In this document: positions 1-64,000 of the stretch, in pieces
Numbering within the stretch: the first letter of the stretch is position 1
Layout of the letters: every line of letters starts with the position of its first letter
Source: Pectobacterium peruviense
GTDB taxonomy: Bacteria; Pseudomonadota; Gammaproteobacteria; Enterobacterales; Enterobacteriaceae
Length of the DNA stretch: 64,000 nucleotides
Direction: 5' to 3'
Assembly (NCBI RefSeq): GCF_002847345.1
Contig: NZ_LXFV01000059.1
Coordinates: forward strand, 1 to 64,000
Program-made: the position numbers and the translations under genes
The notes under the pieces: model-generated
Told to the model about the DNA's origin: nothing
What the model saw: only the letters and a program-made list of their open reading frames with translations
The model's database searches: none

Positions 1-616
1 GGCATACGATATTGGTTACGGTGGGCTGGACCATGTGCTGGCCTCCGGTGAAGACATCAATGTGCTGGTGTTTGATACCGAGGTGTATTCCAACACGGGG
101 GGACAATCATCCAAATCCACACCGGTTGCCGCCATCGCCAAATTTGCCGCCGAAGGGAAACGCACGCGCAAAAAAGATCTCGGCATGATGGCCATGAGCT
201 ATGGCAACGTGTACGTGGCGCAGATCGCCATGGGTGCGGATAAGACGCAAACTCTACGCGCGATGGCAGAAGCGGAAGCCTGGCCGGGTCCGTCGTTGAT
301 CATCGCCTATGCTGCCTGTATCAATCACGGGTTGAAAGCGGGCATGGGATGCAGTCAACGTGAAACTCAGCGAGCCGTGGATGCCGGTTACTGGCACTTA
401 TATCGCTTCGATCCACAGCGTGTGGATAAAGGGAAAAATCCCTTCTCGCTCGATTCAGACGAGCCGGAAGAGGATTTTCAGGATTTCCTGATGGGTGAAG
501 TTCGGTATGCGTCGCTGAAACGCCAGCACCCAGCCATCGCCAATAGCCTGTTTGAGCAAACAGAGCGGGATGCCAGAGAACGATATGAACGTTACCGACG
601 TTTAGCGGGAGGCTGA
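1..616 (+). CDS. nifJ: Pyruvate:flavodoxin/ferredoxin oxidoreductase, C-terminal part (5' end outside window)
   Basis: This is the C-terminal ~200 residues of the large single-chain pyruvate:flavodoxin oxidoreductase (about 1170 aa in full), which oxidatively decarboxylates pyruvate to acetyl-CoA and passes electrons to flavodoxin or ferredoxin in the cytoplasm. The frame is open from base 2, so the gene enters the window from the left. The segment GYGGLDHVLASGED followed by DTEVYSNTGGQSSKSTP is the thiamine-diphosphate-binding region of this family. The remainder (AYAACINHGLKAGM, then an ERYERYRRLAGG end) also matches the family. The GTG at 35 is an internal codon, not a start. The 2Fe-4S ferredoxin-like part lies outside the window. 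Identity is secure; role in nitrogen fixation versus general anaerobic metabolism cannot be told. Confidence 0.95.
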   Translation, partial: AYDIGYGGLDHVLASGEDINVLVFDTEVYSNTGGQSSKSTPVAAIAKFAAEGKRTRKKDLGMMAMSYGNVYVAQIAMGADKTQTLRAMAEAEAWPGPSLIIAYAACINHGLKAGMGCSQRETQRAVDAGYWHLYRFDPQRVDKGKNPFSLDSDEPEEDFQDFLMGEVRYASLKRQHPAIANSLFEQTERDARERYERYRRLAGG

Positions 617-637
617 TCGCAGAAGAAAACACCATGG

Positions 638-668
638 TGGGCGGATATAGCGAAAGCGCTATCCGCCC
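638..668 (+). terminator. Hairpin after nifJ
   Basis: A long GC-rich inverted repeat (GGGCGGATA-t-AGCG, loop aaag, CGCTATCCGCCC) starts about 20 bases after the nifJ stop. There is no clean T-run after it, so it may be a weak or bidirectional terminator. Confidence 0.55.
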
Positions 669-786
669 CTTCGTACCCCAGCAAACGTCCCTTTGCCCGC
701 CGACACAGGACAGTATCTTTTATACTGCCGATAATTTATCCTCTTCCGCCTTTCGTCATTGACTATAAAAAATTAAGCCTGCACCT

Positions 787-2286
787 ATGATCTCATCACC
801 CGACGCAACGCCGACGCCGGTTCAATCATCCACGTCAACGCTTGCCGCCTTACGCTCGCCCTCGCTGCTGATGCGCGAAATTTTGGCGGGCACTATCACC
901 GCGCTGGCGCTTATTCCCGAGGTGATTTCGTTTTCTATCATCGCGGGCGTAGACCCGAAAGTCAGTCTGATCGCCTCTATTGTCTTGTGCTTCACCATGT
1001 CTTTTCTCGGTGGCCGACCCGCGATGGTCACAGCCGCCGCCGGTGCCGTGGCGCTGGTTATCGGGCCAATGGTGCACGCACACGGCGTGGCCTATATTCT
1101 GCCCGCCGTGATTATGGCGGGACTTATCCAGATTCTGTTTGGGCTGGCTGGGTTGGCAAGAATGATGCGCTACATTCCCCGTTCGGTAATGATCGGTTTC
1201 GTGAATGCGCTGAGCATCCTGATTTTCGCCGCGCAAGTGCCGCATGTTTACGGGCATTCCTCGCTTGTCTGGCTGCTGTTTGCGTTAACAGTAGCGATCG
1301 TTTTGCTGTTGCCTTATGTGGTGAAAAGTATTCCCGCCCCGCTGGTCGCGATTGTGACCGTGACGGCGATTGCGATGTTTACCGGCATCACGGTGCCTAA
1401 CGTCGGTGATGCTGGTCCTATGCAGCCCGGATTGCCGGGTTTCACCCACTGGCTGGTACCGTTCAATGTTGAAACACTGCGCATCATCTGGCCAACCGCG
1501 CTCAGTATTGCCTTCGTCGGCCTGATGGAATCGCTGCTAACCGCCAAACTGGTAGATGACATTACCGATACCCCGTCCAGCAAGCGCCGCGAATGCTGGG
1601 GACTGGGCGTTTCCAATATCTTCGCCGGATTCTACGGCGGCATTGCTGGATGTGCGATGATCGGGCAAACCGTGGTCAATGTAGAGTTAGGGAAAGCGCG
1701 TACGCGTATCTCCACCCTCGCCGCCGCACTGGTGCTGTTGCTGCTGGTGACCGGCCTGAGCGAGATCATGGCTAAGATTCCGATGGTGGTGCTGGCGGGG
1801 ATTATGATGATTGTCGCGCTGAAAACGATGAACTGGCATAGCCTGCACCCCACCACGCTGAAACGGATGCCGCTGTCGGAAACGCTGGTGGTCGTAGTAA
1901 CGGTGATCGCCACCGTCTCGACGGCAAATCTGGCAATCGGCGTAGCGGGTGGCGTGATCTTTGCCATCCTGCTATTTGCACGCCGCGTGGCGCACGTCAT
2001 TCATGCAGAACGTCGCGTGAGCGAAGATGGAAAGTCGGTACACTACACAGTACGCGGGCCGCTATTCTTCGGCAGCAGCAACGACCTCTTCGAGCACTTC
2101 CTCTATGCGCAGGACCCGCAGAACGTCACTATCGACCTGACGCACGCCCAAATCTGGGATGCCTCCAGCGTAGCGGCGCTCGACGCTATCGAAACCCGCT
2201 ATCACCGTTACGATGCGAAAGTTGCGATCATCGGGTTGGATAACCACAGCAGCAAAATCCATCAGCGCCTGTCAGGGCATCTCTGA
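787..2286 (+). CDS. SulP/SLC26-family anion transporter with C-terminal STAS domain
   Basis: A 499-aa inner-membrane protein of the SulP family, which moves sulfate, bicarbonate or dicarboxylates in a proton- or sodium-coupled manner. The N-terminal ~390 residues are a chain of hydrophobic segments with family signatures: PEVISFSIIAGVDP, a GGRPAMVTAAAGAVALV stretch in TM3, and GGIAGCAMIGQTVVN. The last ~100 residues form a cytoplasmic STAS domain (VTIDLTHAQIWDASSVAALDAIE). Length fits the short bacterial SulP group. The gene stands alone, after a 170-base gap from nifJ, so the substrate cannot be inferred from neighbours. Start ATG at 787 is the only plausible one. Confidence 0.88.
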   Translation: MISSPDATPTPVQSSTSTLAALRSPSLLMREILAGTITALALIPEVISFSIIAGVDPKVSLIASIVLCFTMSFLGGRPAMVTAAAGAVALVIGPMVHAHGVAYILPAVIMAGLIQILFGLAGLARMMRYIPRSVMIGFVNALSILIFAAQVPHVYGHSSLVWLLFALTVAIVLLLPYVVKSIPAPLVAIVTVTAIAMFTGITVPNVGDAGPMQPGLPGFTHWLVPFNVETLRIIWPTALSIAFVGLMESLLTAKLVDDITDTPSSKRRECWGLGVSNIFAGFYGGIAGCAMIGQTVVNVELGKARTRISTLAAALVLLLLVTGLSEIMAKIPMVVLAGIMMIVALKTMNWHSLHPTTLKRMPLSETLVVVVTVIATVSTANLAIGVAGGVIFAILLFARRVAHVIHAERRVSEDGKSVHYTVRGPLFFGSSNDLFEHFLYAQDPQNVTIDLTHAQIWDASSVAALDAIETRYHRYDAKVAIIGLDNHSSKIHQRLSGHL

Positions 2287-2296
2287 TCGCGCCTAC

Positions 2297-2318
2297 CCCC
2301 TTGGCTACGGCCAAGGGG
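2297..2318 (+). terminator. Hairpin after the SulP gene
   Basis: CCCCTTGGC-tacg-GCCAAGGGG lies 10 bases after the stop codon: a perfect 9-bp stem with a tetraloop. No T-run follows, so termination strength is uncertain. Confidence 0.55.
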
Positions 2319-2420
2319 AATCGCCGGTATATCTCTTCCGTGAATATGAATAACAGGAATCAAACTAAAGCGTGACAGGCAGATGCTTTATCTTATCTCC
2401 TCATCTATAAGGAGGAGAGT

Positions 2421-3206
2421 ATGCCCGCAACGTTTATTCCGCAAGAAAGCCCCCTCATCCCCTATCGCGTGTCAGAGAATAGCTATCATGCCACGACGTT
2501 CGTGCTGATACACGGTGCTTGGCACGGCGGCTGGTGCTGGTCTCGAGTGACCGAGCAGCTTACCGATGCTGGCTTTGCTTCTGCGCCGTTGACGCTCGCT
2601 GGGTTGGCGGAACGTCGTGCTGAGCTATCGCGCGGTATTAACCTAACCACGCACATTCACGATATTACCGACACGATCCGCCAACGGGGTTGGCGCGATG
2701 TTACGTTGGTCGGCCACAGCTACGGTGGATTTCCCGCCACGGCTGCCGCGTATCAATTGCCTGACGTCGTCACCCATCTGATTCTGCTGGATGCGTTTTT
2801 ACCCGCACCGGGTGAGAAGTTACTGGATCACGCACCCGACCTTATCGCCGCCTACCAGACGCAGGCGGCACGCGACCCCGCGTGGCACATTCCCCCGCTT
2901 CCATCACTGCTGTTTGGCGTGAATGAAGCCGACCGCGAGTGGGTCGATGCTCACCTGACGCCGCAGCCGGTAAACACCTATTTTGAATCAATAGCCTTAC
3001 CGCCCGCGCCACCGACACTGAAAAAGACCTATATCCGCTGCACGCGCGCGGCGGGCAACTACCTCACCACCTCGGTACAACGTGCTCAGACCGATCCAAG
3101 CTGGCGTTTTCTCACGCTCGATAGCGACCACGATGCCATGATCGATGCACCTGATGCGCTAACCGCTCTGCTGACGTCAGCGTTGACAACCCGCACACCT
3201 CTGTGA
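2421..3206 (+). CDS. Alpha/beta hydrolase (EstC/salicylate-esterase-like)
   Basis: A 261-aa cytoplasmic alpha/beta-fold hydrolase. The oxyanion-hole motif HGAWHGGWCW is at residues 31-40, the nucleophile elbow GHSYGG has Ser100, and the C-terminal DSDHDAM gives the likely catalytic His. This HGAWHGGWCW subtype is shared with plant methyl-esterase-like and EstC-type hydrolases that cleave small esters. The start at 2421 is supported by a strong Shine-Dalgarno (AAGGAGGAG) five bases upstream. It sits 41 bases before an acid-sugar dehydratase on the same strand, so the two may be co-transcribed; a lactonase or esterase role in the same catabolic route is possible but not shown. Substrate unknown. 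Confidence 0.85.
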   Translation: MPATFIPQESPLIPYRVSENSYHATTFVLIHGAWHGGWCWSRVTEQLTDAGFASAPLTLAGLAERRAELSRGINLTTHIHDITDTIRQRGWRDVTLVGHSYGGFPATAAAYQLPDVVTHLILLDAFLPAPGEKLLDHAPDLIAAYQTQAARDPAWHIPPLPSLLFGVNEADREWVDAHLTPQPVNTYFESIALPPAPPTLKKTYIRCTRAAGNYLTTSVQRAQTDPSWRFLTLDSDHDAMIDAPDALTALLTSALTTRTPL

Positions 3207-3247
3207 TTAGACTCAATGCTAAGCAGGCTAACTTAAGGAAAGCGTTG

Positions 3248-4429
3248 ATGAAAATTACCGATGTGCGCGTAATTTTAGCGAACCGATATATGTTTGTTGA
3301 GGTCACCACCGACGAGGGGCTGACGGGCATTGGCGAATCCGGTGCCTGGGGCTTTCTGGATGCGTCCAAAGGCGCGGTAGAGGCATTACGCACTTACCTG
3401 ATCGGGCAAGATCCGCTACGTATTGAGCACCACTGGCAGTATATGTACCGCTGCTGGCATTTTCGTGGTGCCGCTATTATGGGTGCCATCAGCGCCATTG
3501 ATATCGCCCTGTGGGACATCGCAGGTAAGTATTACGATACGCCAGTTTATAACCTGCTGGGCGGCCGCTGCCGCGACAAGGCGCGCGTTTATGCCCACGC
3601 GGGAGGACGCACCACTGAAGAAACCATCGCCAATCTGAAAAAAGCCAAAGCTGACGGCTTCACCGCGATTGGTCATCTGACGCCTTTTCTGGATGAATCG
3701 CGTGATACGCCCTATTTCACCACCCACGCCAAAGAGATCGGTGAAGCCATCGAACGTATCGGCCTTTATCGGGAAGCGGTCGGTAACGATGTCGACCTGT
3801 GTATCGAAGTCCACCGCCGCCTAAAGCCCGCCGATGCCGTGGTATTCGCTCGCGGCATTGAGCCGTTTTATCCGTATTTTATTGAAGATCCTATCGGTGC
3901 GGATAACTTCGATTCCATGGCGGAAGTGGCGGACAAAATCAATATTCCTATCGCCACCGGTGAACGCCTGAATAATCCGCAGGAATTCGCGATGCTGATT
4001 CGCCGTAATGCGGTCGCCTATGTGCGTCCTGACGTCTGCATGTGCGGCGGGATTACCGGAGCGAAAAAAGTCGCGGCCTTGGCAGAGGCCAACGATTTGA
4101 TGGTCGTGCCACATAACCCACTTAGCCCCGTCTCTACCGCCGCCTGCTTACAGATCGCCGTCAGCATCCCGAACTTTGCGCTGCTGGAGTATCCGGGGGA
4201 TGACCAACCCGCACTGTCAGAAAAATTTGGGGCGACGGGCGTCGAGAACGGCGTGTGGAAAAAAGACGTCGTGAAGAACACGTTCAAATGCGTAGATGGA
4301 TTTATGGAGATACCGACGCAGTCCGGCATCGGCATTGAGCTGGCGGACGATCTAGAAAACCGCTTCCCTTATCGTCGTCGCGGCCTGAAAACCCGACTGC
4401 ACGTCGACGGCTCCGTCGTCGATCAATAA
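3248..4429 (+). CDS. Mandelate racemase/muconate lactonizing (enolase) superfamily acid-sugar dehydratase
   Basis: A 393-aa enolase-superfamily enzyme expected to dehydrate an aldonic or aldaric acid in the cytoplasm using Mg2+. The barrel shows the metal-ligand series CIEVHRR, YFIEDPIG and ATGERL, and the C-terminal VPHNPLSPVSTAA carries a catalytic His. The E-x-H form of the second-strand motif resembles gluconate/galactonate-dehydratase-like members rather than classical mandelate racemases. The start at 3248 is chosen over the upstream in-frame ATT at 3203 because TAAGGAAAG lies just before it and because MKITDVRVI is the normal N-terminus. It follows the hydrolase gene closely. The exact sugar acid cannot be called. 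Confidence 0.87.
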   Translation: MKITDVRVILANRYMFVEVTTDEGLTGIGESGAWGFLDASKGAVEALRTYLIGQDPLRIEHHWQYMYRCWHFRGAAIMGAISAIDIALWDIAGKYYDTPVYNLLGGRCRDKARVYAHAGGRTTEETIANLKKAKADGFTAIGHLTPFLDESRDTPYFTTHAKEIGEAIERIGLYREAVGNDVDLCIEVHRRLKPADAVVFARGIEPFYPYFIEDPIGADNFDSMAEVADKINIPIATGERLNNPQEFAMLIRRNAVAYVRPDVCMCGGITGAKKVAALAEANDLMVVPHNPLSPVSTAACLQIAVSIPNFALLEYPGDDQPALSEKFGATGVENGVWKKDVVKNTFKCVDGFMEIPTQSGIGIELADDLENRFPYRRRGLKTRLHVDGSVVDQ

Positions 4430-4438
4430 AGCACATCA

Positions 4439-4484
4439 ACAGGTCGTGACGCGTCACTGAGAGCGCCACGACCTGTCGTATTTT
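4439..4484. terminator. Bidirectional terminator between convergent genes
   Basis: ACAGGTCGTG ... CACGACCTGT is a perfect 10-bp stem lying between the ends of the dehydratase gene (+) and the RND pump gene (-). A TTTT run follows on the + strand. Confidence 0.7.
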
Positions 4485-4487
4485 CCC

Positions 4488-7400
4488 CTACGACGTAGGA
4501 TTTCCCACCTTCCGTCCTTCCCACTGCATCAATAGGCTCAGCGCCGCAGGCAGAGCAAGCAACGTCAGCAGCGTCGCCACCATCAACCCACCGATAATCG
4601 CGTAGGCCATCGGCCCCCAAAACACCTGATGCGCAATCGGGATCATGCCAAGAATCGCCGCCAGCGCGGTCAGCACTATCGGGCGTGAACGATGGCTGGC
4701 CGCATTCACGATTGCCTCCGTGGCGGGTTGTCCATTTTTCACATTCAGATCGACTTCGCCAATCAGAATGACTGCATTACGAATAATCATCCCCGCTAGC
4801 GCAATCGCTCCCAGCAGCGCCACAAATCCCATCGGCGTTCCGGTCGGCAACATGGCCGCAACGATGCCGATCAGGCCAAACGGTGCGGTCAGGAATGCCA
4901 GCACCATGCGGGAAATACGCTGTAGCTGAATCATTAACAGCACCAGCATCACCAACAGCGTAACTGGCAACACCGCATACACCGAACCATTGCCCTTGTC
5001 GGATTCCGCCGCAACGCCGCCTTCCGTGATGTGGTAGCCCGTCGGTAACGAGGCACGGTAGCGTTCAATTTCCGGTGCCAGCTTTTCAGACAGCGCCGGT
5101 GCCCGCACGCCCGGCGCGACATCCATCTGCACCGTGATGAACGGTTCGCGCTGACGCCGCCAGATAATCGGATCGTCAACGCCATACGACACCGTGGCAA
5201 TCTGCCCCAGCGGTACCGAGCGCCCCTCCGCAATCGGAATTTGTAGATTCGCGATCGTGGCGACGTCTCTGCGTTCCTGCGGCGTACCGCGAATCACGAC
5301 GTCCACCAATCGGTGTTCATCGCGCACCGAGGTCAGCGTTGAACCGGAGAATATCGCCGCCAGCATGCTGGCTACATCCTGTGAGCTGATGCCAACCGCG
5401 CGGGCTTCAGTCTGATTCAGCACCACGTTCACCGAGCGTTCAGGTTCACCCGCCGTCAGATTCACCTCGCGGACATCGGCCCGGTTTCCCACCAGGCTGG
5501 CAAGCCCCTGCGCAAGTTCACGAACCCGATTAATATCCGGCCCCGCGACCCGATATTTAAGCGGCCAGCCCACTGGTGGCCCTAATTCCAATGCCGAGAC
5601 GCGCGCCACAATGCTACTAAAATCGCGCTCAAGCACCTGATTCAACCGTGCCGCCAGCGCGTCCCGCGCATCCAGATTTTTTGCTACCACCACCAACTGA
5701 GCGATATTTTCGTGACTCAGCAACACATCCATCGGGAGATAAAAACGCACCGCACCCGACCCAACATAGGTAGAGAAATGATCAACGTCAGGATCGTCCT
5801 TCAGAAGTGCTTCCAGCCGTTTCGCCTGCGCTTCCGTCGCGGCCTGTGATGCATTCGAGGGCAACGTCAGGCTAACCAGCAGTTCTGGCCTGTCCGACGC
5901 GGGAAAGAATTCTCCCTCCAATCGGGTTGCGCCGAACAAGGCGACAACCAGCAGGAGCACCGCAATGATCAACGTCATTCCCCGGTTTGCCAACGCCCGT
6001 TGCAGCCATTGGCGATAAATGCGCCCCACTCGTCCCGGTTCGTTGTTATGGTGACGAAACGTTTTTGGCAACAGCCAGACACCGAGCAGCGGGGAAAAAA
6101 GAATCGCGACGATCCAGGAACTGAGCAAGGCGATGAGGACGACGACGAAGAGCGAAAAACAGTATTCACCCGCGCTGGATGAAGCAAAACCGACGGGAAT
6201 GAATCCAGCAATCATCACCAGCGTCCCCGTCAGCATCGGAAAAGCCGTACTTTCATACGCCCAGGCCGCCGCCCGTTTACGATCCCACCCCTCTTCCAGC
6301 CGCGATACCATGGCTTCTACCGTAATCATGGCGTCATCCACCAGCAGCCCCAGCGAAATAATCAGCGCCCCGAGCGAGATACGCTGCAAGCCAATACCGG
6401 TTATCTCCATGCCAATAAACGTCATCGCCAGCACAATAGGGATGGATGCAGCAACGACCAGTCCCGCGCGGCTGCCGAGAGAAACGAACGACACCGCCAG
6501 CACGATGGCAACGGCCTCCAGCAGCACTTTGATAAAGCCGCCGACCGCGCCTTTCACCACCTCAGCCTGATCGGCCACACGCGTCATGTCTATCCCATGC
6601 GGTAACTGGGCAGAAAGCGTGTTCATTTTTTCGCGAATAGCCTGACCGAAATTGAGCATGTTGCCGGTAGGTGCCATAGAAATAGCCAGTCCAATGGCTT
6701 TCTCACCATTTACTCGAAACGTCGGCGACGGCGGTTCCGCTATTTCACGGCTAATGGTGGCGATATCAGTAAGCGGAACAAATTTCCCGCCGATGCGTAA
6801 GGTAATCTGGCGCAGACTCTCCTCAGAGGTAAACGCGCCGCTGACGCGCACGGCGATCTTTTCATCCCCAGTACGGATAATACCGGCGGGCGTAACCGCA
6901 TTCTGCGCCTTAAGTGAATCAATCACCTGCTGCGAATCGATCCCTAATCCAGCCAGCCGTCGGGGAGAAAACGTTACGACGATCTGTTCTTCTTCCACCC
7001 CCAGCATATCAACCTTACCGACATCCGGCACGCTCAGTAACGCAGAGCGAATATCCTCGACGCGATCGCGCAATTCCCGTGGTGAGAACCCATCCGCGGT
7101 GAAGCCATAAATCGTACCAAACGTGTCATCAAACTCGTCATTGACGTCTGGCAGGCTGACACCATCAGGGAGCGAACTGGCGATATCCGTCATCTTCTTA
7201 CGCACCGTATACCAGATATTCGGCACGGCAGAAGGCGGTGTATCATCGCGCAGGTTAACGAAAACCACCGCTTCCCCGGCACGGGTATAACTCTCGACAT
7301 AATCGAGATACGGCGTTTCCTGTAATTTTTTCTCCAGCTTATCGGTAACGAAATTGACGGTATCGCTCACCGTCGCCCCCGGCCAGGCGGCAGACACCAC

Positions 7401-7571
7401 GGCAGATTTGATGGTAAACGCCGGATCCTCGTTGCGGGGCAAGCGCTGGTAGCTCATCACGCCTGCCGCCATAATCACCAGCATCATAAAAGCGACCAAC
7501 TGCTGATGCGCGAGTGCCCAAGCGGAGAGATTGAAGCGCGTAGAGGTAGAAGATTGAGATTCACGAAACAT
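4488..7571 (-). CDS. RND efflux pump, inner-membrane permease (AcrB/HAE1-like family)
   Basis: A 1027-aa RND transporter that exports hydrophobic compounds by proton antiport across the inner membrane, working with a periplasmic adaptor and an outer-membrane channel. TM1 is near the N-terminus (LVAFMMLVIMAAGVM). The TM4 proton-relay motif GLLVDDAMITVEAM carries the Asp pair, and the length is standard. In TM10 the residue normally Lys in AcrB (KNA) is Arg here (IIRNAVILIGE), as in some more distant RND clades. It overlaps the adaptor gene by one base (TAATG), so translation is coupled. No outer-membrane factor is adjacent, so a TolC-type channel elsewhere is likely. Substrates are not predictable. 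Confidence 0.93.
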   Translation of the reverse strand: MFRESQSSTSTRFNLSAWALAHQQLVAFMMLVIMAAGVMSYQRLPRNEDPAFTIKSAVVSAAWPGATVSDTVNFVTDKLEKKLQETPYLDYVESYTRAGEAVVFVNLRDDTPPSAVPNIWYTVRKKMTDIASSLPDGVSLPDVNDEFDDTFGTIYGFTADGFSPRELRDRVEDIRSALLSVPDVGKVDMLGVEEEQIVVTFSPRRLAGLGIDSQQVIDSLKAQNAVTPAGIIRTGDEKIAVRVSGAFTSEESLRQITLRIGGKFVPLTDIATISREIAEPPSPTFRVNGEKAIGLAISMAPTGNMLNFGQAIREKMNTLSAQLPHGIDMTRVADQAEVVKGAVGGFIKVLLEAVAIVLAVSFVSLGSRAGLVVAASIPIVLAMTFIGMEITGIGLQRISLGALIISLGLLVDDAMITVEAMVSRLEEGWDRKRAAAWAYESTAFPMLTGTLVMIAGFIPVGFASSSAGEYCFSLFVVVLIALLSSWIVAILFSPLLGVWLLPKTFRHHNNEPGRVGRIYRQWLQRALANRGMTLIIAVLLLVVALFGATRLEGEFFPASDRPELLVSLTLPSNASQAATEAQAKRLEALLKDDPDVDHFSTYVGSGAVRFYLPMDVLLSHENIAQLVVVAKNLDARDALAARLNQVLERDFSSIVARVSALELGPPVGWPLKYRVAGPDINRVRELAQGLASLVGNRADVREVNLTAGEPERSVNVVLNQTEARAVGISSQDVASMLAAIFSGSTLTSVRDEHRLVDVVIRGTPQERRDVATIANLQIPIAEGRSVPLGQIATVSYGVDDPIIWRRQREPFITVQMDVAPGVRAPALSEKLAPEIERYRASLPTGYHITEGGVAAESDKGNGSVYAVLPVTLLVMLVLLMIQLQRISRMVLAFLTAPFGLIGIVAAMLPTGTPMGFVALLGAIALAGMIIRNAVILIGEVDLNVKNGQPATEAIVNAASHRSRPIVLTALAAILGMIPIAHQVFWGPMAYAIIGGLMVATLLTLLALPAALSLLMQWEGRKVGNPTS

Positions 7572-8653
7572 TAGCGACGCCCCTCTTCATCCAGCCGAAT
7601 TTTCTCATCCGGCCGTAGCTTACTGACGCCAGCCGTTACCACGCGGTCACCCTGTTTCAGCCCATCGGTGATGTAGATCGCCGTGTCGCTGTAGCGTGCA
7701 ACGGTAATCGGCTGCAAACGCACCGTCTGGGTTTCCGTGTTCACGACGTAAACCGCTGGGTTTTCTTCCTTACGGGTGAGTGCAGACGCGGGCAGCTCAA
7801 TGACGGTAGTGTCGGACTGCTGTATTGCGCCATTCACGCTGGCACCCAGCACCATCGTCGCTGGTGGTGAGGTTAACGTCACCCGAACCCGAAACGTTCG
7901 CGTGACTGTATCGGCCTGTGGGCTGATATCACGCACGCGTCCTTGAACCTGAATCGCCGGATCGGATAGCAGCGACACAAGAATCGTGCGCGAGGGAAGC
8001 GACTGATTGACCAAACGTTCTGGTACATCAAACACCGCATCGCGCCCATCGAGTGAAGCTAGCCTGACGACCTCCTGCCCGGCACTGACCACCTGGCCGG
8101 AATTCGCACTGACCGTTGTTATCACACCATCCTGTGCGGACGTGAGTTGCGTATAGCTGAGGCGTTCCTGCGCCCCTTTGACGGTCGTCTGTGCGCTTTC
8201 GCGCCGGGAAACAGCGGCATCCCAATTTGCCTGCGCTTCATCAAGCTGTACCCGCGCAATCGCTCCGCCCGGCGCCAGCGCCTTCATGCGGGAGAAATTG
8301 CTTTTCGCCAGCCGTTCTGCCGAGGTTGCGCTGGCTAAATCAGCCTGTGCGCTGCGCAGCTGATTTTCACTGTCGCGAGCATCGAGCGTCGCAATCACAT
8401 CACCGCGCCTCACGGATGCCCCCACATCCACCAAACGATTCAGGATGCGGCCATCCAGCCGGAAACCTAACGCCGTTTCTTCATGCGGGCGAATCTCTCC
8501 CGTCAACGTCACAGGCTCACGACTCATTGCTGGCATGACGACCAGCGTTTTTACCGGCCTCACGGGCGGCGGCGCAGGCGAATCATCGGTACTGTCACAA
8601 CCGCTAAGCAACACAGCTGACAGCAGACAAAAGGCAAAACGGCTGACCATCAT
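7571..8653 (-). CDS. RND efflux periplasmic adaptor (membrane fusion protein), lipoprotein
   Basis: A ~360-aa membrane fusion protein that links the downstream RND permease to an outer-membrane channel. The N-terminus is a lipoprotein signal with lipobox LLSGC (lipidated Cys about residue 19-20). It is followed by the barrel-sandwich half (TGEIRPHEETALGFRLDGRI), a coiled-coil hairpin and a second lipoyl half (VITTVSANSGQVVSAGQEV), as usual for the family. The first codon may be ATG 8653 or ATG 8650; GAGAGGATG precedes both, and a GTG at 8656 is less likely. First gene of the two-gene pump operon, located downstream of a mipA-like gene on the same strand. Confidence 0.92.
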   Translation of the reverse strand: MMVSRFAFCLLSAVLLSGCDSTDDSPAPPPVRPVKTLVVMPAMSREPVTLTGEIRPHEETALGFRLDGRILNRLVDVGASVRRGDVIATLDARDSENQLRSAQADLASATSAERLAKSNFSRMKALAPGGAIARVQLDEAQANWDAAVSRRESAQTTVKGAQERLSYTQLTSAQDGVITTVSANSGQVVSAGQEVVRLASLDGRDAVFDVPERLVNQSLPSRTILVSLLSDPAIQVQGRVRDISPQADTVTRTFRVRVTLTSPPATMVLGASVNGAIQQSDTTVIELPASALTRKEENPAVYVVNTETQTVRLQPITVARYSDTAIYITDGLKQGDRVVTAGVSKLRPDEKIRLDEEGRR

Positions 8654-8679
8654 CACATCCTCTCACTCATCAAACGCCA

Positions 8680-9495
8680 TCAGAACGAATACAGAACAGC
8701 CAACGTGGCGCCAGTATCATTCCGTCGTTCCACAACCTGACTATCCGCGACTTTGTCAGTCAGCCTCGTTGAGGTAACCCCGACGTTGGTTGACCAGGCA
8801 GGGCTAAATTGATGCGTCCAGTTCGCGCCCAGTGCATAACCGTAGACGCCTTTGCCAGCATGATAGGCGGCCAACCCAGAACGGCTGCTCTGCTGCTGCG
8901 TCACGCCGTAGTAGGTTTGATTAAAGCGGGCATCGCCCATCAACACGTCTGCCGACAGCGCTAGCACGTCGTCTTTTGTCGCGGACTGCCACACCGTGCT
9001 CTTTGCCCCGACGCGATACTGATTTCCTCTTTTTGTCTCGCTCAGTGCAAATTCACCGCTCGCTTCCAGCGCCAGCCAGGGCGCAAACTGATACCCCGCC
9101 GTTACGGTGGTAATTACCGATCCTTTGATTTTCCCCATCCCTTTCAGCCGGTTCGAACCCGCACGCCAATTGCTGTTTTTGTCATCTCTTCCCATGTCGT
9201 AGCCAATCGCGTGATCGAGATAAAAACCGGAAGGAGACTGGTATTGCCAGCCAATGCCGTGCGAAGAATCGAAATAGAGTGCACCGCGCTGAACCGTCAG
9301 CACAGGCAGTGCCATGGTTTGACGATTTTTACTCCCCTTGTAACGCGGTGCATTCTGGGCTGCAACGCCAACGGTAACATCCGTGTGGTCACCCAAAAGC
9401 GAGGGCGATGATGCCTCCGACTCCGCGGCGAATGCAGTGCCAGATAGCACGATAGCGGACAGACTGGTGGATAAAATCATTGTTGTTATGTTCAT
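8680..9495 (-). CDS. MipA/OmpV family outer-membrane protein
   Basis: A 271-aa outer-membrane beta-barrel of the MipA/OmpV family. It has a signal peptide (MNITTMILSTSLSAIVLSGTAFA) and alternating amphipathic strands, and it ends in the aromatic terminal residue (VLYSF) typical of barrels. MipA was described as a scaffold for murein synthesis, and family members also respond to antibiotics. The start at 9495 is preferred over 9540 because GAGGGGATGT sits just before it and because it begins the signal peptide. It faces a divergent OmpR-type two-component system 155 bases away and precedes the RND pump genes by 27 bases, so a single envelope-stress regulon is plausible. That link is inference. 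Confidence 0.9.
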   Translation of the reverse strand: MNITTMILSTSLSAIVLSGTAFAAESEASSPSLLGDHTDVTVGVAAQNAPRYKGSKNRQTMALPVLTVQRGALYFDSSHGIGWQYQSPSGFYLDHAIGYDMGRDDKNSNWRAGSNRLKGMGKIKGSVITTVTAGYQFAPWLALEASGEFALSETKRGNQYRVGAKSTVWQSATKDDVLALSADVLMGDARFNQTYYGVTQQQSSRSGLAAYHAGKGVYGYALGANWTHQFSPAWSTNVGVTSTRLTDKVADSQVVERRNDTGATLAVLYSF

Positions 9496-9649
9496 ACATC
9501 CCCTCTTTAACGCGGTAATCTTGCACCGTGGTGTTTCCACGGCGGGTGCAATGTAATTGGTGTTGGCTTTTCAGCACCGTGACGAATTATGCTGACGCTT
9601 AATCAAGAAACGCTTTGTGGTTTTTTAAGATTTCATCAAGAGGTCGTCG

Positions 9650-10339
9650 ATGGCAGAAAAACGGGTGTTGGTTATTGAAGACGATATGGATGCCGCCAGC
9701 GTGCTTGAGGCTTATCTAAGGCGTGATGGCTATCAGGTTTCTATCGCGTCTGATGGGCAAAAAGGTCTGCACATGGCGCTGACCAGTAAACCCGATTTGA
9801 TTTTGCTCGACGTGATGCTGCCGAAAATGAATGGCTCTGAGGTGCTGTCCGCCCTGCGGCAGCGCAGTAATATTCCGGTGATTATGGTCACCGCCATCGG
9901 CGACGAACCAGAACGGATCGGCGCGCTGCGTTACGGCGCGGATGATTATGTCGTCAAACCCTATAATCCGCAGGAAGTAGTCGCGCGAGTGCAGGCCGTG
10001 CTACGGCGAACCGGCTACGCCATCCGGGAAGATGCGATCCTGACATTCGAGAATTTATCGGTTGATCCAACCTCCGTGACGGCAAGCATTGCGCTATCAC
10101 CGTCTGAATCTGTCGTTCTCGATCTTACACCCACCGAATTCAACATTCTGGTGACGCTGCTCAAAGCGCCAAACCGCGCCTTCACTCGCGGTGAGCTACT
10201 GGAAGCCTGCCTGCCGGAAAGCGATGCGCTGGAGCGCGTGGTGGATACTCACGTCCACAACCTCAGGAAGAAACTCAACCAGTACGACATCATCAACGTG
10301 CTCGTCACCGTCCGTTCTGTTGGCTATCGATTCCGGTGA
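9650..10339 (+). CDS. OmpR/PhoB-family response regulator
   Basis: A 229-aa transcription factor. The N-terminal receiver has acidic residues at 10-12, the phospho-acceptor Asp54 in ILLDVMLP, and the conserved Lys in DDYVVKPYNP. The C-terminal winged helix begins about residue 135 (LTPTEFNILVTLL ... HVHNLRKKL ... VRSVGYRF). Its gene overlaps that of the sensor kinase, and it is divergent from mipA and the RND operon. It probably controls that divergent block, as many such pairs do, but no binding site was identified. AGAGG lies nine bases before the ATG. Confidence 0.93.
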   Translation: MAEKRVLVIEDDMDAASVLEAYLRRDGYQVSIASDGQKGLHMALTSKPDLILLDVMLPKMNGSEVLSALRQRSNIPVIMVTAIGDEPERIGALRYGADDYVVKPYNPQEVVARVQAVLRRTGYAIREDAILTFENLSVDPTSVTASIALSPSESVVLDLTPTEFNILVTLLKAPNRAFTRGELLEACLPESDALERVVDTHVHNLRKKLNQYDIINVLVTVRSVGYRFR

Positions 10340-11544
10340 ACCTGATGAAAAAATCGATCTTCCTGTCAGAAAAAATGTCGCTGTGGCGCTGGCTATGTTT
10401 TCGCATCATTTCTCTACTGTGTGCGGCTCTGTTCATCATCGCCACCCTCATGTGGCTGCGCTTTGCCGCCTACAATATCTATGTCGAACAACACATGCCC
10501 GACGACGTGCGGGTTGAGTTCCAACAGTTAAGCAAACAGGAAGATTACGGTAATCCTCACTATCAACAGATTATCTATCAGTATTACGGCTCGAATTTCT
10601 TTGTACCCGATATTGCCAACAGCGACTGGCTGGTGCTGGCGATTATGGTGCTTATTGCCTTGCCCACCATGGTAGTTGTGCTTCTATGGCGGGCACGACC
10701 GCTGTCACAGCAATTTTCCAATATCGCCAGCACTGCACGCGACGTCGCTCAGGGAAATTTCGATGCTCGCACTCAGCTTGTCGAGCAGGCACCGATGGAG
10801 CTGATTACGCTGGCGAACGACTTTAATAATATGACCGAACAGTTGGAGCGCTACGAACGGGAACTCCGCGAATCCAGCGCGGCGTTGGCTCACGAACTGC
10901 GTACGCCGTTAAATGCGGCGATGGGGCGCGTTCAGGGCATGCTTGATGACGTCTTTCCGCGCGATAAATCACAGCTGGCGATGGTCATCAAACAGCTCGA
11001 ACAGCTCAATCACGTGATTCAGGATCTGCACTTTCTTTCACTCGCCAGAGCCGGACAGCTGCAACTGGTCAAGACACCGCTGTATTTCGACGAGATCGTC
11101 GCTGAGCGGCTTACCTGGTATCGGCCTCAGCTAGAGCAGGCTGGGTTTCAGACCCATGTTCATATCGAACAACGTGACTTTTGTGTTGCCGACCGCGAAC
11201 GATTGGGACAGGTGTTCTCCATTCTGATCGAGAATGCCTTAAGCTACGCCAGCGAGGGTCGCTATCTGGCAATTGAGGTACGTGAAATGGCAGTACGTGA
11301 AAACGTGCCGTGCTGGCAGATTACGGTTTCTGACCACGGACCGGGAATTGAGGCAGAATCGCTGCCCCTGCTTTTCGACCGCTTCTGGCGGGCAGAACAT
11401 TCACGCGGAAGACACTCCGGCGGCAGCGGGCTTGGGCTGTCTATCGCCTCAGCCATTATCACTGCACATGGTGGTGCTATTTATGCAGAACACGGCAATA
11501 ACGGCGGACTTGCCATCGTGATGACACTGCCACACACCGCCTGA
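10336..11544 (+). CDS. Sensor histidine kinase of the two-component system
   Basis: A 402-aa inner-membrane kinase with two TM segments (about residues 24-42 and 98-117) that bracket a short periplasmic loop of ~55 residues, then a HAMP linker, a HisKA box with His186 in ALAHELRTPLN, and an HATPase domain (N box IENALSYAS, G boxes SDHGPGIE and GGSGLGLSIA). The small sensor loop suggests it reads membrane or small-ligand signals. The gene may start at GTG 10336, overlapping the regulator stop, or at ATG 10345; neither has a strong Shine-Dalgarno, consistent with translational coupling. It phosphorylates the regulator encoded just upstream. Confidence 0.92.
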   Translation: MNLMKKSIFLSEKMSLWRWLCFRIISLLCAALFIIATLMWLRFAAYNIYVEQHMPDDVRVEFQQLSKQEDYGNPHYQQIIYQYYGSNFFVPDIANSDWLVLAIMVLIALPTMVVVLLWRARPLSQQFSNIASTARDVAQGNFDARTQLVEQAPMELITLANDFNNMTEQLERYERELRESSAALAHELRTPLNAAMGRVQGMLDDVFPRDKSQLAMVIKQLEQLNHVIQDLHFLSLARAGQLQLVKTPLYFDEIVAERLTWYRPQLEQAGFQTHVHIEQRDFCVADRERLGQVFSILIENALSYASEGRYLAIEVREMAVRENVPCWQITVSDHGPGIEAESLPLLFDRFWRAEHSRGRHSGGSGLGLSIASAIITAHGGAIYAEHGNNGGLAIVMTLPHTA

Positions 11545-11861
11545 CGTAGCTGCATGCCGTTGGTCAATGACCAATAATGAGAAAGCATAGCGAAATTATT
11601 GCTATGCCCTTTCGCTGGTAAAAAAACCGGGAAATACCGCAATACTTATCCGCTCAACGATGAGACAAACGCAGCCAACCCAGACTCCACGCCCTACGGC
11701 GAGGCACACCGCTGTCCAACACGTTTTTTGTCCTGACCAATACTTATATTTATCTGGAATGAGATAAGGCGAAAAAGACTAATTTCGCTATAAGTATTTC
11801 GCTACTCTGCATGAGCGAAATATATGGCCTCGATTAAAACTCAATCATCAGGGTAACTATT
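11545..11861. other. Intergenic region with hairpin and the promoter region of the amino-acid transport gene
   Basis: After the kinase stop there is a stem GCATAGC ... GCTATGC (11585-11607) that may end the two-component operon; no T-run follows. The following ~230 bases have no credible ORF. The 11760-11840 stretch contains repeats of a TTTCGCTA/GCGAAAT motif near the start of the binding-protein gene, possibly regulatory. No clear sigma-70 boxes are claimed. Confidence 0.4.
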
Positions 11862-12695
11862 ATGAAACGTTCTCTTCACCAGGTATTCATGGCGATGACG
11901 CTGGTTAGCGCCTCCTTTTTCAGTCAGGCTGCGGAAACACAGCCATCAACATGGCAACACATCAAACAAACCGGTGAATTACGCATCGGCGTGGCACAGG
12001 GTGAGCCGTGGTATTTTAAAAATCCGTCGACCGGAGAATGGGACGGCATCGGCTATAACATCGGCAAAGAGTTAGCCAACGATCTTGGCGTGAAGCTGGT
12101 GACGGTAGAAACCACCTGGGGTAACGCCATTGCCGCCTTACAAACGGGTCAGATCGATACCATGCTGGTACTCGACCCAACGGAAGAGCGGAAAAAAGCG
12201 GTCGATTTTCCTGAGCAGCCTTTCTTTTGGTATGCACAGGGCGTATTGATTCGCGACGGCATTGCCGTTACCAACTGGGACGATCTCAATCGTGAAGATG
12301 TTAAGATCGGCGTCACGCTGGGTTCCAGCCCGGATCTGATTCTGACCAAACGTCTGCCAAAAGCACAGCTAGTACGCTTCCCGAATATGGATGAGGGCGT
12401 AGCCGCATTCTATGCTGGCCGTGTCGATGCACTGTCGTATTTCCATCCGGCTCTGGCGCTGCAACAGGCTAAAGTCGGCAAAGGCAATTTGATTCTGCCG
12501 AAGCCGATTATTGAAGTCAGCACCAGCGGCGCAATCCGCAAAGAAGCCGACCAGACCTTCCACAACTTCCTGAATGACGAGTTTGCCAAGCTGTATAAGT
12601 CTGGTAAAACCCAGCACTACTATGAACAGGCGCTCAAACTGCGCGGCGTGGACGTCAGCAAAGTGCCATCAGTCATTAAAGAAGACTGGAAATAA
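11862..12695 (+). CDS. Amino-acid ABC transporter, periplasmic substrate-binding protein
   Basis: A 277-aa periplasmic binding protein of the family-3 (polar amino acid) class. It has a cleavable signal (MKRSLHQVFMAMTLVSASFFSQAAE), then the typical opening GELRIGVAQGEPWYFKNP and GIGYNIGKELANDLGV. The ligand-site region TWGNAIAALQTGQIDTMLVLDPTEERKKAVDFPEQPFFW and DVKIGVTLGSSPD complete the two lobes. It captures an amino acid or analogue for the permeases and ATPase at 14.4-16.6 kb, from which it is separated by an antisense MmgE/PrpD gene. Such an interrupted arrangement implies separate promoters. The ligand is not predictable. Confidence 0.9.
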   Translation: MKRSLHQVFMAMTLVSASFFSQAAETQPSTWQHIKQTGELRIGVAQGEPWYFKNPSTGEWDGIGYNIGKELANDLGVKLVTVETTWGNAIAALQTGQIDTMLVLDPTEERKKAVDFPEQPFFWYAQGVLIRDGIAVTNWDDLNREDVKIGVTLGSSPDLILTKRLPKAQLVRFPNMDEGVAAFYAGRVDALSYFHPALALQQAKVGKGNLILPKPIIEVSTSGAIRKEADQTFHNFLNDEFAKLYKSGKTQHYYEQALKLRGVDVSKVPSVIKEDWK

Positions 12696-12730
12696 GCGGG
12701 ATTCGGATAGCAGAACGGTCCTGAACGGAT

Positions 12731-14146
12731 TCAGGACGTCTGCATCAGCGACGTAACCAGTGCAGCCACATCCTTGCATTGTTCAATCTCAGAAAGCGCC
12801 GCTACTGCCTGTGCAATATCAGCAGGGGCAAGCCGCGACGATAGATTTTCCGCAAATTTCTCCATGATGCGACTTTCCGTTAGCGGGTGTTCCGCGCAGC
12901 CCAGCGGGAACGCAATGCGTTCACCTGCCACAACGTTTCCCCGCGTGACGACGTCAACCTGCAATACCGGGCGGCGCGCTTGCGCCATAAGCTGGTCAAG
13001 CTCGGGAGAAACCTCAACGTGAACTTTATCGGCTAGCGTCAGAAGCATAGGGTTGATTAAGGTATCGTCCGCACTCCAGCGGTGGCGCGGAATACGGTAG
13101 GCAAGACAGGCCAGCGCAAACGGCAGGCTGAACTGCGCATCCGTTTCATTTTGCGGTCGCCTATCCATAAAGTCAGCGGCCAGCCTCTGGCTGCCTTTGA
13201 CCCGAATAAGGTCAATATCCTGCGGCACCAGCGCCAACTCGTCCTGTACACGTTCGAAGGACTCCAGTGCGGTATGTATCCAGCGACAGGCCGGATACGC
13301 TTTGAAACTGGCGTGCTGGATCGCCCACTGTTCTCCCAAACCGCTCGACAAGAGCATCTCATCAAAATGGTCTGACCCCATCATGCGCCAAAACCCCTGA
13401 TCGCCGGACAGCACATCTCTTGGGCCGATCATTCCACCGTGGTGTAACTCGACACCACGGACGCCCGCTTCTGCGGCTGGCGCGTTGTAATCCTTAAAGG
13501 AAACCAGCGGTCGCTGCTGCCAGTTGTATTTGTGCAAGCTGGGCAACGGCGTCAAGGATGCCGCCAACCCAATCGCGTTCTCTAATCCTTCGGCATCACA
13601 CCCCGTCAGTAATCCGTAGACCACCGCAGCACCTACCGACTCATGCTGGCACACGCCATAAACCTGCTGAAAACGCGCCGAACTCGGTTGCTGAGATTGA
13701 ATGATCCGACCATTGATTTCATACGCAGCGGCCAGCGCACAGATCAGCGTTTCACCGTCGATCGGACGCTGCCCCAGCGCCGCCAGCGCGGCGGCAACCA
13801 GCGAGGCACCGGGATGCCCCATGCCACGTCCAGCCACTTCATACCCGTCATCGTAATCCAGCGCATTGATCGCCGCCGCATTCAAAAACGCCGCGCCAAT
13901 AGCCGCCAGCGGCGCTCCGCCATCCAAGATTGGGCTGTTGCCCGCAGCATAATGCAGGCGAGTGACGCGTGCACAATCCTGCACTACCTGACTCTTTGCG
14001 CCTGCAATGCCGCAGCCCAGGCTGTCGATAAAATGCAGCGCAATTTTTCTTCTTAATACGACAGGAATGTCTTGAATCGTCAATCGACAGGCAAAGGTCG
14101 CCAGACGTAACGTCAGAGGTAATGCAGCAAGGTGGGACATCGGCAT
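12731..14146 (-). CDS. MmgE/PrpD family protein
   Basis: A 471-aa member of the MmgE/PrpD family, which includes 2-methylcitrate dehydratase and other lyases/isomerases. Family segments visible are HFIDSLGCGIAGAKS near residue 40, an ALDYDD motif with GRGMGHPGASLVAAALA about residues 95-120, and FKAYPACRWIHTALE about residue 285. It lies antisense between the binding-protein gene and the permease genes of an ABC importer, so it may act on the imported compound or its breakdown product. No other methylcitrate-cycle genes are near, which argues against a propionate role. Start could also be ATG 14140. Confidence 0.87.
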   Translation of the reverse strand: MPMSHLAALPLTLRLATFACRLTIQDIPVVLRRKIALHFIDSLGCGIAGAKSQVVQDCARVTRLHYAAGNSPILDGGAPLAAIGAAFLNAAAINALDYDDGYEVAGRGMGHPGASLVAAALAALGQRPIDGETLICALAAAYEINGRIIQSQQPSSARFQQVYGVCQHESVGAAVVYGLLTGCDAEGLENAIGLAASLTPLPSLHKYNWQQRPLVSFKDYNAPAAEAGVRGVELHHGGMIGPRDVLSGDQGFWRMMGSDHFDEMLLSSGLGEQWAIQHASFKAYPACRWIHTALESFERVQDELALVPQDIDLIRVKGSQRLAADFMDRRPQNETDAQFSLPFALACLAYRIPRHRWSADDTLINPMLLTLADKVHVEVSPELDQLMAQARRPVLQVDVVTRGNVVAGERIAFPLGCAEHPLTESRIMEKFAENLSSRLAPADIAQAVAALSEIEQCKDVAALVTSLMQTS

Positions 14147-14263
14147 ACCGCCATTTCTTTATAAATAAAAAGAATATTAACACCACGTTTTATTATTTAT
14201 TTATCATTTTTTCGACCTGCTAAGATGCATAGGTTCTAACAAAATAAGAAATCTATTTCCTAA

Positions 14264-14390
14264 TATATCCTAAATAATTCGAGTTTCAGGCAGGCGGCAA
14301 GCGAGGGAGTCCCGATGAGCTTACTCAGGTAAGTGATTCGGGTGAGTAAACGTAGCCACCGCACATGCAACTTGAAGTATGACGGGTATA
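14264..14390. repeat. ERIC (enterobacterial repetitive intergenic consensus) element
   Basis: The element is 127 bp, the classical ERIC length. It opens with TATATCCTAAATAATTCGAG and closes with CTTGAAGTATGACGGGTATA, which are imperfect inverted repeats. The centre (GAGCTTACTCAGGTAAGTGA then TTCGGGTGAG) matches the well-known ERIC core. It lies just upstream of the permease gene and would be transcribed into the leader if the promoter is upstream of it. Confidence 0.9.
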
Positions 14391-14415
14391 CGCCATTTCC
14401 AGGGGTTCTGTATCT

Positions 14416-15093
14416 ATGTCATATCAGTGGGATTTTTCTGCCATCTGGCCTTACCACCCGTTGCTGTTGGAGGGGCTATGGGGAACGATAAAGATCGGTG
14501 CCACCAGCATCCTGATCGGAATGCTGGCAGGCATGGTGCTCGCCGCGATGAAAATGTCGCCTCGGTTGCTATTGCGCCTGCCCGCCGTGATGTTGATTGG
14601 CTTCTATCGTAATACGCCCGCGATTGTGCATTTTTTCTGGATTTACTACGCCCTGCCCGTTATTACGCCCTTAACGTTTTCACCTTTCACCGCCGCCGTC
14701 ATCGCGCTGTCGGCACAATCCGGTGCCTTCTATGCTGAGGTCTATCGTGGAGCGATTTCTTCGATTCACCCAGGGCAATGGGAAGGAGCAAAAGCGCTGG
14801 GCATGCCGCAATCGACAGCATTGCGACGGGTCATTCTCCCGCAGGCCTTGCGCAGGATGATCCCGCCTTTTATTGAGCGTTCGTTTGAGCTCATCAAATC
14901 CACATCGCTGGCTTCCTCACTGGCCTATAGCGAACTGCTTTATCAGGCAATGCAGCTAAACAGCCAAACCTACCGACCGCTCGAAGTCTACAGTCTGGTA
15001 GCCGTGATGTATTTCACCCTGCTACTGCTGATTAGCCTGTTCAGTCAACATATTGAGAAACGGCTGTCGCTGGTAGACCGTCGGCTCGCCTAA
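14416..15093 (+). CDS. Amino-acid ABC transporter permease 1
   Basis: A 225-aa inner-membrane permease of the His/Glu/Gln/Arg/opine family. The family signature EAA loop is EVYRGAISSIHPGQWEGAKALGM about residues 111-133, with YRNTPAIVHFFWIYYALP before it and about five TM helices. It pairs with the next gene as a heterodimer. The gene begins 26 bases after an ERIC element. The paralogous second permease has the same opening (YQWDFS) and the same motif series, indicating an old tandem duplication. Confidence 0.92.
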   Translation: MSYQWDFSAIWPYHPLLLEGLWGTIKIGATSILIGMLAGMVLAAMKMSPRLLLRLPAVMLIGFYRNTPAIVHFFWIYYALPVITPLTFSPFTAAVIALSAQSGAFYAEVYRGAISSIHPGQWEGAKALGMPQSTALRRVILPQALRRMIPPFIERSFELIKSTSLASSLAYSELLYQAMQLNSQTYRPLEVYSLVAVMYFTLLLLISLFSQHIEKRLSLVDRRLA

Positions 15094-15101
15094 GGAACAT
15101 C

Positions 15102-15767
15102 ATGCACTATCAATGGGATTTCTCGCTGGTCTGGGACAACATTCCGGTGTTGCTGAAAGGCCTTGGCGTCACGCTCGAACTGTGGCTAATAGCAGGCGTG
15201 CTGGGAACCGCGCTGGGACTATTTTTGGGCATTTTACGCGTGTTTGGAAAGCGCTGGTTGTCATTACCCGCCAGAATATTCGTCGAAATGTTCCGCAATA
15301 CGCCCGTCTTGATCCAACTGATCTGGTTTTATTACGCTTTCCCGGTTTTGGTCGGTGTGCAGTTTAGTACCTTTGCCGCCGCCGCGCTGGCTCTGACGCT
15401 GTATAGCGCCGCGTACTGCACCGAAATTTTCCGCGCCGGACTGCAATCTATCGACCACGGACAGTGGGAAGGCGCAAAAGCGTTGGGCATGCGGCACACG
15501 GTGATCCTACGGCGCGTGGTTCTGCCACAGGTATTACGTAACATGCTGCCCGCCTTAAGTAACCGAATGATCGAGCTGGCTAAAGTCACCTCGCTGGCCT
15601 CCATACTCGCCGTCAACGAACTGATGTATCAAGGGCGGCTGCTGAGCAGCACCTATTATCGTCCGTTGGAAATCCTGACGGTGGTGGCACTGCTCTATTT
15701 CGTTTTGATCTGGCCGGGGAGCTACCTTGCCGCACGACTTGAACGTCGTTTCCGTTCAACCCCCTAG
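15102..15767 (+). CDS. Amino-acid ABC transporter permease 2
   Basis: A 221-aa inner-membrane permease paralogous to the preceding gene: FRNTPVLIQLIWFYYAFP and the EAA loop TEIFRAGLQSIDHGQWEGAKALGM, with about five TM helices. It starts 8 bases after the first permease stop, with AAGGA before the ATG, so the two are translated from one mRNA. The two permeases form the channel for the amino-acid importer. Confidence 0.92.
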   Translation: MHYQWDFSLVWDNIPVLLKGLGVTLELWLIAGVLGTALGLFLGILRVFGKRWLSLPARIFVEMFRNTPVLIQLIWFYYAFPVLVGVQFSTFAAAALALTLYSAAYCTEIFRAGLQSIDHGQWEGAKALGMRHTVILRRVVLPQVLRNMLPALSNRMIELAKVTSLASILAVNELMYQGRLLSSTYYRPLEILTVVALLYFVLIWPGSYLAARLERRFRSTP

Positions 15768-15790
15768 CCTGACAGCGACACAGGATTGCT

Positions 15791-16585
15791 ATGCGTGAAG
15801 ATATTGCTTTAAGTGAAGATACCGTTCTGCGTATTCGCGGACTCCAGAAACGCTTCGGTGCCGTTGAGGTGTTGAAAGGTATCGATCTGGATATACGGCG
15901 TGGTGAAAAGATTGCCATTATCGGCGGCAGCGGTTCAGGGAAAAGTACGCTATTGCGCTGCCTGAATTTCATGGAAATCCCCAGCGCTGGCACCATCGAA
16001 CTGGATGGCGTAGTGCTGGGAAAAACAGACGCCAAAGGCCAACGTGACTACCCAGAGAAACAGCTCTGCGCCGTGCGGGAACGTGTAGGAATGGTGTTTC
16101 AGCAATTCAATCTGTTTCCCCATCTCACCGTGCTGGAAAATGTGCGTGAAGCACTGATATCGGTGAAAAAAATATCGCGACATGACGCGGATATCATCGC
16201 CAAAGCCCAGTTGGAAAAGGTTGGGCTAAGCAATAAGCAAGATGCTCGCCCCAGCAGCCTGTCCGGTGGTCAACAGCAGCGGGTAGCGATAGCCCGCGCG
16301 TTGGCGATGTCGCCTGAAGTCATGCTGTTCGATGAGCCAACATCGTCACTGGACCCCGAACTGGTAGGTGAAGTGCTGCACACCATCCGCGCGTTAGCGG
16401 ACGAAGGCCGCACCCTGCTGTTAGTTACCCATGAGCTGGGGTTTGCCTACCACTTCGCTGATCGCGTCGTGTTTATCGAAAATGGCGTGATCCATGAAAT
16501 GGGCAGCGCCGAACAGGTGCTCAAAAACCCGCAACAGCCCCGTACACAGGCTTTTCTTGCTCGCTTTGCCGAGCGGGCCTTTTAA
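15791..16585 (+). CDS. Amino-acid ABC transporter ATP-binding protein
   Basis: A 264-aa cytoplasmic ATPase of the polar amino-acid uptake (GlnQ/HisP) type. Walker A is IIGGSGSGKSTLLR, the Q-loop GMVFQQFNLFPHLTVLENV, the signature LSGGQQQRVAIARAL, Walker B VMLFDEPTSSLDPE, and the switch His is in LLVTHELGF. It follows the permeases by 23 bases and precedes an aminotransferase by 28 bases, so the four genes form one operon. It energises uptake through the two permeases. Confidence 0.94.
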   Translation: MREDIALSEDTVLRIRGLQKRFGAVEVLKGIDLDIRRGEKIAIIGGSGSGKSTLLRCLNFMEIPSAGTIELDGVVLGKTDAKGQRDYPEKQLCAVRERVGMVFQQFNLFPHLTVLENVREALISVKKISRHDADIIAKAQLEKVGLSNKQDARPSSLSGGQQQRVAIARALAMSPEVMLFDEPTSSLDPELVGEVLHTIRALADEGRTLLLVTHELGFAYHFADRVVFIENGVIHEMGSAEQVLKNPQQPRTQAFLARFAERAF

Positions 16586-16613
16586 TCCATCATTCATATT
16601 CAGGGACACCACA

Positions 16614-17531
16614 ATGCAACCGACGTTATCCAGCCAAAGCAGTCAGGCCTATTTGCAAGATCCGCGTAACAACGACGTACAGGTGTATGTGAATGGGGAA
16701 TTTGTTCATCGCGACAACGCGGTGGTGTCGATCTTTGATTCTGGCTACGTGTGCGGTGACGGCGTATGGGAAGGATTGCGCTTGGTTAACGGCCGCCTGA
16801 TTGCGCTGGACGCCCATCTGGATCGATTGTTTGACGGTGCTGCGTCAATCCAACTGGATATCGGCCATAGCCGGGAGGCGCTGACCGCTATTCTCTATAA
16901 CACGCTAGCCATCAACGGGATGACCGATGGCGCACATATTCGCCTGATGATTACCCGTGGGAAAAAGCATACGCCGAATCAGGATCCTCGCTTCATCATC
17001 GGCGGTGCAACCATCGTGTGCGTGGCGGAATACAAGGTCGTCGATACCGCGGCGAAAAAGCGCGGGCTGACATTGTTTACGTCCACTTACCGCACTAGCA
17101 CACCGGACGTCTTCGATCTGCGACTCAATTCGCACAGCCGACTTAATCTTATTCAAGCGCTGCTACAGGCGTTGCAGGCCGGTGCCGACGAAGCGCTGAT
17201 GCTCGATCCGCACGGTTTTGTCGCCAGTTGCAACTCCACCAACTTTTTTATCGTCCGTCGCGGTGAACTGTGGACGTCATCGGGGCGCTACTGCTTCAAC
17301 GGCATTACTCGCCAAACTCTCATCAAGCTGGCACAGGCCAACGGACTCACGGTCAAGACTCAGGACTTTACGCTGGCAGAAGCGCTCACCGCCGATGAAG
17401 CCTTTGTTACCGGCACGCTGGCAGGTATCACCCCGGTAAAAGCGCTGGATGGCCGCCCGTTCAGCGCCGAACATCGTCCGGTAACTGAACAACTCAGCCG
17501 CTGGTATGAGGCGTACCTGCACGTACAGTGA
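16614..17531 (+). CDS. Class IV PLP aminotransferase-like protein (branched-chain/D-amino-acid type)
   Basis: A 305-aa fold-type IV protein related to branched-chain and D-amino-acid aminotransferases and aminodeoxychorismate lyase. Family segments include YVNGEFVHRDNAVVSIFDSGY, GVWEGLRLVNGRLIALDAHLDRL, GADEALMLDPHGFVASCNSTNFF and TDEAFVTGT-like ADEAFVTGTLAGITPVKALDG. The expected PLP-binding lysine, normally just before SHS-(K/R)-LN in this subgroup, appears to be Asn172 (LRLNSHSRLN, codon AAT at 17127-17129). If so, the enzyme may lack transaminase activity or use another residue. Start 16614 fits MQPTLSS; the longer upstream frame overlaps the ABC ATPase gene. It ends the amino-acid importer operon. 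Confidence 0.85.
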   Translation: MQPTLSSQSSQAYLQDPRNNDVQVYVNGEFVHRDNAVVSIFDSGYVCGDGVWEGLRLVNGRLIALDAHLDRLFDGAASIQLDIGHSREALTAILYNTLAINGMTDGAHIRLMITRGKKHTPNQDPRFIIGGATIVCVAEYKVVDTAAKKRGLTLFTSTYRTSTPDVFDLRLNSHSRLNLIQALLQALQAGADEALMLDPHGFVASCNSTNFFIVRRGELWTSSGRYCFNGITRQTLIKLAQANGLTVKTQDFTLAEALTADEAFVTGTLAGITPVKALDGRPFSAEHRPVTEQLSRWYEAYLHVQ

Positions 17532-17796
17532 TAGAGACGCATCGTCGTGATAACAATGACGATGCCACATAAAGTATGTATTGGATCAGGCTTGATCTGG
17601 CCGTGTTCTGTATCAGAACGCGATTAAGTCTGATAGTCGGCGAAGCGCGAGGAGGAGATTTGACTTCACAGTAGGCGAATAAACTCTGAAAGTGAATGGC
17701 CCTGTTATATGGGATACTTAGAATTACCCTAGCCAAATTTTGCAAATACAGTAAAATGCGGTGCGCTATAACTTTCAGGAGATTTAGGAGGAAGTC

Positions 17797-18369
17797 ATGA
17801 AAGATCAAGATGTTAGAGATGCGGTACATCATAAGCTATTGAAAGGCGTACATTCAGACCCTGACTATCTTGTTGTTGATGAGTTTTCCATATCTCTCGG
17901 CGCTAGTAGAGCAGATATTGCTGTAATCAACGGGATCATGCATGGCTATGAACTCAAAAGTGAGTACGATTCTCTTGAACGTTTACCGCTTCAAATTAAG
18001 CATTACTCATCTGTTATGGACAAAGTTACACTTATAGTAGCTGAAAAACATCTGTTTGGAGCCTTGGAATTAATACCTGATTGGTGGGGAGTGAAAACAG
18101 TTACGGTTGGGCCAAAAGGTGCAATCCATATAAAACATATGCGTGGTGAAAAATTAAACCGTCAGCATAATTCTCTAATACTTGCTCAACTTCTCTGGAA
18201 GGATGAGTGTCTTGAAATTCTTGAACGATGGGGCTGCTATAAAGGATATAAAAGCAAGCCCCGTTTTGAATTATGGAATGTAGTCGCAGAAAAAATTCCA
18301 GTTTCTGATTTAAGGCATGAAGTCAGAGAAACGTTAAAAAAACGTGTTGACTGGAAAACTAGGGCCTAG
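17797..18369 (+). CDS. sce7726-family protein (PD-(D/E)XK-like nuclease fold)
   Basis: A 190-aa protein that resembles the sce7726 family, named from Sorangium cellulosum and of unproven function. A PD-(D/E)XK-like core is visible: Glu29 in VVDEFS, Asp40 in RADIAVING, and Glu52-x-Lys54 in GYELKSEYD, followed by a strand and VTLIVAEKH. That spacing suits a nuclease related to restriction or repair enzymes, though activity is inference. A strong Shine-Dalgarno (AGGAGG) lies 7 bases before the ATG. The gene is AT-rich relative to the operon before it. Its 3' end overlaps the 3' end of the opposite-strand beta-family gene by 11 bases, so the two are likely a functional pair. Confidence 0.78.
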   Translation: MKDQDVRDAVHHKLLKGVHSDPDYLVVDEFSISLGASRADIAVINGIMHGYELKSEYDSLERLPLQIKHYSSVMDKVTLIVAEKHLFGALELIPDWWGVKTVTVGPKGAIHIKHMRGEKLNRQHNSLILAQLLWKDECLEILERWGCYKGYKSKPRFELWNVVAEKIPVSDLRHEVRETLKKRVDWKTRA

Positions 18370-19426
18370 CGGGTAAAATTTGAGCCAATCTGGTTAGTTG
18401 TGTAACGACTAGCTTTAAATGATGAGTATGAGCAACTTTTCTCCATTCTTTCGAACCACCCGATTTGTTTATACCAAGCGCTCTCTGATTGATGTAATCA
18501 TCCCCCCAGCTAAATTGGGGTCCATAGACAGTATAGGTGGGTGAGCTAACTAGAATATTACAGAGATTTTTCGTTTGACCCCAACCATTTCCCTTTACGG
18601 CTGTTCCTTTGACAAAAATCCACGATGTGTCATTTGAATATCTCACTGCCACATATTGTGACATAAAACGTGGATCCACACTTGTAATTGTAGAACTCGC
18701 TGTAGGGTAATCACTGAAACTTGGTGTTCTATTTAAATTTGTGTTCTGAACGACATAAGACCAAAGATCGTATTCATGCCTTGGAATATGATGAATTTGA
18801 TGCTGGGGTATTCCGGTTTGAGAAGTTGGGTATGCTGTGGATGAAATAATCAACGACCTCCAGTGTGCTTGACCAACAAGTGAATTAAATACGTTTAAAG
18901 CTAGTTGCTTAAGGTTATTATTCGCATTTTGAATATCACCGAAATCAATTATTACATCAATGATAGATGGGTGTAGGTTAAACCGATTAATCAGTTGACC
19001 GAACAAATGCCATGTTTGCGGGTTGATTGAAACTGCAATCCCATTTGTTAAGTTACGCTGCATTGCATGAATATAATTTGGCGAAGATACTGGTGAAACG
19101 ACAGGTATAATTTCTTTGCCAAAAGATCTTGCGTCTTGAATACATATGTCTAGCGGATGATGGCGATTCGTTCCATGTCCATCAAGGTATTTAACATCAA
19201 GCAAAATGGGACGATTCGCTAACCATGAAGCTGCTAAGTTAGCTCCAAAGTTAGACAGGTACGAATTAAGATTTTTTTTATAGCATTCATTTTCATGATC
19301 CCAGTCAATATCGGGTACCGTGACGATTGGGGTTAAGCCATCTATTGTTGCCTGCTCTAGCTGCATCAACGATTCGTATTCGGCAGGTTTCCATTTTAGT
19401 TGTGGATAGTAGTGATGAAGACTCAT
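18359..19426 (-). CDS. Beta family protein (T4 beta-protein-like)
   Basis: A 355-aa cytoplasmic protein that resembles the 'beta family protein' group (related to sce7725). The opening YYPQLKWKPAEYESLMQL followed by a TPIVTVPDIDWD stretch is the family pattern, with a TIM-barrel-like alternation of strands (RPILLDVKYLDG, KEIIPVVSPV, IIDVIIDFGDI). The C-terminal part has WIFVKGTAVKGNGWGQTKNL. Members are often neighbours of sce7726-type genes and are sometimes found with defence genes, but no biochemical role is established as far as I know. The gene is AT-rich and converges on the sce7726-like gene with an 11-base overlap. Confidence 0.75.
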   Translation of the reverse strand: MSLHHYYPQLKWKPAEYESLMQLEQATIDGLTPIVTVPDIDWDHENECYKKNLNSYLSNFGANLAASWLANRPILLDVKYLDGHGTNRHHPLDICIQDARSFGKEIIPVVSPVSSPNYIHAMQRNLTNGIAVSINPQTWHLFGQLINRFNLHPSIIDVIIDFGDIQNANNNLKQLALNVFNSLVGQAHWRSLIISSTAYPTSQTGIPQHQIHHIPRHEYDLWSYVVQNTNLNRTPSFSDYPTASSTITSVDPRFMSQYVAVRYSNDTSWIFVKGTAVKGNGWGQTKNLCNILVSSPTYTVYGPQFSWGDDYINQRALGINKSGGSKEWRKVAHTHHLKLVVTQLTRLAQILPARP

Positions 19427-19840
19427 TAATATTCCTTATCAGATTTATCAGGCCGTCTTATAAAACATAGGACAAATAGCCCTATGTGCTAAGGTAGTAT
19501 GATTCTGAAAATAAGGAAAAAAATTGAGCAGCATCTAATTTTTAATAATGCTGAGTGCCATTATGAATCGCAGTTTCAGATTTATAATTAACTATGACTA
19601 GTTTTTTACACGCATTGAAACTCAATGCTAAAAATTCCAATTTTAGCAAATTTTAATATAGTGACCTGATCCCGTTGTTCAATACAGTCTGATATTAGCA
19701 GACGTTATGCCTTTTGGGCCTGCCAGCTTCAAGCGAGGTTCGGACATTTGCTTTCACACTATTGTGATATGCCCGTTGGGCGACTCTGTTGTTTTGCCAT
19801 CACAGCGCTGTGGCACAAGACTGTAATGATAGAAGTGCCA
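19427..19840. other. AT-rich intergenic region, no gene seen
   Basis: About 410 bases between the start of the beta-family gene and the end of the VOC gene. The first 250 are strongly AT-rich and probably hold the beta-family promoter. The last 150 (19680-19830) have a backbone-like composition but no ORF that I recognise. It may be the edge of an inserted segment. Confidence 0.4.
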
Positions 19841-20233
19841 CTATGCAAAGTTCTCCAGTATCTGCTTTGCATGAAGGTATTCGTAAGACGTCACTTCAAT
19901 CTTGTTATCACTGAGATCGCAGAAATATACGGACATAGATACATCGTGGTCACTGATGGTGAAAGGGATTTTTTTGTCCTTGAGGGTTGGGATCAGCTCA
20001 ATAAATGCTGATCCCCCTACGCCGAAAGCCATCGTATGGCCGGGATGCTGAGATGTTCTGAGGAAAAGGGAAAGTGACGCTCCGTTATTGCTTATAACCA
20101 ACGGTCCTCCCTGTTCAAACCAAAAATACAAAGCGTTATCCCGGGAGAACCCCAGAACCTCGTTATACCAGTGTTCTGCCTGCTGAATGTCTTCGACGTA
20201 AACGTGTATATGATCAATTTTAGCTATTTCCAT
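19841..20233 (-). CDS. VOC-family (glyoxalase/bleomycin-resistance-like) protein
   Basis: A 130-aa vicinal-oxygen-chelate-fold protein. The opening IAKIDHIHVYVEDIQQAEHWYNEVLGF is typical of the paired beta-alpha-beta-beta-beta modules, and YFCDLSDNKIEVTSYE near the end contains the usual C-terminal metal-ligand Glu position. Family members act on small molecules such as methylglyoxal adducts or catechols, or bind antibiotics. The gene is alone, facing away from the next gene. No specific substrate can be given. Confidence 0.82.
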   Translation of the reverse strand: MEIAKIDHIHVYVEDIQQAEHWYNEVLGFSRDNALYFWFEQGGPLVISNNGASLSLFLRTSQHPGHTMAFGVGGSAFIELIPTLKDKKIPFTISDHDVSMSVYFCDLSDNKIEVTSYEYLHAKQILENFA

Positions 20234-20379
20234 AGCGCCATTCCCTCATTGTTGTTATCAGAAATACTCCCTGAATCGTCTTTGATAAACAGCCGGCAAA
20301 GAATTGATTCAACCAAATATTAACCGTTAGAAACATTTCATGTAACCTAGCGCTCTTTTTCAAAGGAGCAGGTCAGGGA

Positions 20380-22437
20380 ATGAAAGTCGTAAAGTTACTG
20401 TTTGGCATCCTACTACTGAATATGATCATAGGGATTAGCACGGCTATCGCAGCCCCAGACGACACTCCCTCCCCTTTTTACGTGGGTAAAGCGCTGGCGC
20501 ATCCGATCATTTCGGGCGCACGCGACAGCAGCGCCCTTCTGGTTTTCATTCAGGAAAACCAGGCGGTCAACGGCTATTACTGCTTCTGTAGCGAAGAGGA
20601 TCACAGTGTCGATCACCTTCCCCACCTGCTCGGTACCTTCCCTGATTCCACCATCGAATCCGTGTTTTATGCCGATGTGGACAAGGCTGGCCAAATCACG
20701 CTGGTGTTGAGTAAAAGTCACGGCAAGTTCGCCCTGCGCAGTTGGCGTTATATTGAAGACGACGGCAGCTATATTCCGGTACTGAGTTTACAACCGGTTC
20801 TGGATAAGCTGGTGCGCGAGAATAAAGATCTCAATTCAACGCTGATAAAACGTGCCCTCGGCCAACTTCCGCCTTATGACTACAGCGCGCAGTACCCTAC
20901 GTTCGATAATCAGGATTTCGATAACATAGACTTTACTCAGGGCAAGTTTGTCGGCTGGTATTTTGAGGATGGCATACCTTCCCATGCCGCGAAACAGCCA
21001 GCAGACAATGTCTACGCCTATAAAAAAACGTTTGCGGAAAAAGACGGTTTATTTCTCACCGCGACGTTCAGCCGTGAGTCAGACAGCGCCACAGCCGAAT
21101 TTCGTGTAACTGCCATCAGTTGGCAGGCTGATCCGGCTATATTCAGCGGCAGCGAGAATGGGCCTTATGTCTATTACTCGAAGCAATATGGCTTAGTAAA
21201 AGGTTTTTTCCTCCATGGCATTCCTGACGGAAAATGGACCACCGTCGGTGAGAACTTCGGCAGTTCAGGTAGCTATATAGAGGGGCAACAGCAAGGACAG
21301 TGGACCATCAGCGATGAGCAAGAAACGGCCACTGGCTTGATGAAAAACGACAAGCGTGAAGGCCGCTGGGAGATAACCGACGGCGCGAATGGCAATACAC
21401 CCGAGCTAAGTGGCTTTGATACTTACCTCAATGGTCAGCGTCATGGCCCAAGCGAGCGCCGTTTGGCGGGCGTGCTGCGCACGAAAGGCGATTATATTGA
21501 TGACCAGCCAGAAGGCATGTGGATCACCGAAAACGGCGAAGGCCCGTTTGTGAAAGGCGTGGCTAACGGGATGTGGAAGCTAAAGACGGCTGATGACGAG
21601 ATCCAGCAGGTCGAACTGATCGCTGGCGTAAAGCAGGGAGAACTGCGCTGGAGTGATAAGAAAGGCCATCTGACACAAATCATTCATTATAAAGATAATC
21701 TTCCTCACGGTGTGTACCAGAAGTTCAACTCTACCGGAAAAATGGTTTATCAGGCTGACTATGTCATGGGGACGTTGAACGGCCGCGAAATCGAATATTA
21801 TGACGATGGCACCACTTTGCGCGCCGATCGCGGCTACCGCAATGGCGAACTCGACGGCCTGTATATCTATAATTACCCCGACGGAAAACCGAAGTTCGTA
21901 TCGACCTATGACCACGGTGACGAAGTTGGGCTAATGCAGGAATTCACCGCAGCTGGTGTCAAAATTATCGAGCGTAATTACTGCCCTCCGTCGATGAGTG
22001 GTCGCGGCTACTGCGGCAAACAGCAAACCTTCAACCCTGACGGCACGCCCCTCACCGAGGCCGATTATCTGTTCAACCGTCAGCAAACCAATAATACCTG
22101 GTATGCCAACGGCCAGCGTCAGGATGAAACGCGTATCGGCACCGATGACAGCTACACCCAAATCAGCTATTACCCTAACGGTCAGATGCAATGCATTAGC
22201 CGCGCACAGGGTTTCAAATCGTTAGTGGTCGATGGTAAAGAGTACAAAGATTATCAGGGCGCGCTGCGCCAGGGAGAAAGCGGCTGTTATTACCCCGATG
22301 GCAAAGTCAAAAGCAGCGGAATCTGGAAAGACGGCAGGCTGACCACAAAATGTGAAACACGTTTCGATGAGAACGGAAAACAGACCTCCCCCGGCCCTAA
22401 CGGCTGCGTATTTCCGAAATGGGAATATGAACGCTGA
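20380..22437 (+). CDS. Secreted MORN/YwqK-type repeat protein
   Basis: A 685-aa exported protein with a cleavable signal (MKVVKLLFGILLLNMIIGISTAIAA). The middle and C-terminal thirds carry many short repeats of the MORN/YwqK type, such as GRWEITDGANG, GVYQKFNSTGKMVYQADYV, GREIEYYDDGT, GLYIYNYPDGKPKFVSTYDHG and a final GCYYPDGKVKSSGIWKDGRL. Such repeats occur in bacterial immunity-type and envelope proteins. The first ~230 residues have no recognised domain. It probably works in the periplasm or at the outer membrane. It sits 19 bases before an SMR efflux gene and may be co-transcribed. Function unknown. Confidence 0.8.
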   Translation: MKVVKLLFGILLLNMIIGISTAIAAPDDTPSPFYVGKALAHPIISGARDSSALLVFIQENQAVNGYYCFCSEEDHSVDHLPHLLGTFPDSTIESVFYADVDKAGQITLVLSKSHGKFALRSWRYIEDDGSYIPVLSLQPVLDKLVRENKDLNSTLIKRALGQLPPYDYSAQYPTFDNQDFDNIDFTQGKFVGWYFEDGIPSHAAKQPADNVYAYKKTFAEKDGLFLTATFSRESDSATAEFRVTAISWQADPAIFSGSENGPYVYYSKQYGLVKGFFLHGIPDGKWTTVGENFGSSGSYIEGQQQGQWTISDEQETATGLMKNDKREGRWEITDGANGNTPELSGFDTYLNGQRHGPSERRLAGVLRTKGDYIDDQPEGMWITENGEGPFVKGVANGMWKLKTADDEIQQVELIAGVKQGELRWSDKKGHLTQIIHYKDNLPHGVYQKFNSTGKMVYQADYVMGTLNGREIEYYDDGTTLRADRGYRNGELDGLYIYNYPDGKPKFVSTYDHGDEVGLMQEFTAAGVKIIERNYCPPSMSGRGYCGKQQTFNPDGTPLTEADYLFNRQQTNNTWYANGQRQDETRIGTDDSYTQISYYPNGQMQCISRAQGFKSLVVDGKEYKDYQGALRQGESGCYYPDGKVKSSGIWKDGRLTTKCETRFDENGKQTSPGPNGCVFPKWEYER

Positions 22438-22456
22438 TCTCTATGGATAAACTGCT

Positions 22457-22789
22457 ATGAACACCTATATTCTTCTTAGCCTGGCCATCGTTGCAGAAGT
22501 GGTTGGTACAACGATGATGAAATACTCTGAAGGGTTTAGCCGCTTATGGCCCTCCGTGGGGACAATTTCCTGCTACGCCGCCGCGTTCTATCTGCTTGCG
22601 CAGACACTGGCACACATCCCTACTGGGATAGCCTATGCCATCTGGTCAGGCGCAGGGATTGTGCTGATCAGTTTGCTGGGCTGGTTGGTCAGCGGACAAA
22701 AGCTGGATATGCCAGCCATACTGGGGATGGGGCTAATTTGCGCAGGTGTGCTGGTGATTAATATCTTTTCGAAAGTGGCACCGCATTGA
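22457..22789 (+). CDS. SMR-family multidrug efflux protein (EmrE/QacE type)
   Basis: A 110-aa inner-membrane protein with four TM helices. It has the essential membrane Glu14 (SLAIVAEVVGTTMMK) and the TM3 packing motif GIAYAIWSGAGIVLIS of small multidrug resistance proteins, which work as antiparallel dimers exchanging protons for cationic drugs. Length is standard for EmrE-like members. The gene follows the MORN-repeat gene closely. Substrate range cannot be told from sequence. Confidence 0.93.
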   Translation: MNTYILLSLAIVAEVVGTTMMKYSEGFSRLWPSVGTISCYAAAFYLLAQTLAHIPTGIAYAIWSGAGIVLISLLGWLVSGQKLDMPAILGMGLICAGVLVINIFSKVAPH

Positions 22790-22913
22790 GTGAGGTTATA
22801 GGGAGGCCGGTGCTTTCCATTTCTGATTGCGTTCATACGGGAAGCCAAGCCTCTGGGGTTGTGACATAGCACTATCCGGCCAAACGTTCGTACATCACAG
22901 CGAGCCGTGATTT

Positions 22914-23813
22914 TTATCGCCCCGTAGCGGCTATCAGAAAATCAATCAGGGCTTTCACTCTTTTCGTTTTGCCCGCGTTTTTAGGGTAATAGAGATAAAC
23001 AAGCGGATAGGTTTTCCAGTAGCTTTCCATCACGGGTATAAATTGCTCCCGATCGGGCTGTAACCGCAAGATGGGTTCAAACAAGCGCCCAATCCCCAGC
23101 CCGTTACGGATACCGTCTGCCATGACGTCTATATCGTTGCTGATTAACTGCCCGGGCATCTCAACGGTCAACTGCTCCCCGTGGTCATTCAGGATCAGCG
23201 GAAGGATGCGGTTGTTGGTGATGAAACGATAGCCAATAAGCCGGTGATGGCTGAGATCGGCTGGCACCTCAGGCATACCATACTCGGCGAGATAGGCTGA
23301 GGACGCATATAATCCTTCACGAAACGGTTTCATTAACGGCCGAGCCACCACCCCACCCTCCAGAATATCGCCAAAACGAATACCCACGTCAAAACGCTCC
23401 TCGATAATATTCACGGTACCGTCGTAGACAGAAATTTCCAGCTGTATGCCCGGGTATTGCTGACAGAACGCAGCCATTACAGGCTTAAGAATTAGCAGGT
23501 AGCTAAAGCGCGAGAGCGTAATTCTCACCACGCCGGAGGGTTCCTGATTCTGATCGCGAATACTTTCCAGCGATTTTTCCAGCGAATCCACCGCTGCGGC
23601 GGTTTGCTCCAGTAACTGTTGTCCGGTTTCTGTCAGCTCAATACGCCGGGTCGTGCGCAGAAAAAGCGGATGGCCAATGTGCTCTTCCAGCAACTTGAGC
23701 GCATTGCTGACAGAAGGCGGCGTGATTTCAAGCTTCCTGGCCGCTGACGATATATTTCCTTCACGCGCAATACTCTGAAAGATGCGTATCTGATTATAAA
23801 GAGCGTTATTCAT
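22914..23813 (-). CDS. LysR-family transcriptional regulator
   Basis: A 299-aa LysR regulator. The N-terminal winged HTH is IFQSIAREGNISSAARKLEITPPSVSNALKLLEEHIGHPLFLRTTRRIELTETGQ, and the C-terminal periplasmic-binding-protein-like domain includes RISLSRFSYLLILKPVMAAF-type strands. It is divergent from a redox-enzyme train beginning at 23953, separated by 139 bases rich in LysR-type half-sites (TTAAG/CTTAA around 23825-23875). It therefore likely controls those genes in response to a small effector. Confidence 0.92.
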   Translation of the reverse strand: MNNALYNQIRIFQSIAREGNISSAARKLEITPPSVSNALKLLEEHIGHPLFLRTTRRIELTETGQQLLEQTAAAVDSLEKSLESIRDQNQEPSGVVRITLSRFSYLLILKPVMAAFCQQYPGIQLEISVYDGTVNIIEERFDVGIRFGDILEGGVVARPLMKPFREGLYASSAYLAEYGMPEVPADLSHHRLIGYRFITNNRILPLILNDHGEQLTVEMPGQLISNDIDVMADGIRNGLGIGRLFEPILRLQPDREQFIPVMESYWKTYPLVYLYYPKNAGKTKRVKALIDFLIAATGR

Positions 23814-23952
23814 AGCATTATCCTTAAGAAAGTATCGCCTAATTATTAAGTACAGACTAAATATTCTTAAGTCAATGACCGTCTAATCTTCTCTGAATGA
23901 GGCTCTTATACTTTCGTCTCTTCCCACTGAAAACTGAGTACAGGAGACGATA

Positions 23953-24261
23953 ATGCGAATTTTATGTCTGGATATCCCCACCCCTGGTGCGTCGCTGGAA
24001 AAATATGCGCCACACCTTACGGCTGAAGTACTACACGCCTGGGGGCTTTATAAATCCGGCCTCATCCGCGACATCTATTTCCGTCAGGACAGACCCGGCG
24101 TTGCCATTTTCCTCGAATGTGACACCGTTGAAGAAGCCAGTAATGCGATGGCCGAATTTCCACTGGCTGAGGCGGGCTTATTAACATTCGAGTGCATTCC
24201 TCTCGGCTCCTTCATGAACTGGGAAAATCTCTTCTCCGCTGAATTTAAAAATCAAAAGTGA
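23953..24261 (+). CDS. Small dimeric alpha-beta-barrel-like protein (muconolactone isomerase/YciI-like)
   Basis: A 102-aa protein with the ferredoxin-like pattern of dimeric alpha-beta barrels: a LYKSGLIRDIYFRQDRPGVAIFLECDTVEEASNAMAEFPLAEAGLLTFECIPLGSF stretch in pieces gives beta-alpha-beta. Similar proteins are annotated as hypothetical or even as superoxide dismutase, without support. Here it is the first gene of a redox train, 8 bases before a DJ-1/PfpI gene. It may modify or bind a reactive small molecule. Function unproven. Confidence 0.7.
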   Translation: MRILCLDIPTPGASLEKYAPHLTAEVLHAWGLYKSGLIRDIYFRQDRPGVAIFLECDTVEEASNAMAEFPLAEAGLLTFECIPLGSFMNWENLFSAEFKNQK

Positions 24262-24268
24262 GGAATGA

Positions 24269-24958
24269 ATGAAACCCTCTGATAAACCAGTGCTGTGTGT
24301 GGTAACCAGCCATCCCCTCAAAGGCGCATCCGGCGTACCGACCGGTTTCTACATGGCGGAGCTGACGCATCCGCTAAACGTTCTTGAAGAGGCCGGTCTG
24401 ACAACGGAGATCGCTAGCATCCGTGGGGGACAGCCGCCGTTGGATGGATTTGACCTCAGCGATCCCATTAATGCCAGATTCTGGAACGAAACTGATTTTC
24501 AGCATCGTCTGGCGACAACACGTCCGTTATCAGAAATTAATGGTGCCGATTACAGCGCTATTTTCTTAGCGGGCGGGCATGGCACCATGTGGGATTTCCG
24601 CGACAGTCTGGACGCCCAGCGCATAATCCGTGAAGTGTATGAAAGTAATGGGATTGTCTCAGCCGTCTGCCACGGGCCTGCGGCACTGATTGACGCAAAA
24701 CTCAGTAGCGGGGAATACCTGGTAAAAGGGAAAAACGTGGCTGCCTTTACCAATAAGGAAGAAGAAGAAGTTCAGACCACGCATGTGGTTCCCTTTCTGC
24801 TGGAAACAGCACTTCGCGAGCATGGCGCGCTTCATCATGAAGCCCCAAACTGGTCTGAGAACGTGATTACCGACGGACGCCTTATTACAGGGCAAAACCC
24901 CGCGTCAGCACACGGTGTGGGCGTGGCACTGGTGAATGCGCTCCGCCAGCCAGCTTGA
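24269..24958 (+). CDS. DJ-1/PfpI family protein (Hsp31-like class I glutamine amidotransferase fold)
   Basis: A 229-aa member of the DJ-1/PfpI superfamily, in the group with HchA-like glyoxalase III. The nucleophile elbow is AVCHGPAAL with Cys134 and His135, Glu31 lies in the MAELTHP segment, and AGGHGTMWDF (101-110) forms the oxyanion region. The predicted role is detoxification of methylglyoxal or another electrophile, or a chaperone. It follows the small alpha-beta protein by 7 bases and is followed by an aldo/keto reductase, consistent with aldehyde stress management. Confidence 0.87.
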   Translation: MKPSDKPVLCVVTSHPLKGASGVPTGFYMAELTHPLNVLEEAGLTTEIASIRGGQPPLDGFDLSDPINARFWNETDFQHRLATTRPLSEINGADYSAIFLAGGHGTMWDFRDSLDAQRIIREVYESNGIVSAVCHGPAALIDAKLSSGEYLVKGKNVAAFTNKEEEEVQTTHVVPFLLETALREHGALHHEAPNWSENVITDGRLITGQNPASAHGVGVALVNALRQPA

Positions 24959-25055
24959 GGCTGAATGAAGCAATTCATCTTTCTATTTCCCCCTTTACTT
25001 ACCCTCTTTGGCTGGTGAAGAAAACAGCGTTCCGGCCTTTTTTAAGGAGATGAAT

Positions 25056-26003
25056 ATGAAAATACTCCCCCCAATTGCACTGGGCACATGGTCCTGGGGC
25101 ACAGGCTTTGCTGGCGGCGACACCGTCTTCGGCAATCATCTTTCTGATACTCAGATGGCAGAGGTGTTCACCACAGCCATGAGTAAGGGTCTTAATCTCT
25201 GGGATACCGCCGCGGTATATGGGATGGGGAGTTCCGAAGCAGCGCTGGGAGCCTTAGTCCAGCAGTTTCCCCGCGAGGACATGATTTTATCAACCAAATT
25301 CACACCGCAAATTGCCGACGAACAGTCAGCACAGCCCGTCAGCGACATGCTTGAGGCAAGCCTCGGGCGCCTTGGTGTGGAAGAGATTGATATCTACTGG
25401 ATCCATAATCCTCTCGACGTCGAGAAATGGACGCCCGGACTGATCCCACTCCTACAAAGCGGTAAGGTAAAACAAGTCGGTGTATCCAACCACAATCTGA
25501 CACAAATCAGACGCGCCAACGAGATCCTTAACGCCTCCGGTTATGCCATCAGTGCGGTGCAGAATCACTACAGCCTGCTCTATCGAGCCTCTGAAGAGGC
25601 AGGGATCCTTGACTATTGCCAACAAAATCACATCACGTTCTTTGCTTATATGGTCCTGGAGCAGGGCGCGCTGAGTGGTCGTTACGATTCAAATCACCCG
25701 ATGCCTGACGGGAGTGGCCGGGCCGAAAGCTATAACGCTGTGCTTCCGCAAATTGAAAAACTGACCGCCACCATGAAAGAAATGGGAGCAGAAAGGAAAG
25801 CCAGCGTTGCGCAAATAGCCATTGCATGGGCTATCGCGAAAGGCGCCCTTCCGCTCATTGGTGCGACTAAAGTCCATCACGTTCTGGATGCGGCCGGCGC
25901 TGCTGAGATCCAATTACACGATGCGGAAATCATTTTGCTGGAGCAACTTGCCACAGAGACTGGTGTGGATACGCGCGGTGCCTGGGAAAAACCGATGGTG
26001 TAA
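25056..26003 (+). CDS. Aldo/keto reductase
   Basis: A 315-aa NADPH-dependent aldo/keto reductase with a TIM barrel. Catalytic-tetrad context is visible: Asp and Tyr in LWDTAAVYGMGSSE, Lys in LSTKFTP and His in IYWIHNP. The C-terminal cofactor-binding part has GALPLIGATKVHHVLDA. The ATG at 25056 is chosen because AAGGAG sits seven bases before it, whereas the ATG at 25050 is too close. It belongs to the putative detoxification train downstream of the LysR regulator. Substrate unknown. Confidence 0.92.
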   Translation: MKILPPIALGTWSWGTGFAGGDTVFGNHLSDTQMAEVFTTAMSKGLNLWDTAAVYGMGSSEAALGALVQQFPREDMILSTKFTPQIADEQSAQPVSDMLEASLGRLGVEEIDIYWIHNPLDVEKWTPGLIPLLQSGKVKQVGVSNHNLTQIRRANEILNASGYAISAVQNHYSLLYRASEEAGILDYCQQNHITFFAYMVLEQGALSGRYDSNHPMPDGSGRAESYNAVLPQIEKLTATMKEMGAERKASVAQIAIAWAIAKGALPLIGATKVHHVLDAAGAAEIQLHDAEIILLEQLATETGVDTRGAWEKPMV

Positions 26004-26410
26004 ACAGAGTCCAGACAATCTGTCATGAATAACACACATGTACGGACTGCAATTGGGCAAGCCATTATGCCCTTTGCACTTGAGCAGGCGCCTCAGAGGT
26101 ATGAATGAGGCGGGAATTACGATGCAGATTCTCTCTGTGGCGGATTCCCTCAACTGGCACCCGCGTATGAAGCGGCAAGGTTAAACCGGGCGGCAAACGA
26201 TCGCCTTGCCGCCGCAGTAAAGAATTACCCGGATCGCTTCGCGACATTACGGCATAGTTCTCCGAGTTCATTACGGCTGAACACTATTAGATCCAAGAAC
26301 TGATTATTAGTTTTTGCCTAACATTGATTGAGTCTTTACTGCTCTAAAAAAAATAATGCTGTGACTTTATACTGGGTTAACTATCTATCAATGCTGCTTA
26401 ACTTATTGAA
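26004..26410. other. Intergenic region holding a gene fossil and a presumed promoter
   Basis: About 400 bases between two redox genes. It contains the amidohydrolase remnant (26083-26256), followed by ~150 AT-rich bases that probably promote the NAD(P)H oxidoreductase gene at 26411. No intact ORF is convincing. Confidence 0.45.
26083..26256 (+). pseudogene. Amidohydrolase fossil (amidohydrolase_2 family), frameshifted and truncated
   Basis: Two frames of the same strand together read as a piece of an amidohydrolase/decarboxylase-like protein. The first frame (from 26083) gives SRRLRGMNEAGITMQILSV. The second frame (26151-26243) gives QLAPAYEAARLNRAANDRLA and then AAVKNYPDRFATL. In intact homologues these follow one another (D-x-AGI-x-x-Q-x-LS, then ANDRLAAAV-x-x-YPDRFA). 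No start, metal-binding HxH or C-terminal half remains. It marks a decayed gene within the redox cluster. Confidence 0.6.
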
Positions 26411-26968
26411 ATGAAGAATATCCTTATCGTTTCCGGACATCCTGATCTTAACCATTCCGTCGCCAACGCCACCATCCTTGACGAAGTGGCGACCGCCCTG
26501 CCCGACGCTGAAATTCGTCGTCTGGACTGGCTCTATCCGGACGGCAATTTCAACATCGGTGCGGAGCAGGAAAGCCTGCTGAAGGCCGATGTGATTGTCT
26601 GGCAGTTCCCCTTTTCCTGGTATGGACTCCCGGGGCTAATGAAACAGTGGCTGGACGAGGTGTTTGTCCACGGCTTCGCGCATGGCTCAACGGCGAAACT
26701 GGGCGGTAAAAAACTGCTCCTCTCCTTCACAACGGGGGCACCGCAGGGACTTTATACCGCTGACGGTTTCTTTGGCCACGCCATTGAGGAGTACCTCACC
26801 CCGTTCGAGACGACGGCAAGGCTGTGCAAGCTTGACATGCTGACGCCGGTTTATACCTGCGGTATTAGCTACGCCGACAGGGATGCCGAAAAAATCGCCC
26901 AGCAAAAAACGCTTGCCCGGGAGCATGCGTCAAGGCTTGTCGACCTGCTTCACGCCATTGGTGAATAA
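26411..26968 (+). CDS. NAD(P)H-dependent oxidoreductase, flavodoxin-like (NQO/KefF type)
   Basis: A 185-aa flavodoxin-fold quinone/drug reductase. The FMN-binding start ILIVSGHPDLNHSVANATIL, the central VWQFPFSWYGLPGLMKQWLDEVF and the FTTGAPQGLY loop match the NQO1/MdaB/KefF family, which performs two-electron reduction of quinones at the expense of NAD(P)H. It precedes an aldo/keto reductase by 18 bases. The start has only a weak upstream Shine-Dalgarno. Confidence 0.9.
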   Translation: MKNILIVSGHPDLNHSVANATILDEVATALPDAEIRRLDWLYPDGNFNIGAEQESLLKADVIVWQFPFSWYGLPGLMKQWLDEVFVHGFAHGSTAKLGGKKLLLSFTTGAPQGLYTADGFFGHAIEEYLTPFETTARLCKLDMLTPVYTCGISYADRDAEKIAQQKTLAREHASRLVDLLHAIGE

Positions 26969-26986
26969 AGCAAAAGGAGAATAAAG

Positions 26987-28006
26987 ATGCAGTATATCCG
27001 GCTAGGAAAAAGTGACTTACTTGTCTCCCGCATCTGCATGGGATGTATGGGGTTTGGCGATCCGTCGACAGGCCAGCATCGCTGGACGCTGGACGAAACA
27101 GAAAGCCGGAACATCATTCGCTACGGCTTGGAAAAAGGCATCAATTTTTACGATACCGCGATCGCCTACCAAAACGGCTCAAGTGAACGGTACGTTGGCC
27201 GGGCACTGCGTGATATGGCAAAGCGCGATGACGTGGTGCTGGCTACAAAGTTTCTGCCGAGAACCCCTGCGCAAATTGCAGAGGGTATTAGTGGAAAGCA
27301 GGCAATAACCCGCTCACTTGACATGAGCCTGCAGAATCTTGGTATGGACTACATAGACCTCTACATCTGCCATATCTGGGATTACAACACTCCCGTCATT
27401 GAGGTGCTTGAAGCCCTGCATGCCGCCGTCACCGCTGGCAAAGTGCGCGCTATTGGCATTTCAAACTGCTATGCATGGCAGTTGGCCAAGGCGAACGCTC
27501 TAGCAGAGCGCGAAGGGCTGACGACCTTTGTTTCTGTTCAGAGTCACTACAACCTGATAATGCGTGAAGATGAACGAGAACTCTTCGGACTGTGCGCTGA
27601 AGATGGCATCGCGTTGACGCCCTATAGCGCACTGGCCAGCGGGCGTCTAGCACGTCGGGAAGGCAACACGCGGCGAGCTACGGAGGATGGCTATGCGCGC
27701 GGGAAGTACGACCGCACGGCAGAACAGGATCGGGTCATTATCGAGCGGGTAGCCGAGCTTGCCGATCAACATCAGGTGTCCATGACGGAAATCTCGCTCG
27801 CATGGTTACTGACAAAAGTAACCTCCCCTGTGGTCGGCGCCACGCAAAAACATCATGTTGACGGTGCGGTAAACGCCGTGAACCTTCAACTGAGCCCGGA
27901 AGAAATCGGGTATCTGGAAGCGTGCTATCAGCCGCATTTTCATACTGGAATCATGGCGCAAAACACACCGCAGACCAAAGATGCTAAGCAGGTCTGGACG
28001 CGGTAG
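26987..28006 (+). CDS. Aldo/keto reductase (YajO/IolS-like)
   Basis: A 339-aa aldo/keto reductase with the fold's catalytic context: FYDTAIAYQNGSSE (Asp, Tyr), VLATKFLPR (Lys) and YICHIWDY (His). GKVRAIGISNC and VVGATQKHHVDGAV are cofactor-loop signatures. It is longer than the aldo/keto reductase encoded at 25056 and belongs to a different subgroup. AAAAGGAG lies just before the ATG. It is part of the same train of redox genes. Confidence 0.92.
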   Translation: MQYIRLGKSDLLVSRICMGCMGFGDPSTGQHRWTLDETESRNIIRYGLEKGINFYDTAIAYQNGSSERYVGRALRDMAKRDDVVLATKFLPRTPAQIAEGISGKQAITRSLDMSLQNLGMDYIDLYICHIWDYNTPVIEVLEALHAAVTAGKVRAIGISNCYAWQLAKANALAEREGLTTFVSVQSHYNLIMREDERELFGLCAEDGIALTPYSALASGRLARREGNTRRATEDGYARGKYDRTAEQDRVIIERVAELADQHQVSMTEISLAWLLTKVTSPVVGATQKHHVDGAVNAVNLQLSPEEIGYLEACYQPHFHTGIMAQNTPQTKDAKQVWTR

Positions 28007-28044
28007 CCGTTATTCAATTTCATGAAATGTAATTCGGATGACGG

Positions 28045-28257
28045 ATGATTTATAAAACAGCGGTAGCCTGTCTGGTCGCGTTTACTGGGTTCGCTTCAGC
28101 ACTGGCGGCAACGCCTGCTTATTACATCGCGGAGTTTCAGGCGACCGATCGTGAAGCTATAAAACCCTACAGCGCTCAGGTGGAGTCAACCTTCAGGCCC
28201 TTTGGAGATCAGTTGCCTTCCTATCAACGTCAACTGATCGAGCGTCTTAAACAGTAA
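28045..28257 (+). CDS. Short exported DUF1330-like protein, probably truncated
   Basis: A 70-aa protein with a signal peptide (MIYKTAVACLVAFTGFASALAA) followed by PAYYIAEFQATDREAIKPYSAQVESTFRPFGD, the first half of a DUF1330 (dimeric ferredoxin-like) domain. The family's second half (strand with GE/EG and FPS-type residues) is missing: after FGD the sequence jumps to LPSYQRQLIERLKQ. I read it as an internal deletion that kept the frame, or a decaying gene. It lies between the aldo/keto reductase and an exported monooxygenase-like gene. Confidence 0.55.
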   Translation: MIYKTAVACLVAFTGFASALAATPAYYIAEFQATDREAIKPYSAQVESTFRPFGDQLPSYQRQLIERLKQ

Positions 28258-28297
28258 TTGGCCGAAACGTACACATTAATTTCAGTAAAAGGTTAAC

Positions 28298-29008
28298 GTG
28301 AAAAATAGTCTCATGATTTTAATTTGCATGCTAATAAGCAGCCCCGTTTTTGCAAAAAATCCGGACACGCAGGACAAGCCCGTGATGAATATCTTTGAGA
28401 TTAGCATCAGGCCCGATCGGGACCGGCATTTTGATGAGGTTGCCAGACAAACGATTTCTGCCTCGGTTGATCATGAAGCGGGCACGCTGGCGATGTACGC
28501 CCTGAAACGCAGTGACAATGCGCGTCAGGCATACATGGTCGAACTCTACGAAAACGATAGTGCCTACCGCAAACATCTGGATGCCGCTCCGTACAAGGCA
28601 TTCGCCGCTCGTGCACCTGACATTATTGATCAGAAGCAGAAAATCACCCTGGTGCCACAATTTCTGGGGGACAAACACATCATACCGGATGAACGGACCA
28701 TCAATAATCTGGTGGTAGTCGAGGTAAAGCCTGAATTTCAGACAGCATTCAAAAGCATTGTCCTTCCCGAAATGGCGCAGTCGCTCAGAGTAGAAAAGGG
28801 AGTGTTTGCCATGTATGCCGCGACAGACGCAAAGAATCTCCATCGCTGGTATTTCTATGAGATTTACGCCAGTGAGGAAGATTATCAACTGCACAGACAA
28901 ACGCCACACTTTAGGGATTATCTCAAGCAAACGGCGCATATGAGCGCCAGTAAGGAGTCTATTCCTGTCAAACCGGTATTTATCCGTAACAAAGGCGGAA
29001 TCAAATAA
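28298..29008 (+). CDS. Exported tandem antibiotic-biosynthesis-monooxygenase (ABM) domain protein
   Basis: A 236-aa protein with a signal peptide (MKNSLMILICMLISSPVFA) and two ABM-like ferredoxin folds. The first is VMNIFEISIRPDRDRHFDEVARQ ... TLAMYALKR ... YMVELYENDSAYRKHL. The second is NLVVVEVKPEFQTAFKSIVLPEM ... VFAMYAATD ... WYFYEIYASEEDYQLH. Single-domain relatives are small cofactor-less monooxygenases or quinone/heme binders. Two in one exported chain would form an intramolecular dimer in the periplasm. It precedes an exported carboxymuconolactone-decarboxylase-type gene. Confidence 0.78.
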   Translation: MKNSLMILICMLISSPVFAKNPDTQDKPVMNIFEISIRPDRDRHFDEVARQTISASVDHEAGTLAMYALKRSDNARQAYMVELYENDSAYRKHLDAAPYKAFAARAPDIIDQKQKITLVPQFLGDKHIIPDERTINNLVVVEVKPEFQTAFKSIVLPEMAQSLRVEKGVFAMYAATDAKNLHRWYFYEIYASEEDYQLHRQTPHFRDYLKQTAHMSASKESIPVKPVFIRNKGGIK

Positions 29009-29055
29009 GGGGATGAGTACTTAACCATCCGCACCGTTGACCAATGAGGATTAAC

Positions 29056-29859
29056 ATGAAAAGCGTGATTGCAGCGGCGGCCATGTCGCTTGTTCTTTCT
29101 GATTTTGCTAACGCTGAGGAAAAAAGAGGTGAAGCTATGATGAAAGTTGAACCTTCAGCCCTTTCGGAAGCTGATATCCGTTCTGTCTCACCGGCACTGG
29201 CGCGCTTTAGCCGTGAAGCTATTACTGAAGATCTCTGGATACGCGATACCCTCTCGCCTCGGGAGCGTAGTATGGTGACCGTCGCCATACTAATTGCTCG
29301 AAACCAGACTGGCGAGCTGAAGCACTATTTAGAAGTTGCCCTCAATAGTGGCGTTACGCCAGCAGAATTATCAGAGATCATTACTCATTTGGCGTTCTAT
29401 ACCGGATGGCCGAATGCAATGGCAGCCGTCAGCGTTACCAAAGCGGTTTTTGAGGCTCGTGGCGTCAGGGCAGACGCACTTCCTGAAGCCTCTCCAGCAC
29501 TGCTTCCTCTTAATCAAGAGGCAGAAAAGCAGCGCTCAGAAACGGTGGAAAAAAATGTGAGTTCCATTTCGCCCGGGCTGGTTAAATTCACCGCTGCTCC
29601 ATTATTCCTGGATCTCTGGCAAAGACCTGCACTTAAGCCCCGCGACAGAAGTCTGATCACGGTCAGCGCGTTAATCGCATCCGGACAGAGCGCACAGATT
29701 GGCTATCACCTTAACAGAGCGATGGATAATGGACTTTCAGCTGAAGAAGCGGGTGAAGTCGTTACCCAGGCGGCGTTCTACGCTGGCTGGCCAAACGCAT
29801 TTACCGCGGTCCCAGTTGTCGGTGAGGTATTACGCAATCGGTCGCCCATCAAAGGGTAA
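29056..29859 (+). CDS. Exported tandem carboxymuconolactone-decarboxylase-family protein
   Basis: A 267-aa protein with a signal peptide (MKSVIAAAAMSLVLSDFANA) and two CMD/AhpD-like domains. The first has LSPRERSMVTVAILIA ... ALNSGVTPAELSEIITHLAFYTGWPNAM; the second has LKPRDRSLITVSALIA ... AMDNGLSAEEAGEVVTQAAFYAGWPNAF. The active-site CxxC of AhpD is absent, so a peroxidase role is unlikely; a lactone or small-molecule role is possible. The start at 29056 is preferred to 29044 because GAGGATTAAC precedes it. Last gene of the LysR-linked train. Confidence 0.83.
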   Translation: MKSVIAAAAMSLVLSDFANAEEKRGEAMMKVEPSALSEADIRSVSPALARFSREAITEDLWIRDTLSPRERSMVTVAILIARNQTGELKHYLEVALNSGVTPAELSEIITHLAFYTGWPNAMAAVSVTKAVFEARGVRADALPEASPALLPLNQEAEKQRSETVEKNVSSISPGLVKFTAAPLFLDLWQRPALKPRDRSLITVSALIASGQSAQIGYHLNRAMDNGLSAEEAGEVVTQAAFYAGWPNAFTAVPVVGEVLRNRSPIKG

Positions 29860-30202
29860 AACCAAGGTATTACACATTAACCTGCCTGCAGATGATTATC
29901 TCTTCGCGATGTCAGCGACATCCGTTTCTGGCACACAGGGGACAAGCACGTAACGCTGAAGGTCTGCTGAGAGCGAAAAGCGGAAGCTCGTAATTCATGC
30001 TTACATTGGGTGTGTCTTAAACAATTGGAATAGTTCACGGCAAATCGCTTGCGTTTTGCCGGGATAAACATTGTACGTCCAGGGGCAATAGTGGTGGTAG
30101 TGCTGATACCCACATCACCAGTTCGGCCGGGTTCTGTCGGCGCTCGGGAGCATTAGGCTAAAGGCCGTATGGAACGAACCTATCAGCACTTCTAGAGGGC
30201 AT
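29860..30202. other. Intergenic region between the CMD gene and the radical SAM gene
   Basis: Contains the left 48-bp repeat and otherwise no gene that I recognise. Short ORFs here have no family features. It forms the 3' boundary of the AT-rich RiPP-like locus. Confidence 0.45.
29928..29975 (+). repeat. 48-bp direct repeat, left copy
   Basis: This stretch matches 32190-32237 in the same orientation and length with 40 of 48 bases identical by eye, including TGGCACA, CACGT and GTCTGC/ATCTGC-GAGAGCG parts. The TGGCACA centre with flanking TCCG/GGAC resembles degenerate palindromic intergenic repeats seen in gammaproteobacteria. The two copies bracket the RiPP-like locus. Confidence 0.7.
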
Positions 30203-31630
30203 TTAGTTCAACAGTTCTTTTTTCATTTTCGTTATATTGCAAAAATATTCATTGACATTCAAATAATCACCATTGCAATCTTCATTTGCGTTTCTTACCA
30301 AGCACATTGAACAAGTACCTTTAATATCACATTGCATGCATTTGGGGAAATCTTTCCTTTTTATCATTCTTAATAAATTTATTTTCCTAGAAAAATGCCA
30401 GACATCATTTAATGATGTTTCCAGGATATTACCTAAAACACAATACTGCCAGCCAGCACAGGGATAAACGTTTCCGTTCTCAGCAATGCAAACAGATACA
30501 CTACAAATCGAACAGATAGGGTCTTCCGGATCAACATGACTCTTATTAATCAGGTCATCTTTCAATCTATCAAGATAAGTTTTATCATTAGAAGATTTAT
30601 CTTTAATAACGTCACTGACTTCATTTAATGAGAGTCGATTACCGATGATTTTATTTGAATGATCATACTCCGCAATCAAAGCATAATCATAACTGACAGC
30701 AATCCCATATTTTTTCGCCCATTCAATGACATCGCGATAACAATTTTTATTCTGTTTCATTACTGGACAACTGATCTGTAGCGGTATATCATTTTCGACT
30801 AACTTAAGTATTGATGATTCGGTTTTTTTAAAACTTCCTGTCATTTTTGTTATTGAATCATGAATGACAGGAACTGTTGAATACAGCGATGTCTGAACTC
30901 CCAACAATCCATTCAGCTTCATCTCAGTCACGACTTCATCAGTCAGGAGCGTGAGATTAGTAAGAACGCTGACGGAAAAATCATACTCCCTGCATTGCTT
31001 TAATATGTCACAAAAATCTTTATGCAACATAGGCTCCCCTCCGCTCAGAGTTATATGTAGCACATTCATATCTTTACATTGTTTCAACAAAGAATAGATA
31101 TTTTCCGTGTCCAGTGTTTTTATTTTTTTCTCATGAGGGATATAACAATGAATGCATCGCTCATTACACTTACTGGTGATTTCTATATGTACGCTGGTCA
31201 AGCGGTTTACTTCGCTTTCATGCTTTTCAAAGAACTCATTTGTATTGTCTGGATTATCCTTACTTATGTCGACTTTTACTTTACTATCTATATCTTTATA
31301 TGTAAAAACATAATCATTGCTGTTACATTCAGCAGCAGTCTCCCCTTTACACAAAAAACCATCACAAACTAACTCAGAGAAAAACTCTTCGACATCATCT
31401 CTTATTATTTCAATGCTGGCATCTTTGAACTTAGCAAGTAGTTCAGTACATATATTAAGAGTAGATTTTGGAGTCTTATTTAAAGTAGATAAAAACACAG
31501 CTCCACTTTCTGAAACAATTCTTTCTCCTATCACCTCATCTTTTACATACCTGTAGTTCCTATCATCCGTAATGTAACCATAATCACCGTAATTCCTGAA
31601 TAGTACATTTGATTTGAGTTTAAAATACAT
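30203..31630 (-). CDS. Radical SAM/SPASM RiPP-type peptide maturase with N-terminal PqqD-like domain
   Basis: A 475-aa putative peptide-modifying enzyme. Residues ~1-100 resemble a PqqD/RRE peptide-recognition domain (LKSNVLFRNYGDYGYITDD start). The radical SAM core has CNERCIHC (Cys155, 159, 162) for the 4Fe-4S/SAM cluster and GGEP at 197-200. The C-terminal SPASM region (residues ~370-465) has Cys373, 376, 381, 391, 397, 431, 434, 440, 443, 452 and 464, enough for two auxiliary clusters. Such enzymes install thioether, C-C or C-O crosslinks on ribosomal peptides. It follows a 38-aa peptide gene, with a hairpin between. No peptidase or exporter is adjacent. The gene is markedly AT-rich, suggesting horizontal transfer. 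Confidence 0.87.
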   Translation of the reverse strand: MYFKLKSNVLFRNYGDYGYITDDRNYRYVKDEVIGERIVSESGAVFLSTLNKTPKSTLNICTELLAKFKDASIEIIRDDVEEFFSELVCDGFLCKGETAAECNSNDYVFTYKDIDSKVKVDISKDNPDNTNEFFEKHESEVNRLTSVHIEITSKCNERCIHCYIPHEKKIKTLDTENIYSLLKQCKDMNVLHITLSGGEPMLHKDFCDILKQCREYDFSVSVLTNLTLLTDEVVTEMKLNGLLGVQTSLYSTVPVIHDSITKMTGSFKKTESSILKLVENDIPLQISCPVMKQNKNCYRDVIEWAKKYGIAVSYDYALIAEYDHSNKIIGNRLSLNEVSDVIKDKSSNDKTYLDRLKDDLINKSHVDPEDPICSICSVSVCIAENGNVYPCAGWQYCVLGNILETSLNDVWHFSRKINLLRMIKRKDFPKCMQCDIKGTCSMCLVRNANEDCNGDYLNVNEYFCNITKMKKELLN

Positions 31631-31660
31631 AAGATTATATTCCGACTGTATATAAATAAA

Positions 31661-31686
31661 GAAGCGACGAAAACTGTCGCCGCTTC
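31661..31686 (-). terminator. Attenuator-like hairpin between the precursor peptide and the maturase gene
   Basis: On the minus strand GAAGCGGCGA-CAGTTT-TCGTCGCTTC forms a 10-bp stem (one G-U pair) with a 6-base loop, directly followed by TTTATTTAT. It lies 21 bases after the precursor stop and ends about 30 bases before the maturase ATG. That is the classical place for a partial terminator that yields more peptide than enzyme. Confidence 0.75.
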
Positions 31687-31707
31687 GCTGTATGTCAGAG
31701 TGTGAAA

Positions 31708-31824
31708 TTAACGATTGCTAGGTCCAGGAGGGTTGCAGGGTCTCCCGCTGGGTTTACTGTTAGGACGGCATTCCGCCTTGTATGCAGAACTTTTCGCTAA
31801 AACTGCCGGTTTTGAATAACTCAT
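31708..31824 (-). CDS. Candidate RiPP precursor peptide (38 aa)
   Basis: A 38-residue ORF starting MSYSKPAVLAKSSAYKAEC and ending in a Pro/Gly/Arg-rich tail (PSGRPCNPPGPSNR). It contains two cysteines (Cys19 and Cys30). The Shine-Dalgarno GAGG lies nine bases before the ATG at 31824; the in-frame ATG at 31839 has none. It has its own promoter (below) and lies immediately upstream of the PqqD/radical SAM/SPASM gene on the same strand. The N-terminal half would be the leader bound by the PqqD-like domain and the tail the modified core. I do not recognise a named RiPP family in it; precursor status is inference from context. Confidence 0.72.
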   Translation of the reverse strand: MSYSKPAVLAKSSAYKAECRPNSKPSGRPCNPPGPSNR

Positions 31825-31855
31825 ACATATTGTCCTCATAAAATGTAAGTCTATT

Positions 31856-31884
31856 ATGTTATTCCCCAGTTTTGTAAGAGTCAA
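31856..31884 (-). promoter_or_regulatory. Sigma-70 promoter for the precursor peptide
   Basis: On the minus strand TTGACT (31879-31884) is followed after exactly 17 bases by TAACAT (31856-31861), which would start RNA ~25 bases before the peptide ATG. The -35 box lies at the edge of an older decayed gene. Confidence 0.55.
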
Positions 31885-31904
31885 CTTGTTGCTGGCATGG
31901 GTTG

Positions 31905-32093
31905 AAACAATGGTCATTAGCAGCCTGTTGCAGGGTAACGACACCTTGAGCCGGGGCGGGGCTAACTTCTCCACAACTGCCGATGGGGGCGTGCTGAGTG
32001 GCGGTGATTGACGCTCGCTGACCAGACAGGGCAGATGCAAAGCCGCAATATGATGGTGACGGTAAACCACTGGCAGAACAGCGGCACGGTGCA
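31905..32093 (+). pseudogene. Filamentous-haemagglutinin/CdiA-like repeat remnant
   Basis: Two short frames on the + strand resemble pieces of haemagglutinin repeats: SSLLQGNDTLSRGGANFSTT-like in the first and QMQSRNMMVTVNHWQNSGTVQV in the second, ending in a stop at about 32093. FHA-type two-partner-secreted proteins contain many N-SG-T-x-Q motifs of this kind. No intact gene remains. Recognition is by motif only and is uncertain. Confidence 0.35.
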
Positions 32094-32138
32094 GGTGTAA
32101 GCATACCCGTATTAGTTCCACACACTTTGAGAATTCCT

Positions 32139-32314
32139 GTGATCTGCTCCCCGCCGGTTGATGTAGATAGATGCTAGGAATGGCTGCTCCTGGCACAAAG
32201 CAGACAAACACGTGACGCAGAAGATCTGCAGAGAGCGGAAGTGCAAAATTGTTCTCTCAGTTGATGGAGAAATTACTAACATTGCAGTGTGTTAATCAAC
32301 GGGGAGCAGGTCAC
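32139..32314. repeat. 176-bp segment with inverted terminal repeats (MITE- or IS-end-like)
   Basis: The left end GTGATCTGCTCCCCGCCGGTTGAT (32139-32162 in two parts) is matched in inverted form by ATCAACGGGGAGCAGGTCAC (32295-32314). The left arm is 24 bases and the right arm 20, one mismatch apart from a 4-base gap. It encloses the right copy of the 48-bp direct repeat and no gene. It may be a relic of a transposable element. Confidence 0.5.
32190..32237 (+). repeat. 48-bp direct repeat, right copy
   Basis: Partner of the repeat at 29928-29975, same orientation and equal length, differing at eight positions by eye. Together they bound a 2.2-kb segment carrying the RiPP-like locus. Confidence 0.7.
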
Positions 32315-32334
32315 GGTTTCCCTTGTTAATATCT

Positions 32335-33009
32335 TCAAGCAGCGAGAATGGCAGAATGCTGACGAAGATGATTTTGGAAAAGTTCTGCATAATCTGATGA
32401 TACCGCGGCTTTTACGCTTTCCCTTTTCGCAAGTGCGGCTTTCCATGCGGAAGTACGCGGAAGTCCCTCAAAAATCGCCTCAGATACTGATGCATCGATG
32501 ATGGAGAAGTAACGAAAAATAGGAGCGTAGACCGCATCAACCATACTGAATTCGGCACCAGAGAAATAAGGCCCTAAGCTCAATTCAGATTCAATACGTT
32601 CAAGCTGCTCACGGAACACCGCGCGTTTGCTGTCTGCAATGACCTGATCAGTCGCATTTAAAAATTGCCATGCATTGCCAAGCATTGATGTAGAGAACTC
32701 GATCCATGCGCGCTGTCTGGCTCTTACTAATGCATCGTCAACATACATCGGATCACCGTCTTGCGTTTCATTAAGGTACTCGCAGATCACCATGCTCTCG
32801 AAAATAATGGCATCTTCGCCGTTTGCCTGACGCACTTTAAGTAGCGGCACCTTGCCGGTGGGTGACAGGGCAAGAAACCAATCAGGCTTCGCCGATAAGT
32901 CTACATTTACGCGTTCAAATGGCACATTTTTTTCGAGAAGAACGATCGCTGAACGCTGTACAAAGGGACATAGTGGGTGGCTAATAAGTGTTAGGTCATG
33001 GGTAGACAT
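32335..33009 (-). CDS. Glutathione S-transferase family protein
   Basis: A 224-aa GST-fold protein. The thioredoxin-like N-terminal half has LISHPLCPFVQRSAIVLLEKNVPFERVNVDL and the cis-Pro motif GKVPLL with ESMVICEYLNE for glutathione binding. The C-terminal half is all-helical. SHPLCPFVQR places a Cys at the active site, as in Omega/Beta-like GSTs, which favours thiol-transfer or dehalogenation over conjugation. It lies 78 bases downstream of an SDR gene on the same strand, so the two may be an operon under the divergent LysR regulator. Confidence 0.88.
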   Translation of the reverse strand: MSTHDLTLISHPLCPFVQRSAIVLLEKNVPFERVNVDLSAKPDWFLALSPTGKVPLLKVRQANGEDAIIFESMVICEYLNETQDGDPMYVDDALVRARQRAWIEFSTSMLGNAWQFLNATDQVIADSKRAVFREQLERIESELSLGPYFSGAEFSMVDAVYAPIFRYFSIIDASVSEAIFEGLPRTSAWKAALAKRESVKAAVSSDYAELFQNHLRQHSAILAA

Positions 33010-33087
33010 CTCAAACTCCAGATAAAATGATAGCTCGCCGCCATAAAAGATGGCGGCTTGATGAACTGTAAATTTTATTTTGGTGGC

Positions 33088-33834
33088 TTAGATTGAAACG
33101 CCGCCGTCGATGATGATTTCTGAACCTACGGTCCAGGCAGACTCATCAGATGCAAAGTAAAGTACCGCTTGCGCGACTTCTTGAGGTTTACCAAAACGAC
33201 CGGCTGGGATGGTTGCAACGATATCTTTCATCACTTGATCATGATATTCCACTGGAATCCTCGCCTTATCGTAAAGCGGTGTATCAACAGGGCCAGGGCT
33301 CACTGCGTTGATACGGATTCCACGAGAAAGTAACTCGTTAGAAAGTGTTTTTGACATGTTCAGCAATGCCGCTTTGGTTGAGCCATAAACGGAAGAGTTC
33401 TCAGGTCCGGTGTGAGCATTTATAGATGTATTAAAGACTACTGATGCAGAGCTTGCGAACACTGGCAGCAGTGCCTGCATTAGGAAGTAAGGACCTTTAA
33501 CGTTGATATCATAAATGCGGTCGAACATCTCTTCTGTCCATACCTCGATTGGCATATACATTGAGATACCCGCATTCAGGAAAGCGATATCCAGTTCACC
33601 AAAGTGTTCCTTAACCGTTTGAGCCAGCGCTTTCTGTGCATTCACATCAGCGGAATCAGCGCTCACTACTAACACATCATTACCCAGTTCTACTTTTGCC
33701 TTTGCGATATAATCCGGGTTAACACCAGTAACAATTACGCGTGCACCTTCTGCAACAAACAGCTTCGCTGTTTCAAGACCAATACCACTTGTTCCACCCG
33801 TAATCAGTGCGCGTTTACCTTGTAATCTAGACAT
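33088..33834 (-). CDS. Short-chain dehydrogenase/reductase (SDR)
   Basis: A 248-aa NAD(P)-dependent oxidoreductase with the Rossmann motif ALITGGTSGIGLETA, the NAG motif LNAGI, catalytic Ser in NTSINAH and YxxxK in SSVYGSTKAALLN. PGPVDTPLYDK and the C-terminal EIIIDGGVSI are typical of classical SDRs. The start is taken at 33834 because CAGGAG lies eight bases upstream and the longer ORF adds a non-homologous nine residues. It is divergent from the LysR gene at 33972. Substrate unknown. Confidence 0.92.
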   Translation of the reverse strand: MSRLQGKRALITGGTSGIGLETAKLFVAEGARVIVTGVNPDYIAKAKVELGNDVLVVSADSADVNAQKALAQTVKEHFGELDIAFLNAGISMYMPIEVWTEEMFDRIYDINVKGPYFLMQALLPVFASSASVVFNTSINAHTGPENSSVYGSTKAALLNMSKTLSNELLSRGIRINAVSPGPVDTPLYDKARIPVEYHDQVMKDIVATIPAGRFGKPQEVAQAVLYFASDESAWTVGSEIIIDGGVSI

Positions 33835-33971
33835 GTAAAAATCTCCTGGTAGTTTTAACAACCGATCGGCGAATGACCGATTTGATCGCCACTATAAGCT
33901 CATGCTCATATAGTGATAAGATTGTATTTTTAAATATGTTTCATGCATTAAAAGCATAAATGGGTTTTAGG

Positions 33972-34874
33972 ATGGATAGATTACTTTTGATGACATGCTT
34001 TGTCCGTACCGCTGAAACAGGCAGCTTTTCCGCAGCCGGTAGGGATTTAGGCTTAGGGCAACCGAACGTGAGTCGTCATGTTGCAACCCTCGAAGAGCAT
34101 TTGCAGACCCGATTACTTCACAGATCAACCCGCAAGCTTTCCCTAACTCCTGAAGGAGAACGTTATTATTTGGAAGCAAGGCGTATTCTGGAAGCCGTCG
34201 AAGAGTCAGAGTCTTCTTTCAGAGAAAATGTTACACCCACAGGACTATTACGCGTTGCTTGCCCCACAGCATTGGCTCACACATTCTTAGTCCCGCACAT
34301 CCCAGATTTTTTAGAACGCTACCCTGAGCTAACACTCGAGCTACAGATTAATGACCGCTATATCAATCTCGTTGATGAAGGGGCTGAGCTGGCAATCCGC
34401 ATTGGACACCTGGAAGACAGTGCTATGCGTGCCCGCAGACTTGGCATGTATGAGCGAGTCTGTGTTGCCAGTAACAAGTACTTAGCTAAACACGGAACCC
34501 CTACTACCCCAGAGGATTTAAAAAAACATGATTGTTTGATCTATACCTTGCTAACAACAGGAGCTACCTGGAGATTTCAGGATATCAATGTGCCTATTTC
34601 TGGTCGGCTCAGGGTCAATTCACCAGAAGCAGTACAGAAATTTGTCAATGCAGGGGTTGGGATCGCACAGGGCCCAGAATGGCTGTTCGAGGAAGGACTG
34701 GAAAATGGCAACTTACAATTATTGCTGACTGATTACACTGCGCCGCCCGTTCCCATTCAAGCCGTTTATGTTGCTAATCGACTTTTACCAAAACGGGCGA
34801 TTGTGTTCATGGATTTTGTTGCTGAAATTTTTGAAAAAAATCCCGCCTTCAAAGTTTACAAGTCAATGAAATGA
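33972..34874 (+). CDS. LysR-family transcriptional regulator
   Basis: A ~300-aa LysR regulator: HTH MTCFVRTAETGSFSAAGRDLGLGQPNVSRHVATLEEHLQTRLLHRSTRKLSLTPEG (in pieces) and the effector domain with GLLRVACPTALAHTFLVPHIPDFLERYPELTLEL. It is of the CrgA/AaeR-like subgroup that usually represses or activates a divergent SDR-type gene. The start at 33972 (MDRLLL) is preferred; ATG 33960 is an alternative. The 137 bases between it and the SDR gene probably contain both promoters. Confidence 0.92.
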   Translation: MDRLLLMTCFVRTAETGSFSAAGRDLGLGQPNVSRHVATLEEHLQTRLLHRSTRKLSLTPEGERYYLEARRILEAVEESESSFRENVTPTGLLRVACPTALAHTFLVPHIPDFLERYPELTLELQINDRYINLVDEGAELAIRIGHLEDSAMRARRLGMYERVCVASNKYLAKHGTPTTPEDLKKHDCLIYTLLTTGATWRFQDINVPISGRLRVNSPEAVQKFVNAGVGIAQGPEWLFEEGLENGNLQLLLTDYTAPPVPIQAVYVANRLLPKRAIVFMDFVAEIFEKNPAFKVYKSMK

Positions 34875-35002
34875 ACCTGAGGTATCGGTTAAACCCGTGG
34901 CGATTCATACCTTCGGGAGTTCAGGCGGTTTGAAGCAGCGAAAATGCATCACGCCTGGGCGTTACATTACAACCAGGATGGAACCGGGAATATGTGGCAA
35001 GA

Positions 35003-35662
35003 TCACAGCCGCGATAGCGTACCCTGGATGTCACCGTGCGCGGTGATGAACATCGCGACGGCCGACCGACAATAAGATTCGATTTCGTTGTCATCCTCTG
35101 CTCTGGCCTCATCGAAGCGCGCGATCATCACAAGGTCGGAGCCTTTGAAAAGCGCGGCAAACAAGCGAGCGGACTGGAGAGGATCGGGAACGTTCAGAAG
35201 CGCCTTCGCGTGCAACTGACGCAAAAGGGCCTCGATTTGGGCGATGACATGAGCGGGGCCGGCTTCGTAATGGAGCTTACTTAACGACTTTTGATTCGTC
35301 TTGTCGGCCATGACCATGGCTTCGACACTACTAACGTCTGATCTCAACAGCGTGCGAAGCAGTAATGATCCCACCGCCATCAGCTGATCTTCAACCGAAC
35401 CGTCGACGCCTTCAAGAAGGGCCTGTGGTGCAAACAACTGATGACAGCCGGCCACGATAGCCGCACTGAACAGCGCCTCCTTGTTATCGAAGTGCCGATA
35501 GATGCTGAGCTTGGATATCTTTGCTCGCTGGGCGATTTTGTCCAATGTCGTCGCTTGAAATCCCAATTCCACAAAGAGTTCGGACGCGGCGTCGACAATT
35601 GTTTGGCCAAGCGCCTCGTTGATGGGCCGACCCCGCCGGGGCTGGCTGTTTTTATTGGTCAC
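35003..35662 (-). CDS. TetR/AcrR-family transcriptional regulator
   Basis: A 219-aa repressor with the TetR N-terminal HTH (ELFVELGFQATTLDKIAQRAKISKLSIYRHFDNKEALFSAAI) and an AefR-like ligand-binding C-terminal half. A near-perfect 26-bp palindrome lies between it and the divergent flavoprotein gene, which is the expected operator. GC and codon use are higher than in neighbouring genes. Likely a self-regulated pair that controls the oxidoreductase in response to a quinone-like or redox compound. Confidence 0.9.
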   Translation of the reverse strand: MTNKNSQPRRGRPINEALGQTIVDAASELFVELGFQATTLDKIAQRAKISKLSIYRHFDNKEALFSAAIVAGCHQLFAPQALLEGVDGSVEDQLMAVGSLLLRTLLRSDVSSVEAMVMADKTNQKSLSKLHYEAGPAHVIAQIEALLRQLHAKALLNVPDPLQSARLFAALFKGSDLVMIARFDEARAEDDNEIESYCRSAVAMFITAHGDIQGTLSRL

Positions 35663-35675
35663 GAAAATACAGTCC

Positions 35676-35707
35676 TTGACAGTATCCTAATTATTTAATT
35701 AGGATAC
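35676..35707 (+). promoter_or_regulatory. TetR operator overlapping the oxidoreductase promoter
   Basis: GTATCCTAATT-ATTT-AATTAGGATAC (35682-35707) is a perfect inverted repeat with 11-bp arms. TTGACA (35676-35681) directly precedes it, and TAGGAT (35700-35705) after an 18-base spacer could be the -10. A TetR dimer bound here would block the + strand promoter. Confidence 0.75.
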
Positions 35708-35783
35708 CACGTAGTTTCATAAATATGCAAGGTGCGCCAGGCCGAGCCCATATCCCTCCATCCAAAACACGGAGCACATCACC

Positions 35784-36677
35784 ATGAATGACGTCATCAT
35801 CATCGGCGGCAGCTTTGCCGGCCTCGCCGCCGCCCTGCAGCTTGGCCGTGCCCGTCGCAAGGTCACAGTCCTCGACACTGGCCGACAGCGCAATCGCTTT
35901 GCCAACCATTCGCATGGTGTGCTTGGCCACGATCACAAACCGCCGCTGGACATCTTGGTCGAGGCACAGCAGCAGTTGGCGCGCTATCCAACGATCAGGC
36001 TGGTCAATGCCCGGGCCGAGAGCGTATCCGGCACCATCGACGATTTCTGCGTCGTCACTGACGATAACGAAAGCCTGAGGGCGCGCCGCCTGATCCTGAG
36101 CTATGGCGTCGCTGACCAGATGCCTGATATTCCTGGCTTTGCTGAAGGCTGGGGTACGTCCATCATACCCTGCCCCTATTGCGACGGCTTTGAAGTCGCC
36201 GACCAGCATTGGGGCCTCGTCTGGTCTGGCCCACAGTCGCACAATCAGGTCAGGCTCTTCCATGACTGGACCGACAGGTTGACTGTCTTCGGCAATGGTC
36301 ACGACATCACCCCCGACATACGCGCCGATCTGGTGGCCCGTCAGGTCCCTCTCGTTGATGGCCGGATCACCGAAATCGCACGTCACGGAAGCCATAGTGC
36401 CACCATCAAGATCGATACCGGCCCCGATGTCGCAGTCGATGTCCTATTCGCGCATCCGCGTAACAGGCCGTCCGCAAGCCTTCATGACACACTGGGCCTC
36501 GCCACGGTCAATACGCCAACCGGCATCGCCCTCAAGACCGACGAGCGCCGCGAAACCAGCATGCCAGGCATCTACGCCGCCGGTGACCTTGCCAACCCCG
36601 GCATCCCCTCGGTCACCACAGCAACATGGCAAGGCGCGATGGCGGGTATCTTCGCCCAGCAGTCGATGCTGAGCTGA
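35784..36677 (+). CDS. NAD(P)/FAD-dependent oxidoreductase, thioredoxin-reductase-like, with CPYC motif
   Basis: A 297-aa flavoprotein. The FAD-binding motif is VIIIGGSFAGLAAALQLG at the N-terminus, followed by an ARRKVTVLD acidic strand end. The redox-active pair is in CPYCDGFE about residue 132 (TrxR-like), and the C-terminal ATGD-like box is YAAGDLANPGIPS. Homologues with similar CxxC loops reduce thioredoxin-like partners or small disulfides such as holomycin-type dithiols; the partner is unknown here. High GC and third-position C/G codon preference set it apart from its neighbours, implying recent transfer along with the divergent TetR gene. Confidence 0.88.
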   Translation: MNDVIIIGGSFAGLAAALQLGRARRKVTVLDTGRQRNRFANHSHGVLGHDHKPPLDILVEAQQQLARYPTIRLVNARAESVSGTIDDFCVVTDDNESLRARRLILSYGVADQMPDIPGFAEGWGTSIIPCPYCDGFEVADQHWGLVWSGPQSHNQVRLFHDWTDRLTVFGNGHDITPDIRADLVARQVPLVDGRITEIARHGSHSATIKIDTGPDVAVDVLFAHPRNRPSASLHDTLGLATVNTPTGIALKTDERRETSMPGIYAAGDLANPGIPSVTTATWQGAMAGIFAQQSMLS

Positions 36678-37077
36678 GAAACCTCACGTCGGAGTAATAC
36701 CTTTTCTGACGAGATATCGCTATCAAGCCAAAAAGAAACGAGCGTCTCTCGCCCAGCATTGACATCATTAATGACACTGACTTCCAACGTCCGTTTCGGA
36801 CAAAGCAGTCTGCCAGACTAGGTATGACGCGGAGCAACGAAAGTGTCCACTCAACGGGATCGCGTCGCTGACGGTTCGGAAGACGGGCATGGGCATCGGA
36901 GGGGAAGCATTATCGCCAAAAAACGAGTTATTAGGGTGCCTGCGATTGGGCACCCTAAGTCGGGCGTGGCATCAGTGCTACAGAAAAACTCCACTGCTTA
37001 TCGCCACGAAACCCGACTATTGCTTATATTGGAATACGTATAGCTGCCACAGAAATATTGACCAGCAATAACAGTGA
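36678..37077. other. Intergenic region, no gene seen, one hairpin
   Basis: About 400 bases without a convincing ORF. AGGGTGCC-tgcgattg-GGCACCCT (36933-36956) is a perfect 8-bp stem and a possible terminator for either flanking gene. GTCCGTTTCGGAC at 36791-36803 is a short palindrome of unknown role. Confidence 0.45.
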
Positions 37078-38166
37078 TTAATAACGTTCCAACCAGTGAG
37101 CGTAAGGTGTTGGCAGCGTCCACGAGGCGCGATCGATGCCCAGTTCGCGTGCAGCCTGATAGCTCCAGTGCGGGTTCGCCAAATGTGCTTTTCCTACCAT
37201 CACCAAATCCAACTGACCCGATGCCACAGCCTGCTCAGCCAATTCCGGCGTCCCGAAGCCCCACGCGGAGGACACAGGAAGATCGGCCTGTTCACGCACC
37301 TGCTGAGCAATCGGTCCCATAAAGGCTGGAGCCCACGGGATGTTAGCTTCCGGCGTAGAGAAACCAATGCTAACGCTCAGCATATCCAACCCTGCGGCTT
37401 TGAAGCGGCGCGTCAGTTCGATGGATTCTTGCAGCGTTTCTTCATCGCGGCCGTCAAATTCAATCACGCCGAAACGGGCAGTCAGCGGCAGGTGTTGTGG
37501 CCAAACGTCACGAACAGCAGCCAGCGTTTCCAGCAGGAAACGGCTACGGTTGTCAAAACTGCCGCCGTACTGATCGGTGCGTTTGTTGGAGTGAACGGAG
37601 AAGAAACTCTGTGCCAGATAGCCATGAGCAAAATGCAGCTCCAGCCATTCAAACCCAGCGTCCAAAGCACGGCGAGCGGCAGCGACAAAGTCATCACGGA
37701 CGCGGGCGATATCTTCCAGCGTCATTTCTTGCGGCTGCTTAGGCAAATTCGCACCGAAAGGCACTGAGGAAGGAGCAATCGTCTGCCAACCGCTCGGGTC
37801 ACCCGCGGGGATATGGTCATCACCTTCCCAAGGGATGTTAGCGCTGGCTTTGCGTCCAGCGTGTGCAATCTGAATACCCGGCACAGAGCCTGCATCCTTA
37901 ATAGATTTGGCAACCTTGGCAAACGCCTGTGCCTGCTCATCGTTCCAAATTCCGGTACAGCGCGGAGAAATGCGACCTTCGGGAGCAACCGCCGTCGCTT
38001 CAACGATAACTAACCCTGCTCCACCGCGCGCCAGCGACGCATAATGCACTTCATGCCATTCGTTGATCAGGCCATCAGTCGCGGAATAGGTACACATCGG
38101 CGGAACGGCAATACGGTTACGTAACGTAATATCTTTCAGTTTGAAAGGCTGGAATAGTGCGGACAT
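37078..38166 (-). CDS. Old yellow enzyme family NADH:flavin oxidoreductase (YqjM/XenA type)
   Basis: A 362-aa FMN enzyme of the OYE family, which reduces activated alkenes and nitro compounds. The N-terminal FQPFKLKDITLRNRIAVPPMCTYSATDG carries the Cys26-like and Tyr positions of the thermophilic-like (YqjM/XenA) class. HAGRKAS provides the His-Ala-Gly-Arg FMN contact, and WLELHFAHGYL and FGVIEFDGRDEE follow. The start at 38166 (MSALFQ) with AGGAA upstream is chosen; the longer frame adds a non-family leader. It is divergent from an ArsR-type repressor gene, with an operator-like repeat in between. Confidence 0.92.
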   Translation of the reverse strand: MSALFQPFKLKDITLRNRIAVPPMCTYSATDGLINEWHEVHYASLARGGAGLVIVEATAVAPEGRISPRCTGIWNDEQAQAFAKVAKSIKDAGSVPGIQIAHAGRKASANIPWEGDDHIPAGDPSGWQTIAPSSVPFGANLPKQPQEMTLEDIARVRDDFVAAARRALDAGFEWLELHFAHGYLAQSFFSVHSNKRTDQYGGSFDNRSRFLLETLAAVRDVWPQHLPLTARFGVIEFDGRDEETLQESIELTRRFKAAGLDMLSVSIGFSTPEANIPWAPAFMGPIAQQVREQADLPVSSAWGFGTPELAEQAVASGQLDLVMVGKAHLANPHWSYQAARELGIDRASWTLPTPYAHWLERY

Positions 38167-38191
38167 AACATTTCCTATTTCATCTGTTAAT

Positions 38192-38215
38192 TTCGATAAT
38201 TCGATATTAATCGAA
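38192..38215. promoter_or_regulatory. ArsR operator candidate between OYE and ArsR genes
   Basis: TTCGATAATTCGATATTAATCGAA contains a perfect inverted repeat TTCGAT-ATTA-ATCGAA (38200-38215) plus a third TTCGAT half-site at 38192. It lies in the 87-base divergent promoter region. Binding would cover both promoters. Confidence 0.65.
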
Positions 38216-38253
38216 CAATGGATTTTAGACAACCCTATCGCTATAATTCATCT

Positions 38254-38559
38254 ATGAGACCTTTTAAGCACCCGTCCCCTGAAGAATTTACTCTTGAGCG
38301 CGTCCTGTACGCCTTGAGCGATCCGTTGCGCTTAGCGATTGTGCGTTGTCTATCCGTACAAGAAGAAGCAACGTGTAGCGAACTCGACGCAGGTCGCCCG
38401 AAATCCAGCGTGTCACACCATTTTCGCGTTTTACGCGATTCAGGCCTGCTGCATACCACCAACAGCGGCACCACGCACATCAACCGACTACGCCGCAGCG
38501 AAATGCAACAGCGCTTCCCCGGCTTGCTCGACGCCATCCTGTCGCAATCGGCGGAATAA
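38254..38559 (+). CDS. ArsR-family HTH transcriptional repressor
   Basis: A 101-aa winged-helix repressor: LYALSDPLRLAIVRCLSVQEEATCSELDAGRPKSSVSHHFRVLRDSGLLHTT is the classical ArsR DNA-binding core. No metal-binding cysteine pair at the ArsR sites is evident, so it may sense a redox or other small signal. It is divergent from the OYE gene, as in YczG/OYE-type repressor pairs. No Shine-Dalgarno precedes ATG 38254, but TATAAT lies at 38242-38247, so the transcript may start at or very near the ATG (leaderless). The ORF could extend to 38218, which is less likely. Confidence 0.87.
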   Translation: MRPFKHPSPEEFTLERVLYALSDPLRLAIVRCLSVQEEATCSELDAGRPKSSVSHHFRVLRDSGLLHTTNSGTTHINRLRRSEMQQRFPGLLDAILSQSAE

Positions 38560-38635
38560 GTTATAAAAAAAGCATCTTGTTTTTTATCCCTATAAAGTGA
38601 ATGGTTAACATTCTATACCTAAGGGAAAAACAGCC

Positions 38636-39157
38636 ATGACAACGCTATCGATTTACCACCGACCACACACCACACAACCCGTCCAGCAGCTCACCGCGTT
38701 TAATGATATTGCGTCACTGCTTGCTGGCGCTGGTATTCAGCTAGAGCATTGGCAGGCCGAGGCGCCTCCACTCGACGCTAGCAGCGAAACCATTTTGACG
38801 CAGTATCATGCCGATATTGAGCGCCTCAAACAGCAAGAAGGCTACACTTCCGCCGACGTGATTAGCCTGACGCCAGATCACGCAGAGAGAAAGGCATTAC
38901 GAGAGAAGTTTCTTCAGGAGCACACGCACAGTGAAGATGAGGTTCGTTTCTTCGTACGCGGTAGCGGATCGTTCTTTGTACCGATTGGCGAACAGGTTTT
39001 TCAACTTACCTGTGAAGCAGGCGACCTCTTGCGCGTCCCAGCCAATACGCCACACTGGTTTGACTGCGGTGAATTTCCTGATTTTGTCGCGATCCGTATT
39101 TTTACCAATCCAGAAGGTTGGGTTGGACACTTTACCGGACGGGAGACGTTCCACTAA
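38636..39157 (+). CDS. mtnD: Acireductone dioxygenase (methionine salvage)
   Basis: A 173-aa cupin that cleaves 1,2-dihydroxy-3-keto-5-methylthiopentene in the methionine salvage pathway, with Fe2+ or Ni2+. The metal ligands are His96, His98 and Glu102 in EHTHSEDEVRFF, and His140 in NTPHWFD. The rest matches the enterobacterial MtnD (DVISLTPDH, AIRIFTNPEGWVGHFTG). Other mtn genes are not in the window, so here it stands apart from the usual cluster. It lies between the ArsR gene and yehS. Confidence 0.92.
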   Translation: MTTLSIYHRPHTTQPVQQLTAFNDIASLLAGAGIQLEHWQAEAPPLDASSETILTQYHADIERLKQQEGYTSADVISLTPDHAERKALREKFLQEHTHSEDEVRFFVRGSGSFFVPIGEQVFQLTCEAGDLLRVPANTPHWFDCGEFPDFVAIRIFTNPEGWVGHFTGRETFH

Positions 39158-39241
39158 TTCCACGATCGTTTCTGCATTTCTTCGCCGTTCCCTTTATACT
39201 GTGCGTTTTGTACCAAGACGAATGGCGAGATCCCCTCAGTA

Positions 39242-39706
39242 ATGATGAATAACGATGTCCTGCGCAGCGTGCGCTATATGCTGAATTTCAATAATGACCA
39301 CCTGCTGAAGATTCTGGCGCTGGTGGAGATGACCGTCCCTCCCCAGCAGTTGGCGAGCTACGTCAAAAAAGAGGGAGAGGAAGGCTATCAGCCTTGCCCG
39401 GACATCGTGATGAGTTATTTCCTGAATGGGTTGATTCTGCAAAAACGCGGTCAAGATGAAAACCAGCCTGCGCCGCAGTTTGAGCGCAAGATGACGAATA
39501 ACATTATCCTGAAAAAACTGCGTGTCGCGTTTTCACTCAAAACGGATGATATTCAGGCTATCCTGCTGGCACAAAACTTTCGAGTTTCACTACCGGAAGT
39601 GACTGCGATGATGCGCGCGCCTGACCACAAAAACTACCGCACCTGCGGCGATCAGGTTATCCGCTACTTTCTAAAAGGGCTGACCGCGCGGGTACGCAAA
39701 GGCTAA
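39242..39706 (+). CDS. yehS: YehS family DUF1456 protein
   Basis: A 154-aa cytoplasmic protein of two DUF1456 repeats. The first contains LRSVRYMLNFNNDHLLKILAL ... CPDIVMSYFLNGLI; the second, LKKLRVAFSLKTDDIQAILL ... CGDQVIRYFLKGL. The molecular function is unknown. Length and both repeats match E. coli YehS. Start may be ATG 39242 or 39245. Confidence 0.9.
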   Translation: MMNNDVLRSVRYMLNFNNDHLLKILALVEMTVPPQQLASYVKKEGEEGYQPCPDIVMSYFLNGLILQKRGQDENQPAPQFERKMTNNIILKKLRVAFSLKTDDIQAILLAQNFRVSLPEVTAMMRAPDHKNYRTCGDQVIRYFLKGLTARVRKG

Positions 39707-39731
39707 AAACATCCCGTTGACGAAAAGACGT

Positions 39732-39786
39732 GAGCGTTGCCCGACTGGCCTTTCCCCGTAAAAGGCACTGACAACGCTCCGTTTTT
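39732..39786 (+). terminator. Rho-independent terminator after yehS
   Basis: GAGCGTTG ... CAACGCTC closes a stem that includes an inner hairpin GCCTTT ... AAAGGC. A TTTTT run at 39782-39786 follows directly. Confidence 0.8.
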
Positions 39787-39795
39787 AGTACGGTA

Positions 39796-40728
39796 TCAAT
39801 GCTGAGTTTCATGCAGGACAGCCGTTACCAGTTGATCCAGTTCTTCGTCATCAATCTGAGTGACCTGTTGCACGCTGCTCTTATCCATCCCCGTTAGCAA
39901 TAAATTACGCGCAATCTGCCTAGCACTGTTTTTCATTCCCTGCTCCAATCCTTGCTGAATACCGCGTTGGATTCCCTCATCGAATCCCATTTTTTTCAAT
40001 TGTTCTGCAATCGTCATAATGTCCTCCTGACCGGTTGATAGCGGTGCAGCCAGTGCGTCAATGAAATCTGCGGGTCTGGATGTGCTTCCCGTTTGTGCAA
40101 TATAGAATAGTATCGCTCGGCGCTGCGTCAGCGGTACCGCCCAGCGTTCAAATAATAACCCAATCTCGCGCGCCAACTCCAGCATATCACGGGTACGAAT
40201 ATGTTTTTGCACCAGTTCCAACAACGCCACCCGTCGGTGCGTTCGAATTTCATCATCCGACATGACGGTTAAATCGACCAGCGGAAAGGGCTGTTCATAC
40301 AGCGCTTGTGCCAATACAGGATCGGCGAAACTGTCCAACCACCGTAGACTATAAGGGTAAGGCCGCGATCTGCCGTGGTAAAACAGCAACGGCACCACCA
40401 ACGGTAAGCGATCGTGCCCCTGATCCAGATGCTGCTGCATGGCAGCCAGACAATAGCGAAGCAGCCGGAAAGCCATCTGCTTTTCTGGGCGACTTTGGTG
40501 TTCGATCACACAGTAAATGTATCCTTTACCCGCAGTGGTGCGCAGTGAATACAACACGTCCGATATCCGCGCACGCAGTTTTTCATCGATAAACGACGCA
40601 GACTCTAGTTGAAGCGTGTTGAAATCACATCGCTCACGAATTTTATCCGGTAGATGGATAGTCAGAAAATCCCGTGCGACTGCGATGTCGCTCAGAAATT
40701 GTTTAAAGATCGCATCGTGCGATGGCAT
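39796..40728 (-). CDS. Rpn/YhgA-family recombination-promoting nuclease (PD-(D/E)XK)
   Basis: A 310-aa Rpn-type protein (formerly 'putative transposase, YhgA-like'). The N-terminal SHDAIFKQFLSDIAVARDFLTIHLP and the nuclease core RISDVLYSL ... YIYCVIEHQS with Asp and Glu-x-Gln match the family, which promotes RecA-independent recombination. The C-terminal half has the Rpn helical region with GFDEGIQRGIQQGLEQGMK, a short tandem repeat-like segment. The start at 40728 is chosen because AAGGAAGGGGAC lies before it. Such genes vary in copy number within genomes and can be toxic or defensive. Confidence 0.9.
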   Translation of the reverse strand: MPSHDAIFKQFLSDIAVARDFLTIHLPDKIRERCDFNTLQLESASFIDEKLRARISDVLYSLRTTAGKGYIYCVIEHQSRPEKQMAFRLLRYCLAAMQQHLDQGHDRLPLVVPLLFYHGRSRPYPYSLRWLDSFADPVLAQALYEQPFPLVDLTVMSDDEIRTHRRVALLELVQKHIRTRDMLELAREIGLLFERWAVPLTQRRAILFYIAQTGSTSRPADFIDALAAPLSTGQEDIMTIAEQLKKMGFDEGIQRGIQQGLEQGMKNSARQIARNLLLTGMDKSSVQQVTQIDDEELDQLVTAVLHETQH

Positions 40729-40910
40729 TTCGTCCCCTTCCTTGTCAGACACTGTCTAAAACTCAGTGGGGAGAATAATGGGGATGCGATATCAAAACAG
40801 AAAACAAGGTAGGAAGTGGAAAGCGCCTCGAAGAAAAACACATTCTTTCACGTTAAAAAATACTTCACGTTCAAAATGAGGCGCTAACCGTAATAAGTAA
40901 TCTGTTGCCA

Positions 40911-41744
40911 TCAGGCGGCTTCATGTTTTTTCATCGTCAGCAGTGCGGGAGTCGCTTCAACACGCAGCGCAGAGTGACGGCAGAAACGGACGACATCCCC
41001 GACCACCAACAGGCTAGGCGACTGTGGCTGATAGCGCGCCAGCAACGCTGGTAAGGTCATCAGCGTTGCAGTCAGTAATCGCTGATCGGGCTGCGTGCCG
41101 CGTTCGATAATCGCTACCGGTGTCTGCGCTGACAGCCCATGTTCGATCAGACGCTGGCACAGCCGACTGCTGTGACTCAGTCCCATATAAAACACCAGCG
41201 TTTGCTGACTGTCCGCCAACGTCGGCCAGTCCAACTGCGGCTCGCCGTCGCGCGAGTGGCCGGTCACGAAACGCACCGACTGCGCACAGGCACGGTGTGT
41301 CAGCGGTAGTCCTACAGCCGCCGCACAGCCTGTCGCAGCAGTAATACCCGGCACCACATGACAGACGATCCCCGCCTGCTGGGCATAATCCATCTCTTCG
41401 CCGCCGCGCCCAAAAATAAACGGGTCGCCGCCTTTAAGACGGATCACCCGCTGCCCGGCCTGCGCCAACTCGACCAACAGCTGATTGATTTTTTCCTGTG
41501 ACAGGCGGTGACAACCGCGCGTTTTACCGACGTCGATACACAACGCCAGTTCTGGCACCAGATCCATAATCTCCGCCGATACCAGCCGATCGTAGACCAC
41601 CACATCCGCCTGCTGGATTGCCCGCAGCGCCTTCAACGTCAACAGCTCCGCATCACCCGGCCCTGCCCCCACCAGCCAGATTTCACCACCGAGTACGGGC
41701 TGACGCCGTTGACCCTGTGCCAATATTGATTGTGTTGTCATCAT
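40911..41744 (-). CDS. cobA: Uroporphyrinogen-III C-methyltransferase (SUMT)
   Basis: A 277-aa SAM-dependent methyltransferase making precorrin-2 for siroheme. Motifs: [48 protein letters not shown] and [21 protein letters not shown]. It lacks the dehydrogenase/ferrochelatase part of CysG, so it is a stand-alone SUMT, as found at the end of other nas operons. Siroheme is the cofactor of the nitrite reductase encoded upstream, which explains its place. The start at 41744 or 41741 follows GAGG. Last gene of the nas operon. Confidence 0.93.
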
Positions 41745-41769
41745 GTCACACCTCATTACGCCGTCGCGC

Positions 41770-44478
41770 TCAACCTGCTTTTTTCAATTCATTGACCGTT
41801 ATCGGGACATGCTGACTCAATAACGCCTTCAGTTCGGGGATGCAGGAACCGCAGTTGGTACCGCATTTCAGTGCGCCGCCTAATGCCGCCACGCTGTGGC
41901 ACCCTTTACGAATAGCGCCGACGATGATGTCCTCACCGACGCTATAGCAACTGCAAATCGTGGCTCCCTGTTTCACCTGCCCTTGCGGTGCCTGACCTGC
42001 CAGCAGAGCATGGCGCTCATGCGGCAACTGTGGTGGAGTGATAAATGCCTGACGTACCGCATCGCTGTCGATGTGTAGCGCCTGCGCACTGACATAGCAG
42101 GCAAGAACTACGCGGCTATCGCGCCAACCAATCAGGTGAAATACGCCGTTGCCCTGCGCGATCTGACATTGCATGTCTTCCAACCCATAGTGTTCAGCCA
42201 GCCATGCCTGCCAGTCGTCTACTGGCGTCCGGTCGGCAAACAGATACTGCGTCACGCCCTCATGAGGGATCTTGCTCCAATAGGCTGCGGGCGGTGGCAG
42301 AACATCATGCTCTGCGGGTAACGTTAATGGTGATGACATGGGTTCGTCGGCGAAAAATAGCGTGGCCTGCCAGGCGGTATGCCACGGTTGGATACGCACC
42401 CGACTGTGCTTGCTTTCCGGCTGGCCGGAATAAGGATCGGTAATCGGGGCAACTAAGCTGTCGGCTCGTGCCTGAGCGCTGAACTGCTGATTCCAATGCA
42501 TCGGTACAAACACACTACCGCGCGCTTGCCCAGCGTCGAGTCGCGCCCGAGCTAGCATCCAGCCATGAGATGATGACAAGCGCACCAGATCGCCGGCCTG
42601 AATATCATGCGTCTGCGCATCCTGTGGGTGTAACTCACAGTAAGGTTCACTGATATGACGCATCAGACGAGCCGCTTTACCGGTACGCGTCATGGTGTGC
42701 CATTGATCGCGAATACGTCCGGTATTGAGCACCAGCGGATACGCCGCGCTCCACGGACTTTGCGGCAACGATGGAGCAACTGCCACCAGACGCGCTTTAC
42801 CATCGGCATGCCAGAATCGGCCATCGTCACCCAGTCGGGCGCGTCCGTTCGGGAATACCGTATTCACCGGCCACTGTATCGGCTCCAACTGCTGCCACTG
42901 CTCGTTGCTGAGCGTCGCCAGCCCACTGATATCAAACGCACGGCTGCCGTTATTCTCAAACCCAGACAGCGCCGCGTGTTCGCGGAATATTTCTGCGGGA
43001 TGCTGATAGGCGAATGCGTCGACAAATCCCATACGCTGCGCGACCTGACTCAATATCCACCAGTCGGCCTTCGCTTCCCCCGGCGCAGGCAGAAAAGCAC
43101 GCTGACGAGACAACCGGCGTTCGGAATTGGTCACCGTGCCATCTTTTTCACCCCAGCCTAATGCGGGGAGTAAAATATCGGCAGTTTCTGCGGTATCGGT
43201 ATGCCGCATCACCTCGGAGACAATCACCAGCGGGCAGCGCTCCAGCGCCTGTTTCACCCGATCAGCATCCGGCATCGATACCACCGGATTGGTGCCCATA
43301 ATCCACACGGCTTTAATATCGCCACGCTCAACCGCACGGAACAGATCCACCGCGTTCAGGCCGGGCTGTGTCGCGACATTATCGCTTTGCCAAAAACGCC
43401 CCACGCGCTCGATATCCTGCGGCGTAAAACCCATGTGGCTGGCAAGCTGATTGGCTAAACCGCCGACTTCTCGCCCGCCCATGGCATTTGGCTGTCCGGT
43501 TATCGAAAAGGGACCACTACCGGGTAAACCGATTTTGCCGCTCAGCAGGTGGGCATTGATGATCGCATTGCACTTATCACTGCCCGAGGACGACTGATTA
43601 ACGCCCTGCGAATAAAGCGTGACCACCTTTTCGCTGGTGCTGAACAGGTGGTAGAAACACTCAATATCGGCTTTATCTAACTGACAGAAATCCGCCACCT
43701 GCGCCACCGACCATTCTTTCGCTGACTGTAGTGCGTCCTCCACACCGGAAAAGCGTTCAGCCAATTCGGCGAGATCGGTGTGGGAACCCTGCGCAACCCA
43801 ATGCAGCAGGCCGTTAAACAGCCCTGCATCGCTGCCGGGTTGCAGCGGTAAATGCAGATCGGCGATATCGCAGGTTGCGGTGCGTCGCGGATCGATCACC
43901 ACCACCTGCATCTGCGGCCGCTGCTGTTTCGCCTGCACCAGTCGCTGATACACCACTGGATGCGCCCAGGCAGTATTCGACCCCACCAGCACCACCACAT
44001 CCGCCAGCTCGATATCTTCATAACTACAGGGAACAGCATCCGCGCCCAATCCACGCTTGTAGCCAATCACCGCCGACGCCATGCACAGACGTGAGTTGGT
44101 ATCCATATTGGCGACGCCAATGAAACCCTTCATCAGCTTATTGGCAACGTAATAATCTTCCGTCAACAGTTGGCCTGAACCATAAAATGCCACTGACTGC
44201 GGACCGTGCTGTCGCATCGTTGCCAGCAATCGTTCGGCCACCGTATCGAGCGCCTGCTCCCAACTGACGCGACGCCCTTCCACCAGTGGCCACAGCAGGC
44301 GACCTTTCAGATCCAGCGTTTCTCCCAGCGCGGAACCTTTGACGCACAGTCGCCCCAAATTCGCCGGATGTATAGGATCGCCGCTGATCTTTACCGCACC
44401 TTGCCCATCGTGTTCTGCCAGCACGCCACAGCCGACGCCACAATACGGGCAGGTGGTCCGACAGACGCGCGCGTTCAT
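41770..44478 (-). CDS. nasA: Assimilatory nitrate reductase catalytic subunit
   Basis: A 902-aa molybdopterin (bis-MGD) enzyme that reduces nitrate to nitrite in the cytoplasm. The N-terminal [14 protein letters not shown] binds a 4Fe-4S cluster. The MoCo domains follow ([46 protein letters not shown]). A BFD-like 2Fe-2S domain closes the C-terminus ([12 protein letters not shown] ... CGTNCGSC). This layout equals that of Klebsiella NasA. The gene starts within the stop of the upstream fused reductase (ATGA at 44475-44478), so translation is coupled. Electrons come from the NasC-like module of that neighbour. Confidence 0.95.
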
Positions 44479-47400
44479 GATGCTTTCGCTATATCATTGT
44501 CTGCCAGAGCGACGCTGTCAGGTACGGCCAGCGGTTGACGGCATACCCAGATTTCATCGTCTTCAACACGCACTGGCCAGGCGCGAACGTACAGCGCACG
44601 GTCATCCGGACTGACACCATCCCGCAGCTTGAAGCGTTTTTTGTACAGAGGGGAAATCACTACCGGTTCACCCGCAACATCGCCGATCAACCCACGCGAC
44701 AGCACATTCGCCCCGCTGCCCGGTTCGTGGTTTTCCAACGCGTACACCTGCTGCTCGCTGCTCGGCAGGTGGAACAGCGCGATCTGCTGCTGTCCGAGAC
44801 GGGCAGCCATTCCGGCATGACGCGGAATGTCACCCAGCGTTGCTACCTGTACCCATTCCGCTTCATGCGTGGCAGGTTTCAGGACTACTGGCTCTGGCGA
44901 TATCGTTTTTTCATGTTCCTGCGCCGGACGAATCTGCCCACGCTCCGGCACCATCACAACTGCTTCATCTGGGTTATCGCTGTTCAGGAATCCACGGAAC
45001 AGCGCCAGACGCTCTGGGCTTTCCAGCGTGGTTTGCCATTCGCACTGATAAGCTTCCACCACGCGCTGCATCTCTTTATCTAACTCTTCGCCAATATTCA
45101 GGCTGTCTTCCAGAATCACCTGGCGCAGATAGTCGATACCGCCTTCCAGATTATCCATCCAGGTGCTGGTACGCTGGAGGCGATCGCCAGTGCGGATATA
45201 GAACATCAACACGCGGTCGATGGTACGCAGTAAGGTTTCCGTATCCAGATCGCTGGCAAAAAGATCCGCATGGCGCGGTTTCATGCCGCCGTTGCCGCAC
45301 ACGTACAGATTCCAGCCTTTGTCCGTGGCAATCACACCGATATCTTTACTTTGCGCCTCCGCACATTCGCGGGTACAGCCGGAAACCGCCATTTTGACTT
45401 TATGCGGTGAGCGCAGCCCCTTATAACGGTGCTCCAATTGGATCGCCAGCCCGGTGGAATCCTGCACGCCATAGCGGCACCAGGTCGATCCCACACAGGA
45501 TTTCACCGTACGCAGCGATTTGCCGTAGGCATGACCGGTTTCAAATCCGGCGTCAACCAGCTCACGCCAGATCGCCGGAAGCTGTTCCAATCGCGCACCA
45601 AATAGATCCACCCGCTGACCACCCGTGATCTTGGTGTACAGGTTATAGCGCTGCGCCACCTGACCAATGGCGATCAGCCCGGCTGGCGTGATCTCCCCAG
45701 CCGGAATGCGTGGCACGACGGAATAGGTGCCATCCTTCTGGATGTTGGCAAAGAAACGATCGTTGGTATCCTGCAACGGCAGGTGCTGAGGTTGCAACAG
45801 ATAGTCATTCCAGCAGGACGCCAACATCGACCCCACCAGCGGCTTACACACTTCACAACCTAAACCGTGGCCGTAACGCTCAAGAAGGCCATCGAACGAA
45901 CGGATCTCATGCACGCGGATCAGGTGATACAGTTCCTGACGCGAATAGGCAAAGTGCTCGCAAATGTCCTTCTTCACTTCGACGCCCAGTTGCGTCAGTT
46001 CGTACTCCATCACCTGTTTAAGCAGTGGCACACAGCCGCCGCAGCCCGTCCCCGCCTTAGTGCAGGTTTTCAGCGCACCCAGCTCGCCGCAGCCGCCCGC
46101 TACTGCGGCTGAGATGTCGCCTTTGCTGACGTTATGGCAGGAACAGATCTGTGCGCTGGCGGGTAAGGCCGCCACGCCCAGCCCTTTCGGTGCATCACCA
46201 GAACGCGCCGGTAAAATCAGTCCTTCCGGCTGTTTAGGCAGAGGCATATCGTTGAGCATCATTTGCAGCAGCGTACTGTAATCGCTGCTGTCGCCAATCA
46301 ATACCGCACCCAGCAAATGCTTGCCGTCGGCAGACACCACGATTTTCTTGTAGACCTCGTTCGGACCATCCGTCCACTGGTAGCTTTGGCTTCCTGCCGT
46401 GCGCCCGTGCGCGTCACCGATCGACGCGACTTCTACGCCCAGCAACTTCAATTTGGTACTCATATCTGCGCCAGTAAATGGCGTATCACGCAGCGCTAAC
46501 GTATCGGCCACGCTGCGTGCCATCTGGTAGCCCGGTGCTACCAGCCCAAAAATCTGACCTTTCCACAGCGCACATTCGCCGATAGCGAAAATCGCATCGT
46601 CAGAAGTTTGGCAACGGTCGTCAATCACGATGCCGCCACGTGGCCCTTTATCTAAATCACAGCTATCCGCCAGTTTGTCACGTGGGCGAATGCCAGCGGA
46701 AAATAACACTAAGTCGGTTTCCAACACGCTGCCGTCGGCAAAGCAGAGACGATGCAACGCCCGCTCGCCGTCGGTAATTTCACGCGTTTCTTTGCTGACA
46801 TGAATCTGTACGCCCAGAGCCTCGATCTTGCGGCGTAGCATCGAGGCACCGCAGTCATCCAGCTGTACCGCCATCAGGCGTGGTGCAAATTCCACCACAT
46901 GAGTGTCCAGCCCCAGCTGACGCAGGGCGTTGGCAGCTTCCAGTCCCAGTAAGCCGCCGCCAATCACCACGCCGGATGTGGCCTTTTTCGCCTGCGCCGC
47001 AATCGCGTCCAGATCGTCCAGCGTGCGATAAACCAAACAACCGGGGCGCGTATTGCCAGGGATCGGCGGAACAAACGCGTAAGAACCCGTCGCCAACACC
47101 AGTTTGTCGTAGGCGGTTTCTCTACCCTGCGCGTCACACACGCACTGACGCTCACGATCGATCGCCACAATCTCGCTGCTGCTGCGCAATTCAATGCCGC
47201 TCTCGGCAAAAAAGCCGTCTTTTACCAGTGACAACGAGGCAGCGCTGCGTCCGGAAAAATACTCGGAGAGATGAACACGGTCGTAGGCTTCATGGCGTTC
47301 TTCGCCAAATACCACGACGTGGTAATGCTGATGCAGGTCACGCTCAACCAGCTGTTCAAGAAAATAGTGGCCGACCATACCGTGGCCTACGACCACTAAA

Positions 47401-48665
47401 ATAGGTTTGCTCATGACAGGAATCCTTACAGCTTCAGGCTGTGAGTCAGAATCAGGGGAAGAAAGGCCGAAGAGCAGCGTGGCAGGCGGTATCATCTCGC
47501 CTTCAGTCGTGTTATCCATCGCAGCTAGCAGGCGCGGGCTGTCGTCAGTGTCGCCATAAAGCAGGACACCGCTCAGCCGACCGTCACGCAGTAGCAGACG
47601 GCGATAGTGCTGCGTCTGCGGATCAAACGTGGTGTACACCTCATCATTCGGAGCAACGTTAATATCGCCGCCGCTGACCACGCCAATTCCCGTGACTTTC
47701 AGCCGCGTCGTCGCCTGTTCACGCTGATAGTCTTGCGGTGCATGTCCAGCAAGGCGCTGTGCAACCAGCGTGGCATGGGCGAAACACGGGGCAACCAACC
47801 CGAACGTTTCGCCATTGAGTTCGCAGCATTCACCGATCGCGCTGATATGCGGATCGGCAGTTTGCAACTGTCCGTCCACCAGCACACCACGGTTGCAGGG
47901 CAAGCCGCACTCGCGAGCCAGTTGGCTGGCAGGGATCACGCCAGCGGTCACCACCACCAGCCCGGCGGGGATCGTGCGGCCATCTGCCAGTTCGACTGCC
48001 GTTACGCCGTGTGCGTCGCCATGCAGTGCAGCAACCTGCACATCTGTTTCACAGGCGATACCGCGCGCGCGCAGGCTGTCACACAGCAGGTCGCTTGCTG
48101 TGGCATCCAGTTGACGTTCCATAAGAATCGGAACGCGATGCAGCAACGTCACATCAGCACCACGCAGTCTTAGCGCCGCAGCCGCCTCAATACCGAGCAG
48201 CCCCCCGCCAATCACCACCGCAGGAACGGACTGGCTAATCGTCGCCAACATCAGTTCAACATCATCCAGCGTGCGGAAACCACACACGCCAGCCAGATCG
48301 ATACCGGGCATCGGCGGCATAAACGGCGTTGAGCCCGTCGCCAGTACCAGATGGTCGTAATGCAGTTGCCGTTGCGTCGTTGTCACCTCACGCGCTTGGC
48401 GATCGATATGGGTAACCCGCTCACCCAACAGAGTGTTCACCGGCAGTGCCGCATCATCGTCGATAGCCGCAGGCGTCAGCAGCGTATCCGTAAACGCTTT
48501 TTCGCCGCTTAATACTGGCGACAATAGGATGCGGTTATAGCTGGCGCGCGGCTCATCACCAATCACGGTGATTCGGTAGCGCGTCGCGGCCAGTTGCCGC
48601 AGCACATCGACGAATCGCGCACTTGCCATCCCGTTACCAATCACTATCAGATGCGGTTTTATCAT
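44475..48665 (-). CDS. nasB: Fused NADH reductase-nitrite reductase (NasC::NasB/NirB::NirD)
   Basis: A 1396-aa in-frame fusion. Residues 1-417 are an FAD/NADH oxidoreductase like NasC, the electron donor for nitrate reductase (IVIGNGMASARF, VVIGGGLLGIEAAAAL). Residues 418-~1265 are a full NADH-dependent nitrite reductase large subunit (MSKPILVVVGHGMVG start). This part has a second FAD/NAD module, two BFD-like segments (CSCHNVSKGDI ... GTGCGGC), and the sulfite/nitrite-reductase core with SCVGSTWCRYG and SGCTRECAEA for the 4Fe-4S/siroheme. Residues ~1271-1396 are a NirD-like Rieske-fold domain without cluster ligands. An internal ATG at residue 418 has an AAGGA eight bases upstream, so separate NasB synthesis is possible. 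Start 48665 is chosen over the longer frame. Confidence 0.9.
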   Translation of the reverse strand: MIKPHLIVIGNGMASARFVDVLRQLAATRYRITVIGDEPRASYNRILLSPVLSGEKAFTDTLLTPAAIDDDAALPVNTLLGERVTHIDRQAREVTTTQRQLHYDHLVLATGSTPFMPPMPGIDLAGVCGFRTLDDVELMLATISQSVPAVVIGGGLLGIEAAAALRLRGADVTLLHRVPILMERQLDATASDLLCDSLRARGIACETDVQVAALHGDAHGVTAVELADGRTIPAGLVVVTAGVIPASQLARECGLPCNRGVLVDGQLQTADPHISAIGECCELNGETFGLVAPCFAHATLVAQRLAGHAPQDYQREQATTRLKVTGIGVVSGGDINVAPNDEVYTTFDPQTQHYRRLLLRDGRLSGVLLYGDTDDSPRLLAAMDNTTEGEMIPPATLLFGLSSPDSDSQPEAVRIPVMSKPILVVVGHGMVGHYFLEQLVERDLHQHYHVVVFGEERHEAYDRVHLSEYFSGRSAASLSLVKDGFFAESGIELRSSSEIVAIDRERQCVCDAQGRETAYDKLVLATGSYAFVPPIPGNTRPGCLVYRTLDDLDAIAAQAKKATSGVVIGGGLLGLEAANALRQLGLDTHVVEFAPRLMAVQLDDCGASMLRRKIEALGVQIHVSKETREITDGERALHRLCFADGSVLETDLVLFSAGIRPRDKLADSCDLDKGPRGGIVIDDRCQTSDDAIFAIGECALWKGQIFGLVAPGYQMARSVADTLALRDTPFTGADMSTKLKLLGVEVASIGDAHGRTAGSQSYQWTDGPNEVYKKIVVSADGKHLLGAVLIGDSSDYSTLLQMMLNDMPLPKQPEGLILPARSGDAPKGLGVAALPASAQICSCHNVSKGDISAAVAGGCGELGALKTCTKAGTGCGGCVPLLKQVMEYELTQLGVEVKKDICEHFAYSRQELYHLIRVHEIRSFDGLLERYGHGLGCEVCKPLVGSMLASCWNDYLLQPQHLPLQDTNDRFFANIQKDGTYSVVPRIPAGEITPAGLIAIGQVAQRYNLYTKITGGQRVDLFGARLEQLPAIWRELVDAGFETGHAYGKSLRTVKSCVGSTWCRYGVQDSTGLAIQLEHRYKGLRSPHKVKMAVSGCTRECAEAQSKDIGVIATDKGWNLYVCGNGGMKPRHADLFASDLDTETLLRTIDRVLMFYIRTGDRLQRTSTWMDNLEGGIDYLRQVILEDSLNIGEELDKEMQRVVEAYQCEWQTTLESPERLALFRGFLNSDNPDEAVVMVPERGQIRPAQEHEKTISPEPVVLKPATHEAEWVQVATLGDIPRHAGMAARLGQQQIALFHLPSSEQQVYALENHEPGSGANVLSRGLIGDVAGEPVVISPLYKKRFKLRDGVSPDDRALYVRAWPVRVEDDEIWVCRQPLAVPDSVALADNDIAKAS
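47412..47427 (-). promoter_or_regulatory. Internal ribosome-binding site and start for the NirB module
   Basis: Within the fused gene, AAGGA (minus strand, 47423-47427) precedes an in-frame ATG (47412-47414) by eight bases. That ATG opens MSKPILVVVGHGM, the normal first residues of stand-alone NirB. It suggests that a free NasB may still be made or that two genes were joined recently. Confidence 0.5.
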
Positions 48666-48681
48666 CGTTCCGGCCTCGCTA

Positions 48682-49476
48682 TCAGGCTGCTTTAGGCTGT
48701 TTTTCATATAAGAAATGCAGTACCTGCTGACGGTAATGGTGGTAGCGCGGATCGTCAGCCAACGCGACGCGTGAACGCGGGCGTTCCAGCTCAACCGTCA
48801 TGATTTCACCGACCGTCGCCGCGGGGCCGTTGGTCATCATCAGCACGCGATCAGACAGCAGTACGGCTTCGTCTACGTCGTGGGTAATCAGCACAATCGT
48901 GGTTTGCAAACGCTGCTGAATCTCCATCACTGCATCCTGAAGATGCGCACGGGTCAGCGCATCCAGCGCGCCAAACGGTTCATCCATCAGCAGCACTTTC
49001 GGCTTCATTGCCAACGCACGGGCGATACCTACACGCTGCTTCATCCCGCCGGAAATCTCATTTGGACGCTTGTTCAGCGCGTGCCCCATGTGCACCAGTT
49101 CCAGATTGTGGACAATCCATTCGTGCATCTCGTGCTTGTTCATCTGTCCGCGAAACACCTGCCGTACCGCCAGCGCGACGTTTTCGTAGGTGGTCAACCA
49201 AGGCAGCAGAGAATGGTTCTGAAAGACCACGCCGCGTTCCGGTCCCGGCCCGTCAATTTCACGGTTGTCACACAGCAGGCCACCGCTGCTCGGCAGCGTC
49301 AGGCCGGCAATCAGGTTCAATAACGTGGATTTCCCGCAACCGGAATGGCCGATCAGGCTGACTGTTTCACCGGTATGAATATCAAAACTCACCTGATCCA
49401 GCGCCAGAAACTCACCGCTGGCGGTATTGAAACGCTGGCTCACCTTTTGCACTTGAATAATCGGGGTTGTACGCAT
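48682..49476 (-). CDS. nasD: Nitrate ABC transporter ATP-binding protein
   Basis: A 264-aa cytoplasmic ATPase (NrtD/SsuB-like) energising nitrate uptake. Walker A LIGHSGCGKSTLLNLIAGL, signature ISGGMKQRVGIARAL, Walker B VLLMDEPFGALDALTR and switch LITHDVDEAVLLSDR are all present. Its gene lies 10 bases after the permease gene and 16 bases before the fused reductase gene. Start 49476 (MRTTP) fits AAGGAG better than the adjacent ATG at 49479. Equivalent to Klebsiella nasD by order and family. Confidence 0.92.
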   Translation of the reverse strand: MRTTPIIQVQKVSQRFNTASGEFLALDQVSFDIHTGETVSLIGHSGCGKSTLLNLIAGLTLPSSGGLLCDNREIDGPGPERGVVFQNHSLLPWLTTYENVALAVRQVFRGQMNKHEMHEWIVHNLELVHMGHALNKRPNEISGGMKQRVGIARALAMKPKVLLMDEPFGALDALTRAHLQDAVMEIQQRLQTTIVLITHDVDEAVLLSDRVLMMTNGPAATVGEIMTVELERPRSRVALADDPRYHHYRQQVLHFLYEKQPKAA

Positions 49477-49486
49477 CATCGGCTCC

Positions 49487-50401
49487 TTAGCGGTTGTCAT
49501 AGCTGAAACGGTTAGCAATCCACACCAGCCCCTGCTCAAGCAGCAGACCGATAACGCCAATCACCACGATGGCGATGATGATGTTTTCCACATTCAGGTT
49601 GTTCCACTCATTCCAAATCCAGAAGCCGATACCGACGCCACCCGTCAGCATTTCCGCTGCCACAATCACCAGCCAGGCGATACCAATCGACAGACGCACA
49701 CCGGTCAACACGTTAGGCAGCACCGCAGGTAGTAGAATTTTGCGCATGATGGTGAATTCGGAAAGCTTCAGCACCCGCGCCACGTTCAGGTAATCCTGTG
49801 GGATACGGCGCACGCCTTCGGCGGTATTGAGGATCATCGGCCAGATGGAACAGATGAAAATCGTCCAACTGGATGCTGGCTCCGCACGCTGGAACAGCAA
49901 CAGGCCGATAGGCAGCCATGCCAAGGGACTGACCGGGCGCAGCAGAGAAATAATCGGGTTGAGCATGTTGGCCAGAAAGGTAAAACGACCAATCAGGAAG
50001 CCAGCGGGTATACCAACCAGCGCCGCCAGCCCGAAACCGATAGCCACGCGTTGCAGCGAGGCCAATACGTTCCAGCCAATGCCCTGATCGTTCGGCCCTG
50101 CTATGTAAAACGGATCGGCAAAGAGGCTGAGCGCCGCGAGCCAGGTCGTCCACGGCGTTGGAAAGTTTTCGCTGTTGAGCGCAGCAATTTGCCAGACGGC
50201 AATCAGCAGCCCCAGCCCCAGTACCGCGGGGAAAAGTTGCTGAAACAGCTTACGCAGCAGCGGGCGGTAGGCAAAAGCGGGAGCCGCTGGCGCTTTCCCA
50301 GGCGTCGCGGGTTTAGTTGGCAGCGGCATAATCTCGGCGCTGTGTACAGTTTCCGGGGCGTTATCTGCGGTAATTGGAATGACCTGGGCCTGGTTTTTCA
50401 T
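49487..50401 (-). CDS. nasE: Nitrate ABC transporter permease
   Basis: A 304-aa inner-membrane permease of the NrtB/SsuC family. After a ~60-residue cytoplasmic N-terminal tail rich in Pro and Ala come about six TM helices (LFPAVLGLGLLIAVWQIAAL first). The EAA-like loop is VRRIPQDYLNVARVLKLSEFTIMRKILLPAVLPNVLTG in pieces. It forms the channel for nitrate delivered by the binding protein encoded upstream. ATG 50401 is favoured over 50404 by spacing from GTGAGG. Confidence 0.92.
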   Translation of the reverse strand: MKNQAQVIPITADNAPETVHSAEIMPLPTKPATPGKAPAAPAFAYRPLLRKLFQQLFPAVLGLGLLIAVWQIAALNSENFPTPWTTWLAALSLFADPFYIAGPNDQGIGWNVLASLQRVAIGFGLAALVGIPAGFLIGRFTFLANMLNPIISLLRPVSPLAWLPIGLLLFQRAEPASSWTIFICSIWPMILNTAEGVRRIPQDYLNVARVLKLSEFTIMRKILLPAVLPNVLTGVRLSIGIAWLVIVAAEMLTGGVGIGFWIWNEWNNLNVENIIIAIVVIGVIGLLLEQGLVWIANRFSYDNR

Positions 50402-50413
50402 CATCAACCTCAC

Positions 50414-51673
50414 TTATTTCTTCACGCTAAAACTGTTGGCATAACCCGCCGGATCGCTACCGTCCCAGCGACGACCGTCGATGAGCACGCTGCTGCGCAT
50501 GTCGCTACCGGGCAAGGGCACATTCCCTACGGCATCGGCTGCCTGCTTGTAGATATCAATACGGTTAACCTGCTTCGCGACGGCCAGATAGTCCGGTTCT
50601 TCGGTGAGCAAGCCCCAGCGTTTATGCTGGGTGAGGAACCACATCCCGTCGGACAGATACGGGTAGTTCACCGAACCGTCGTGGTAGAAACGCATCGCGT
50701 GTTCGTCTTTCCAGCTTTTCCCTAATCCGTTTTCGTACTGACCCAGCATGCGTCCGACAATGGTTTCTTCTTTAGCATTGATGTAAGCGCGTCCGGCAAC
50801 CACACCAGCCGTCTCACGGCGGTTGTCGTCCGAAGCATCAATCCAGCGCGACGCGTCGAGGATCGCGGCGGTCAACGCACGGGCGCTATTCGGGTTGGCG
50901 TTCACCCAGTCAGCGCGAGTGCCTAATACTTTTTCCGGATGATCCGGCCAAATGTCTTGCGAAGTGGCGGCGGTGAAGCCGATGTTTTCACTGATGGCAC
51001 GCTGGTTCCACGGTTCGCCAACGCAGTAGCCAACCATGTTGCCAATCTTCATGTTCATCACCATCTGCGGCGGCGGTACTACTACGGTGCGCACATCGTT
51101 CAGCGGATGAATCCCCGCAGAGGCCAGCCAGTAGTAGAGCCACATGGCGTGTGTGCCGGTCGGGAAGGTTTGCGCGAAGGTGTAAGTACCCGCAGGGCTG
51201 GCGGAGACATATTTTTGCAGTGCGGCGAGATCGGTAACGTTGGCTTCACGCAGCTGATTCGCCAGCGTGATCCCTTGCCCGTTCTGGTTGAGCGTCATCA
51301 GTGCCGCCATGTTGCTCTGCGACCCGGACAGCCCCATTTGCAGGCCGTACAGTTGACCGTACAGAATGTGCGCGGCATCCAGCTCGCCCGATACCAGCTT
51401 GTCACGTACCGCAGCCCAACTGGCTTCTTTGCTGGGAACAATAGTGATGCCGTACTTCTTATCGAAGCCTTTCACTGCCGCCATCACAACCGAAGCGCAA
51501 TCTGTTAACGGGATGAACCCAACCCGAATTTCCTTTTTCTCCGGCCCATCGGAACCCGCAGCCCAGGCACTATTCATCAATCCTGGCAGCATCAGGCTGC
51601 CTCCCAGCGCGGCGCTCCCCAACAGAAATTGGCGGCGAGAGACGGTTATGCTTTTGGTTTTGGAATCACTCAT
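50414..51673 (-). CDS. nasF: Nitrate ABC transporter substrate-binding protein (Tat-exported)
   Basis: A 419-aa periplasmic nitrate-binding protein (NrtA/CmpA-like). The N-terminus carries a twin-arginine signal (VSRRQFLLGSAALGG with AWA cleavage motif). The binding fold follows (IRVGFIPLTDCASVVMAAVKGFDKKYG, PTGTHAMWLYYWLASAGIHPL, YCVGEPWNQRA). The start at 51673 is chosen because the longer frame runs into the terminator hairpin of the leader. First gene of the nas operon, 160 bases downstream of the sigma-54 promoter. Confidence 0.93.
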   Translation of the reverse strand: MSDSKTKSITVSRRQFLLGSAALGGSLMLPGLMNSAWAAGSDGPEKKEIRVGFIPLTDCASVVMAAVKGFDKKYGITIVPSKEASWAAVRDKLVSGELDAAHILYGQLYGLQMGLSGSQSNMAALMTLNQNGQGITLANQLREANVTDLAALQKYVSASPAGTYTFAQTFPTGTHAMWLYYWLASAGIHPLNDVRTVVVPPPQMVMNMKIGNMVGYCVGEPWNQRAISENIGFTAATSQDIWPDHPEKVLGTRADWVNANPNSARALTAAILDASRWIDASDDNRRETAGVVAGRAYINAKEETIVGRMLGQYENGLGKSWKDEHAMRFYHDGSVNYPYLSDGMWFLTQHKRWGLLTEEPDYLAVAKQVNRIDIYKQAADAVGNVPLPGSDMRSSVLIDGRRWDGSDPAGYANSFSVKK

Positions 51674-51710
51674 CAACGACACCCTTGCGCAAAATGCCTT
51701 TTCAGGCGGT

Positions 51711-51768
51711 AAAAACAAAAACGGCGCCCACAAGCCCATGCAGAATCTGCACGCTTATGGACGCCGTT
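51711..51768 (-). terminator. Leader terminator of the nas operon
   Basis: On the minus strand AACGGCGTCCATAAGC pairs with GCTTGTGGGCGCCGTT (14 of 16 Watson-Crick, the rest G-U), enclosing a small inner hairpin (TGCAG ... CTGCA). TTTTTGTTTTT follows. It lies ~40 bases before the nasF ATG and within the transcribed leader, as in the Klebsiella nasF leader, where NasR prevents termination. Confidence 0.85.
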
Positions 51769-51805
51769 GTCCGATTAACACCTTCCGCACCGCCGTTGGT
51801 CCGAA
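51762..51805 (-). promoter_or_regulatory. Repeated leader segment, candidate NasR (ANTAR) antitermination target
   Basis: In the minus-strand leader RNA, TTCGGACCAACGGCG (51791-51805) and AATCGGACAACGGCG (51762-51776) are near-duplicates. The second copy overlaps the 5' arm of the terminator stem, so protein bound to the repeated hairpins could block termination. I could not confirm the two-hairpin hexaloop shape of a canonical ANTAR target. Confidence 0.5.
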
Positions 51806-51842
51806 ACGCATTATGAATGTTTGGTTGTTGCTAATGAGTTAA

Positions 51843-51858
51843 AGCAAGGTTTGTGCCA
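51843..51858 (-). promoter_or_regulatory. Sigma-54 promoter of the nas operon
   Basis: TGGCAC-AAACC-TTGCT on the minus strand matches the -24/-12 consensus (TGGCAC-N5-TTGCW) exactly at GG and GC. Start of transcription is predicted near 51832. NtrC-type activation under nitrogen limitation is the expected control; no clear NtrC site was found. Confidence 0.85.
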
Positions 51859-51876
51859 GCTATCACAGTTTTGCGT

Positions 51877-51898
51877 ACCGTCCCTTCGCAGGGGCGGT
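51877..51898 (+). terminator. Hairpin upstream of the nas promoter
   Basis: ACCGTCCC-ttcgca-GGGGCGGT forms an 8-bp stem (one G-U), followed by TTTATTAAT on the + strand. It may end a + strand transcript or insulate the promoter. Confidence 0.35.
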
Positions 51899-52514
51899 TT
51901 ATTAATCACATATCTATACAGGTTCAGAGACAGTTTCGTGCGCCATACCTCACCCTTTAATCTGCGATATCTCACACGCGCCCGACGCAGGGCGCTCAAG
52001 CGCCGCAGCCCTGCGAACCCTGGCTTCCGGCTAAATTATGCCGCTCACTCGGCCATCATGCTCACCGCTGCATAATTTTTACGCCACTTGAAAGTAAGGC
52101 ACTAATAAATAGTGAAATTTATGATTTACGACCACAAAAGAACAGGGGGGATCGCGGTTTGTCTTTTCTGCCGCGTAAATTACGCTGAGGACAAATCAGT
52201 CTCCAGGATGAGCAGCATGGACGCTGCGAAAGTGGCTGCCGCGCCGGGAGCGCGTCAGCCACGGTCCGTCAGGTGACTGATTTTCCGAAGGAACCGCGCA
52301 GCGGCGTAATTTCCCGCGAAAAAGCCTCGGGTCACGGGGCGGCGGCGACTGAGCGCCCCGTGTCGTGCGTGTGCTACGACGTAGCATAGAAATAGCGATC
52401 TTTTTACGCACGAAACCACCACCCACAACCATTGACTCCGCGATTTCCTCTTCACAAGACGGAGTCTTGCACCGCCAACTAGCAGAACACGCACAGTTCA
52501 TGTGCATATACCCC

Positions 52515-53804
52515 TTAAGGGGTATCCCCGAATACATCTGCCACCGCGAGCATCGCCGTCGCGATTTCAATGAGCTTTTTATTCTGGCTCATCGCCATGC
52601 GCCTAAGGGTTTTGTAGGCTTCTTCTTCGCTTAATCCACGGTGCTGCATGAGTAAGCCCTTCGCTCGGTCGATCTGTTTTCTTTCATTCAACGTAGCCCG
52701 CAGCGCGGTCAATTCATGATCCAATACCTGCAAACGCCGTGACTGTTGTTGCACAAGCGATAGCAGCGATCGTCCCAACTGTGGGCTGACGCCATCGCTA
52801 TGCAGCCAGCCGGGCTGCGCGTTTTGCCCTTCCACGTCGTGACCAGCAACAAATATCGAATAACCTGGATCATCGCTTTCCTGCTGCGCCATCAACGCTT
52901 CAAAATCTGCCTGCTGATCGCTACATGCCTTTTCCGCAGCCGCAATACGGGTACGGCAGCGTTGCATCAGCGTCTGCTCCAGTTCATCCTCCATCTGTTT
53001 CATTTCGTCGATGCGCCGTGTAGCAATCGAAAACCAGTGCAGGCTATCGGCTTCCGATAGTTTTTCTATCGGGCTTCGGGTACACACAATGCGACGCAGA
53101 CGTTCAAACTCGCTGTCCACTTCGATAGCACGCCAGCGTTGCAGGCTTTCTTCATCGCTAAAATTCAGGAAGGTATCGAAGCAGCGCTCCTGCCGTTCGA
53201 TCAAATCCAGCAGCTTTTGCCGAGTGTCCTCATCGACACTGCCTGCCGCATAAGCCGCCGCGCCGACAGCACGCTCCTGCCCTGCCAGCTCTTTGCCCTG
53301 CATAAAACTGAACATGGCAATCAACGCGCGGGAAATCCCCGGATCGGCCGCCGTGTCCGATACCTCAAAAACCAGTGCCAGCAGGTTACGGATAATGTCG
53401 TTAAAGAATGTCATCGCCTGAGGCTGGGGCAGCAAACGCTGGCGAATCTGCTGACGCAGTGCGGGCAGCAGGCTCAGCGCATAAACCACGCTGGCAACAC
53501 GGCTGAATAGACGGCTCGCCTGCGGCAATTCCTCCGTCATTTTTTCCAACCCGGCCAGATGCATCATCAAATGCGTCTGCGCTGCCTGCACGTCTTTTTC
53601 ACGTAGCGCCAGTTCATCGGCGAAGAAGCGGCCATCGGAACAAAGAAACAGATTGGCAGTTCCCCGTTCGCGCTGCAATAAATGCACAAGCTGGCTGATT
53701 TTTCCCACCAGTTCACCACTTTGTAGCAGGTGGCGCAGGCTGTTTAGCTCACATTGGCGCGAGGCAAGTAAAAATCGAATTGTCGTTGAAGGCTCCGCCA
53801 CCAT
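52515..53804 (-). CDS. nasR: Nitrate-responsive antitermination regulator NasR
   Basis: A 429-aa soluble regulator with an N-terminal NIT nitrate/nitrite-sensing domain (VHLLQRERGTANLFLCSDGRF start; helical bundle to ~residue 330) and a C-terminal ANTAR RNA-binding domain (ALRATLNERKQIDRAKGLLMQHRGLSEEEAYKTLRRMAMSQNKKL in pieces). In Klebsiella, NasR binds the nasF leader when nitrate or nitrite is present and prevents termination. Here it lies directly upstream of the nas operon on the same strand, and the leader carries the expected terminator. Size matches the family. Confidence 0.93.
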   Translation of the reverse strand: MVAEPSTTIRFLLASRQCELNSLRHLLQSGELVGKISQLVHLLQRERGTANLFLCSDGRFFADELALREKDVQAAQTHLMMHLAGLEKMTEELPQASRLFSRVASVVYALSLLPALRQQIRQRLLPQPQAMTFFNDIIRNLLALVFEVSDTAADPGISRALIAMFSFMQGKELAGQERAVGAAAYAAGSVDEDTRQKLLDLIERQERCFDTFLNFSDEESLQRWRAIEVDSEFERLRRIVCTRSPIEKLSEADSLHWFSIATRRIDEMKQMEDELEQTLMQRCRTRIAAAEKACSDQQADFEALMAQQESDDPGYSIFVAGHDVEGQNAQPGWLHSDGVSPQLGRSLLSLVQQQSRRLQVLDHELTALRATLNERKQIDRAKGLLMQHRGLSEEEAYKTLRRMAMSQNKKLIEIATAMLAVADVFGDTP

Positions 53805-54024
53805 CGCTGTCTCTCCTGAAAAAAACCACTATCAGGAAGATGCAATTAATGCGCCAGTTACATTAGCCCACAGCGGGCAAGCGGCAAGGACATGCTGTCC
53901 GCACGATGACAGCTGCTTTCATGCACTTTTCACTTTAATTTTTAAACTCCGTTGCTAAACCCTAGCCACCTCAGAAGGTACGCTCTGCACCGTTACTAAC
54001 ACTGTTTTATAGCCTCAGGAGCGC

Positions 54025-55770
54025 ATGAGCGTGGCGAATTTATCTGAACAAGAAGACTGGATTGATGGGATTTATCAGCTTGAAGTATCGGATCGCGTTA
54101 TCGCAGGTCCAGGGGGAATTTCCAACCGTCAGGCAGAGCAGTTAGCCAGCCGCACGGCTTACCTGAAAAAAATGCAGGAAACGACTGGCGATAGTTTGCA
54201 AAAACATCTCGCAGCTAGCGACCCGCATTCGCAATATGCCCCCAAAAATAGCCCAGCGCTAACGGGAACGCCTACCGCACCAACGACAGCGCAAACGGCA
54301 AACAACACGCAGATTGCCACCACGGCATTTGTGAAATCGGCCATTGCCGCACTGATCAATGGGTCTCCGGCGGCACTGGATACGCTGCAAGAGTTAGCGA
54401 ATGCGTTAGGTAATGACCCTAACTTCAGCACAACCATCTTGAATGCGATTGCAGATGTGAAAACTGACGCGACCAATAAGCTGAATGCTCATGCTGCCAT
54501 CCTCGATGCACATCCCCAGTATGCCCCGAAAGCCAGCCCTGCATTCACGGGAACACCAACAGCACCAACGGCAGCCTCCAGTTCTAACGATATGCAACTG
54601 GCGACCACAGCCTTTGTGAAAACCGCCGTGGCAGCATTGGTCAACGGCTCGCCTGCGGCGCTCGATACGCTACAAGAGTTGGCGAATGCGTTGGGGAATG
54701 ATCCGAACTTCAGCACAACGGTGCTGAATGCACTGGCGGGGAAACTGGCAAAAAACCAGAACGGGGCGGATATCCCGAACGCTGTATTGTTCCGTAAGAA
54801 CATAGGAATAATCGAGTCGGCATGGGGCAGCAAAGCCGTGCAAATAAGCCGCGTCAATATTCTTGATTATTTTAAGAGCAATACAGCATCAAATTTATAT
54901 CAAGCCGATCCGGACAATGTCACGGGGCTACCTGTTGGTTTCGGCCCAAGCATCATGGAATGGAAATCATCGACTGATGGGTTTGGTGTACTGAGCGTCG
55001 TCGATGTCACTAATCCATCAAAATCTGCATGGGTGGTATTGAAAGGTGGCAGTTGGCAAGGGTGGGTCACTCCGGTTTTTTCTCATGCACACGTCACTCG
55101 TATCCCATCCAGAATTATAGAAATCCATGACCCTGATTCATACGATGATTATGTGATCGAATACGGTTCTGTTAATGGAAACCCATCGCATTGTTATATT
55201 GATTTTCATACCGATGGAAAAAGCGATACAGATTATAATTCACGTCTAGCTGTCATCCCACCCGCGCCCGGCGAAACGTTGTCAGATGTTATTTTTCTGT
55301 CGAAAAAGTTACAGCACAACTATCACGACGTATGGACGAAAGGGAACCTAACACCATCCGCGATTGGCGCTATGCCCACATCTGAGCTCGCAGGCATGCC
55401 GCAGCTATTCCCCGGTGCCGTGGCGCCAGAAGGCTGGCTGAAATGCAACGGCCAACAGTTTGACAAAGCGCAATACCCTATTCTGACCTATCGCTATCCC
55501 AGCGGTTTTTTGCCAGATCTACGCGGCGAATTCGTGCGCGGTTGGGATGACGGGCGTGGTGTTGATGCTGGGCGTGCGTTGATGTCACACCAATCAGACG
55601 AGTTGAGAGAGCACACACATAGCGGCGTGCCGTTGCTGCGTAACGATTCCGATCGCGGAAGCGGATCATCGAATTTCTCTGTAGATGATATCGGAACAAC
55701 GAGCACGACAGGTGGGAATGAAACTCGTCCCCGCAATATCGCCTTCAACTACATCGTGAGAGCAGCATAA
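54025..55770 (+). CDS. Phage tail-fibre protein with tandem internal repeat
   Basis: A 581-aa tail-fibre-type protein. The N-terminus resembles the base-plate-attachment end of P2/Mu-like fibres (EDWIDGIYQLEVSDRVIAGPGG). Residues 61-142 and 155-237 are a tandem duplication (QYAPK-x-SPA-x-TGTPTAPT ... ATTAFVK-x-A-x-AAL-x-NGSPAALDTLQELANALGNDPNFSTT). The C-terminal end is a phage collar domain (FPGAVAPEGWLKCNGQQFDK ... LPDLRGEFVRGWDDGRGVDAGR ... HSGVPL ... ETRPRNIAFNYIVRA). AGGAG precedes the ATG. No other phage genes flank it except the assembly chaperone. It may be a receptor-binding spare for a prophage or a carotovoricin-type tail particle. Confidence 0.87.
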   Translation: MSVANLSEQEDWIDGIYQLEVSDRVIAGPGGISNRQAEQLASRTAYLKKMQETTGDSLQKHLAASDPHSQYAPKNSPALTGTPTAPTTAQTANNTQIATTAFVKSAIAALINGSPAALDTLQELANALGNDPNFSTTILNAIADVKTDATNKLNAHAAILDAHPQYAPKASPAFTGTPTAPTAASSSNDMQLATTAFVKTAVAALVNGSPAALDTLQELANALGNDPNFSTTVLNALAGKLAKNQNGADIPNAVLFRKNIGIIESAWGSKAVQISRVNILDYFKSNTASNLYQADPDNVTGLPVGFGPSIMEWKSSTDGFGVLSVVDVTNPSKSAWVVLKGGSWQGWVTPVFSHAHVTRIPSRIIEIHDPDSYDDYVIEYGSVNGNPSHCYIDFHTDGKSDTDYNSRLAVIPPAPGETLSDVIFLSKKLQHNYHDVWTKGNLTPSAIGAMPTSELAGMPQLFPGAVAPEGWLKCNGQQFDKAQYPILTYRYPSGFLPDLRGEFVRGWDDGRGVDAGRALMSHQSDELREHTHSGVPLLRNDSDRGSGSSNFSVDDIGTTSTTGGNETRPRNIAFNYIVRAA

Positions 55771-56387
55771 TGAGCAACTATTCAACACAAATTAAAAACG
55801 CAGAACTGAACGAACACGGCTTGGCAATTAACACAGGCTGGATTACGGTTTATCACGTTAATCCGGCTACGCAGGAATATCAGAGCGCCAGCTATGAGTA
55901 TGTTATGCAAGGTGTTGGTCTTCCTGCCGATAGCTATGCCGACGAGCCTGAACTGCCGCCAGTTGGACAAGCCCTGCGCCGTTCCACTGATGGTAAATCA
56001 TGGGAACAGGTGCCGGATTATCGCGGCCAGACGGTTTACAGCACAGAAACCCGCCAGCAGCAGACGGTGATGCAATTCGGCATTCTGCCTGAAAACATGA
56101 CGTTTCTGGCTCCGGCAACCGAGTTTGACAAGTGGGATGGAGCAACGTGGGTGACAAACCTGGAAGCACAACAACTTGCCTCGACCAAAAACCAACAGCA
56201 GGAGCTGGCGGCGCGACGCGCGACGGCAAATACCCGAATTACCGAGCTAAGCTACGCGGTGGATTTAGCCATTGCCACGGATGAAGAGCAACAGCGGCTA
56301 ACCCAATGGAAAATTTATCTGGTCGAGTTGAGCCGCCTTGATCTCACTGCCGCATCCGTTGTGTGGCCAGAATCCCCGCTCATCTAA
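55770..56387 (+). CDS. Tail-fibre assembly protein (chaperone)
   Basis: A 205-aa Tfa-family chaperone that helps tail-fibre trimers fold. The C-terminal part has the family core YAVDLAIATDEEQQRLTQWKIYLVELSRLDL, ending in WPESP. The middle is less conserved, as expected where it contacts the cognate fibre. Its ATG overlaps the last base of the fibre stop codon (TAATG at 55768-55772), so the two are coupled. The pair is a cassette without other phage genes. Confidence 0.88.
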   Translation: MSNYSTQIKNAELNEHGLAINTGWITVYHVNPATQEYQSASYEYVMQGVGLPADSYADEPELPPVGQALRRSTDGKSWEQVPDYRGQTVYSTETRQQQTVMQFGILPENMTFLAPATEFDKWDGATWVTNLEAQQLASTKNQQQELAARRATANTRITELSYAVDLAIATDEEQQRLTQWKIYLVELSRLDLTAASVVWPESPLI

Positions 56388-56915
56388 TCGGTAACACCAG
56401 AAATTCATTACAAAATGTAGATGTGCCGTATTTAACGTACGGCCATTTCAGAATTTTTAGTCAGAATGCCCTGATAATCCCCATTATTATTTATCAACAA
56501 ATGTAAAATTAAATAAAAAATGAAACTGTTATATTTATCAATTACAAATCTGTACTATTTAATTTAACCCCACGCTAAAACATCAATCAAATAGCAAAAT
56601 AAAAACCCAATTAATATTTATTAATGAGATTAAAATTTACATACATCAAATAAATCAGAATATAAAACCAAAATAACAGTATTAAAGATAAAGTCATCAA
56701 ATCAACAAACTGTACTATTTATCCTCCAGTTTTTGCACGGTATAATCCCCGCACGTCTCACTCACTATTCATTCTTATCTCACTTCAATCAGTGAAGTTA
56801 ATTTCCGACGGATGCAAATACCGTCGACGTTAATTTATTCGCATTTATTCATCACTATTTATTCCGGCAAGTATCGGAATAACTGCATTTTCCTGCCTGT
56901 AGCTAGGAGCGTAAC
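56388..56915. other. AT-rich upstream region of cydA
   Basis: About 530 bases without a gene, very AT-rich from 56480 to 56720. A short direct repeat, ACAAA(T)CTGTACTATTTA, occurs at about 56544-56562 and 56706-56722. This probably holds the oxygen-responsive (ArcA/Fnr/H-NS-type) control of cydA, but no exact Fnr box was seen. Confidence 0.45.
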
Positions 56916-58493
56916 ATGTTTGATGTCGTCGAGCTGTCGCGGCTGCAATTTGCCCTGACTGCCATGTACCACTTTCTTTTCGTCCCACTGACTCTGGGGT
57001 TGTCTTTCCTGCTGGCCATTATGAACACCACGTATGTGTTAACCGGCAAGCAAATCTACAAGGATATGACCAAATTCTGGGGCAAGCTGTTCGCCATCAA
57101 TTTTGCACTGGGTGTGGCAACTGGTCTAACACTGGAATTCCAGTTCGGCACCAACTGGTCTTACTATTCTCACTACGTGGGCGATATTTTTGGCGCACCG
57201 CTGGCGATGGAAGGGCTGATGGCGTTCTTCCTGGAATCCACGCTGGTCGGTCTGTTCTTTTTCGGTTGGGATCGCCTGACTAAAGTCCAACATATGATGG
57301 TGACCTGGTTCGTCGCGCTAGGCTCCAACTTCTCCGCCTTGTGGATTTTGGTCGCCAACGGCTGGATGCAAAACCCGATTGCCGCCGAATTCAATTACGA
57401 AACCATGCGCATGGAAATGCTGAGTTTCGCCGAACTGGTGATGAACCCTGTCGCACAGGTGAAATTCGTACACACCGTGGCAGCAGGCTACACCGCGGGC
57501 GCGATGTTCGTGCTGGGGATCAGTTCTTACTATCTGTTGAGAGGCCGCGATGTCGCGTTTGCCAAGCGCTCGTTCGCCATTGCAGCCAGTTTCGGTCTGG
57601 CCTCAGTGCTGTCCGTCATCGTCTTAGGTGATGAATCCGGCTATGTGATGGGCGATGTGCAGAAAACCAAGCTGGCAGCCATCGAAGCCGAATGGGAAAC
57701 GCAGCCCGCTCCCGCCTCTTTCACGCTGTTCTCCATTCCTAATCAGGAGACGATGCAGAACGATTATGCCATCCACGTTCCTTATCTGTTGGGGTTGATT
57801 GCCACCCGTTCGCTCGACAAACCCGTCGTCGGCATTAAAGACCTGATGGCGCAGCATGAGATACGCATTCGTAACGGTATGACGGCCTATGATCTGCTGG
57901 AGGAACTACGTTCGGGCAACAGCGACCCCACCGTTCGCGCACGTTTTGAGGCTGCAAAGCACGATCTCGGCTATGGCCTATTGCTTAAGCGCTACACCGA
58001 TGACGTCGCTAACGCCAGTGAAAATCAGATTCAGCAAGCCACTAAGGATTCAATTCCTCGCGTCGCACCGCTGTATATTGCGTTTCGCCTGATGGTCGGA
58101 TGTGGCGTGCTGATGCTCGCTATTTTTGCCCTGTCGTTCTGGAGCGTCATACGCGGCCGCATGGGAGAGCGTAAATGGCTGCACCGCGTGGCGCTGTACG
58201 GTATTCCCCTGCCTTGGATCGCCATTGAATCCGGCTGGTTTATCGCTGAATACGGTCGTCAACCTTGGGCGGTCGCCGAAGTCTTGCCTACCGCTATCGC
58301 CAATTCGTCCCTGGAAGCACACGATATTCTGCTATCGATGGGGCTGATTTGTGGGCTGTATACGCTGTTTCTGGTCGCAGAACTGTACCTGATGTTCAAG
58401 TTTTCCCGACTGGGGCCAAGCAGCCTGAAAACCGGCCGTTATCATTTTGAACAGCCGACAACACCGCCACTCGCCACACCTGCAAAACCTTAA
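56916..58493 (+). CDS. cydA: Cytochrome bd-I ubiquinol oxidase subunit I
   Basis: A 525-aa integral membrane protein, the heme b558/b595/d subunit that oxidises quinol and reduces oxygen at high affinity. His19 (TAMYHF) is the b595 ligand, and [10 protein letters not shown] carries the His186-type ligand. The Q-loop and the [13 protein letters not shown] stretch match the E. coli-like long form, and the protein ends with the [12 protein letters not shown] signature. AGGAGC precedes the ATG. It is the first gene of a cydABX operon with a long AT-rich upstream region. Confidence 0.96.
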
Positions 58494-58507
58494 CGGGAGC
58501 CACAATA

Positions 58508-59647
58508 ATGCTGGATTATGAAACATTACGTCTGATTTGGTGGGGATTGATTGGCCTGCTGTTCATCGGCTTTGCCATCACTGATGGCTTTGATATGGGC
58601 GTGGGCATTCTGCTGCGCCTACTGGGAAAGAGCGACACCGAACGGCGGGTGATGATTAACGTGATCGCACCACACTGGGACGGCAATCAGGTCTGGCTGA
58701 TCACCGCGGCAGGCGCGCTGTTTGCCGCCTGGCCGATGGTCTATGCTGCTGCCTTTTCCGGTTTCTATTTCGCTATGATTTTAGTCTTGGCCGCCCTGTT
58801 TTTCCGCCCGGTTGGCTTTGATTACCGCTCAAAACTGGAGAATCGCCGCTGGCGTAATATGTGGGACTGGGGCATTTTTATCGGCAGCTTCGTTCCCACG
58901 TTGGTGTTTGGCATCGCACTCGGGAACCTATTGCAGGGCGTGCCATTGAGCGTAGATATGTATTTGCGCCTCACCTACCACGGCGGATTCTTTGGCCTGT
59001 TGAATCCGTTCGGGTTGCTAGCGGGGTTAGTGAGTGTCGCTATGATCGTCTCCCACGGCGCGATTTACCTGCAAATGCGTACCACCGATGCACTTCAACG
59101 TCGTGCGCAAAAAACGGTCCTGATCGCCAGCGTACTCATGAGCATCACCTTCTTACTGGCTGGCTTCTGGGTACTAACCGGAATCGACGGCTATGTGATT
59201 ACCTCCGCGCTGGATAAAGCAGCGCCGTCCAATCCATTGAAAAAAGAAGTGGTCCAGCAGGCCGGTGCCTGGTTAACCAATTTTACGGCGTATCCCGTGC
59301 TATGGACTATCCCAGCTTTGGGTGTGATTCTGCCATGGTTCACGAGCCTCTTCTCACGCGTGAACCGCTGCGGTTGGGGATTTCTGACGTCGTCACTAAC
59401 GATTGTCTGCGTGATTCTGACCGCGGGGATTACGCTATTCCCCTTCGTGATGCCTTCCAGCTTTGATCCCAACGTTAGCCTGACCATCTGGGATGCCACC
59501 TCCAGCCAGCTTACGCTTCAGGTGATGACGATTTTAGCCTGCATTTTTGTCCCCACCATCCTGATCTATACCAGCTGGTGTTATTACAAAATGTTTGGCC
59601 GAATCGACGCACGTTATATCGAAGAAAATAAGCATTCCGTTTACTAA
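58508..59647 (+). CDS. cydB: Cytochrome bd-I ubiquinol oxidase subunit II
   Basis: A 379-aa membrane protein pairing with CydA. It begins MLDYETLRLIWWGLIGLLFIGFAITDGFDMGVG and contains NVIAPHWDGNQVWLITAAGALFAAWP, both typical of CydB, with eight or nine TM helices. The gene begins 14 bases after cydA with a GGGAG Shine-Dalgarno. It scaffolds the heme subunit. Confidence 0.96.
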   Translation: MLDYETLRLIWWGLIGLLFIGFAITDGFDMGVGILLRLLGKSDTERRVMINVIAPHWDGNQVWLITAAGALFAAWPMVYAAAFSGFYFAMILVLAALFFRPVGFDYRSKLENRRWRNMWDWGIFIGSFVPTLVFGIALGNLLQGVPLSVDMYLRLTYHGGFFGLLNPFGLLAGLVSVAMIVSHGAIYLQMRTTDALQRRAQKTVLIASVLMSITFLLAGFWVLTGIDGYVITSALDKAAPSNPLKKEVVQQAGAWLTNFTAYPVLWTIPALGVILPWFTSLFSRVNRCGWGFLTSSLTIVCVILTAGITLFPFVMPSSFDPNVSLTIWDATSSQLTLQVMTILACIFVPTILIYTSWCYYKMFGRIDARYIEENKHSVY

Positions 59648-59666
59648 CGACTTGAGGAGAAAGAAG

Positions 59667-59771
59667 ATGTGGTATTTCGCCTGGATACTCGGCACGCTGC
59701 TGGCCTGCGCGTTCGCACTAGTCACCGCATTGGCAGTAGAGAATCATGAAGCGGGGAAAGACGCGTCCTGA
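59667..59771 (+). CDS. cydX: Cytochrome bd-I accessory subunit CydX
   Basis: A 34-aa single-TM protein, MWYFAWILGTLLACAFALVT followed by ALAVENHEAGKDAS, that matches CydX and is needed for stable bd oxidase activity. TTGAGGAGAAAGAAG precedes the ATG by a normal distance. It starts 19 bases after cydB. It is too short for ordinary ORF lists. Confidence 0.95.
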   Translation: MWYFAWILGTLLACAFALVTALAVENHEAGKDAS

Positions 59772-59922
59772 TAAAACGACGCGCCGCTATGGGTGCCTCA
59801 TCATGCCGTGCTGATACAATCATCGTTGATACAATCAGGGCAGACGAAATCCGCCAAGGGCGCTAGAATGCAAACGCAGCGCCCCAGCGGATATCCTTTT
59901 CAACCTGAAATCAGATGACGAC

Positions 59923-60288
59923 ATGACAACACCCAGACAGGACAAAACTCCGTGGTGGAGCCAAGGGAAAACCCCAGACTACCGTTTTTCATTAGCGAAT
60001 GAGCGCACCTTTCTAGCGTGGATCCGCACCGCGCTGGCGTTTCTGGCGGGTGCAGTCGGTATCGATCAATTTACTGTGCATATCGATCCGCTGCTGCGTC
60101 AAGGGCTGTCGTTGTTACTGGTCGTCAGTGCGGCGCTGCTTGGCGGCTTGGCCTATCGTCGGTGGGTCAGCAATGAAAAAGCCATGCGGCAGGAAAATGA
60201 TATGCCGTACACGCCGATGCTGCTGATTGTGACGCTGTTTATCACCCTCATTGCTATCGCACTCGCCGCCATGATTCTGCTCGGGTAA
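59923..60288 (+). CDS. yidH: DUF202 family membrane protein (YidH-like)
   Basis: A 121-aa membrane protein with a DUF202 domain. After a soluble N-terminus (DYRFSLANERTFLAWIRTALAFLAGAVG), about three TM helices follow; the NERTFLAWIRTALA segment is the family signature. Function unknown. Its stop is 3 bases before the following related gene. Confidence 0.87.
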   Translation: MTTPRQDKTPWWSQGKTPDYRFSLANERTFLAWIRTALAFLAGAVGIDQFTVHIDPLLRQGLSLLLVVSAALLGGLAYRRWVSNEKAMRQENDMPYTPMLLIVTLFITLIAIALAAMILLG

Positions 60289-60291
60289 CGC

Positions 60292-60618
60292 ATGGAGACG
60301 ACTCGCGATCCGGGGTTACAGCCACAGCGAACCGGCATGGCGTGGTCCCGAACCCTGTTTGTGATGCTGATCAATAGCCTGCTGTGTTTTCGCCTCAGTA
60401 TCGTCGACGACAGCCGCGCGGTGTTCGCCTGCGCTATGCTGCTCTTATGCGTTTCCGCTCTGATGTCGGTGCTGGCGATTGTGCGTTATCGTTTTAATGC
60501 CAGTTGCCAGTTGGTGCTATCACGCATTAGTCACGGGCTGATCGTGCTGACATCCGCGTCCATTGTGATCACTGCGCTGGTATTGCTGCTGCACTTCAGC
60601 GGTGTGTGGCAGAGGTAG
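60292..60618 (+). CDS. yidG: DUF202 family membrane protein (YidG-like)
   Basis: A 108-aa protein with the same DUF202 layout: RDPGLQPQRTGMAWSRTLFVMLINSLLCFR, then two or three TM helices. It forms a two-gene unit with the previous yidH-like gene, as in E. coli yidHG. Function unknown. Confidence 0.85.
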   Translation: METTRDPGLQPQRTGMAWSRTLFVMLINSLLCFRLSIVDDSRAVFACAMLLLCVSALMSVLAIVRYRFNASCQLVLSRISHGLIVLTSASIVITALVLLLHFSGVWQR

Positions 60619-60635
60619 GTTTTCTGAAAGAAAGG

Positions 60636-60661
60636 CGGTGAAGCACAAACGCGCTTCACCG
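60636..60661. terminator. Hairpin between convergent yidG and fdhE genes
   Basis: CGGTGAAGC-acaaacgc-GCTTCACCG is a perfect 9-bp stem placed 18 bases after the yidG stop and 11 bases before the fdhE end. It probably serves both genes. Confidence 0.6.
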
Positions 60662-60671
60662 ATTAGGCAGG

Positions 60672-61601
60672 CTATTCGATCGAACTTTCTGGGAACAGGA
60701 ACGGGTTGATGCTACTGCGAGAAAAACCTTCTTCCTCCATTTTCACATCCAGCACCAGCGACGCCAGATCGTCGGCGACGGCTTCCACGCGGTGATCTTT
60801 TTCCTGATATAACAGCTTCAGATACGTACCGCAGTGACCACAACTTTCTGCTTTGATAGCGGAATTTTCGCTATCCAGCGACCAGTAATTGAGTTCGCTG
60901 GACTCTTCGCAGTTGCTGCATTTCACCCGCACCATGTGCCATTCGCTCTCGCACAGATTACAGTGCAGATAACGCAGTCCGCTGGACGTGCCTAACTGCA
61001 CCACGCCAGAGACGGGAATGCTGCCGCACACAGGGCAGAACTGGCGGTGTTCACCAGGTACAGCGCGCGCTTTGCCGGGCAACAGGCTAGCCATCTGCGC
61101 CCAATACAGCGACAGTGCCGCCCAGATGAACGGGGCTTTATCGTTGCTTTCGGCACGAAACTCGTGTTGCAGCAGCGCCGTCGCCTGTTCTTCCAGCTCC
61201 TGTACTGAGGCTTTTTCCAGATTCTCCAGCGTGGATAATACCTGTCCGCTGGCATCCGGTTTCAATTCTTCGATCAACGCACGCAGCAGCGTGTGCCAGT
61301 GCGCATCACGCGGGAACACCGTGATATCGAGCGGCGGGCGTTCGCCAGACTGTTTCAGCACATCACTCAGATCAAGCTGCAGCGGATGATCGTGCAACAC
61401 CTTCTGCTGGGCTTCCACCACGCCTGCGGCGAAGGTGAGATAATCTCCCAGCGGGTGATCTTCAGCTAACTGACGCAGGCGCTCCGCGCGACTGCTGTAC
61501 AGGCTTTTCAGATTGGCAAAAAGCAGCGGAGGGATATGCCCTTCCCGCGTTGATTGTTCATTCTGTTCTAACTGTTCCTGAGGAACAATGCGAATACTCA
61601 T
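60672..61601 (-). CDS. fdhE: Formate dehydrogenase accessory protein FdhE
   Basis: A 309-aa cytoplasmic maturation factor for formate dehydrogenases. Its C-terminal half holds four metal-binding Cys pairs ([32 protein letters not shown]), rubredoxin-like, as in E. coli FdhE. The N-terminal half begins [16 protein letters not shown]. It stands alone here, away from structural fdo genes. Confidence 0.93.
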
Positions 61602-61854
61602 CAGGGGGATTTTTCCTGTTATTTACGTTGTCTATCCGATAGATTTCGGAACGCGGGAAGGCTGTCAGCGCGATCCGAAAGATAGCGGGTATCGCTCACC
61701 TTTAATAGGGATTATACCTGTCGCGCCGATCGACTTCCTGATTTCTGGCAAGGTTATGCCTGTTTTTAACCATCGCCGCAGCCTTCCCCCTTTCCGCCAT
61801 AACGGGAACAGTAGCAGAAAAGCAGCAAGCTTCTACACACCCACAAAGAGGTGC

Positions 61855-63294
61855 TCAGGTAAGACGAGAGGATAGCTGCGCCCTAATCAGTGAGGCTAAT
61901 GCGATCACACTTTGCTCGCAGCGAGCGTCCCAGTCGTAGGACGCGTTGAAGCGGAAGTAGCGATCGTATTTATCGCCAGTCGTAAACATTTTTCCCGGCG
62001 CAATACTAATGCCTCGTTCCAGCGCGCGACGGTAGAGCTCCGTGCTGCTGACGCCCTCAGGCAATTCCAGCCAGAGAAAATAGCCACCTTGCGAATGATT
62101 AATGCGGACTTCACCCGGAAAGTGTCGACGTAGCGACTGTAGCGCCGCATGTTTTCGTTGCTCCAGCGCCCGGCGCAGGCGGCGCAGGTGGCTGTCATAG
62201 CTGCTGGTCGCCAGATAATCCGCAATCGCCAACTGCATCGGCGCGCTGGTTGATAATGTACTCATCAGTTGTAAACGCTGAATACTTCCTGCATAACTCC
62301 CCGCCGCCACCCAGCCGATGCGGAACCCTGCTACCAGGTTTTTAGAAAACGAGGAGCAGTGCAGAATCGTGCCTTTTTTATCCAACGCCTTGGCGGGCAA
62401 CGGACGTTGCAGGCCGGTATAAAGCTCGCTGTAGACGTCATCTTCTACCAGCCCAACTCCGTGGTTTTCCAGCATCGCCACCAGCCGCTGTTTCTTCTCC
62501 CAGGACAGCGTGCAGCCGAGCGGATTATGGAAATTAGTCATCAGCCAGCAGGCTTTGATCGGATAGTCATTCAATGCCTGCTGTAGCGCATCAAGATCGA
62601 TGCCCTGCTGCGGATCGGTAGCAATCGCAATGGCTTTGAGCTTAAGACGTTCAATCGCCTGTAGCGCACCGTAAAAAGCGGGAGATTCGATCACCACGTA
62701 ATCACCCGGTTCCGTCAGCACCTGAAGGCTGAGATTGAGGGATTCCATCGCCCCCGCCGTAATCACAATCTCATCGGGCGAAACGGCAATACCCTGCAAC
62801 GCATAGCGCTGGGCGATATTCTTCCTCAGGCTTTCATTACCCGGCGGCAAATTATCCAGCGCGCTTTGCGGCTGCATATGACGCGCCACCGAGGCCAACG
62901 AGCGCGTCAGTTGACGTTGTGGAAAGAGCTGCGGATCGGGGAATGCCGATCCGAAGGGCATCACCGCCGGATCTTTGCTGGCCTGAAGTACGTCAAAAAT
63001 AAACGCGTTAACATCCACGTCTTCGGTAAGCTGGACGCGATCCAGCCCAACGGGCGAATACAGGTTGTCTGCTGGCGTGGTGGACAGCTGTGGTGCCGCG
63101 TAGTAACCCGATTGCGGACGCGACACAATCAACCCCTGACTTTCCAGCAATTGATACGCATGCAGTACCGTCATCAGGCTCATGCCAGAATGCAGTGATT
63201 TTTCCCGCAGCGAGGGCAGTTTGTCGCCCGGCTGCCAGATACCTTCCTGAAGCTGCTCACGGATCTGGTGAGCAAGCTGTTCAAACTTTGCCAT
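61855..63294 (-). CDS. MocR/GntR-type transcriptional regulator with aminotransferase domain
   Basis: A 479-aa regulator. Residues ~1-75 are a GntR winged helix (QLAHQIREQLQEGIWQPGDKLPSLREKSLHSGMSLMTVLHAYQLLESQGL in pieces), and the rest is a class I/II aminotransferase fold with the PLP-Lys region HCSSFSKNLVAGFRIGWVAAG. It likely senses a PLP-linked amine or amino acid, as YdcR/PdxR-like proteins do. The start is taken at 63294 (MAKFEQ); no good Shine-Dalgarno is seen, but the longer frame lacks family character. Confidence 0.92.
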   Translation of the reverse strand: MAKFEQLAHQIREQLQEGIWQPGDKLPSLREKSLHSGMSLMTVLHAYQLLESQGLIVSRPQSGYYAAPQLSTTPADNLYSPVGLDRVQLTEDVDVNAFIFDVLQASKDPAVMPFGSAFPDPQLFPQRQLTRSLASVARHMQPQSALDNLPPGNESLRKNIAQRYALQGIAVSPDEIVITAGAMESLNLSLQVLTEPGDYVVIESPAFYGALQAIERLKLKAIAIATDPQQGIDLDALQQALNDYPIKACWLMTNFHNPLGCTLSWEKKQRLVAMLENHGVGLVEDDVYSELYTGLQRPLPAKALDKKGTILHCSSFSKNLVAGFRIGWVAAGSYAGSIQRLQLMSTLSTSAPMQLAIADYLATSSYDSHLRRLRRALEQRKHAALQSLRRHFPGEVRINHSQGGYFLWLELPEGVSSTELYRRALERGISIAPGKMFTTGDKYDRYFRFNASYDWDARCEQSVIALASLIRAQLSSRLT

Positions 63295-63402
63295 AGCGCT
63301 ACGGTTTCGCTGGATGAGAATGCCATTATTTTGGATTCGATCATCACCGATGGGTGACGATCGAGCAGGACGTTTTAACGAGAACAACACGTTGAACGCG
63401 CG

Positions 63403-64000
63403 CTATTTCGCCGCGTAACGCTGTACGAAATCCAGCAGAATTTTACGTGCCCAGATAGGCTCTTGTTGAATATCCATCATCCGATCGACATCCCAACCGC
63501 CCTGTCGCAGCGCCGTTTCATTATGACGCAGGCACGTCAACATAACGTCAGCGTTGAATTCTGGGTGGAACTGCACGGTCAACACTTTCTCGCTGTAGCG
63601 GATAATCTGACAGCCGTCCATCTCTGAACTCGCCAGTACCTGCGCACCTGCTGGCGCTTCCAGCACGGATTGCTGGTGGGTCAGATAAGCGCCGAACTGC
63701 GGCGGATAGTCACGCAGTAAAGGATCTTGTGCCGCAACGCCATGGGTTGTCACAACCTGAACACCGACTTCCTTGCCGTTTGGGTTATCGCCAACTTTAC
63801 CGCCCAGCGCATCGGCCAGCAGTTGGTGCCCATAACACACGCCTAGCAGCGGGACATCTGCGTAATACGCCTCGCGCAGCCAGCCAGCGGTGTATTCGCT
63901 CCAGTCCAGCCGATCCGTGACCATCGACCACGAACCGGAGATAATTACGGCAGCCAGCGCGTCAAACGGCGGCAGCAGCTCCCCGAGATCGGGACGAACC
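63403..64000 (-). CDS. Class I glutamine amidotransferase, partial (N-terminus outside window)
   Basis: The C-terminal ~198 residues of a cytoplasmic glutamine amidotransferase domain (GMP synthase-type/YfeJ-like). The nucleophile elbow GVCYGHQLLADALGG carries the catalytic Cys, and TVQFHPEFNADVM supplies the catalytic His-x-Glu. The frame stays open to the window edge (VRPDLGELLPPFDALAAVIISGSW), so the start lies to the right of base 64000. Substrate unknown. Confidence 0.88.
   Translation of the reverse strand, partial: VRPDLGELLPPFDALAAVIISGSWSMVTDRLDWSEYTAGWLREAYYADVPLLGVCYGHQLLADALGGKVGDNPNGKEVGVQVVTTHGVAAQDPLLRDYPPQFGAYLTHQQSVLEAPAGAQVLASSEMDGCQIIRYSEKVLTVQFHPEFNADVMLTCLRHNETALRQGGWDVDRMMDIQQEPIWARKILLDFVQRYAAK

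Follow-up and report, generated by a model that had tools for sequence, protein, structure and literature searches.

A putative two-gene RiPP cassette on mobile DNA, with a near-invariant Cys core and a predicted RRE-radical SAM-SPASM maturase

Introduction

A small locus of Pectobacterium peruviense, found in a stretch of 64,000 nucleotides (contig NZ_LXFV01000059.1; hereafter, the window), raises the question of why one kind of modified peptide should be encoded on DNA as different as plasmids, a phage-like contig and islands with integrases. RiPP families commonly retain the leader of their precursors and vary the core. Here the pattern is reversed: the core is kept over the leader, in a cassette that occurs in different phyla and on plasmids that ordinary Enterobacteriaceae carry. 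We know of no radical SAM RiPP described as a two-gene accessory module moving across phyla, and the chemistry is possibly new and directly testable with the two genes. We consider it probable that the locus is a self-contained RiPP cassette on mobile DNA, in which a radical SAM enzyme guided by a RiPP recognition element (RRE) crosslinks the Cys of the core. The putative precursors are a new family within the radical SAM RiPPs, a known kind, and are unusual for their fixed core and their mobility.

Results

A short precursor, a hairpin and a maturase recur as a unit

The pair lies on the minus strand (30203-31884) and consists of two genes, of 38 and 475 codons, together with a promoter-like site and a hairpin. 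The 38-aa putative precursor, MSYSKPAVLAKSSAYKAECRPNSKPSGRPCNPPGPSNR, is encoded at 31708..31824, the hairpin (GAAGCGGCGA-loop-TCGTCGCTTC, with a T-rich tail) spans 31661..31686, and the gene at 30203..31630 encodes a 475-aa RRE(PqqD-like)-radical SAM-SPASM maturase. These are the elements that an earlier sequence-only reading had proposed; all are present, and a homologous peptide accompanies the maturase in 21 other loci. The promoter-like site TTGACT-17-TAACAT (31856..31884, minus strand; 9/12 matches) is of a kind no more frequent at the locus than in shuffled sequence (8 found for a shuffled mean of 7.2), although its TTGACTC is kept in the four gammaproteobacterial loci aligned (4/4).

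The locus differs from its surroundings in G+C content (33-37% vs about 45-55%) and lies between genes for a carboxymuconolactone decarboxylase and a glutathione S-transferase, the former matching E. coli chromosomes at 85-88% among the matches listed. The DNA of the pair has a single match in its own 4.78-Mb genome, where the maturase is also the sole TIGR04085 match. Short stretches on either side of the locus (29911-30007 and 32260-32315) have numerous scattered matches in genomes of its genus. The segment at 31883-32100 resembles the remnant of a large exoprotein gene; Pfam returned nothing for two fragments of it.

A homologous peptide upstream of a homologous maturase, in the same orientation, was found in 22 loci: the window, L002-L009, L015, L036-L039, L057 (the full contig of L012), L068, L071, L086, L087 and L091-L093. 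The short precursor, the structured hairpin and one RRE-radical SAM-SPASM enzyme recur as a unit, under taxon labels that include Bacteroidota, Spirochaetota, Bacillota and others. One genome scan provided 14 loci with the maturase, plasmid records of Salmonella, E. coli and Photobacterium provided seven, and further loci came from sampled surveys and IMG/VR. The peptide is unlabelled in the (incomplete) feature tables of the seven plasmid records holding it, and three more E. coli plasmid records match it beyond the 22 loci. We found no recognisable precursor upstream of the maturase homologue of L010 (about 47%), and the searches used found none in L066, L074, L075, L076 and L083. The partial or distant loci L067, L077/L085, L082 and L088-L090 were kept outside this tally.

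Among 196 relatives of the window genome, the full-length maturase occurs in its own genome only; 133 of the 196 have matches at 0.001, which apart from its own are to radical SAM genes of other kinds, with a second-best E of 1.6e-16. The class survey gave at least 3 of 369 genomes at 1e-40, its own included, the other two being 36% and 30% identical. In the phylum of L002 the count was 2 of 395 genomes, both of them already known loci, and in the order of L004 it was 5 of 295, of which one was already known and another (L094) has a core of the AGC type. The phylum of L012 gave 3 of 299, and that of L013 gave 17 of 392 at 1e-30. In these surveys, that of the class included, no more than 4-5 candidates were scored in each genome, and the counts are minimum values. 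A protein-level search of phage records gave no match, and in IMG/VR the single protein found none while an alignment found 3 loci. The window DNA has no match among 20,395 records of E. coli complete genomes, and a 3-kb stretch of it gave only a flanking gene among the 15 matches listed. The E. coli plasmid copy matches 619 such records, none covering 80% of the query, and the matched part is the recombinase gene in the best 40 of the 619.

The core of the precursor is more conserved than its leader

We placed the border between leader and core, by choice, at the first Cys. With this predicted border, the precursor of the window comprises a leader, MSYSKPAVLAKSSAYKAE, which carries Y-x-x-P, and a core, CRPNSKPSGRPCNPPGPSNR. 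Invariant in 16 aligned precursors are the leader Tyr, Lys, Pro and two Ala, both Cys, and the run P-x-G-R-P-C-x-P; Cys19 and Cys30 are present in all 16 and in all 17 distinct cores. YxxP occurs in every leader of the 22 loci (19 distinct entries) and YxKP in all except L086 and L087, which stand outside the 16 aligned precursors and retain YxxP without the leader Lys. The core of L087 has a third Cys, and in that of L093 a Gly replaces the second Pro after Cys30. The 17 distinct cores are rich in Pro, Arg and Lys, with 5-6 Pro and 2-6 basic residues each. None contains D, E, F, W, Y or H, and the only aliphatic residue is one Ala in L071. The pN/pS ratio, pooled over pairs of the 16 precursors, is 0.15 for the core and 0.44 for the leader, a comparison that is descriptive only since sequence pairs are not independent. 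As read from these alignments, the core is under stronger constraint than the leader.

The 38-aa precursor matched none of the families of Pfam and NCBIfam, nor did five other precursors match any of NCBIfam. Together with the fact that no paper was found with the strings searched, this agrees with the earlier claim that the tail of the peptide matches no known core. Most subscription papers fell outside the literature covered, and a large mining survey could therefore already contain the family; topic searches gave listings in which it is not named.

The maturase has a predicted recognition domain that fits the leader motif

Pfam profiles match the maturase at residues 40-92 (PqqD, 24.1 bits for a cut-off of 23.4), 149-305 (Radical_SAM) and 373-435 (SPASM). 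The CxxxCxxC motif at 155/159/162 and nine Cys of the SPASM region (373, 376, 381, 391, 431, 434, 440, 443, 464) are invariant in a 16-row alignment. Identity to the window protein is 69-71% in the plasmid copies, 50-54% in L002-L009 and L015, and 41-47% in L011, L013 and L014. Of the 62 NCBIfam families matched, 25 were listed, and the maturase is under the cut-off of all of these, including AlbA, SkfB, StsB and PapB; the best-scoring are heme-pathway enzymes (AhbD, NirJ2). In a sequence search of the PDB, two RiPP maturases of solved structure come nearest, SkfB (best, 2e-12) and SuiB. The full-length model is weak in the catalytic/SPASM region past the N-terminus (mean pLDDT 59.4), and a fold search with it placed SuiB first (4.3e-9) and SkfB eighth.

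The sequence-only reading had likened the N-terminus of the enzyme to a peptide-recognition domain, and residues 1-105 (31316..31630, minus strand) do model as an RRE, which, like the peptide homologues beside related maturases, bears that reading out. Their AF2 model has a pLDDT of 87.8. The top seven rows of a Foldseek search belong to TbiB1, a second lasso B1 and PqqD (TM 0.61-0.68); the best E is 2.1e-3, and none of the PDB matches reaches E 0.001. PMC12710340 lists YxxP as a characterised recognition sequence (of lasso peptides), gives W/Y/LxxP/L/I as common to the FusE, McjB, PqqD and StsC groups, and names HIxxI, not YxxP, as the characterised motif of sactipeptides. The predicted RRE fold and the YxxP motif of the leader agree with each other.

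We mapped the core types on a 32-row maturase tree. The SGRPC core label needs 2 changes for a shuffled mean of 11.0 (0/500 as low), a clustering that is helped by near-copies in a tree where several branches are long and weakly placed. The SGRPC rows form more than one clade, and most rows with divergent cores (Y-x-KP) sit inside the tree, amid SGRPC-type rows. The AGC-type label is unclustered (5 changes for 5.6 in shuffles; 166/500 as low), and rows where no precursor was found are mixed among the AGC-type ones. The tree leaves out L077, L085, L079, L067, L082 and L057 (partial, broken or cut), L038 (a near-copy) and L086-L094. In L076 (180-473) and L083 (180-464), a second match to maturase residues 1-103/106 lies ~1 kb upstream of the full gene and is either a separate recognition domain or a truncated copy. 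In L089, from the phylum of L012, matches to residues 34-112 and 129-474 are about 1.3 kb apart.

A covarying hairpin separates the two genes

The hairpin of the window (31686-31661) has 10 pairs followed by the T-rich tail. It folds with -16.2 kcal/mol (z -4.4), and 0/200 shuffles are as stable; the region 29800-32400 has 4 terminator-like sites vs a shuffled mean of 1.6 (sd 1.4). Across twelve loci, 91.4% of 139 hairpin cells are paired. Four of the 12 pairs are altered on both sides, which 3/500 shuffles reach, and the covariation score is 0.324 vs 0.190 in shuffles (0/500 as high), with the caveat that related sequences can exceed shuffles without structure. Slid versions of the hairpin score at most 0.114 and have at best 64% of cells paired. 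In 18 loci, 95% of cells are paired vs 81.7% with whole arms shuffled (0/2000); this count leans towards structure because the arms were set by hand. With a covariance model (E up to 1), every match in the loci searched falls either in the interval from precursor to maturase or immediately upstream of the maturase. Its matches are weak in L068 and L069, and it finds no hairpin in L071 and L087, though both keep a stem. The counts leave out L009 (which has a different hairpin), L037 and L038 (near-copies of L036) and L086 (weaker model match). An Rfam search gave 6 matches, none over gathering.

A T-tail after the stem (at least 5 T in 8) occurs in 8 of the 18 loci (the window, L036, L039, L003, L005, L008, L057 and L087), and we rejected the hairpin as a general terminator on this count. 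The earlier reading took it as an attenuator that keeps precursor in excess over enzyme. The stem is conserved and covaries and has its T-tail in the window, as in all gammaproteobacterial loci counted (3/3), but the tail is found in 5 of the 15 other loci. The hairpin may hold the yield of enzyme under that of precursor, as a terminator-like stem in the window and, where the T-tail is absent, by mRNA processing or stabilisation. In L003 (541-910) and L086 (3735-3940), extra DNA with strong hairpins follows the precursor, ahead of the conserved hairpin, and may be one small insertion common to both.

The cassette resides in diverse mobile settings

Except in the near-identical plasmid copies, the long stretches of DNA that loci share lie within the cassette. 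The DNA of L002 is 72-82% identical to contigs assigned to other phyla (L003, L006, L009 and L057, the last also with a 76% piece) and 78-85% to Bacteroidota-type contigs (L004, L005, L007, L008, L015). These matches stop no more than about 170 bases ahead of the precursor on one side and 60 bases past the maturase on the other; L004 and L008 additionally share an integrase stretch. The taxon of L003, L005, L006, L007, L010 and L012 may be a binning error because these are MAG contigs of 3.3-6.5 kb; the contigs that hold L002, L004, L008, L009 and L015 measure 41-358 kb.

On IncF plasmids and a Photobacterium plasmid, the cassette has a resolvase-type recombinase gene upstream, annotated in L037-L039 and present as an open frame in L036. 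In the IMG/VR contig L086 (3600-7800), it adjoins holin and Rz-like spanin genes and looks like phage cargo. Three integrases accompany L087, and one L004. The L057 contig (1-5520) has an exact 162-base terminal repeat, which makes it probably a circular molecule of about 5.36 kb; it also carries a DUF4917/SIR2-like gene matching PADLOC PDC-S21 (E 1.2e-107). In all, PADLOC matched 5 of 10 neighbours from five loci, one per locus, the ten having been chosen by eye and the rate being given without a control set: an OLD/GajA-like ATPase (L007), PDC-S21 (L057), PDC-S05/RhuM (L004), a methyltransferase (L008) and a weak DRT-HEPN (L015). Annotated features and ORFs from 110 aa upwards were examined, and in these no gene for an exporter, a protease or immunity recurs; small immunity genes are missed at this size limit; part of the flanking ORFs were scanned against profiles.

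Discussion

Likely chemistry and comparison with known systems

In the cassette as we picture it, the N-terminal RRE would bind the leader via Tyr3-x-x-Pro6 (YxxP), and the radical SAM/SPASM domains would abstract hydrogen from core residues. The enzyme most likely installs Cys-based thioethers, by which Cys19 and/or Cys30 would be joined to Gly, Ser, Asn, Lys or Arg positions. The product would be compact, cationic and Pro-rich, without aromatic or acidic side chains. Trimming would fall to host proteases, since we saw no dedicated gene for a protease, an exporter or immunity that recurs. The near-unchanging core suggests a fixed job for the product, and its constancy from phylum to phylum makes a single conserved target probable. 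The least certain step is the last, in which the product would benefit the mobile element by competition or defence.

Cyclophane/triceptide, darobactin, Xye, streptide, PQQ and mycofactocin systems have an aromatic residue in the modified part. We rejected these families because the 17 cores lack F, W, Y and H; both aromatic and Cys-Asp/Glu crosslinks within the core are excluded because the cores lack aromatic and acidic residues. SuiB, the top fold match of the full-length model, makes streptide, in which Lys is joined to Trp, whereas no Trp occurs in our cores. Ranthipeptide systems (SCIFF/CteB, PapB) share with ours the Cys donors and a SPASM maturase. The SCIFF core, however, has six Cys vs two here (three in L087). 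PapB-type enzymes are reported to use Cys with an Asp/Glu acceptor, whereas 0/17 of our cores have D or E and the maturase scores 58.6 of the 340 bits required for PapB. Sactipeptide systems (SkfB, AlbA, StsB) resemble ours in combining radical SAM and SPASM domains with a leader-plus-Cys precursor. They differ in that our maturase reaches only 64.1 of 300 for SkfB, 63.2 of 850 for AlbA and 69 of 625 for StsB (NCBIfam), and in that our cores are nearly devoid of hydrophobic residues. According to the review PMC8326336, sactipeptide acceptors include Lys, Arg, Ser, Asn and Gly, all of which occur in the cores. The likeness to lasso B1 and PqqD elements extends to the RRE fold (TM up to 0.68 for TbiB1 and 0.63 for PqqD) and the YxxP motif, but here the RRE is fused to a radical SAM enzyme.

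Alternative explanations

The invariant positions include Pro, Gly and Arg besides Cys, which would also suit an enzyme that modifies the peptide without thioethers, by C-alpha epimerisation or by oxidation or C-C bonds at Pro, Arg or Lys, the Cys serving as disulfide or metal ligands. Such an enzyme would be in line with scores below all listed thioether-maturase cut-offs and with the single Cys in the short peptide of L014. The invariance of Cys19 and Cys30 in 16/16 aligned precursors and the retention of at least one Cys after the leader in each divergent-core precursor printed make us regard it as rather unlikely. It is very improbable that the short ORF, followed as it is by a terminator-like hairpin, is a regulatory leader peptide for the enzyme instead of its substrate. 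We reject this because selection acts on the core: the C-terminal half of the peptide is under purifying selection at the protein level. The predicted RRE with its matching leader motif, the clustering of the SGRPC label on the maturase tree and the 10 of 18 loci without a T-tail by our scan rule also argue against it.

Many bacteriocins are plasmid-borne, and in composition the polar cores, rich in Pro and Arg, are similar to Pro-rich peptides that target the ribosome. These points, like the presence of the cassette on plasmids and beside phage lysis genes, fit a conventional secreted bacteriocin served by chromosomal exporter and protease functions. We hold it somewhat unlikely, given that no exporter, protease or immunity gene recurs in the features and ORFs examined and that the core is constrained more than the leader, not diversified. 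In our judgement it is unlikely that the element carries a defence or exclusion factor, with the modified peptide acting inside the cell against phage or incoming DNA. The holin and Rz-like genes beside L086, the three integrases of L087 and the PADLOC matches of half the chosen neighbours, one in each of five loci, speak for it; against it, these neighbours were picked by eye without a control set, islands collect defence genes generally, and the defence-like genes differ between loci. Co-location alone would not separate bacteriocin from defence because lanthipeptide clusters are reported near defence genes in PMC12715929. Equally doubtful, to us, is a broader formulation in which the cassette is mobile cargo encoding a near-invariant, fully polar, crosslinked peptide that acts inside the cell and is not a diversifying secreted bacteriocin; its targets could be, for example, the ribosome or the replication machinery, as phage defence or element exclusion.

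Related precursors with other cores

Among the systems closest to the cassette are Y-x-KP peptides with the same leader pattern and different Cys cores, the maturases of L011, L013 and L014 being 41-47% identical to that of the window. These homologues come mostly from the phylum of L013 (Treponema). YxKP-like leaders joined to cores such as AAGCPA...CxxCERT and MMPC... were seen beside related maturases in L011, L013, L069, L070, L072, L073, L078, L079, L081, L084 and L094. Two copies of such precursors are present in L073 and in L079.
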